Below, one piece after another: positions 1 to 24,578 of a stretch of DNA of 24,578 nt. The notes under the pieces were generated by a model. That model had not been told where the DNA came from and ran no database searches. It saw only the letters and a list, made by a program, of their open reading frames with translations. The DNA lies in IMG/VR virus record IMGVR_UViG_3300030618_000065, positions 1 to 24,578 of that record; one strand, given 5' to 3'. The stretch is from a virus. Every line of letters starts with the position of its first letter. Position 1 is the first letter of the stretch. The position numbers were made by a program, and so were the translations under genes.

Positions 1-287
1 ACAGCAGATGGTCTATATTGAATATTCATATTCTCACCAGATATAGTAAGAATTTTATCAGCTATATCTATTTCACACTTACCACATTTTGTATCCACTT
101 TGTGGTTAAATGTGCCGATAAATTCACCACCTGTTGTCCTATAAGAGAAAACATCTTTAACTCCTGTAGACCACTTATTAATAATATTAGTCCATCCTTG
201 TTTTGACCAGATTTTAGACCCGACATCAACATCTTTAAATTGTTTTAATCCATCTGGTGTTAAAACTGTTGCAAAATCTGGTTGACA
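1..287 (-). other. Intein, N-terminal splicing part, inserted at the NrdJ active-site cysteine
   Basis: From Cys349 of the nrdJ frame the protein changes character: C-QPDFATVLTPDG, then LKQFKDVDVGSKIW, matching the start of an intein (block A: Cys1, TxVLTPDG, xxDVxVGxxxW). About 60 residues on comes EFIGTFNHKV, with Thr407-x-x-His410, the block B TxxH motif that activates the N-terminal splice bond. No stop occurs before the window edge. The C-terminal His-Asn splice junction and any endonuclease domain lie outside. If the intein precedes the catalytic cysteine, the native cysteine would be restored as the first C-extein residue. Insertion at the catalytic motif of ribonucleotide reductases is a known intein habit. 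Confidence 0.85.
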
Positions 288-1331
288 AGGATTGAATCCC
301 TGAACCTTCTTATCTTTGTAACGTGTATCACCAGCCCTTCCAACAGCACGAGCAAGCTTCAGATTGATGATACCATATGGTTCCGAACCACCTTTATAGG
401 TGTTCCAAAATTCTTCTGGGAGAGTCTTGAAATCATTACAGACAACTGAATTATTTGAATTAGCACGCCAATTCGGAATGGTTCCAGTAGACCAATTCTT
501 TGCATTAAGGTATTGAAGATCGTCACTATCACCAATAGCAATTTGAGCACTTCTACGAACGTTACCAGCAACAACTACTGCACCAATAATGTTCATAATA
601 TCAAGACAATCGATTGGACGAAGTTGTTTTCCTTCACGTCCCTGTATGACTTTTGAAATTTCATCAATTCCCCAACACAAATCTTCTGGACCTGATGATA
701 CACCACCAAAACCCTTGATCGGTGCTCCCTTTCCACGAATCAATTGAGTGCTGAATGTGAATCCACTTTCAATATCAGGGCTGAAAGCACCTTCCAATGT
801 TTTCTTCAACAATTCCACCCAACCAGCACGAGTATCTGGAACGATAAAATCGGCACTGGCATTGTCCTGTCGAACAGGAATCTTAAATTCGTCTTTTACT
901 GGTGGAAGCTTATAAACAAATTCTCTTTGAATGTTATATCCAACACCAGAACCGAGCATTAGCATGTCCATAGCCCATGTGAATGGTCTAATTGGTTCGT
1001 CAATGACACAAAATGCACAATTTTGAAGAGAAGCGAGTCCCAATTTATCAACTGTTGATGTTCCTAGTTGCCACAAAAAGCGACCAGCGACCACACCTTT
1101 TAAAGTCTTGTGATAATAGTAAAGACGTTCTTCTTCTTCTGATGTAAAATTACAATTCAACTGCTCTTGGCATGCCTTGATGACACGCTCAATAGTATCA
1201 TGAAATTCTTCTGTATCTGAATTTAAACTATCCTCTTCTAATCGTCTTGAATAGGTTCTTTTGTATGTGAGATAACCTACTGATGACCATGGTGTTTTAA
1301 TTGACTCTCTGTTTATTTTTATCTTCGACAT
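1..1331 (-). CDS. nrdJ: Ribonucleoside-triphosphate reductase, class II (adenosylcobalamin-dependent), intein-containing, truncated by window edge
   Basis: Reduces ribonucleotides to deoxyribonucleotides for phage DNA synthesis. I translated the reverse frame from the ATG at 1331; it stays open for 443 codons to the window edge, so the 3' end is missing. Visible class II features are NCAFCVID near residues 104-111 (Cys105 is the likely redox cysteine), FGGVSSGPEDLCWGIDE in the middle, VVVAGNVRRSAQIAIGD further on, and GFNPC, whose Cys is residue 349. In the family this NPC cysteine is the thiyl-radical residue, normally followed by Gly/Ala-Glu. Here the sequence instead runs into an intein. 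The start overlaps the primase end by 35 bp and has a good ribosome site (AAAGGAT, 2 nt before ATG), which suggests translational coupling. Class assignment rests on the AGNVRRSA block, typical of NrdJ/RTPR. Class I NrdA is unlikely. Confidence 0.88.
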   Translation of the reverse strand, partial: MSKIKINRESIKTPWSSVGYLTYKRTYSRRLEEDSLNSDTEEFHDTIERVIKACQEQLNCNFTSEEEERLYYYHKTLKGVVAGRFLWQLGTSTVDKLGLASLQNCAFCVIDEPIRPFTWAMDMLMLGSGVGYNIQREFVYKLPPVKDEFKIPVRQDNASADFIVPDTRAGWVELLKKTLEGAFSPDIESGFTFSTQLIRGKGAPIKGFGGVSSGPEDLCWGIDEISKVIQGREGKQLRPIDCLDIMNIIGAVVVAGNVRRSAQIAIGDSDDLQYLNAKNWSTGTIPNWRANSNNSVVCNDFKTLPEEFWNTYKGGSEPYGIINLKLARAVGRAGDTRYKDKKVQGFNPCQPDFATVLTPDGLKQFKDVDVGSKIWSKQGWTNIINKWSTGVKDVFSYRTTGGEFIGTFNHKVDTKCGKCEIDIADKILTISGENMNIQYRPSA

Positions 1332-2373
1332 TTATCCTTTTCCAAATGTTAAGTTCTTGTTGTGCTTGCAAGCCAGAAAATGTATGACTGGCGATATAGG
1401 TCAGAAGGTCTCTCACGGAAAATCCTCCCTTACACACCATATCAGAGATATCCTTCAACTCTGATGGCATGTCCCGCCAAACAACGATTTTGTATCCGGC
1501 CACAGCGAATTTTTGCATGTGCTCTACTACTTCTTTCTTCCTTGGCTCGTTATCCAGAGCAACTATTGTTTTGTCCTTGTCTACTAGCGATTCTAGGGTG
1601 TCTAAAGACATGAATCCACCACACAAGGCAACTGCATTAGGAATGTAAATTGAATCGATTGGACCCTCGACCAAAAAATGAGTCCGGGTTCTATTTAGGT
1701 TTTCCAAACCGTATATTTTTGGAAAATCCTCATCGAATTTTACTGTCATATAACGGAATTTTGGATCAGCATTTTTGTCGATTTGTCTACCAATAATGCC
1801 GGTTGGATTGCCTATCTGATCGCGCATGATCAGGCACACTCTAGGCTCTGGTTTGACCTTTATAACATTTTCTGGATTTAAGCTCTCGATAGCTTCAACA
1901 AAGTTCTTAGCCCAGTAAAATTTAGACAAATCTGGAATCTGTCGTTTGTGTAGATACTGGACGGCTTCGTGATCTTCTGGAAGCTCGCTACAAGGCACCA
2001 AAGCTGTGCTGACTTTCTGAATGACAGGCGCAGTATGTTTGATCGGTTCTGGTGTCTGTATGGTCTTTGTAGAGCCTTGGGAGCGTTCCTTGTAGACTTC
2101 CATTCGATAGTCATCATGTAAGTTTTGGTTTACATGCTTTAAGAAGGCGTCGAATGACATGGAAGCGCAGCCATTATGACAAGTGAACATAAACACTCGT
2201 TCAAATGTCTTCTTGTCATTGACAGTGTGTAGATATCCTCTTGCCTTTCTGCTGTCCTTTGTGCTATCTCCACATACCGGACACGAAAAGTTGGCAGTTT
2301 CTGTTCCCTTCCACTTAAAGTTTCTCAAGGAAGAGGAAATTTGATTAACATATGATTTTTGAAGCCAATACAT
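1297..2373 (-). CDS. 61: DNA primase, T4 gp61 family
   Basis: Synthesises RNA primers for lagging-strand DNA synthesis and works with the gp41 helicase. The N-terminal zinc-binding domain shows CPVC at residues 31-34 and CHNGC at 65-69. A TOPRIM-type catalytic domain follows, with FLVEGPIDS (Glu236), IVALDNEP (Asp274) and WRDMPSELKDISDM (Asp301, Asp308), the acidic residues expected to bind metal. Its 358 residues are close to T4 gp61. The start MYWLQKSYV is preceded by AAGAG about 10 nt upstream. The 3' end overlaps nrdJ by 35 bp in another frame. Its partner helicase lies about 7 kb away on the same strand, separated by virion-like genes and two endonuclease cassettes. Confidence 0.92.
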   Translation of the reverse strand: MYWLQKSYVNQISSSLRNFKWKGTETANFSCPVCGDSTKDSRKARGYLHTVNDKKTFERVFMFTCHNGCASMSFDAFLKHVNQNLHDDYRMEVYKERSQGSTKTIQTPEPIKHTAPVIQKVSTALVPCSELPEDHEAVQYLHKRQIPDLSKFYWAKNFVEAIESLNPENVIKVKPEPRVCLIMRDQIGNPTGIIGRQIDKNADPKFRYMTVKFDEDFPKIYGLENLNRTRTHFLVEGPIDSIYIPNAVALCGGFMSLDTLESLVDKDKTIVALDNEPRKKEVVEHMQKFAVAGYKIVVWRDMPSELKDISDMVCKGGFSVRDLLTYIASHTFSGLQAQQELNIWKRINVEDKNKQRVN

Positions 2374-2434
2374 TTACAACACGCTCTTATTTTATTAGAA
2401 CGACTAGTTTAAACCAACTGAACGCTGAAAACTA

Positions 2435-2770
2435 CTATTTGGCTGGTGTCACTACAGGCACAACAGGCTTTTCGTAATAATTATGATACGCTGTCAAATT
2501 GTCTTGTAATAATTCTATTCTTCCACTTAAAATGTTGATCAAAGAATTTAGTTTTGTGTAGTCATCCTCTGACATCTGGACAATAGAAACATTCCCTTCT
2601 TTGACATCAACTAGATTGATAGCCTTGAAAGTGCTCAAATCCAATGGTGCTGGCTGCTCTAATGCAAGATAGACCTTGTTGGAATCATCTTGCACCGAAA
2701 CAGAACATGGTGGAACTGTTTGACATGCTGAGAGAAGTAGTAATGTAGCTGCGATAATATAGGTTTTCAT
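2435..2770 (-). CDS. Small outer-membrane-type lipoprotein, candidate o-spanin
   Basis: The protein begins MKTYIIAATLLLLSAC: a short basic end, a hydrophobic core and a lipobox (LLSAC, Cys16), so it is probably lipidated. The mature part has a second cysteine six residues on, a beta-like middle, then a helix (KLNSLINILSGRIELLQDNL) ending in YYEKP and a Pro/Val-rich tail. I start at the second ATG (2770), which has GGA 8 nt upstream and gives a compact signal peptide. An ATG at 2782 is possible and would overlap the previous stop. A small lipoprotein in the same operon as a membrane-anchored coiled-coil protein (4313-4813) suggests a Rz1-like o-spanin, though such pairs usually adjoin. Function is inferred. 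Confidence 0.6.
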   Translation of the reverse strand: MKTYIIAATLLLLSACQTVPPCSVSVQDDSNKVYLALEQPAPLDLSTFKAINLVDVKEGNVSIVQMSEDDYTKLNSLINILSGRIELLQDNLTAYHNYYEKPVVPVVTPAK

Positions 2771-2774
2771 AAGT

Positions 2775-4310
2775 TTATCCATGAGCTTTTACATATTTGG
2801 AACCATTCCAAACTTCTAATTTGTCTTTACTGACATTTCTAGTACTTCTACTAGCTTCTTTTAAAGCATCTTCGTGATTTTTCGCACCAATCATTACATA
2901 ACCACCATATGCACTAGGATGTCGATAGCTAGTTAATCCAGATGCAGCCATTGGTCTATTTTCGTGTTCATGTGACTCTCTAATCCCATTTGCACGACGA
3001 TCCTCAAGCTCTTTCTTGATTTCCTTTGCACCATGTAGGAAGTGATCAAGTCTTAGCTTGTGCCATCCTTCAACAGTCTTTGGAAAGACTGGATGTGGGT
3101 CATTCAATGCCTTGTGATGCTCGATTGCCTTGGTAGCATAGTCCTTATACTTTCTGACGAGTGTAGCTCTTGGCATCTTAGAAAAGTCTTCTGAGAGAAA
3201 TTCGGATTCATTCAAGCCAGATGTGTCGGAACTGAGTTCATTGTGTTTAACAGTCTTTATATTTCCGTTTCCAAAATTAACAGTGTGTGCTTTATACGCT
3301 CTACCATCTGTATGTGACGTTAGGCTTTGATTGGCAGTGTGAATCTTTCCAATTGCACCAGATGGTGTATGTCTAACAGTCTGTCCAACTTGAAATTCGG
3401 ATTCATTCAATGCTTTATCAGAAGCATGCATGTCTCTGATTTGAGCAGCCATCTTATCTGCTTTTGATTTATTCATCCAAGAAAGAGTTTGTGGTATCTT
3501 CACTGCTGAATTGTGAACAACCAAAGCTTCGCTCTTTCCATTTTTTCTTAATGCACGTACTTCATGTCTAGGCCATCCATCTGCATTGGTGGTTCCATCT
3601 GGAATAGAATCAATCGAATGTACATCATTTGGAATCCACACATGAGCATGTGGTGCATCTGGAAACACATGTTTTGTATGAGTCTTAGATGTATGTTCTG
3701 GTGGAAATTTATAATTCTCAGATTCATTAATGTCTTTTCCAGTAATTATCCGATGCATTTCACCCTTTTCTTTATCATCACGAGCAATTGCCATTATATC
3801 ATGAGGGTGTTCGTTTCCACCGCGTTCTAATCGATCTTTAAATCTTTTCTGACGCATAATATGAAACCCACCTTCTTCTTTCCAATAATATGGTGATTCT
3901 TCACTCTCCCCTAAAAAATCATATCTAGGATCATCAGAATGAACAGGCATTTCTTCACTTCTATCCGCTGTATCATTCAATCCATTCTTCAAATTCTTAG
4001 GAATATTTGGATTCTCTGAAACGGCTGTTCTGACATGTTTGGACGTGTCTCCATGGAGATTCATGAGAGTGGTCAGATGAGTGTTTGGATGACAAGCAAC
4101 ACATTTACGGACAGCTGGATGTTCATGCATTGACATGACATTCAACATTCCGGCAGTACAGGAAGGGTGACATGCAACAGCAGCAACAGTCGTATGCTGT
4201 TTGCTCTTCATGAGTTCTTTCAATTTAGAAACAGAAGTCTTTGGATCAGATGCAGCGTCAAACTCGGCTACATGATCTTCTAAGAGTTTTTCTCGTGTTG
4301 CGTCAGTCAT
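2775..4310 (-). CDS. Multidomain virion-like protein with leucine-rich-variant-type repeats, SH3-like segment and repeated ESE motifs
   Basis: Not a protein I can name. The start at 4310 (MTDATREKLL) has AGGAAAG 5 nt upstream; a longer in-frame ATG at 4352 lies inside the preceding gene. Residues about 42-111 hold repeats of the form VAxHPxxxxxxL / VRxxVxxNPNxPxxL, resembling LRV (variant leucine-rich) helical repeats. Residues about 307-358 (VGQTVRHTPSG, GKI, VNFGNGNIKTVKHNEL) look like a KOW/SH3-type barrel. A charged helical region follows, and the C-terminus (GGYVMIGAKNHEDALKEA, LEVWNG) is a small separate module. Modules are separated by LGESEE, INESEN, LNESEF and LNESEF at about residues 133, 194, 301 and 366, possibly prohead-protease sites. 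His is unusually frequent. It lies between the membrane protein and the lipoprotein. Confidence 0.65.
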   Translation of the reverse strand: MTDATREKLLEDHVAEFDAASDPKTSVSKLKELMKSKQHTTVAAVACHPSCTAGMLNVMSMHEHPAVRKCVACHPNTHLTTLMNLHGDTSKHVRTAVSENPNIPKNLKNGLNDTADRSEEMPVHSDDPRYDFLGESEESPYYWKEEGGFHIMRQKRFKDRLERGGNEHPHDIMAIARDDKEKGEMHRIITGKDINESENYKFPPEHTSKTHTKHVFPDAPHAHVWIPNDVHSIDSIPDGTTNADGWPRHEVRALRKNGKSEALVVHNSAVKIPQTLSWMNKSKADKMAAQIRDMHASDKALNESEFQVGQTVRHTPSGAIGKIHTANQSLTSHTDGRAYKAHTVNFGNGNIKTVKHNELSSDTSGLNESEFLSEDFSKMPRATLVRKYKDYATKAIEHHKALNDPHPVFPKTVEGWHKLRLDHFLHGAKEIKKELEDRRANGIRESHEHENRPMAASGLTSYRHPSAYGGYVMIGAKNHEDALKEASRSTRNVSKDKLEVWNGSKYVKAHG

Positions 4311-4312
4311 CT

Positions 4313-4813
4313 TTACTTTCCTGTTGATGTTACTGGACTTGACACACCACATACTGTGGGATATGTCTTGTCTCTATTGGCTGGTATTTCTGTCAACTGT
4401 TCGATACAAAACAGTTGCTGCTTCAATTCAGTATTCACATAAATGGTCTTTTGTTGTGGTGTCTTTAATGCTTTCAATGACACCACAAAATTTGTATTCA
4501 TCTGTGAAATCTTGGTCTGTAAGGTATTTAATTGATCGTTGATGGCACTTCTGGCAGCATCAGCTTCCTGAACCTTACTAAGAACATTGGTCACATCAGT
4601 CTGAAGTCCTGTAATCTGACCGGCCTGTTCACGATTGGCTTCCTGCATCTGTCCAATCTGAACTTGCTGAGCCTTGACTTCTGATTCCATATGCTCATAG
4701 GTGAAATATAGACCAGCTGCCGCTGTTACTACAGCAACAGCAAGACCAATCTTGATGTATGTGGTGATACCTCCTGATGCTACAGATGACGTAATTGAGC
4801 TTAAAATTCCCAT
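4313..4813 (-). CDS. Inner-membrane-anchored coiled-coil protein, candidate i-spanin
   Basis: A short N-terminus is followed by one hydrophobic helix (about residues 19-38, KIGLAVAVVTAAAGLYFTY). A long heptad-like, Gln/Ala-rich stretch (about 42-110) is probably a periplasmic coiled coil. The end is non-helical with Cys136 and Cys155 and a Ser/Thr/Pro tail. This layout (N-terminal anchor, coiled coil, C-terminal cysteines) is that of phage i-spanins such as Rz, which span the periplasm with a lipoprotein partner and fuse the membranes at lysis. A candidate partner is the lipoprotein at 2435-2770. The stop is 2 nt before the next gene's start. A virion or tail membrane protein is an alternative. 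Confidence 0.6.
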   Translation of the reverse strand: MGILSSITSSVASGGITTYIKIGLAVAVVTAAAGLYFTYEHMESEVKAQQVQIGQMQEANREQAGQITGLQTDVTNVLSKVQEADAARSAINDQLNTLQTKISQMNTNFVVSLKALKTPQQKTIYVNTELKQQLFCIEQLTEIPANRDKTYPTVCGVSSPVTSTGK

Positions 4814-4818
4814 AATGT

Positions 4819-5436
4819 TTACCTAGTATTGATAGTGTTCGATGTTGAATATTTAGTCAACTGACGTTTCTTTGTTGTACTCTTTGGTGTCGAAAGAGCG
4901 ATTGCACCACGATTCTCAACACCTGTCTTGTGGGTTGCTGCTCTTCTGGAAATCTCAAATTTTCCATCATAGAGTGCTTCTGTGATGAATAGGACATCGT
5001 TCGATCCTTCGCATTCAAGTAGAATTCTCTCACCTTTTGAAATCAGATTGTTGATTGATTCCTTGGTTGATTCTGTCTCATCATCTAATGTTTTTGCCTG
5101 ACCATTTCCACCTTCCAGTGATGTTGCTGGAGAAGGTTCTGATCTTGGTCCGAAGTCTTCATTGGCGAGTCTTCTGAAGACATCACCTTTGACTTTTAAT
5201 CCGACATGGTTCTTGCGCTTCTTGAATGGGAGAGAGTATCCTTCAAGGTTTGTTGTATTTGGTGCATTGGTCTGAACGGATGCTGAAGACAGTCCAGTTC
5301 CACCTGAAACGTTTGAAGCTGGTGCACCACCGCCTGCGTCTTCTTTAATAGAAGACTTAGATTCGATAATGATCGCAGTTACTTTGTCGGACCTTCTATC
5401 TAACAATGGAGACCACTTATTTACTAAATCTTTCAT
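4819..5436 (-). CDS. Hypothetical, probably virion-associated protein
   Basis: Function not recognised. The N-terminal segment LVNKWSPLLD resembles the start of T4 major capsid protein gp23 (LLNKWKPLLEG), followed by a Gly/Ser/Ala-rich low-complexity stretch (about residues 33-62) after SIKEDAGGG. The middle is basic (FKKRKNHVGLKVKGDVFRRL). A compact part at about 122-162 (ESINNLISKGERILLECEG, VLFITEALYDGKFEISRR) looks folded, and the tail is Thr/Lys-rich. The start codon overlaps the upstream stop as ATGA, so the two genes are probably translationally coupled. A head-internal protein targeted through a gp23-like N-terminus is possible but rests on a short match. Confidence 0.6.
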   Translation of the reverse strand: MKDLVNKWSPLLDRRSDKVTAIIIESKSSIKEDAGGGAPASNVSGGTGLSSASVQTNAPNTTNLEGYSLPFKKRKNHVGLKVKGDVFRRLANEDFGPRSEPSPATSLEGGNGQAKTLDDETESTKESINNLISKGERILLECEGSNDVLFITEALYDGKFEISRRAATHKTGVENRGAIALSTPKSTTKKRQLTKYSTSNTINTR

Positions 5437-5843
5437 CGGACTCTTACCTCTCTTTCTAATTGTATTCGCATCTCAGTGCTAGGGATGACGGTTATCAAGC
5501 TAATGAAATCACCATTGATGGTCTGAATCGCTGCGATATTTGGTACTCTATTTAAAAAATGAAGCAAGCTCATTAATTCTGGATATATCTGATCATCAGC
5601 CACCGAAAACAAAAGCATTGGTGTGGCTGTTCCAAAGACATTAAACGAAATGATCATCCAATTCAAAAGCAATTTTACATTATGTTCCTTACCCTGAGAC
5701 TTATTTTGTTTCAGAAGTTTACAGAGAGAAACGACTCTGTTGACATCTTGTGCAAATTCGTCAAAGTTCAAAGGTTTATTTCGTGTATCATAGACGGCGA
5801 GTGCCGATGAATAAAGTTGTCTTTCACTATAACGAGAAGCCAT
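5433..5843 (-). CDS. Hypothetical protein, 136 residues
   Basis: Function not recognised. A mostly helical N-terminal half (SERQLYSSALAVYDTRNKPLNFDEFAQDVNRVVSL as a starting stretch) carries Tyr/Asp/Phe positions typical of phage structural assembly proteins. The C-terminal half is more hydrophobic (LLLNWMIISFNVFG, MLLFSVAD). The ATG is preceded by AGGG with a 7-nt spacer, a good ribosome site. The stop overlaps the next gene's start (ATGA), and the two read as an operon with the membrane protein and virion-like genes downstream. The rightward endonuclease cassette 1 begins only about 5 bp upstream of its start, so its own promoter may have been displaced or lies within that cassette. Confidence 0.6.
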   Translation of the reverse strand: MASRYSERQLYSSALAVYDTRNKPLNFDEFAQDVNRVVSLCKLLKQNKSQGKEHNVKLLLNWMIISFNVFGTATPMLLFSVADDQIYPELMSLLHFLNRVPNIAAIQTINGDFISLITVIPSTEMRIQLEREVRVR

Positions 5844-5847
5844 TAAA

Positions 5848-5927
5848 TTTCCCTAAATAAGTAATGCCTATCGCGTGCTACCAACACCATAGGCTCTACA
5901 AATCACAGTTTAAGGAGATTGCAGCGC
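5848..5927 (+). promoter_or_regulatory. Leader of homing-endonuclease cassette 1, with late-promoter-like TAAATA box
   Basis: The leader begins CCCTAAATAAGTA, near the T4 late-promoter box TATAAATA, and ends with the ribosome site TAAGGAGAT followed by GCAGC and ATGAATATTTAT. The leader of cassette 2 (8374-8451) has the same order: TTAAATAA, a TCGCG element about 20 nt further on, TAAGGAGAT and ATGAATATTTAT. The shared leader suggests the promoter travels with the endonuclease gene. Promoter activity is inferred from the box only. Confidence 0.5.
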
Positions 5928-6581
5928 ATGAATATTTATGTACACAAAATTCAATCCACCGCTTTACCAAACAAATACACAAAATGGTATTGTTCTTTGG
6001 TTGAGAAGTGTTTGAATAGGATAAAACCAATTGGTTATACTGAAAAGCATCACATACTCCCAAAGTGTTTTAAGTTGGGTGGATTGTCTGATAAAGAAAA
6101 TATTGTTGTTTTCACAGCTAGAGAACACTTTATTGCTCATCTCTTACTATGTAGAATGTTTATTGCAAAGAAGAAACAACAAATGTGGTTGGCAATAGGT
6201 GCATTCACAAGCTTTAAAAGAAATAGAAAGTTAACTTCAAGACAATTCGATGTAGCTAGAAATGCTTCAAGTTTTGGTAAAATTGGTGTTAAGAGAAGTG
6301 ATGAGTTTAGAAAGAGTCTATCTAGAACAAAGAAAGGAAAGCCGGGAATACCCAGAACACCAGAAACTAAAGAAAAATTGCGTATAGTTAATCTAGGTAA
6401 AGTGCGTGGAAAACAATCACCTGAATTGGTTGAACGCAGAGCCAAGATGACTAGAGGTAAGCGTATAGGGCCACAACCAAAAATAACATGCCCACACTGC
6501 GGCAAAGTTGGTGGTCTTAATAATATGAAACGTTGGCATTTTGAAAATTGCAAACTGATTCACATTAATACAGTGTCTTAA
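5928..6581 (+). CDS. HNH homing endonuclease 1 (free-standing)
   Basis: Probably cleaves an endonuclease-free allele so that its own gene spreads by recombination. The HNH core is EKHHILPK (His41, His42), Asn58 and FTAREHFIAH (His67, His71). After it come NUMOD3-like repeats (KRSDEFRKSLSRTKKGK; PETKEKLRIVNLGK), which bind DNA. A C-terminal zinc finger uses CPHC (188-191), His204 and Cys208. I chose the ATG at 5928, 10 nt after AAGGAG; a TTG three codons upstream would overlap the ribosome site. The gene runs against its neighbours, and its stop overlaps the stop of the ParB-like gene by 4 bp. A paralogue lies at 8452-9158; 6110-6140 and 8660-8690 are identical over 31 nt. Confidence 0.9.
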   Translation: MNIYVHKIQSTALPNKYTKWYCSLVEKCLNRIKPIGYTEKHHILPKCFKLGGLSDKENIVVFTAREHFIAHLLLCRMFIAKKKQQMWLAIGAFTSFKRNRKLTSRQFDVARNASSFGKIGVKRSDEFRKSLSRTKKGKPGIPRTPETKEKLRIVNLGKVRGKQSPELVERRAKMTRGKRIGPQPKITCPHCGKVGGLNNMKRWHFENCKLIHINTVS

Positions 6582-8359
6582 ACCGTTGGTGTATATGTAC
6601 CATCACCAGAAAGTCCCGGATTAACACTCACTGCTTTTCCTGCACCACCACCGTCAACATCCATTTCGTCTTCGTCAGAAAGTTGAGGTTTTCCATCCTT
6701 ACCACTCTGGTAACCACCAGAAATATGATCACGCTTTGCATTCTTCTCAGTCGCATTCGTCTTTGATTTGATCTTAGACTTCTTCTGAATTGCTGCCTCA
6801 AAGATCATGTCCATATTCTCATCTTCTCTCAGTGCAGAAGTGTGAGCAAATGCCCAGTCACGAATTTTCTTGAATGATCGAGAGTTCTTCTGACAGGCAT
6901 TCTCAATCTTTTTCTGATTTGGTTCACTCAGATTCTTGTGAATGTGAACAATAGCATGAGCAGACTTGACATCAATTCTTGCTGATTTTCCATCCTTGAA
7001 TATGACCTTGTCTGGCGAAGAGGAACGAGCAATCTTCTTTAAGGTTTTGAAAGGATGAACCCATTCGACTTCATCTAAGGTTTTTGTTTTTTCTTCATTC
7101 ACATGACCCTTATATCCATGTATTTCACTTGGTGCATTGAATACCCAAGCCTTTGGTTTAATACCTAGAGAATGAAGTGTTGATAAACGAGTATTACCAC
7201 CAACCAATTCATGAGTGCCATCCTTATGTCGCATAACAATTGGCATTTCCATTGGTCCTTTCTTTTTCAATATGTTGAAAATGTGTTGAATGGTACTATG
7301 TCTATTGTCACCAAAATCAAGGCCCGGTCTAGCGAAATGATGCATTAAATCACGATGAGAATGAATATCACCAGCGTCTGTATTTTGCATAGAGGTGATA
7401 TGATGAGGTTCTAGGTCTGTTGGCTTACCAGTTGAATAAGCTTTATAAAGAGAATTTGCTTTGGTTCCATAATGTTGTGCAACACGAGATAGTTCTCCCT
7501 GTTCACTTCTAAAATTTGATTTAACCCAATTGTCGTGTTCAAAAATCTCTCCACCATCAACTTCACGATACTTACGTCTAGTCTGAGCACCATGAGTGAC
7601 AACACGAACAGGACGCTTGAAGTTTCTTTTTGGTCTACTCTTCTCTGTTGTGATCTGGATAGCTTCAGTTAGTACAGCATTAACTGACTCAAAAGCAATT
7701 CCAGAATCTTCAGAAACAAATCTAGCTACTTCATCTTCTGAAACACCACTCTTCAGACCTTCAAGAATAAACTTGAGAATGGTCTTGACTTCTGATTCAG
7801 ATAGTCCATCAGAACCGGGATCGGCAGTCGTTGTCTTTGGCGTACTAGGATCATTTACTTCTGTTGGTCTCTTGTCTTGACCATCTAGAATCTTCAAAAT
7901 TTGAGAGAATGGAAGATTGATCTGGTCACAGAGAACAGACTTATCACCCATGTTATAGGCAGCAAGCCATCTGTGATGTCCATCTACGATAGTTTGATCC
8001 CTAGAAATTACAATTGGATGTACGCATGTACATGGTGATATTGAACATCCTTCTTTATGTGGTGTGTCTATAAATTTTAAAACTTTATCTTCATCAAAAC
8101 GATCAATGCTTGGAACCAATGTAGAAGGTTTGTTGGTGATACGTTCAATAACGATTCCAGCATTTCTCAGTGTATCTAGATTAATACCACTAACCTGACC
8201 ATCTTTGTGAAGTGACTGACTGAGGTGATAATCAGCTTTTGATATTGTTGATGGATACATGATCTTATGATCAGATTCTTCCAAAAATCTAAATGTCTCC
8301 ATAGCTTTTTGGGTATTAGCATAGAAATCTTTTAAGCTTGTTGTATTTATATTATCCAT
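6578..8359 (-). CDS. Protein with two ParB/sulfiredoxin-fold domains
   Basis: Two segments carry the ParB/Srx signature. The first, at about residues 112-160, has HPIVISRD followed by VDGHHRWLAAYNMG. The second, at about 368-408, has PIVMRHKDG, then ELVGGNTRLSTLHSLGIKPKAWV. In known families this fold binds or hydrolyses nucleotides (ParB CTPase, sulfiredoxin ATPase, some nucleases). The linker between them contains GLSESEVKTIL (residue 185 on), like the ESE motifs of the 2775-4310 protein, and a Lys/Arg-rich stretch at 238-265. The tail (about 540-593) is acidic and Gly-rich. It lies between the two endonuclease cassettes and ends in overlapping stops with cassette 1. The AAGGA upstream is about 15 nt from the ATG, unusually far. 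A packaged virion protein or DNA-modifying enzyme are both possible; the substrate is unknown. Confidence 0.72.
   Translation of the reverse strand: MDNINTTSLKDFYANTQKAMETFRFLEESDHKIMYPSTISKADYHLSQSLHKDGQVSGINLDTLRNAGIVIERITNKPSTLVPSIDRFDEDKVLKFIDTPHKEGCSISPCTCVHPIVISRDQTIVDGHHRWLAAYNMGDKSVLCDQINLPFSQILKILDGQDKRPTEVNDPSTPKTTTADPGSDGLSESEVKTILKFILEGLKSGVSEDEVARFVSEDSGIAFESVNAVLTEAIQITTEKSRPKRNFKRPVRVVTHGAQTRRKYREVDGGEIFEHDNWVKSNFRSEQGELSRVAQHYGTKANSLYKAYSTGKPTDLEPHHITSMQNTDAGDIHSHRDLMHHFARPGLDFGDNRHSTIQHIFNILKKKGPMEMPIVMRHKDGTHELVGGNTRLSTLHSLGIKPKAWVFNAPSEIHGYKGHVNEEKTKTLDEVEWVHPFKTLKKIARSSSPDKVIFKDGKSARIDVKSAHAIVHIHKNLSEPNQKKIENACQKNSRSFKKIRDWAFAHTSALREDENMDMIFEAAIQKKSKIKSKTNATEKNAKRDHISGGYQSGKDGKPQLSDEDEMDVDGGGAGKAVSVNPGLSGDGTYTPTV
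8344..8351 (-). promoter_or_regulatory. Perfect T4-type late promoter box TATAAATA, inside the start of the ParB-like gene
   Basis: On the minus strand the sequence reads TATAAATA, the exact T4 late-promoter core, at codons 3-6 of the ParB-like gene (ATG at 8359). If used, transcription would begin inside the annotated reading frame, and translation would need a later start such as the Met at residue 20. A chance match in AT-rich coding sequence is quite possible. Confidence 0.25.
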
Positions 8360-8373
8360 TGAACTATTTAATA

Positions 8374-8451
8374 TTCCTTAAATAAAAGTACGTTTCGCGG
8401 TCTGCAAACCCAAACGTCCTACGCACACTTCTTAAGGAGATACGCAGCTTC
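8374..8451 (+). promoter_or_regulatory. Leader of homing-endonuclease cassette 2
   Basis: Counterpart of the cassette 1 leader: TTCCTTAAATAAAAGTA, then TTTCGCGG, then CTTAAGGAGAT, CGCAGC and ATGAATATTTAT. It also contains an ACGTTT...AAACGT inverted pair. The TTAAATAA box resembles a T4 late promoter. The leader starts about 15 bp from the divergent start of the ParB-like gene. Confidence 0.5.
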
Positions 8452-9158
8452 ATGAATATTTATACAGAACAACTTCGATCTATTGCTCTACCCAATAAGT
8501 ATACAAATTGGTATTTTAATTTAGTCGAGAAGGCTCAAAATAGAGCATCTAGAAAGATTATAGCAAATGCTTTTTTCCAGAAGGATACACAGAAGAACAC
8601 CATATTCTTCCGAAAGATTTTGAACTTGGTGGCGTTAAAGATAAAGAAAATTTTACATATTTCACAGCTAGAGAACACTTTATTGCTCATAGATTACTAT
8701 ATAAAATGTTTATTGGGTCAAAATTTGAAAATACAACACGCATGGCAATAGCTGCAATGGGACGGAATAAAAAGCTTCGTAAGTTAACATCTAAACAATA
8801 TGCTATATCTAGAAAAGCTTATTCTGATTCTAGACGTGGAAAGAAACATTCAGATGAAGCCCGTAAAAATATGTCAACTTCTCAAAGAAATAGTGAAACA
8901 CGTAAAATAGTAGATTTTAATCATCGTGGACGAGATATGAGCATACAAACAGAAGCTGCTCGTCTTGTCAACAAAGGCACAAAACAAACCGAAGAATTTA
9001 AAGAAAAAAGATTAAAAGCATTAAGAGAAAGTCCAAACCTGATTATTGCAACAGAAAAGAGAAAAGGAATTCTACCTCTTGGTTTAAATAAGAAAATAGA
9101 ATGCCCTGTGTGCTATAAAATATGCACACCATCATCTTTAGTAACGCACAAACACTAA
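8452..9158 (+). pseudogene. HNH homing endonuclease 2, split by a -1 frameshift (decayed, or read through a slippery site)
   Basis: A paralogue of endonuclease 1. The first frame starts MNIYTEQLRSIALPNKYTNWY, nearly the N-terminus of its sibling, and reads to 8751. The HNH core (GYTEEHHILPKDFELGG, then FTAREHFIAHRLLYKMF), NUMOD3-like repeats and a C-terminal CPVC...HKH zinc finger lie in the -1 frame. A TAG at 8550-8552 closes that frame upstream, so the shift must fall between there and about 8580. Exactly there lies TTTTTTC (8571-8577), a T_TTT_TTC heptamer in the correct phase. Slippage there would give a 235-residue protein; loss of one T from a run of seven would give the same reading. 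The stop overlaps the helicase stop by 4 bp. I cannot tell decay, sequencing error and programmed frameshifting apart. Confidence 0.75.
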
Positions 9159-10543
9159 ATCTTCCAGTCACTTCCACCAGTTGGGAATTTAGCACCATAT
9201 TCCATCGGTTGTTTAACAGGTTCAGTAGGAACATGGTTCTGGTTGACATCGAACAAGCGCATTTGTGCTCTATCAATACCAAGTTGAAATGTCCTTGGCT
9301 TATCAATTGGACCATAACGATTTTTAAGCTGTTTCATCTTGACCTGATTAATCTTTTCTAGCTGTTCTTGGCTGATCATCGCAATCATCGCATCAGCTGT
9401 CATAGAAACACCATGAGACTCTGCCACCTCAGTCAATTCAAAGTCACTGTCGTTCTGACCAGCGCGATTGGTTTGAACCGCTGTGACAATAGGAATTCCC
9501 AATTCTACAGCAAGTCCTCTGACTTCTTCTGCAATCGTCTTACCATAAGCATAGAGATTGTCATTGGTCTTCATTCTGATTGAAGCCATGAGTGAAAGGT
9601 AGTCAAGCATGATGATAGTTGGCTTGAAGTTCTTTTTCAGCCTCAACTCATCGAGAAATCCACGAATATGATTGACATTGGCTGTTGCTGGTGGATATTC
9701 CTTGATGACCAGCTTTCCAGTCGTCTTTGCTCTGATATCTGAAATTTTCTTTCTGTATGACTCAATTTTCAAGTTGATGATTTCATGAATTGGCGTCTCC
9801 ATAAGGTTGGCGTCAATGCGCTCACCAATCTTTTTGTCAGCCATTTCACAGGTAACATAGAGAACATTTTCACCTTTGATTAATGCTTCTACGGCACTGT
9901 TGCAAAGAATGGTACTTTTTCCAACACCAGTGGGTGCCACAAAGACGATCAAAGATTTATTCGGATAGCCACCCTGAAGGATGTGGTCAAGGTCTCTCAA
10001 TCCAGTAGAGATGTGTTTTTCTTTGTGATGATAGAACTCATATCGTTCATCACTATCATCAATGTAATCATGCCCAACATGGACATCAAAGGACACATTC
10101 AATGCGTCCTGCATCAATTTTGGGATGGCACCCTTACCCATTTTTTCGCTACCATCAATGATCTTGATCGCTTTCTGGATGGCAAGATAGATACTTCTAT
10201 CAATACAAAATTGTTCTGCTTCAATGACAACCCATGCTAGAGAGTTTCTTATTGTGGTGTGAATTTCTGGTGCATAGAGTTGTCTGAGAAGCATCAAACA
10301 ACCTTGATATTGAGCCTCAGTGATCGACTTCTTGTTCAGGTCAATCTGGATAGCCTCAATTGGTGGTGTCTTGGCATATTCGGTGATGAAGGCGTGAATC
10401 GAAATGAAGAGGATACGGTATTCGTCTGTCTCAAAATATTCTGGCTTCAGATGTGGTGCTAGTTTATAGGCTGATTCTTGACTTTCTACCAAAGCTGCAA
10501 GAATCAAAGTTTGGATGTCAGCTGTATTGTTTAGATCGGTCAT
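9155..10543 (-). CDS. 41: Replicative DNA helicase, T4 gp41 (DnaB-type)
   Basis: The hexameric 5'-3' helicase of the replication fork, partner of gp61 primase, loaded by gp59. An N-terminal helical domain (1-150) precedes the RecA-type ATPase core. The core begins STGLRDLDHILQGG, with Walker A APTGVGKST at 203-211, the conserved Glu in YVTCEM at about 233, Walker B TIIMLDY at 309-315, the sensor Gln in TAVQTNR (357), and a C-terminal LKNRYG segment (406-411) typical of the arginine-finger strand. Its 462 residues match gp41. It starts at the divergent control region 10544-10697 and is the first gene of the leftward arm. Confidence 0.94.
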   Translation of the reverse strand: MTDLNNTADIQTLILAALVESQESAYKLAPHLKPEYFETDEYRILFISIHAFITEYAKTPPIEAIQIDLNKKSITEAQYQGCLMLLRQLYAPEIHTTIRNSLAWVVIEAEQFCIDRSIYLAIQKAIKIIDGSEKMGKGAIPKLMQDALNVSFDVHVGHDYIDDSDERYEFYHHKEKHISTGLRDLDHILQGGYPNKSLIVFVAPTGVGKSTILCNSAVEALIKGENVLYVTCEMADKKIGERIDANLMETPIHEIINLKIESYRKKISDIRAKTTGKLVIKEYPPATANVNHIRGFLDELRLKKNFKPTIIMLDYLSLMASIRMKTNDNLYAYGKTIAEEVRGLAVELGIPIVTAVQTNRAGQNDSDFELTEVAESHGVSMTADAMIAMISQEQLEKINQVKMKQLKNRYGPIDKPRTFQLGIDRAQMRLFDVNQNHVPTEPVKQPMEYGAKFPTGGSDWKI

Positions 10544-10697
10544 GCTGTATGTATGGTCTCGTTTTATTTGAAGAAGTCAATGAAATTTACTGGTTGTTGA
10601 TTTCATTGAGAAAATAATTGTTGCATTTGTTTGCGACTAGGCGTAGAGTATCGCACCTAAGTCTGAAACACAATTATCCAAAGGAACGTCGTTATAA
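10544..10697. promoter_or_regulatory. Divergent intergenic control region
   Basis: 154 bp between the leftward helicase and the rightward arm. It must hold promoters for both directions. Rightward, TTGCAT (10621-10626), a 17-nt spacer and TAGAGT (10644-10649) form a weak sigma70-like pair. AAAGGA lies 13 nt before the rightward ATG. A perfect inverted repeat lies inside. I see no tRNA or further gene. Confidence 0.5.
10577..10609. repeat. Perfect 10-bp inverted repeat, possible operator
   Basis: TCAATGAAAT (10577-10586) and ATTTCATTGA (10600-10609) are exact reverse complements separated by 13 bp. No T-run follows on either strand, so a terminator is unlikely. Its place between divergent genes suits a protein-binding operator. 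Confidence 0.6.
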
Positions 10698-11336
10698 ATG
10701 AAACTAAAAACAAACCTCACAATCCAAGATGCCATCAAGACTCTCATTCAAGAAAAGGTCTTGTTCACAGAATATTCAAGCACCCCTGACCTTGAAGGGA
10801 AGACGGCCACAGATATTGGTCGAATTTTGTTTAAAATCACTCCAGAAGCTTCCTTCGAAGAAAATTACATTCTGAGGGACGATCCGGTTCGTGAAAAGGA
10901 GGTATACAATCTATATCTCATCAATTTCTTTGTCAGGTACATGACAAATGATCGTTACAAGGAAGGACCAGAACCATTTCTCTATGCCTATGACGAGGCT
11001 GTTCATCAGGCCATCTTCATGACCAACCAGCGCCTCTATGGCTGTCTCAAGTGGTTGGATGATAAGAAGCCGGGTTGGGTAGAACCTGTTCAGGATAAAG
11101 AAGTTTCAGACGGTGTAGAAGAAAAACCAAAACGTCAAGGTGGAACACGCCTCAAAGAAATTTATGGTTACATCATAGAACGCTCAAAAATTGTGGATCG
11201 AAATTCTGTAGTTTCTGAAATTATAGACAAATTCAATATCCAGTCTAGGGTTTCTGCTGTGTCATACTTCAATACTGCCATTCGTAAGGACAAGCAGAAA
11301 GTGGTAAATATTGAACCAACAACTCAGGAAGTCTAA
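10698..11336 (+). CDS. Hypothetical protein with C-terminal helix-turn-helix-like module
   Basis: First gene of the rightward arm; function not recognised. Residues 1-130 look like a compact alpha-rich domain (TIQDAIKTLIQEK, EVYNLYLINFFVRYMTNDRY). A charged linker at about 131-148 is followed by a separate helical module (149-200: RLKEIYGYIIERSKIVDRNSV, EIIDKFNIQSRVSAVSYFN). The module resembles a type seen at the ends of many T4-type phage proteins, where helices around SxxSA...YFN suggest DNA binding. Its stop overlaps the next start as TAATG. Position opposite the helicase hints at early expression and replication or regulation, but this is inference. Confidence 0.65.
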   Translation: MKLKTNLTIQDAIKTLIQEKVLFTEYSSTPDLEGKTATDIGRILFKITPEASFEENYILRDDPVREKEVYNLYLINFFVRYMTNDRYKEGPEPFLYAYDEAVHQAIFMTNQRLYGCLKWLDDKKPGWVEPVQDKEVSDGVEEKPKRQGGTRLKEIYGYIIERSKIVDRNSVVSEIIDKFNIQSRVSAVSYFNTAIRKDKQKVVNIEPTTQEV

Positions 11337-11584
11337 TGTCAACTACAGTCACCACAACTCTAGATTCAATCAATCCAGCTGATCCAAATAGCACAGATAT
11401 TGCTGTCACCTTTTCACAAGTACCAAATCCAAATGCCAATATCATTCAAATGGCATTTACCTATCTGATTCCAACCATCGGTCCATCGAACGAAGTCACC
11501 TATACCTCCCAGACTGTCATTCTGAATCTTGCTGCTGAAGACATTATGGAACTTGGAAGAAACGTTAATTTAATGCTTGCTTGA
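11336..11584 (+). CDS. Small hypothetical protein, 82 residues
   Basis: Function not recognised. The N-terminus is Thr/Ser-rich (MSTTVTTTLDSINPADPNST), followed by alternating hydrophobic residues suggesting beta strands (IAVTFSQVPNP, IQMAFTYLIPTIGP, TYTSQTVILNL) and a short C-terminal helix. The look is that of a small beta-rich structural or decoration protein rather than an enzyme. It is coupled to the upstream gene by a 1-bp TAATG overlap. Its TGA lies within a good -35 hexamer (TTGACA) for the next gene. Confidence 0.55.
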   Translation: MSTTVTTTLDSINPADPNSTDIAVTFSQVPNPNANIIQMAFTYLIPTIGPSNEVTYTSQTVILNLAAEDIMELGRNVNLMLA

Positions 11585-11609
11585 CATTCAAAACCAACTA
11601 TAATATGAT
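11581..11609 (+). promoter_or_regulatory. Sigma70-like promoter, possibly giving a near-leaderless transcript
   Basis: TTGACA (11581-11586) matches the consensus -35, and TATGAT (11604-11609) is a good -10 at the ideal 17-bp spacing. Transcription would start around 11616, the A of the next ATG. A second -10-like TATAAT at 11599-11604 has only a 12-bp spacer. No Shine-Dalgarno is visible before that ATG. Confidence 0.5.
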
Positions 11610-11615
11610 GATTAT

Positions 11616-11867
11616 ATGAAGAAATTTACAGTAGAAGTGTATCGGGAAATAAAGCCAATCAAGAGTCTGGTGGATACTTTTACGTCTGATCTAGACCTTG
11701 GAGAAATTGTCAAAGAGTGTTTGGTTTACTCAAGGGTGTCAAATGGTTCATACATCTACACTGACAATAATGTTTTCTTCATTATCAAGGATGAAAAGAA
11801 TATCCCATTTGTCTATGGATCGCCTTGTAAAAGTAACATAAAGTGGTCAGAAACCAACTGGACTTAG
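11616..11867 (+). CDS. Small hypothetical protein, 83 residues
   Basis: Function not recognised. It is a mixed alpha/beta small protein (KKFTVEVYREIKPIKSLVD; YIYTDNNVFFIIKDEKNIPF) with a C-terminal Cys-Lys-Ser-Asn segment. No clear ribosome site precedes the ATG, and the upstream promoter places the likely transcript start at or near it. The stop is 1 bp from the next gene, so it leads a small operon with the nucleotidyltransferase-like gene. Confidence 0.55.
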   Translation: MKKFTVEVYREIKPIKSLVDTFTSDLDLGEIVKECLVYSRVSNGSYIYTDNNVFFIIKDEKNIPFVYGSPCKSNIKWSETNWT

Positions 11868-11868
11868 T

Positions 11869-12204
11869 ATGTCGTTTTGGTCTCACGAAGATGCTGTAAT
11901 ACTCTGCAGACGAGTAGAAGCAATTTGCCCACCATTTGGATGTCATGTTGCTCTGACTGGTGGGAGTCTTTATAAAGACGGAAGACGCAAAGATTGTGAT
12001 ATTTTATTCTATAGAATCAGACAGATAGAGAAAATTGACATAGATGGTCTATGGGCTGCGTTAGAGACTATTGGTTTGTCCAAGATTTCTGGATTTGGAT
12101 GGGTCTACAAGGCAAAATATTGTGAGATGCTTCCGGTCGATTGTTTCTTTCCAGAAGAACAGGGTGTTGGTGAATATAGAAAAGATGAGGATAATTTGCC
12201 GTGA
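11869..12204 (+). CDS. Minimal nucleotidyltransferase-like protein
   Basis: Residues 29-46 (LTGGSLYKDGRRKDCDIL) carry the pol-beta nucleotidyltransferase signature: GGS at 31-33 and, nine residues on, Asp42-x-Asp44, which bind the metal and NTP. A third carboxylate is probably Asp91 in LPVDCFF. At 111 residues it is a minimal domain, like the small MNT-type transferases that add nucleotides to proteins, RNA or small molecules. It starts 1 bp after the upstream stop, and its TGA overlaps the GTG of the next small gene (GTGA), so the two are probably coupled. The substrate is unknown. Confidence 0.65.
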   Translation: MSFWSHEDAVILCRRVEAICPPFGCHVALTGGSLYKDGRRKDCDILFYRIRQIEKIDIDGLWAALETIGLSKISGFGWVYKAKYCEMLPVDCFFPEEQGVGEYRKDEDNLP

Positions 12205-12389
12205 ATAGTCAGAATATTCAACATTGTATATCATATGGATTAAAAATTTCATATCACTCTGATAAACAATTTCCAACACCATATGCAATGGCTCACCAAA
12301 GTCATAGAATGGTGGCCGCAGTTTCTCAAACCGATGATGAAGCTGTAGAAAAATTGGTGAATCGTATACGAGAGGAAGAACAGCTTTAA
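12201..12389 (+). CDS. Small hypothetical protein, GTG start
   Basis: 62 residues, with the GTG overlapping the upstream stop. The sequence YGLKISYHSDKQFPTPYAMAHQSHRMVAAVSQTDDEAVEKLVNRIREEEQL has a beta-like first half (listed here only as an outline) and an acidic C-terminal helix. Function not recognised. Coupling to the nucleotidyltransferase-like gene makes a partner role (substrate or inhibitor) conceivable but unproven. Confidence 0.5.
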   Translation: MNSQNIQHCISYGLKISYHSDKQFPTPYAMAHQSHRMVAAVSQTDDEAVEKLVNRIREEEQL

Positions 12390-12393
12390 ATAT

Positions 12394-12414
12394 CATGGTC
12401 CACACTCGACCATG
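12394..12414 (+). promoter_or_regulatory. Perfect 7-bp hairpin immediately before a start codon
   Basis: CATGGTC, a 7-nt loop CACACTC, then GACCATG, followed by AATA and the ATG of the tail-tube-like gene. The hairpin occupies the place where a ribosome site would lie, and none is visible elsewhere. It may block initiation on read-through transcripts. Confidence 0.5.
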
Positions 12415-12418
12415 AATA

Positions 12419-12931
12419 ATGTCAACGCCACCATCAGTTTTTGTACCTACTAGCACACAAGATGCCAACAGCTTTCTCCTGAAGAGCAAAGCTGTCTTGA
12501 CTATTGATGCAATCGAGAGAATGCAACTCTATTGCACTCGGTTCAATCTTCCGACTGTTTCTACCCGATCAGTTCCGGTACCAACACCATTTGCTACTCT
12601 AAAAATGCAAGGCGATCATATCGTCTATGAAGACCTGATTGTTGAATTTCTCGTCAGACAAGACCTTTCAAATTGGATCATCCTACAAGAATGGTTGGTT
12701 GGACTGACTCGTCCTGAAAGCTTCAAACAAGCTGAAGATAGGGAACTCACCTATAGTGATGGAACTCTCTATATCATGGATGCTAGCAACAATGTCACCA
12801 ACACATTTCGATTCATCAATCTCTGTATCGAACAACTGCACGGAATTGAATTTGAAGTTCAAAGTGATCCCGATCCAATCAAAACCAATGTAATCTTTAC
12901 TTACGATTACTACAAAAGATCAAAGTCCTGA
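12419..12931 (+). CDS. Tail-tube-family protein (T4 gp19/gp54-like), tentative
   Basis: The pattern fits the contractile-tail tube fold: FNLPTVST, then VPTPFATLKMQGDHIVYEDL, EFLVRQDLSNWI, LQEWLVGLTRPES and a C-terminal strand IFTYDYYKRS. T4 gp19 likewise has LP..., a G-D-xx-F/YEDL strand, a D...W segment and a final LDYW/YDYY strand. It could be the tube initiator (gp54-like) or another tube-related protein rather than the major tube subunit. In T4, uvsY also adjoins baseplate genes (25, 26, later 54), which fits. The start follows a hairpin (12394-12414), and no ribosome site is obvious. Confidence 0.5.
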   Translation: MSTPPSVFVPTSTQDANSFLLKSKAVLTIDAIERMQLYCTRFNLPTVSTRSVPVPTPFATLKMQGDHIVYEDLIVEFLVRQDLSNWIILQEWLVGLTRPESFKQAEDRELTYSDGTLYIMDASNNVTNTFRFINLCIEQLHGIEFEVQSDPDPIKTNVIFTYDYYKRSKS

Positions 12932-12973
12932 AACATTGTCTCCATAGTTGACATTGATTTATAATGAGAGTAT

Positions 12974-13411
12974 ATGGCATCCTATCAAGAAATTGAAGAG
13001 CTTTGGACTGCGGATTGTGAGATAAATCCAATCCAGCTAGGCGAAGAAGCTGCAAAAATTCCAAAGCTTCATAATAGATATTACTCACTCTATGTCAAAG
13101 AGCTTTTTGTTCTAAGAAAACAAGAAGCCGAGATGAAGACATTGGAAAGGAATCTATGGCTCTACTATTCTGGATCGATAACCAGATCGGAACTTTTAGA
13201 CCTTGGGTGGAATGATCTAGACCTAAAAATCCTGAAGACAGATGTCGCCAAGTTCATTGATTCTGATCAGAAAATGATAGAAATGAAGCTTAAATACTCA
13301 GTACAGGATGAGAAATGTTCTTTCATCAAAAGTATCTTGGCTGAAGTCGGAAGACGTAGTTATATCATCAGACAGATGATCGATTGGGCCAAGTTCCAAG
13401 CTGGTGCCTAA
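12974..13411 (+). CDS. uvsY: Recombination mediator UvsY
   Basis: UvsY loads the UvsX recombinase onto gp32-coated ssDNA. The pattern fits T4 UvsY: EIEELWTADCEINPIQLGEEAAKIPKLHNRY in outline, the conserved LWLYYSGSIT (T4 DYYSG), a D..KFIDSDQKM segment, and the final RSYIIRQMIDWAKFQAG (T4 ending HIQDMRAFEAGK). At 145 residues it is slightly longer than the 137 of T4. A TATAAT (12960-12965) lies just upstream, but TTGACA at 12948 is too close to be its -35. The gene is followed by the uvsW hairpin. Confidence 0.85.
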   Translation: MASYQEIEELWTADCEINPIQLGEEAAKIPKLHNRYYSLYVKELFVLRKQEAEMKTLERNLWLYYSGSITRSELLDLGWNDLDLKILKTDVAKFIDSDQKMIEMKLKYSVQDEKCSFIKSILAEVGRRSYIIRQMIDWAKFQAGA

Positions 13412-13412
13412 A

Positions 13413-13445
13413 ATATTAGGCATTAAGTCACATTGAGCCTAATAT
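13413..13445 (+). promoter_or_regulatory. Perfect 9-bp hairpin abutting the uvsW start codon
   Basis: ATATTAGGC (13413-13421) and GCCTAATAT (13437-13445) are exact complements with a 15-nt loop. The ATG of uvsW begins at 13447. The only SD-like bases (GAG, 13435-13437) fall at the loop/stem edge. The hairpin would hinder ribosome binding. No T-run follows, so it is not a typical terminator. Confidence 0.6.
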
Positions 13446-13446
13446 C

Positions 13447-14916
13447 ATGCATGTTTTACTATATCCAATTGACCAAACCACCATAAAAATTGACACTGAT
13501 GAATCGGTGTTGATGGAATTGAATGATCGGTATTCATTCTTTGTGCACGGTCATATGTTTTCCCCGTTATATAAGAATCATATCTGGGATGGAAAGAAGA
13601 GATTAATTTCTCTAAAATATAAAACTATCCAGAGAGGGCTTCTAGAAGACCTTGTAGCTTACTGCGAGTCTCAGGGATACACGACTTCATTCAGTGATGC
13701 AGAAAGCCCACAAAGCGCACCACAGAGCCTCACAATCGAATCTTTCCTTGAAGGACTGACTCTTCCACACATCCCACATGATTTTCAGGTAGAAGCTCTA
13801 AAGAATATAGTTTTTTCCAATGGACGAAAAATCATCGAATCAGCTACTGGAAGTGGAAAGAGCTTGATTCAATATTTGATTGTAATGTATGCACTTCAAT
13901 CGAACTGGTGTGAGAAAATCTTGATTGTCGTTCCGACAACAATGCTTGTTGATCAGCTGACAGACGATTTTTGTGAGTATGGAGAAAATGATCCAAATTG
14001 GAATCGAAATTTCGTTCACAAAATCTATGCTGGTGAAGATAAACAATCAGATGCACCAATAACGATTTCAACTTGGCAAAGCTTGTATGCATTGGACGAA
14101 CCTTATTTTCACCAATACGATGGAATATTAGTTGACGAAGTGCATGAAGGAAAATCTGATTCAATCACTAAAATCGTCTCTTCATGTATTAATGCCCACT
14201 TGAGAGTAGGTGCTACTGGAACATTGGATGACGTGAAATTACATCGTCTCATTCTCCAAGGTCTTTTTGGAAGTGTAATAAAAGTCTCATCAGCTGCAGA
14301 ACTAATGGAAAGGAAGATTCTAGCACAGCTGACAGTGAAGTGTATTACCCTCAAATACCAAGATGAGGATGAGTGCAAGCTCGTTCGAAAAATGTCCTAT
14401 GATCAAGAACTGGATTACATTGTCGAACTGGAAAAGAGAAACTTATTCGTCTCAAAATTGGCTTCTAACCTGAAGGGTAACAAACTAATCCTTGTGACTA
14501 AGATCGAACATGGTAACAGGCTAATAGAAGCTCTTTCTGGATATGAAGGTCCAGTTCATTTTATCAATGGAAAAATGAAGCCTGAAAAACGATCTGAAAT
14601 CAGAAAAGCTTGTGAGTTATCTGACAACATGGTCATCATAGCCACCTACAAGACTTTTCAACTGGGTGTGAATATTGTTAATCTGGATCATGTCATCTTT
14701 GCATCACCATCCAAATCCAAGACCAGAGTGCTTCAGAGCATTGGAAGAACAGTCAGAAGGAGTGCTGAGAAAGTAGAAGCTTCTGCTTATGACATCGTTG
14801 ATGATTTTACTGGGATCAGAAAACGTCAGAACTATCTCCTGAAGCACTTTTTAGAACGATTTAAATACTATTGTGAAGAGAATTTTAATGTTGTTCAACA
14901 TGAGATTAAGTTCTAA
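13447..14916 (+). CDS. uvsW: RNA-DNA and recombination helicase UvsW
   Basis: An SF2 helicase that unwinds R-loops at origins, branch-migrates recombination intermediates and shifts the phage from origin-dependent to recombination-dependent replication. Features in order: N-terminal substrate domain (1-100, with MFSPLYKNHIWDGKKRL), Q-like FQVEAL (113-118), Walker A SATGSGKS (132-139), motif Ia VVPTTMLVDQ, DEVH (230-233), GATGT (255-259, motif III), TYKTFQLGVNI (400-410) and motif VI QSIGRTVRR (430-438). Its 489 residues fit T4 UvsW (503). It lies directly after uvsY, with a hairpin at its start that may delay its translation; UvsW is a late protein in T4. Confidence 0.93.
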   Translation: MHVLLYPIDQTTIKIDTDESVLMELNDRYSFFVHGHMFSPLYKNHIWDGKKRLISLKYKTIQRGLLEDLVAYCESQGYTTSFSDAESPQSAPQSLTIESFLEGLTLPHIPHDFQVEALKNIVFSNGRKIIESATGSGKSLIQYLIVMYALQSNWCEKILIVVPTTMLVDQLTDDFCEYGENDPNWNRNFVHKIYAGEDKQSDAPITISTWQSLYALDEPYFHQYDGILVDEVHEGKSDSITKIVSSCINAHLRVGATGTLDDVKLHRLILQGLFGSVIKVSSAAELMERKILAQLTVKCITLKYQDEDECKLVRKMSYDQELDYIVELEKRNLFVSKLASNLKGNKLILVTKIEHGNRLIEALSGYEGPVHFINGKMKPEKRSEIRKACELSDNMVIIATYKTFQLGVNIVNLDHVIFASPSKSKTRVLQSIGRTVRRSAEKVEASAYDIVDDFTGIRKRQNYLLKHFLERFKYYCEENFNVVQHEIKF

Positions 14917-14919
14917 ATT

Positions 14920-15378
14920 ATGAATGAAGAAGGTGAAAAGCTGACTAGTGAGATATTCATTACTATGGATGTCTGTGCTCAGAATGATATCGAATGTGGA
15001 TTAGTCAATCCTATGGATCACTTCTGGGATGTCTATATCCTGAGAACAAAAATGGGTCAAATGATCATTACTATGATGACTGTTGATTCTGATCCATTGA
15101 GTAAGAACATGCTACTACAGCTACCGATAGTCTTTGAGATAAAATCTGATACTTCTGTTTCTATGGTTCGCTATGGGATTCTTAGTTCTGATCTATTTTA
15201 CTACATTCCGAAAGATATGATCATAGGAGTACATCAACCATCCACAGAAGCTAGAAAGCTCTATGAGCATGGACTTGAAATCTACTATAAGGATACAGAA
15301 GAAGAGAAACCTAAGTCCTCACTCAATCAAGCTATGTTCGGAATTGAAGACGATTTAAAATCCCAACAGTCCAAATGA
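14920..15378 (+). CDS. Hypothetical protein after uvsW
   Basis: Function not recognised. 152 residues, probably beta-rich (SEIFITMDVCAQNDIECG; DVYILRTKMGQMIITMMTV; LPIVFEIKSDTSVSMVRYG), with a charged C-terminal tail ending NQAMFGIEDDLKSQQSK. The tail looks like a short interaction peptide. It starts 3 bp after the uvsW stop, so it is probably in the same transcript. Its TGA is also the first base triplet of the first direct repeat of the structured non-coding region. Confidence 0.6.
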   Translation: MNEEGEKLTSEIFITMDVCAQNDIECGLVNPMDHFWDVYILRTKMGQMIITMMTVDSDPLSKNMLLQLPIVFEIKSDTSVSMVRYGILSSDLFYYIPKDMIIGVHQPSTEARKLYEHGLEIYYKDTEEEKPKSSLNQAMFGIEDDLKSQQSK

Positions 15379-15440
15379 AAACATTTATTTCTACGTGAAA
15401 ACATTTACAAATACTTATATTCATTTGAAAGTACTTACAA
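15376..15440 (+). repeat. Three imperfect 15-bp direct repeats, spaced 20 and 30 bp
   Basis: TGAAAACATTTATTT (15376), TGAAAACATTTACAA (15396) and TGAAAGTACTTACAA (15426). Neighbouring copies match at 12 of 15 positions. The 20- and 30-bp spacings are multiples of about one DNA turn (10-10.5 bp), so bound proteins would sit on one face. The block is very AT-rich, suiting an iteron or unwinding element. Confidence 0.6.
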
Positions 15441-15460
15441 GTTACTATGGATTCCTAGTG

Positions 15461-15560
15461 ATGGGACTACGTCCCATGCGACTACGTCGCGGCCTCTTTA
15501 ACTATCCCTATGAATCTACAGCCTTCCGCAGGAAGCTGTTGGGCCGAGTCGCATTCCCAT
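15461..15560. repeat. Two tandem hairpins with an alternative long-range stem
   Basis: Fold A has two abutting perfect hairpins with the same TAC loop: ATGGGAC/GTCCCAT (15461-15477) and GCGAC/GTCGC (15478-15490). Fold B uses the right arm 15542-15560, which is exactly complementary over 19 bases to three pieces of the left arm: 15461-15466, 15476-15483 and 15490-15494. It skips 15467-15475 and 15484-15489. Folds A and B use the same bases and exclude each other. Position and pairings were checked base by base. Confidence 0.75.
15518..15539. repeat. Stable hairpin with a GCA loop
   Basis: ACAG-C-CTTCC, loop GCA, GGAAG-CTGT: nine base pairs with one bulged C. A GNA triloop closed by a C-G pair is known to be unusually stable in single-stranded DNA. 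It lies inside the long-range stem 15461-15560. Confidence 0.65.
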
Positions 15561-15581
15561 GATTCATTTATGCCGTTTTGG

Positions 15582-15653
15582 TTCAGGATGTCAAGTTTTC
15601 TTCAATTTTGCGCAAAATAATCTGACGAACGGTAAAAGCTTGAACATCCTGAA
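15582..15653. repeat. Long inverted repeat around a 14-bp palindrome
   Basis: TTCAGGATGTCAAGTTTT (15582-15599) pairs with AAAAGCTTGAACATCCTGAA (15634-15653), with two single-base bulges. The loop holds the perfect palindrome ATTTTGCGCAAAAT (15605-15618). A competing pairing, CCGTT (15573-15577) with AACGG (15628-15632) plus TCAG (15583-15586) with CTGA (15622-15625), is also possible. Confidence 0.7.
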
Positions 15654-15695
15654 TCCACATGTAATACTAGTTCACCACTTAAACCAAGTAACAAA

Positions 15696-15899
15696 ATGAC
15701 TGAAGATAAACGAAACACACTCGAAAAGATTGGTGCCATATATACCACCGGGATTGAAGTCCTGAAAGATGATCATGGTGGATATTACGCTGGTAAGGTC
15801 TTGAAGAGTCCTATAGGCAAGAACAATGTTGCCATGTCCAAATCCTTCAAGACGAGGAAGGAAGCACAAGATATCATTCCATTGGTGAACCTAGCATGA
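15696..15899 (+). CDS. Small hypothetical protein, 67 residues
   Basis: Function not recognised. It has a short helix (EDKRNTLEKIGAIY), a beta-like Gly/Tyr segment (GGYYAGKVL) and a basic part SFKTRKEAQDII reminiscent of small phage proteins with an AP2-like or single-sheet fold. No good ribosome site is seen (CAAGTAAC only), and it follows the structured region, which may therefore control it. The stop overlaps the next start (ATGA). Confidence 0.5.
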   Translation: MTEDKRNTLEKIGAIYTTGIEVLKDDHGGYYAGKVLKSPIGKNNVAMSKSFKTRKEAQDIIPLVNLA

Positions 15900-16087
15900 A
15901 GATTAATTTCAGAAATATATTCGTATTCTCATCCATCGCTTATTTGTTTGGATATGCCATGGGCCATGTTATGAAAGCATTGGATACACCACTAATTAGC
16001 ATAGTGATTGTGATTGTACTACAAGCATTTATAGTAACCAAATTTTTCATTCCAAAACTTCCATTCACAACAGAACTCGATAAATAA
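15896..16087 (+). CDS. Small membrane protein, two helices
   Basis: 63 residues with two hydrophobic helices (about 8-27, IFVFSSIAYLFGYAMGH; and 32-53, PLISIVIVIVLQAFIVTKFF) and a short charged tail. It probably sits in the host inner membrane. It is coupled to the previous gene by an ATGA overlap and followed 4 bp later by another two-helix protein. A role in host takeover, lysis control or superinfection exclusion is possible; the sequence alone does not decide. Confidence 0.55.
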   Translation: MKINFRNIFVFSSIAYLFGYAMGHVMKALDTPLISIVIVIVLQAFIVTKFFIPKLPFTTELDK

Positions 16088-16091
16088 AAGT

Positions 16092-16370
16092 ATGTTAGAC
16101 CTATACATCGCACTTGGAAGCATCTTGTATTTGATCATCGGATCATTCATGGTTGACTTGTTCGCATGGCTCAATGTTCTGGAACTAGAAGCGGACTCGC
16201 ATACCTTTCGTGGTGCAGTTGTTCTGACATGGCCTATCATTCTGTTCGTTCTGGTCATTGTCCTCATTCCACTATTCATCGGAATGTCAGCAGTCCAGAT
16301 TGCTAAGACACCTAAAGCTATTGTCAAGAATCTTCCATTTCTCAAGAAGGAAGCTGTCAAGAAATCATGA
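16092..16370 (+). CDS. Membrane protein, two helices
   Basis: 92 residues with hydrophobic helices at about 4-28 (LYIALGSILYLIIGSFMVDLF as core) and 42-66 (AVVLTWPIILFVLVIVLIPL as core), joined by an acidic loop and ending in a basic tail (KNLPFLKKEAVKKS) that should face the cytoplasm. Function not recognised. GATAAATA, one base from the T4 late box, lies 7 bp upstream, so it may have a late promoter. Its stop overlaps the next gene's ATG. Confidence 0.55.
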   Translation: MLDLYIALGSILYLIIGSFMVDLFAWLNVLELEADSHTFRGAVVLTWPIILFVLVIVLIPLFIGMSAVQIAKTPKAIVKNLPFLKKEAVKKS

Positions 16371-16987
16371 GCATCCTTGTTGGTTCTCTAAGCAGAACTT
16401 TCATCAGTAATTTGTGTTCAGAAGATGAGAGTGATTCATTTTCCTATGCCAGAATTGCATTGGATGTGAATGGCAATCTTATCAAGAATACGATGTATCT
16501 TGAGAAGTCAAATCAACCCCTTACCACCGAACGCCTGAATAGACTTTCAACGGCTGTTGATCCGATTGTTTCTTATCACATTGTTCAAACTCAAAATGGA
16601 AGCTGTCGTTTACCAGCAATGAGTGATGGTTCCTATCTTTGGTTGATTGAGAACCAAAATTCTCCACCTACAATCGATCCACAGAAGATGTTGGAAGATA
16701 TTATCAAGAATGGATTTAAGACATTGGAAGCCGTTCAGGAAGATTTTGCTGGAGTTTTACTTCTAGATGATAGACTTTATTATTTCAGTACACCAGCTTG
16801 TCCTCTTTTCATATCATGGTCTGATGGTCACATGACTGTCAGCAGTGAAAAGTTTGGAACACTTGAACAAAATATGTCAAAGGAAAATCCATTAATGACG
16901 TGCAGTCTATCAAATTCTATCTATGAGATTTACTTTGCCCCTAAGTTTCATTTCTGGTTGGATTATAGATTCAGACCCATTGAGTAA
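16367..16987 (+). CDS. Class II glutamine amidotransferase-like (Ntn fold) protein with Ser in place of Cys2
   Basis: Segments match the order of the class II amidotransferase domain. The start is MSILVG (family MCGIVG), then SYHIVQTQNGS at about 69-79 (family H-T-R-x-A-T-x-G), SDGSYLWLIEN at 86-96 (family lVHNG), NGFKTLEAVQEDFAGVLLLDDRLYYF at 115-140 in outline (family DGxFAfal), and TVSSEKFGTL at 157-166 (family ASExkAL). In the family, Cys2 is exposed after removal of Met and attacks glutamine. Here residue 2 is Ser, so glutaminase activity may be lost or changed. No synthetase domain follows. Overlaps the previous gene by ATGA. Fold match is by eye. Confidence 0.45.
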   Translation: MSILVGSLSRTFISNLCSEDESDSFSYARIALDVNGNLIKNTMYLEKSNQPLTTERLNRLSTAVDPIVSYHIVQTQNGSCRLPAMSDGSYLWLIENQNSPPTIDPQKMLEDIIKNGFKTLEAVQEDFAGVLLLDDRLYYFSTPACPLFISWSDGHMTVSSEKFGTLEQNMSKENPLMTCSLSNSIYEIYFAPKFHFWLDYRFRPIE

Positions 16988-16994
16988 GCCAACT

Positions 16995-17261
16995 ATGACT
17001 AACACAATTTATCTCACTTGTGAAGTAAATAAAAACGGAGAGACTGTTGAAATGGATATTCCATACGAAGTAGTTGAAATCAAAAAGCACAATATTCCAG
17101 TCCTATCGGATTGTCTTCATGGTCTTGATTTAGAAGAAGAGCTTGCAAAAATTTTGATTGAAGAAATTGAAAAGCATAGAGACATAGAAAAAGAAATGAT
17201 CCGTGAGTCACCAGAGTGGCACAAACTCAAGAAAGAGATAGAGGACTTAAAGAATAAATAA
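16995..17261 (+). CDS. Small acidic hypothetical protein
   Basis: 88 residues from the ATG at 16995; a longer reading from 16923 would run inside the previous gene. The first half is beta-like (TIYLTCEVNKNGETVEMDIP). The second half is a long, highly charged helix, probably a coiled coil (LEEELAKILIEEIEKHRDIEK and on to EIEDLKNK). Function not recognised. It sits in a run of small, closely spaced genes. Confidence 0.55.
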   Translation: MTNTIYLTCEVNKNGETVEMDIPYEVVEIKKHNIPVLSDCLHGLDLEEELAKILIEEIEKHRDIEKEMIRESPEWHKLKKEIEDLKNK

Positions 17262-17263
17262 CC

Positions 17264-17455
17264 ATGTCTAAGTTTCGACTAACACAGGCGGACCTCAATG
17301 CATTCGATGACATCGAAGACCTTGTTCCAGATGAGACTATTGAGCAGATAAAACACAAACCACATGATGAGGATGGTATAGGAAGGAAGAAGCAAAAAGT
17401 TCGTAGAGAACCACCAAAACGTTCAATCGACACTGTTCTTTCAAAGGAGCATTAA
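17264..17455 (+). CDS. Small hypothetical protein, acidic then basic
   Basis: 63 residues: an acidic first part (ADLNAFDDIEDLVPDETIEQI) and a basic second part (GRKKQKVRREPPKRS). It is likely unfolded in part and may bind nucleic acid through the basic half. It starts 2 bp after the previous stop and ends 2 bp before the next start. Function not recognised. Confidence 0.5.
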   Translation: MSKFRLTQADLNAFDDIEDLVPDETIEQIKHKPHDEDGIGRKKQKVRREPPKRSIDTVLSKEH

Positions 17456-17457
17456 AG

Positions 17458-17841
17458 ATGGAAACACAGCAACAAACAAAACAAGAACCAATGTTTGCTG
17501 AATTCGAGAAAGCAGCTGAATTTCTCATGGACCCAAATTCTACAAATGTGACACCTTCTGGTGATACTGTCTATGTCAAACACATTGATGGTAGTCAGGC
17601 AGCTGAATTTGCTTCCATTTCAAGACTGACAGCCAGAGCATTAGGTTCATTTGATTACTTCCACAAAGATCATGATGGGAAGGCATACTCATTCAGAATT
17701 TCTGTTCCATCTACTGTGAGTCTGGATAAGAAAAGTATCATTATCAAGCAATATGATGTAGTCTTGGCTGATTCTCCTGATAATTCTTCACCATGCGTTT
17801 TGAATCTTATCAAGAATGAAATCAGGAAAACTGTACACTGA
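17458..17841 (+). CDS. Hypothetical protein, 127 residues
   Basis: Function not recognised. A Gln-rich start is followed by a helix (MFAEFEKAAEFLMDP) and a mixed alpha/beta domain (TVYVKHIDGSQAAEFASISR; AYSFRISVPSTVSL; SIIIKQYDVVLAD) with a hydrophobic end. It lies immediately before rnh. ATTAAAGATG precedes it, with AAAGGAG further upstream. Confidence 0.55.
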   Translation: METQQQTKQEPMFAEFEKAAEFLMDPNSTNVTPSGDTVYVKHIDGSQAAEFASISRLTARALGSFDYFHKDHDGKAYSFRISVPSTVSLDKKSIIIKQYDVVLADSPDNSSPCVLNLIKNEIRKTVH

Positions 17842-17861
17842 AATGAGTAACAATTTACATA

Positions 17862-18740
17862 ATGACAACACTCCTAATAGATATGAATCCTGTCGTGATT
17901 GCAATCACTTCAGCGATTCAATCAAATCCTAAAACAAGACAAGACTTTACTCTGAGTTTTGTCAGACATGTGGTGCTCAGTAGCATCAAGAACACTCGTA
18001 ACCAGTTTGTGGCTGCACCACAACTAGAAACAGTTCTGTGTTGTGATGCCAAGACAAATTGGCGCAAAGAAGTCTATCCACACTATAAAGCCAATCGAAA
18101 GAAGATCAGACAATCGATGGTTTTTCCTTGGACTGAATTTTCTGAATATTACGAAATTGTCAAACAAGAACTAATACAGGTTCTTCCATACAAGATTTTA
18201 CAGATAGAACGCTGTGAGGCAGATGATATCATTGCAGTTTTGACACATACTCTTACATCGGAAGGGAAGAAATGCATCATCTTTAGTGCTGATAGTGATT
18301 TTGCTCAGCTTCATAACTCAAGTGTCATCCAATACAGTCAGATGAAGAGAGGATGGGTTAACTGGCCTAATCCACAGGCTGAACTACTCAGAAAGATTAT
18401 CAGTGGTGACACAGGAGATGGAGTTCCCAATGTCCTGAGTGATGATGATACCTTTGTCAATCCAGATAAGAGACAGAAGCAGATGCGAGCAGAAAATCTC
18501 AAGATGTTGGTAGAGGCTGTTGGTGAAGGAAAGGAAGATACACTTCCGATTGAAATTCAAACTAATATTGCTCGTAACAGAAAACTCATTCAGTTGAATA
18601 AAGATTCGATTCCAGAAGATATTTGGAGTGAAATCGTCGCTAAATACACAGAATACCAAGTTCCTAGAGCAGATTTATACAAATACCTCTCTGAGCATAA
18701 TCTCAAACTTATCATGAAAGACACAAGAGGCTTAATATGA
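17862..18740 (+). CDS. rnh: RNase H (T4 Rnh, FEN-type 5'-3' nuclease)
   Basis: Removes RNA primers and adjoining DNA from lagging-strand fragments. It belongs to the flap-endonuclease family: Asp7 in LLIDMN, Asp62 then NWRKEVYPHYKANRKKIR (the helical-arch Arg/Lys contacts), ERCEADDIIAVL (Glu119, Asp121, Asp122), SADSDFAQL (Asp144, Asp146) and ISGDTGDGVPN (Asp183, Asp186). These acidic residues build two metal sites. The 292 residues fit T4 RNase H (305). It opens the block rnh...33-59-32, and its stop overlaps the next gene's ATG. Confidence 0.92.
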   Translation: MTTLLIDMNPVVIAITSAIQSNPKTRQDFTLSFVRHVVLSSIKNTRNQFVAAPQLETVLCCDAKTNWRKEVYPHYKANRKKIRQSMVFPWTEFSEYYEIVKQELIQVLPYKILQIERCEADDIIAVLTHTLTSEGKKCIIFSADSDFAQLHNSSVIQYSQMKRGWVNWPNPQAELLRKIISGDTGDGVPNVLSDDDTFVNPDKRQKQMRAENLKMLVEAVGEGKEDTLPIEIQTNIARNRKLIQLNKDSIPEDIWSEIVAKYTEYQVPRADLYKYLSEHNLKLIMKDTRGLI

Positions 18741-19408
18741 AAACAGTTTCACAATATTGCGGCTGGAGCTACCCCGGCCACACATCTTCATTCCTTTCAG
18801 AATTTTTTGCTGTTTTCGAGAAAGCCAAGACTGAAGAACAGAAGAAAAAGCATTTGGTCGATTGGATCAAGGTCAATGCAAATTCGCCTCTAAAGATCAA
18901 GTCGCTGAGAATCATGCTCGAATGTATGTTCATCCCATCCTGTAAAGTTGATCTTCCATTCGGCATCCCTAGTAATATTGCACCTCTTCACAAGCTTCCA
19001 GATGAGACAGGCAGTTCTATTTTCAAGACGATTGGATCGATTGGTTACTTTCTAAAGGCCAGTGAAACTTTCATTCCTGAACCACTGAAGCGTGAACGTA
19101 AATTCACGCAGCTGGCAGAGAATATGTGTGAATCAGAAGCCATGCTTTTCTTCGCAATCAAGGATGCCAACACAGACTTTATTCCGGGCCTCACACACGA
19201 GCTAGTTCATTCTGTTGTTCCCGGTTGGATTCCAGCACCTAACAAGGCCATGGTAGTTAACACGGCCAAGATAGAGGTTATCCAACAACCAAAAAAGGTC
19301 GAGACAATAGTAGCTCAAGTAGTCTCTGGTCTAAAAAAAGACGGAACACCGAAGGCGAAGCCGGGTCCAAAGCGGAAGTCTACCAGCGATCTATCAACAA
19401 AAAACTAA
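18737..19408 (+). CDS. DUF6433-family protein
   Basis: Matches by pattern a family widespread in T4-type phages: SFLSEFFAVFEKAKTEEQKK, LRIMLECMFIPSCKVDLPFG, GSIGYFLKASETF, EPLKRERKFTQLAENMCESEA and GLTHELVHSVVPGW (family: FL.EIF..V..AK...EK, LR.IL...FDP.V...LP.G, KR...F...LE.L...EA, GLT..LV..AFP). The role is unknown. The extra C-terminal tail (KKDGTPKAKPGPKRKS) is basic and resembles an AT-hook, so DNA contact is possible. It overlaps rnh by 4 bp. Confidence 0.7.
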   Translation: MKTVSQYCGWSYPGHTSSFLSEFFAVFEKAKTEEQKKKHLVDWIKVNANSPLKIKSLRIMLECMFIPSCKVDLPFGIPSNIAPLHKLPDETGSSIFKTIGSIGYFLKASETFIPEPLKRERKFTQLAENMCESEAMLFFAIKDANTDFIPGLTHELVHSVVPGWIPAPNKAMVVNTAKIEVIQQPKKVETIVAQVVSGLKKDGTPKAKPGPKRKSTSDLSTKN

Positions 19409-19422
19409 CAGAGGGTGGCTGG

Positions 19423-19545
19423 ATGATAGAGGTTGATCCACGCCCACCCGCACTACCAGAACCGAAAGAGAATTTTAATGCCCTCGTATCTATTCGCTTG
19501 CAAAAGTTGCTCGCATCAATTCGAAAAAGTTTCAAAAATAGCTGA
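19423..19545 (+). CDS. Possible 40-residue overlapping small protein
   Basis: An ATG at 19423, with GAGGG 6 nt upstream, opens a frame of 40 codons (MIEVDPRPPALPEPKENF, then a basic helix ending KSFKNS) that overlaps the fmdB-like gene in another frame. The ribosome site is one of the better ones nearby and the frame covers the otherwise unused 19409-19477. No known relatives come to mind. It may be a leader peptide or chance. Confidence 0.25.
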   Translation: MIEVDPRPPALPEPKENFNALVSIRLQKLLASIRKSFKNS

Positions 19546-19741
19546 TCGAGATATTCCTGTTTCTGAACCATGTCCAGAGTGTGGTAAGATAGAAGTCACT
19601 AGAGAGTTTACTCCTACACCAATGTCTTATGGTATTAATGGTGTTGGTTCTCTTAGAGTTCCACAAGGTTTTAGAGAGGTTTTGCAAAAGGTAAAAGCAG
19701 CAAATCCCTATCACAAAATCGACGGCGAATATTCGCATTGA
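19478..19741 (+). CDS. FmdB-type zinc-ribbon protein
   Basis: The start MPSYLFACKSCSHQFEKV is the classic opening of FmdB/zinc-ribbon-8 proteins (MPxYxFxCxxCgxxFe). A second pair, CPECG, completes a four-cysteine zinc site. The ATG at 19478 has AAAGAG 7 nt upstream; a longer reading from a TTG is not needed. The C-terminal part (GVGSLRVPQGFREVLQKV) is typical of phage versions. Family members are often called transcription regulators, but function is unproven. Confidence 0.75.
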   Translation: MPSYLFACKSCSHQFEKVSKIADRDIPVSEPCPECGKIEVTREFTPTPMSYGINGVGSLRVPQGFREVLQKVKAANPYHKIDGEYSH

Positions 19742-19759
19742 AATTTAGGAAGTATTGAG

Positions 19760-19951
19760 ATGGAAAAATATAATGTCTTTCGCAAAGAATTAGAAACTCT
19801 GATCAACTGTAATAGCATGGAAAATGGTTCTAACACACCAGATTTTATTCTTGCACAATATTTGGTGGACTGTCTTCAAACGTTTGACAAGACTGTCAGG
19901 CACAGAGAAGAATGGTATGGTCGCCTGCAGGCTCAGAAGATACCAAACTAA
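19760..19951 (+). CDS. Small conserved-looking phage protein
   Basis: 63 residues, helical, with MENGSNTPDFILAQYLVDCL and FDKTVRHREEWYGR. I recall this SNTPDFILAxYL / REEWYG pattern from several tailed phages, with no known function. AGGAAG stands about 10 nt before the ATG. Its TAA overlaps the gp33 ATG (TAATG). Confidence 0.6.
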   Translation: MEKYNVFRKELETLINCNSMENGSNTPDFILAQYLVDCLQTFDKTVRHREEWYGRLQAQKIPN

Positions 19952-20235
19952 TGGCAAAGAAGAAGTCAAAGATCGAATCTATTGAAAGCACCATTGATGG
20001 TGTCAGTGAAATCACACGTCAGGCTCAAAGTGAACAGTTTCACAGAGAAGTGATGGAAATTCAAAAGTCTGGTTGTTCACTCATTGAAGCAATCACTGCT
20101 TACTGTGAAGAACGAGAAATGGATGTCGAAGATATTGTCACTTTCATGACACCGAGATTGATGGCTGATCTAACAAGAGAAGCAGCTGGATTGAAACTAC
20201 TCAAAAAAGAGTATCGAGATAGTTTGCTTGATTAA
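19951..20235 (+). CDS. 33: Late transcription co-activator gp33
   Basis: gp33 binds the host RNA polymerase beta flap and links the sliding clamp to late promoters together with gp55. The characteristic core is FHREVMEIQKSG, SLIEAITAYCEEREMDVEDI and LMADLTREAAGLKLLKKEY, matching the T4-type pattern (A...YCEE..L......L....LK..LE.EA..LNLL). 94 residues from the ATG at 19951, which overlaps the upstream stop. The order rnh...33-59-32 is that of T4, which strongly supports the call. Confidence 0.85.
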   Translation: MAKKKSKIESIESTIDGVSEITRQAQSEQFHREVMEIQKSGCSLIEAITAYCEEREMDVEDIVTFMTPRLMADLTREAAGLKLLKKEYRDSLLD

Positions 20236-20237
20236 AC

Positions 20238-20828
20238 ATGGAATATTCAGCTTACAAAGTTTTCAAAATCTTTGGTGCAATGCAGATGCATTTCACGTCA
20301 GGATTTGACTATGCAAAATATGGCTGCAACGTCAAAACTCTAACTCTAGAGAAATTCAATCCTAGACGCCGTCAATACGAAAAACTCTATGATATGTTTT
20401 TGGACGAGAAAGCACTCATCAAAACACTAGCACCTGTCTTCTATCACTTCAAACCAACGTGGGTTGGTGAAGCAATTCAGAAGATTGTTGAACGTGATGA
20501 CAAGGTGATGAGAGCTAGGGCAACATTCGATGCGCCTGTCTATTACACCATCAAGGAATTAAAACAACTTTCTGATCCAATTTCACTGTATGTGAGTGAG
20601 ACCACCGCAGCTAAAGAGGTGATGAGTGGACATCTTACGCCAGAAACGGCAATCATTTTGGACAAAGCTACAGGAATCTTGAACATCTCGAAAAAATCTG
20701 TCAATATAGTTGATAAGGATTTTACAAAATCACTAAATAGATATGCTACTTTCGTTGATGTATCCAAAGATGATTTGGATCAGATACGAATATCAGCAAG
20801 GAAATACCTAGAAACACTTAGAGCTTAG
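20238..20828 (+). CDS. 59: Replicative helicase loader gp59
   Basis: gp59 recruits gp41 helicase to forks covered by gp32. The N-terminus fits gp59: AYKVFKIFGAMQMHFTSGFD, then YAKYGCNV, and FNPRRRQYEKLYDMF (T4: VYKLYLMIKQHM..., IKYN, YQKRRDKYFFQKL). The rest is all-helical, as in the gp59 crystal structure. 196 residues compared with 217 in T4. It lies between genes 33 and 32 as in T4, and its stop forms a small GAGC-TTA-GCTC hairpin (20821-20831). Confidence 0.85.
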   Translation: MEYSAYKVFKIFGAMQMHFTSGFDYAKYGCNVKTLTLEKFNPRRRQYEKLYDMFLDEKALIKTLAPVFYHFKPTWVGEAIQKIVERDDKVMRARATFDAPVYYTIKELKQLSDPISLYVSETTAAKEVMSGHLTPETAIILDKATGILNISKKSVNIVDKDFTKSLNRYATFVDVSKDDLDQIRISARKYLETLRA

Positions 20829-20864
20829 CTCATTTAACTTCACTAAACCAAAAGAGGAAAATAT

Positions 20865-21875
20865 ATGTCAATTGCAAGTCTCCGTAGAAGCCGTCAAGAA
20901 TCAGCCGATGCTCTCGCAAAGAGTCTGTCTGATGCCAAGAGAGGAAATGATCCAGATGCAAATCTCTGGAAGCCTTTCCTAGACGAAGAAAAGGGTGTTG
21001 GTCAAGCAGAAATTCGTCTGCTTCCACAACCAGATGGTGAACCACTTCCATATGCAAAAGTTTTTGCACACAGCTTCAAAGGTGCGAATGGAAAGTATTA
21101 CATCGAAAAATCTCTCACCACATTTGGTGAAGCTGATCCAGTTTCAGAAGTCAACAAACGTCTCTGGGATTCTGGTGGCACACCTGATGAATCCGATGCA
21201 AAGCGTCGAACACCAAATCAGAAGATTGCTTCCAATCAGAAGCGAAAAGAAGAATATTTTTGTAATATCTTGGTCGTTTCCGATCCGGGCCGTCCACAAA
21301 ATGAAGGGAAGGTATTTGAATACAAGTTTGGTCCAAAGATTTATGAATTGATTGAACTTGCACAGAATCCGAAGTTTGTTGGAGAACAAAAGTTCAATCC
21401 ATTCGATATGTGGGATGGTGCTAATTTGAAGATTCGTGTCCATCGTGAAGGTCAGGGAAAGAAGGGATTCTGGAAGTATGATGCAACTTCATGGGCAACA
21501 CCAAGCGAGCTATTTCCCGGCGACGATGCAGCCAAGGAAGTGGTTTGGAATCAATGTAAGTCTGTCTCTGCTCGTCTAGATAGAGTAAAGGCCGGATTTA
21601 AGCCTTATGATGCTCTTGCACGACATTTGTTGACTGTTCTCGGGCCTACTTCTGGAACTGATGGAATTTTTGTCCCTACATGGGTCAAGAAGGAAGAGGA
21701 AGTTGCTGCTTCAGAACAGGCTGTAACAGCCCCTGTTACACGTTCTGTATCTGTGACACCAACAACTGCACCTGTGACTCGCACAGCAGCTGTAGCACCT
21801 ACGGTCACTTCTAAGGCTGCTAGTGATGACTTAGCTTTCTTTGAGTCACTAGCAAGTCAAGCCAAGTCTGGTTAA
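20865..21875 (+). CDS. 32: Single-stranded DNA-binding protein gp32
   Basis: Coats ssDNA in replication, repair and recombination. The core is recognisable: GQAEIRLLPQPDGEPLPYAKVFAHSFK (outline of 46-72), KYYIE, YFCNILVVSDPGRPQNEGKVFEYKFGPKIYELI (family: ANILVVKDP..PENEGKVF.Y.FGKKI) and MWDGANLKIRV. His69 aligns with a zinc ligand of T4 gp32, but the three zinc cysteines are missing in KSLTTFGEADPVSEVN. The C-terminus has two copies of APVTR...VxPT (about 289-312) and ends DDLAFFESLASQAKSG, less acidic than in T4. AGAGGAAAA precedes the ATG. A strong terminator follows. Confidence 0.92.
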   Translation: MSIASLRRSRQESADALAKSLSDAKRGNDPDANLWKPFLDEEKGVGQAEIRLLPQPDGEPLPYAKVFAHSFKGANGKYYIEKSLTTFGEADPVSEVNKRLWDSGGTPDESDAKRRTPNQKIASNQKRKEEYFCNILVVSDPGRPQNEGKVFEYKFGPKIYELIELAQNPKFVGEQKFNPFDMWDGANLKIRVHREGQGKKGFWKYDATSWATPSELFPGDDAAKEVVWNQCKSVSARLDRVKAGFKPYDALARHLLTVLGPTSGTDGIFVPTWVKKEEEVAASEQAVTAPVTRSVSVTPTTAPVTRTAAVAPTVTSKAASDDLAFFESLASQAKSG

Positions 21876-21894
21876 TTGAAAAGGTGATGTAATT

Positions 21895-21927
21895 AAAGCC
21901 GGGATGAAATATTCCCGGCTTTTCTTT
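21895..21927 (+). terminator. Intrinsic terminator after gene 32
   Basis: AAAGCCGGGA (21895-21904) pairs with TCCCGGCTTT (21913-21922) around an 8-nt loop, followed by TTCTTTT. GC-rich perfect stem plus T-run: a classic rho-independent terminator closing the replication block. Confidence 0.9.
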
Positions 21928-21938
21928 TGGAGAATTTT

Positions 21939-22343
21939 ATGAGTATTTGTGAAAATGAAGGTTGTGGTCCAGATTGTGGTGGTTGTGCTGTTTGTATACC
22001 ACATGGCTATCGCAATAAATTAGACCTATGTCAGTGTGATTTTGGAAACTGTCAATGTAATCAACCAAAAATATCTTTAGATGATCAAATCACCCGCAAG
22101 ATTGGATCACTCTATGGAATGGGACAATCTGAAAAGCACAAAAATCTTGATGAATTGCTTGGGTTTGTTCTTTGTGCACTTGATATTGCAGCCAACGATA
22201 AGCTTGATAGAATGAGATATCGTCAGCTTAGAGCGATGGTTGCAAGAAAAGCAGTCGAAGCTTGTCCTGTTCTTTCACAACATGCAATCGAATTGAGTAT
22301 TGATGCTCAGGTTGACCAAGAAATGGGACCGGTTTGTATTTGA
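21939..22343 (+). CDS. Cys-rich hypothetical protein
   Basis: The ATG at 21939 has GGAG 7 nt upstream, directly after the terminator. The first 45 residues hold nine cysteines (CENEGCGPDCGGCAVC, then LCQCDFGNCQC), probably binding zinc or another metal. The rest is helical (MGQSEKHKNLDELLGFVLCAL; MRYRQLRAMVARKAVEAC). Function not recognised. No promoter is evident between the terminator and this gene, so it may depend on read-through. Confidence 0.6.
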   Translation: MSICENEGCGPDCGGCAVCIPHGYRNKLDLCQCDFGNCQCNQPKISLDDQITRKIGSLYGMGQSEKHKNLDELLGFVLCALDIAANDKLDRMRYRQLRAMVARKAVEACPVLSQHAIELSIDAQVDQEMGPVCI

Positions 22344-22361
22344 CCGTTCGTCGGAATTTGG

Positions 22362-22389
22362 TTGTTTAAATTTTAAAATTTGATATACT
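22362..22389 (+). promoter_or_regulatory. Sigma70-like promoter of the UvrD-type helicase
   Basis: TTGTTT (22362-22367), 16-bp AT-rich spacer, TATACT (22384-22389). It is followed by a short leader with TAAGGA about 11 nt before the ATG at 22429. The gene thus has its own promoter, in contrast to most genes here. Confidence 0.55.
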
Positions 22390-22428
22390 CTTCTCCATCA
22401 AGCCACCAAAACTTTAAGGAAAAACCAA

Positions 22429-23994
22429 ATGTCTTTCGTCCCTTCAACCGCACAGCAAGGTTATTTTGAGTGGATCGTCAATGATACCGGCAATGCTGTT
22501 GTGGTTGCAGTAGCTGGCGCTGGAAAGACCACCACGATTGTTCACGGTCTCCGTCTGATGGTTGGCCGTAAGTTTGTTGGTGCCTACAACAGCAAGATGG
22601 CAAAGGAACTTCAGGAGCGCACTACCGGTATGACTGATGTCACCGCGTCCACATTCCATTCCGCTGGCTTCAAGGCTCTCAAGTTCGCTTTTGGCAAGAC
22701 TCATGGTGTGAATTTGGAAGAGAAGAAAGTCAAGAAAATCTGTGAGCTTCTGATTGAAGAACAGGGTCGTGATGACCTGAAGTCCACCATCGGTACTATT
22801 TGTAAAGTCGTGAGCATGGCGAAAAATCGTGGCATCGGCGCTCTGACTCCTATTGACGACAACAAAGCTTGGTTCGACATGGTCGATCATTATGACCTTG
22901 ATTCCGACCTCCCCGACAACTTTCCGGTTAGTGAAGTTGTCGAATTTTCAAAGATCGTCCTGACTAAGTCCAATGAAGAATTGAATATCATTGATTTTGA
23001 TGACATGGTCTATCTGCCGATCCAGAAAAATCTCAGGATGTTTCAGTATGATTGGGTCATGATTGATGAAGCACAGGATACCAATTCGACTCGTCGTGCT
23101 ATGGCTGCAAAGATGCTGAAGCCGACTGGTCGTCTGGTTGCGGTCGGTGATCCTTGCCAAGCCATCTTTGGTTTCACTGGTGCTGACAATGATTCTCTGG
23201 ATCAGATTGTCGAAAGCTTCAAGGCCAAGCGCATGTTCCTGACAATCACCTATCGCTGCCCGAAGGCTGTTGTCAAGCATGCCCGCAACTGGGTCTCTCA
23301 TATCGAAGCTGGAGACAGTGCGCCAGAAGGTTCATATTCAGTTATTCCGATGAAGAATCTGATTCCGATGGTTACGAACACTGACGCCATCATCTGCCGC
23401 TATAACAAGTATCTGGTCGCTCTCTGCTTCAAGCTGATTCGTGCTGGCATTCCGGCCAAGATCGAAGGTCGCTCGATTGGCGAAGGTCTGATCCGTCTGT
23501 GTGACAAGTGGAATACGAAGAATATTGATGTCCTTCAGGAGCGTCTGGAAGACTACCTGAAGCGTGAAGTGGACAAGGCTCTGACGAAGGGTCAGGAAGA
23601 CAAGGCTGATCGCGTCAAGGATCAGGTTGAGACTGTGTTCGTCTTGATCGAACGTGCTCGTGACAAGAAGATGAGCACTGTTCAGGAACTCAAGGATATG
23701 ATCACCACGATGTTTGCTGACAACGTATCCAGTAAGGGGATTCTGACTCTCTGCTCTGCACATAAGTCAAAGGGCATGGAGTGGGATCGGGTCTTTATTC
23801 TGGGTCGTTCGGAACTGATGCCTTCGAAAATGGCAAAGCAGGCTTGGCAGCTTGATCAGGAGCGGAATCTTTGTTATGTGGCTATCACTCGTGCCAAAAA
23901 GGATTTGGTTGAAGTCACTGGTGTTGAAGAGTTGATTCCGAAAAAGCCATCCATGAATTCAATCATCAGTGATGTGTTCAATGACAATCACTAA
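22429..23994 (+). CDS. UvrD/PcrA-type SF1A DNA helicase
   Basis: A 3'-5' DNA helicase, probably for repair or replication. Motifs in order: GYFEWI as Q-motif region, Walker A AVAGAGKTTT (27-36), motif Ia ASTFHSAG (73-80), IIDFDDM (187-193), Walker B MIDEAQDTN (211-219), motif III GDPCQAIFGFTGA (240-252), motif IV TYRCP (274-278), motif V TLCSAHKSKGMEWDRV and motif VI CYVAITRAKK. At 521 residues it is shorter than host UvrD (about 720), lacking large insert domains. GC content and use of CTG, CGT, CGC and GTC codons look higher than in its neighbours, suggesting later acquisition. It is not Dda-like (SF1B). Its stop directly abuts that of the next, convergent gene. Confidence 0.88.
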   Translation: MSFVPSTAQQGYFEWIVNDTGNAVVVAVAGAGKTTTIVHGLRLMVGRKFVGAYNSKMAKELQERTTGMTDVTASTFHSAGFKALKFAFGKTHGVNLEEKKVKKICELLIEEQGRDDLKSTIGTICKVVSMAKNRGIGALTPIDDNKAWFDMVDHYDLDSDLPDNFPVSEVVEFSKIVLTKSNEELNIIDFDDMVYLPIQKNLRMFQYDWVMIDEAQDTNSTRRAMAAKMLKPTGRLVAVGDPCQAIFGFTGADNDSLDQIVESFKAKRMFLTITYRCPKAVVKHARNWVSHIEAGDSAPEGSYSVIPMKNLIPMVTNTDAIICRYNKYLVALCFKLIRAGIPAKIEGRSIGEGLIRLCDKWNTKNIDVLQERLEDYLKREVDKALTKGQEDKADRVKDQVETVFVLIERARDKKMSTVQELKDMITTMFADNVSSKGILTLCSAHKSKGMEWDRVFILGRSELMPSKMAKQAWQLDQERNLCYVAITRAKKDLVEVTGVEELIPKKPSMNSIISDVFNDNH

Positions 23995-24578
23995 TCATCT
24001 ACATTGATTGAATACCAGATTAGCAGCATTACAAGCTTGAAGTGTGCTGTCTGGTATTGCAACAGGTGCTGTTGATCCACCACCAGACGATCCACCACCT
24101 CCAGAAACAACAACAGGTGTTGATCCACCAGAATCCCTAGCAATAGCTGCGCGTGTTCTAGCTCTCTGTTCTTCTTGAGCAGAGAGATACTTAGACATAG
24201 CAATCTTGGTCTGAATGTTATTCATATCAAAATTTTCTCTATCTCTATCAACCCGTCCTAGATAAGTATTAACTTCTCCGACTGTTCTGGGAACACCGTG
24301 ATTGTAATAGATAGATTGATTCAACATAGCATTTTTGTGACCGACAATATCTGCTGCGATTGCAGTCGGTGAAGCTCGCTTTAGTTTTTGGGCGTCACGA
24401 TCACCAGCCTGATGTTCAAGATAAGCTTGAGCACCAGTCACCATCTTTCTTTCAATTCCTTCTCTATTGATCAATGCTGCCATCATTGCATTAACCAATG
24501 GATCGCTCACATCCCCGTTTATGATATATCCAAATTGTGGATACTTTTTTCTTAGACTATTCGCAGTTTCTGTAGTAA
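23995..24578 (-). CDS. C-terminal part of an unknown, probably structural protein (5' end outside window)
   Basis: The frame is open from the window edge; a GTG at 24510 is possible as a start, but the frame continues upstream through SLRKKYPQFGYIINGDVSDP without a stop, so I read it as a partial gene. It is helical and Ala/Arg/Asp-rich (MMAALINREGIERKMVTGAQ; VGEVNTYLGRVDRDRENFD), then a Gly/Ser linker (SGGGGSSGGGSTAP) and a short C-terminal segment with two cysteines (LQACNAANLVFNQCR). Linker plus Cys tail suggests a virion or surface-exposed protein. Function not recognised. Confidence 0.55.
   Translation of the reverse strand, partial: TTETANSLRKKYPQFGYIINGDVSDPLVNAMMAALINREGIERKMVTGAQAYLEHQAGDRDAQKLKRASPTAIAADIVGHKNAMLNQSIYYNHGVPRTVGEVNTYLGRVDRDRENFDMNNIQTKIAMSKYLSAQEEQRARTRAAIARDSGGSTPVVVSGGGGSSGGGSTAPVAIPDSTLQACNAANLVFNQCR

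Follow-up and report, generated by a model that had tools for sequence, protein, structure and literature searches.

Positions 15461-15560 of a divergent T4-like phage contain two abutting hairpins with the same loop, followed by a single arm that can pair with the 5' arms of both. This element is tentatively read as a structured non-coding leader or boundary RNA between the uvsY–uvsW–ORF152 operon and the next operon, with a likelihood that we place a little short of even. Arguing for this RNA reading are a GC island, overlapping ORFs that look non-coding, strong folding of the surrounding gap, a compensated base pair, the course of stepwise folding and a syntenic gap position. Arguing against it are the lack of a homologue, the modest folding score of the 111-nt element alone (z = -2.3), DNA folding that is equally unusual, the lack of a T tract and the weak structure of the corresponding gaps in relatives. 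The confidence that we attach to this reading overlaps with that attached to its rivals, and the levels need not add up to certainty.

Genomic setting of the uvsW boundary

The window, that is, the whole stretch of DNA analysed, is a viral record of 24,578 bases. The genes leading up to the element and the gap that contains it are as follows.

12419-12931: tail tube gene
12974-13411: UvsY gene
13447-14916: UvsW gene
14920-15378: 152-amino-acid ORF (ORF152), after uvsW
15379-15695: non-coding gap of 317 nt, 3' of ORF152

Of all gaps separating the listed genes between 1297 and 23994, this is the longest, and on its 3' side lie small ORFs, an RNase H-type 5'-3' exonuclease, a gp59-like helicase loader and a gp32-like protein. 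The GC fraction of 15461-15560 is 0.55 against 0.39 overall, which ranks it among the richest 0.3% of 100-nt windows and makes it the highest among all listed intergenic gaps. In AT-rich genomes, structured RNAs often form GC islands. RNA folding of the whole gap gives a z-score of -3.8 and beats 100 of 100 shuffles; DNA folding is just as unusual, with a z-score of -4.3 that beats all shuffles.

The features recognised in and at the edge of the gap, all on the + strand, are the following.

15376-15437, +: three iteron-like 12-bp direct repeats TGAAANNANTTA, starting at 15376, 15396 and 15426 (spacings of 20 and 30 bp)
15443-15448, +: possible -10 box TACTAT, 12 bp before hairpin 1, judged from sequence only
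15461-15477, +: hairpin 1, ATGGGAC-TAC-GTCCCAT, 7-bp stem, TAC loop (sequence and folding)
15478-15490, +: hairpin 2, GCGAC-TAC-GTCGC, 5-bp stem, TAC loop (sequence and folding)
15491-15494, +: GGCC, pairing with 15542-15545 in both folds (pairing probability 0.99)
15518-15539, +: apical GCA-loop hairpin, ACAGC(C)TTCC-GCA-GGAAGCTGT, 9 bp with one bulged C, present in both folds (pairing probability 0.99)
15542-15560, +: competing arm GGCCGAGTCGCATTCCCAT, the reverse complement of 15461-66, 15476-83 and 15490-94
15578-15656, +: second long stem of about 20 bp (TTCAGGATGT...ACATCCTGAA) enclosing the palindrome ATTTTGCGCAAAAT (folding)

Neither strand of the window has TGAAANNANTTA outside these three copies, and their triple-repeat score of 30 was reached by none of 500 shuffles of 15361-15460. 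A scan with the sigma-70 consensus did not report TACTAT at 15443-15448; a start about 7 nt downstream of this candidate box would make the transcript begin immediately ahead of hairpin 1. The region around the second long stem, 15566-15665, also folds strongly as RNA, with z-scores of -2.9 on the + strand and -3.3 on the - strand.

Hairpins, tandem repeat and competing arm

The original prediction described two abutting perfect hairpins sharing GAC-TAC-GTC and a 19-base arm complementary to three left-hand blocks, and both descriptions hold to the base. The hairpins occupy 15461-15477 and 15478-15490, and a script check of each pair showed that all 19 bases of 15542-15560 form Watson-Crick pairs with the three blocks, skipping 9 and 6 bases. 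The hairpins can also be written as a 15-nt tandem repeat, ATGGGACTACGTCCC (15461-15475) and ATGCGACTACGTCGC (15476-15490), in which 13 of 15 positions are identical. The sole two differences between the units compensate each other, being one swap from G-C to C-G in the second unit. The competing arm fits the variant base of each unit, with C15557 opposite G15464 and G15551 opposite C15479, so that both pairings are preserved in both units. The probability that two random differences in 15 positions would hit one of the five pairs and restore pairing is about 0.016 (5/105 x 1/3), and the swap is no more than suggestive. A single 15-nt hairpin unit was probably duplicated, and later compensated, to give the tandem hairpins; palindromic insertions into an older stem, as originally proposed, are one conceivable history, and duplication is at least as simple an account.

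The configuration is unusual, though less improbable than originally claimed. A 19/19 match with two gaps had been held to be very unlikely by chance, yet when dinucleotide shuffles of the whole window were searched for chains of at least three one-sided blocks totalling at least 19 pairs, such chains appeared in 4 of 60. Abutting hairpins alone occur on average 1.2 times per shuffle, and an abutting pair with stems of 7 and 5 bp was found in 22 of 150 shuffles. Abutting hairpins combined with a single downstream arm that matches both 5' arms over 6 nt or more each, a weaker demand than the real arm meets, were found in 4 of 4000 shuffles with both strands scanned, in a test that was devised after the feature was seen. 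These shuffles leave tandem duplication unmodelled, a route by which abutting hairpins would arise in one step. The pair at 15461-15490 is the only abutting hairpin pair in the window, and it has the competing arm.

Folding energies and order of folding

Calculated energies for the + strand RNA (111 nt) are -30.4 kcal/mol for the two hairpins with the GGCC stem and the GCA hairpin, -33.0 kcal/mol for the full long stem and -33.3 kcal/mol for a mixed fold of hairpin 1 and the inner long stem. The minimum, -35.9 kcal/mol, is the long stem with a short extension. The mutually exclusive pairings are thus of like stability, the alternative folds differing by about 3-6 kcal/mol. The DNA energies are -16.2 for the two hairpins, -18.0 for the long stem and -17.1 for the mixed fold; because these are also close, the energies do not decide between RNA and DNA. 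The earlier idea of a bistable element therefore stands as far as two competing pairings of close energy on either strand are concerned, whereas a simple two-state switch is unsupported because the mixed state matches the full long stem in stability.

Pairing probabilities are 0.23 for hairpin 1, 0.07 for hairpin 2, 0.77 for the outer arm and 0.93 for the inner long stem, and the minimum-energy fold with more flanking sequence retains hairpin 1. When the 3' end is extended stepwise, the local hairpins persist until 15547 and hairpin 2 is gone by 15555. In these models, sequential displacement with a neutral last step would describe the folding better than a two-state switch.

These calculations lead to a plausible sequence of events, in which transcription, the order of folding in the cell and any function are inferred. 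Transcription would run rightward through the element, making it either a 5' leader for the genes that follow or the 3' end of the uvsW message. Both TAC-loop hairpins are calculated to form as soon as they are made. The arm 15542-15560, on emerging, would invade hairpin 2 and then optionally hairpin 1, leaving a long stem with bulges and the GCA hairpin at its tip. Such a structure would probably serve to protect the transcript at the operon boundary, to process it or to set its pace. A role as a regulated, signal-responsive switch is unproven. There is at best a slim chance that the element represents something more novel, namely two tandem hairpins with identical loops unzipped successively by one downstream arm during transcription, which may act at an operon boundary or origin as a folding timer or a switch with three states and would have no homologue in known RNA families.

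Coding potential and known RNA classes

The gap was treated as non-coding. A 33-residue ORF (15461-15562) starts and finishes with the element, and the skips in the arm pairing are multiples of three; its codon usage (z = 0.3) is no better than that of shuffles, tblastn gave no match, and it was rejected as a gene. A 46-residue ORF (15559-15699) shares an ATGA overlap with the start of the next gene. It was likewise rejected, with a codon z-score of -0.5 and a score of -4.142 that falls below the first percentile of coding windows (-4.119); the other small ORFs have codon z-scores from 1.2 to 4.9. Since the 46-residue ORF is not coding-like, a switch masking its start codon was dropped.

Searches of the element with Rfam and ARAGORN gave no match to a tRNA, a tmRNA or a known RNA family. 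Within 15000-16000 there is no terminator-like site and no T run after a GC-rich hairpin, and because no T tract follows the element on its 3' side, it is not an ordinary intrinsic terminator. In a riboswitch or attenuator, one of the pairings would act as a terminator or hide a ribosome site; judged from that scan of 15000-16000 and from the non-coding look of the ORF starting at 15559, neither pairing does so here. A hammerhead-like CTGACGA at about 15623 was discarded, as inspection by eye gave no matching GAAA partner.

Relatives and syntenic gaps

No DNA relative of the gap was found in phages, plasmids or viral contigs, in collections that may lack very near records, the BLAST matches in phages and plasmids being at chance level, and an exact 20-mer of the element occurs in none of 84,980 species genomes. 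The GACTACGTC core has no exact copy elsewhere in the window. Two nearby copies of GACTACGTC occur in 39 viral contigs, all lacking the flanks of the element, and a mobile or repeated element was rejected. In L051, another viral contig, an iteron pair belongs to the duplicated start of a gene and is unrelated. The nearest relatives of UvsW reach about 42% identity, and three contigs of the same virus (L043, L044 and L135) end before the gap.

The order uvsY, uvsW, small ORF, gap and then late sigma factor is kept in Mosig and S-CRM01, and viral contig L002 shows like spacing with a downstream ORF that, read by eye, is gp55-like. By BLASTP, ORF152 is not detectably related to the ORFs that follow uvsW in L002 and S-CRM01; the Mosig sigma factor was compared with one downstream protein, and the two did not match. 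The synteny is therefore positional. In a rough survey of 44 relatives, in which the script-found gap contains genes at some loci, the syntenic gaps have a mean folding z-score of -1.1, with a quarter below -2. Structured gaps include those of L002 (z = -2.2) and L053 (z = -2.6), with sequences unrelated to the element. The median length of the relatives' gaps is about 108 nt, so that the present gap is longer than most, and direct repeats are no general feature of them. S-CRM01 and L002 carry short tandem hairpins near a like position, followed by T-rich stretches.

Individual gaps also have features of their own. At 4705-4735 of L002, GCC-TAC-GGC stands beside CGGC-AAA-GCCG in a syntenic gap with short tandem hairpins and T-rich stretches, and both kinds of feature also occur in the syntenic gap of L053 at 4745-4800. 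In viral contig L085 (approximately 2870-2960), the gap beyond uvsW and the ORF next to it is GC-rich and structured and seems to hold a tRNA-like GGCGGGCTTAGCTCAG....

Alternative explanations

The best rival is that the gap from 15376 to 15656 is a DNA site, most likely a T4-type replication origin, which we consider unlikely. The 12-bp repeats would bind an initiator, the promoter would give a primer RNA, and the palindromes would extrude or hold a strand open. This standing comes from T4, where oriE has evenly spaced 12-nt repeats, oriF lies at uvsY and UvsW removes oriF R-loops (PMC3016281). The clustered direct repeats seen here are a feature of oriE, not of all T4 origins. Their restriction to this gap, their spacings near whole helical turns, the DNA folding of the gap and its exceptional length are all consistent with an origin. 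On the other side, the cumulative GC skew has no turning point at the site, direct repeats are not general in syntenic gaps, the putative initiator protein has no candidate, and for the T4 iterons no association with oriE activity is established (PMC3016281).

A neutral origin of the element is also unlikely, at about one chance in several: tandem duplication and template-switch (fold-back) events in a neutral gap would have left a mutational by-product with no function. Fold-back synthesis is able to generate inverted repeats or perfect existing ones, and compensated changes would follow from it as well; the 13/15 identity of the units suggests duplication; no conservation is known. Neutral DNA tends to be lost from phage genomes, and this gap exceeds most of its counterparts in length and holds several independent features, which argues against such a history. 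Rather improbable is the proposal that the abutting inverted repeats are operators, half-sites of a dimeric repressor or activator lying 15 bp apart just downstream of a promoter. The near identity of the inverted repeats, their common centre and their position just after the possible -10 box would suit it, but it leaves the competing arm and the apical hairpin unexplained, DNA half-sites need no compensated change, and the exact GACTACGTC core is confined to this site in the window. We give about as little credence to the idea that the element ends transcription of the uvsW operon as a factor-dependent or atypical terminator. The position at an operon boundary and the tandem hairpins of S-CRM01 and L002 point in this direction; no T tract is present here, though this phage does carry a classical intrinsic terminator (AAAGCCGGGA..TCCCGGCTTTTCTTTT) at about 21896-21928, directly 3' of the gp32-like gene.

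Likeness to known systems

Among the nearest known counterparts of the element are attenuators and transcriptional riboswitch platforms that work by strand displacement, such as the yxjA purine (PMC9756952) and pfl ZTP (PMC10085676) platforms. In these, a downstream arm likewise competes with the 3' halves of earlier hairpins for their 5' arms, so that the order of synthesis matters. Unlike them, the element has no ligand-binding domain, no T tract, no masked start of a plausible gene and no Rfam match. Its position close to uvsY and uvsW resembles that of T4 oriF, or ori(uvsY), and the 12-bp direct repeats nearby match those of oriE in length (PMC3016281). Unlike T4 origins, the element is foldable and GC-rich, and an origin role here is putative. 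The operon-end hairpins of the T4-like phages S-CRM01 and L002 likewise occupy the gap beyond uvsW and the ORF that follows it; the element differs from them in having no sequence similarity to them, no T tract and a competing arm not seen in relatives.

If transcribed and functional, the element would be a compact natural case, from a lytic phage, in which duplicated hairpins undergo strand displacement one after the other, and the uvsW boundary would be a control or replication-start point in a T4-like lineage known here from metagenomes only. If it is neutral, tandem duplication and fold-back synthesis can mimic a convincing switch through mutation alone, which calls for caution in discovering RNAs from single sequences.

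Other features of the window

Short perfect hairpins fill two other gaps, CATGGTC..GACCATG just upstream of the tail tube gene (12390-12418) and ATATTAGGC..GCCTAATAT just upstream of uvsW (13412-13446). A duplicated stretch, 72-74% identical, lies at 5927-6165 and 8451-8715, at the starts of the ORFs 5919-6581 and 8452-8751, and the ORF at 8706-9158 has a weak NUMOD3 match below the cutoff; the two copies are perhaps relatives of homing endonucleases, the second being split across frames. On the - strand, 6578-8359 encodes a 593-residue protein with a weak ParB-like stretch, and 2775-4352 encodes a 525-residue protein with a leucine-rich-repeat-variant match.
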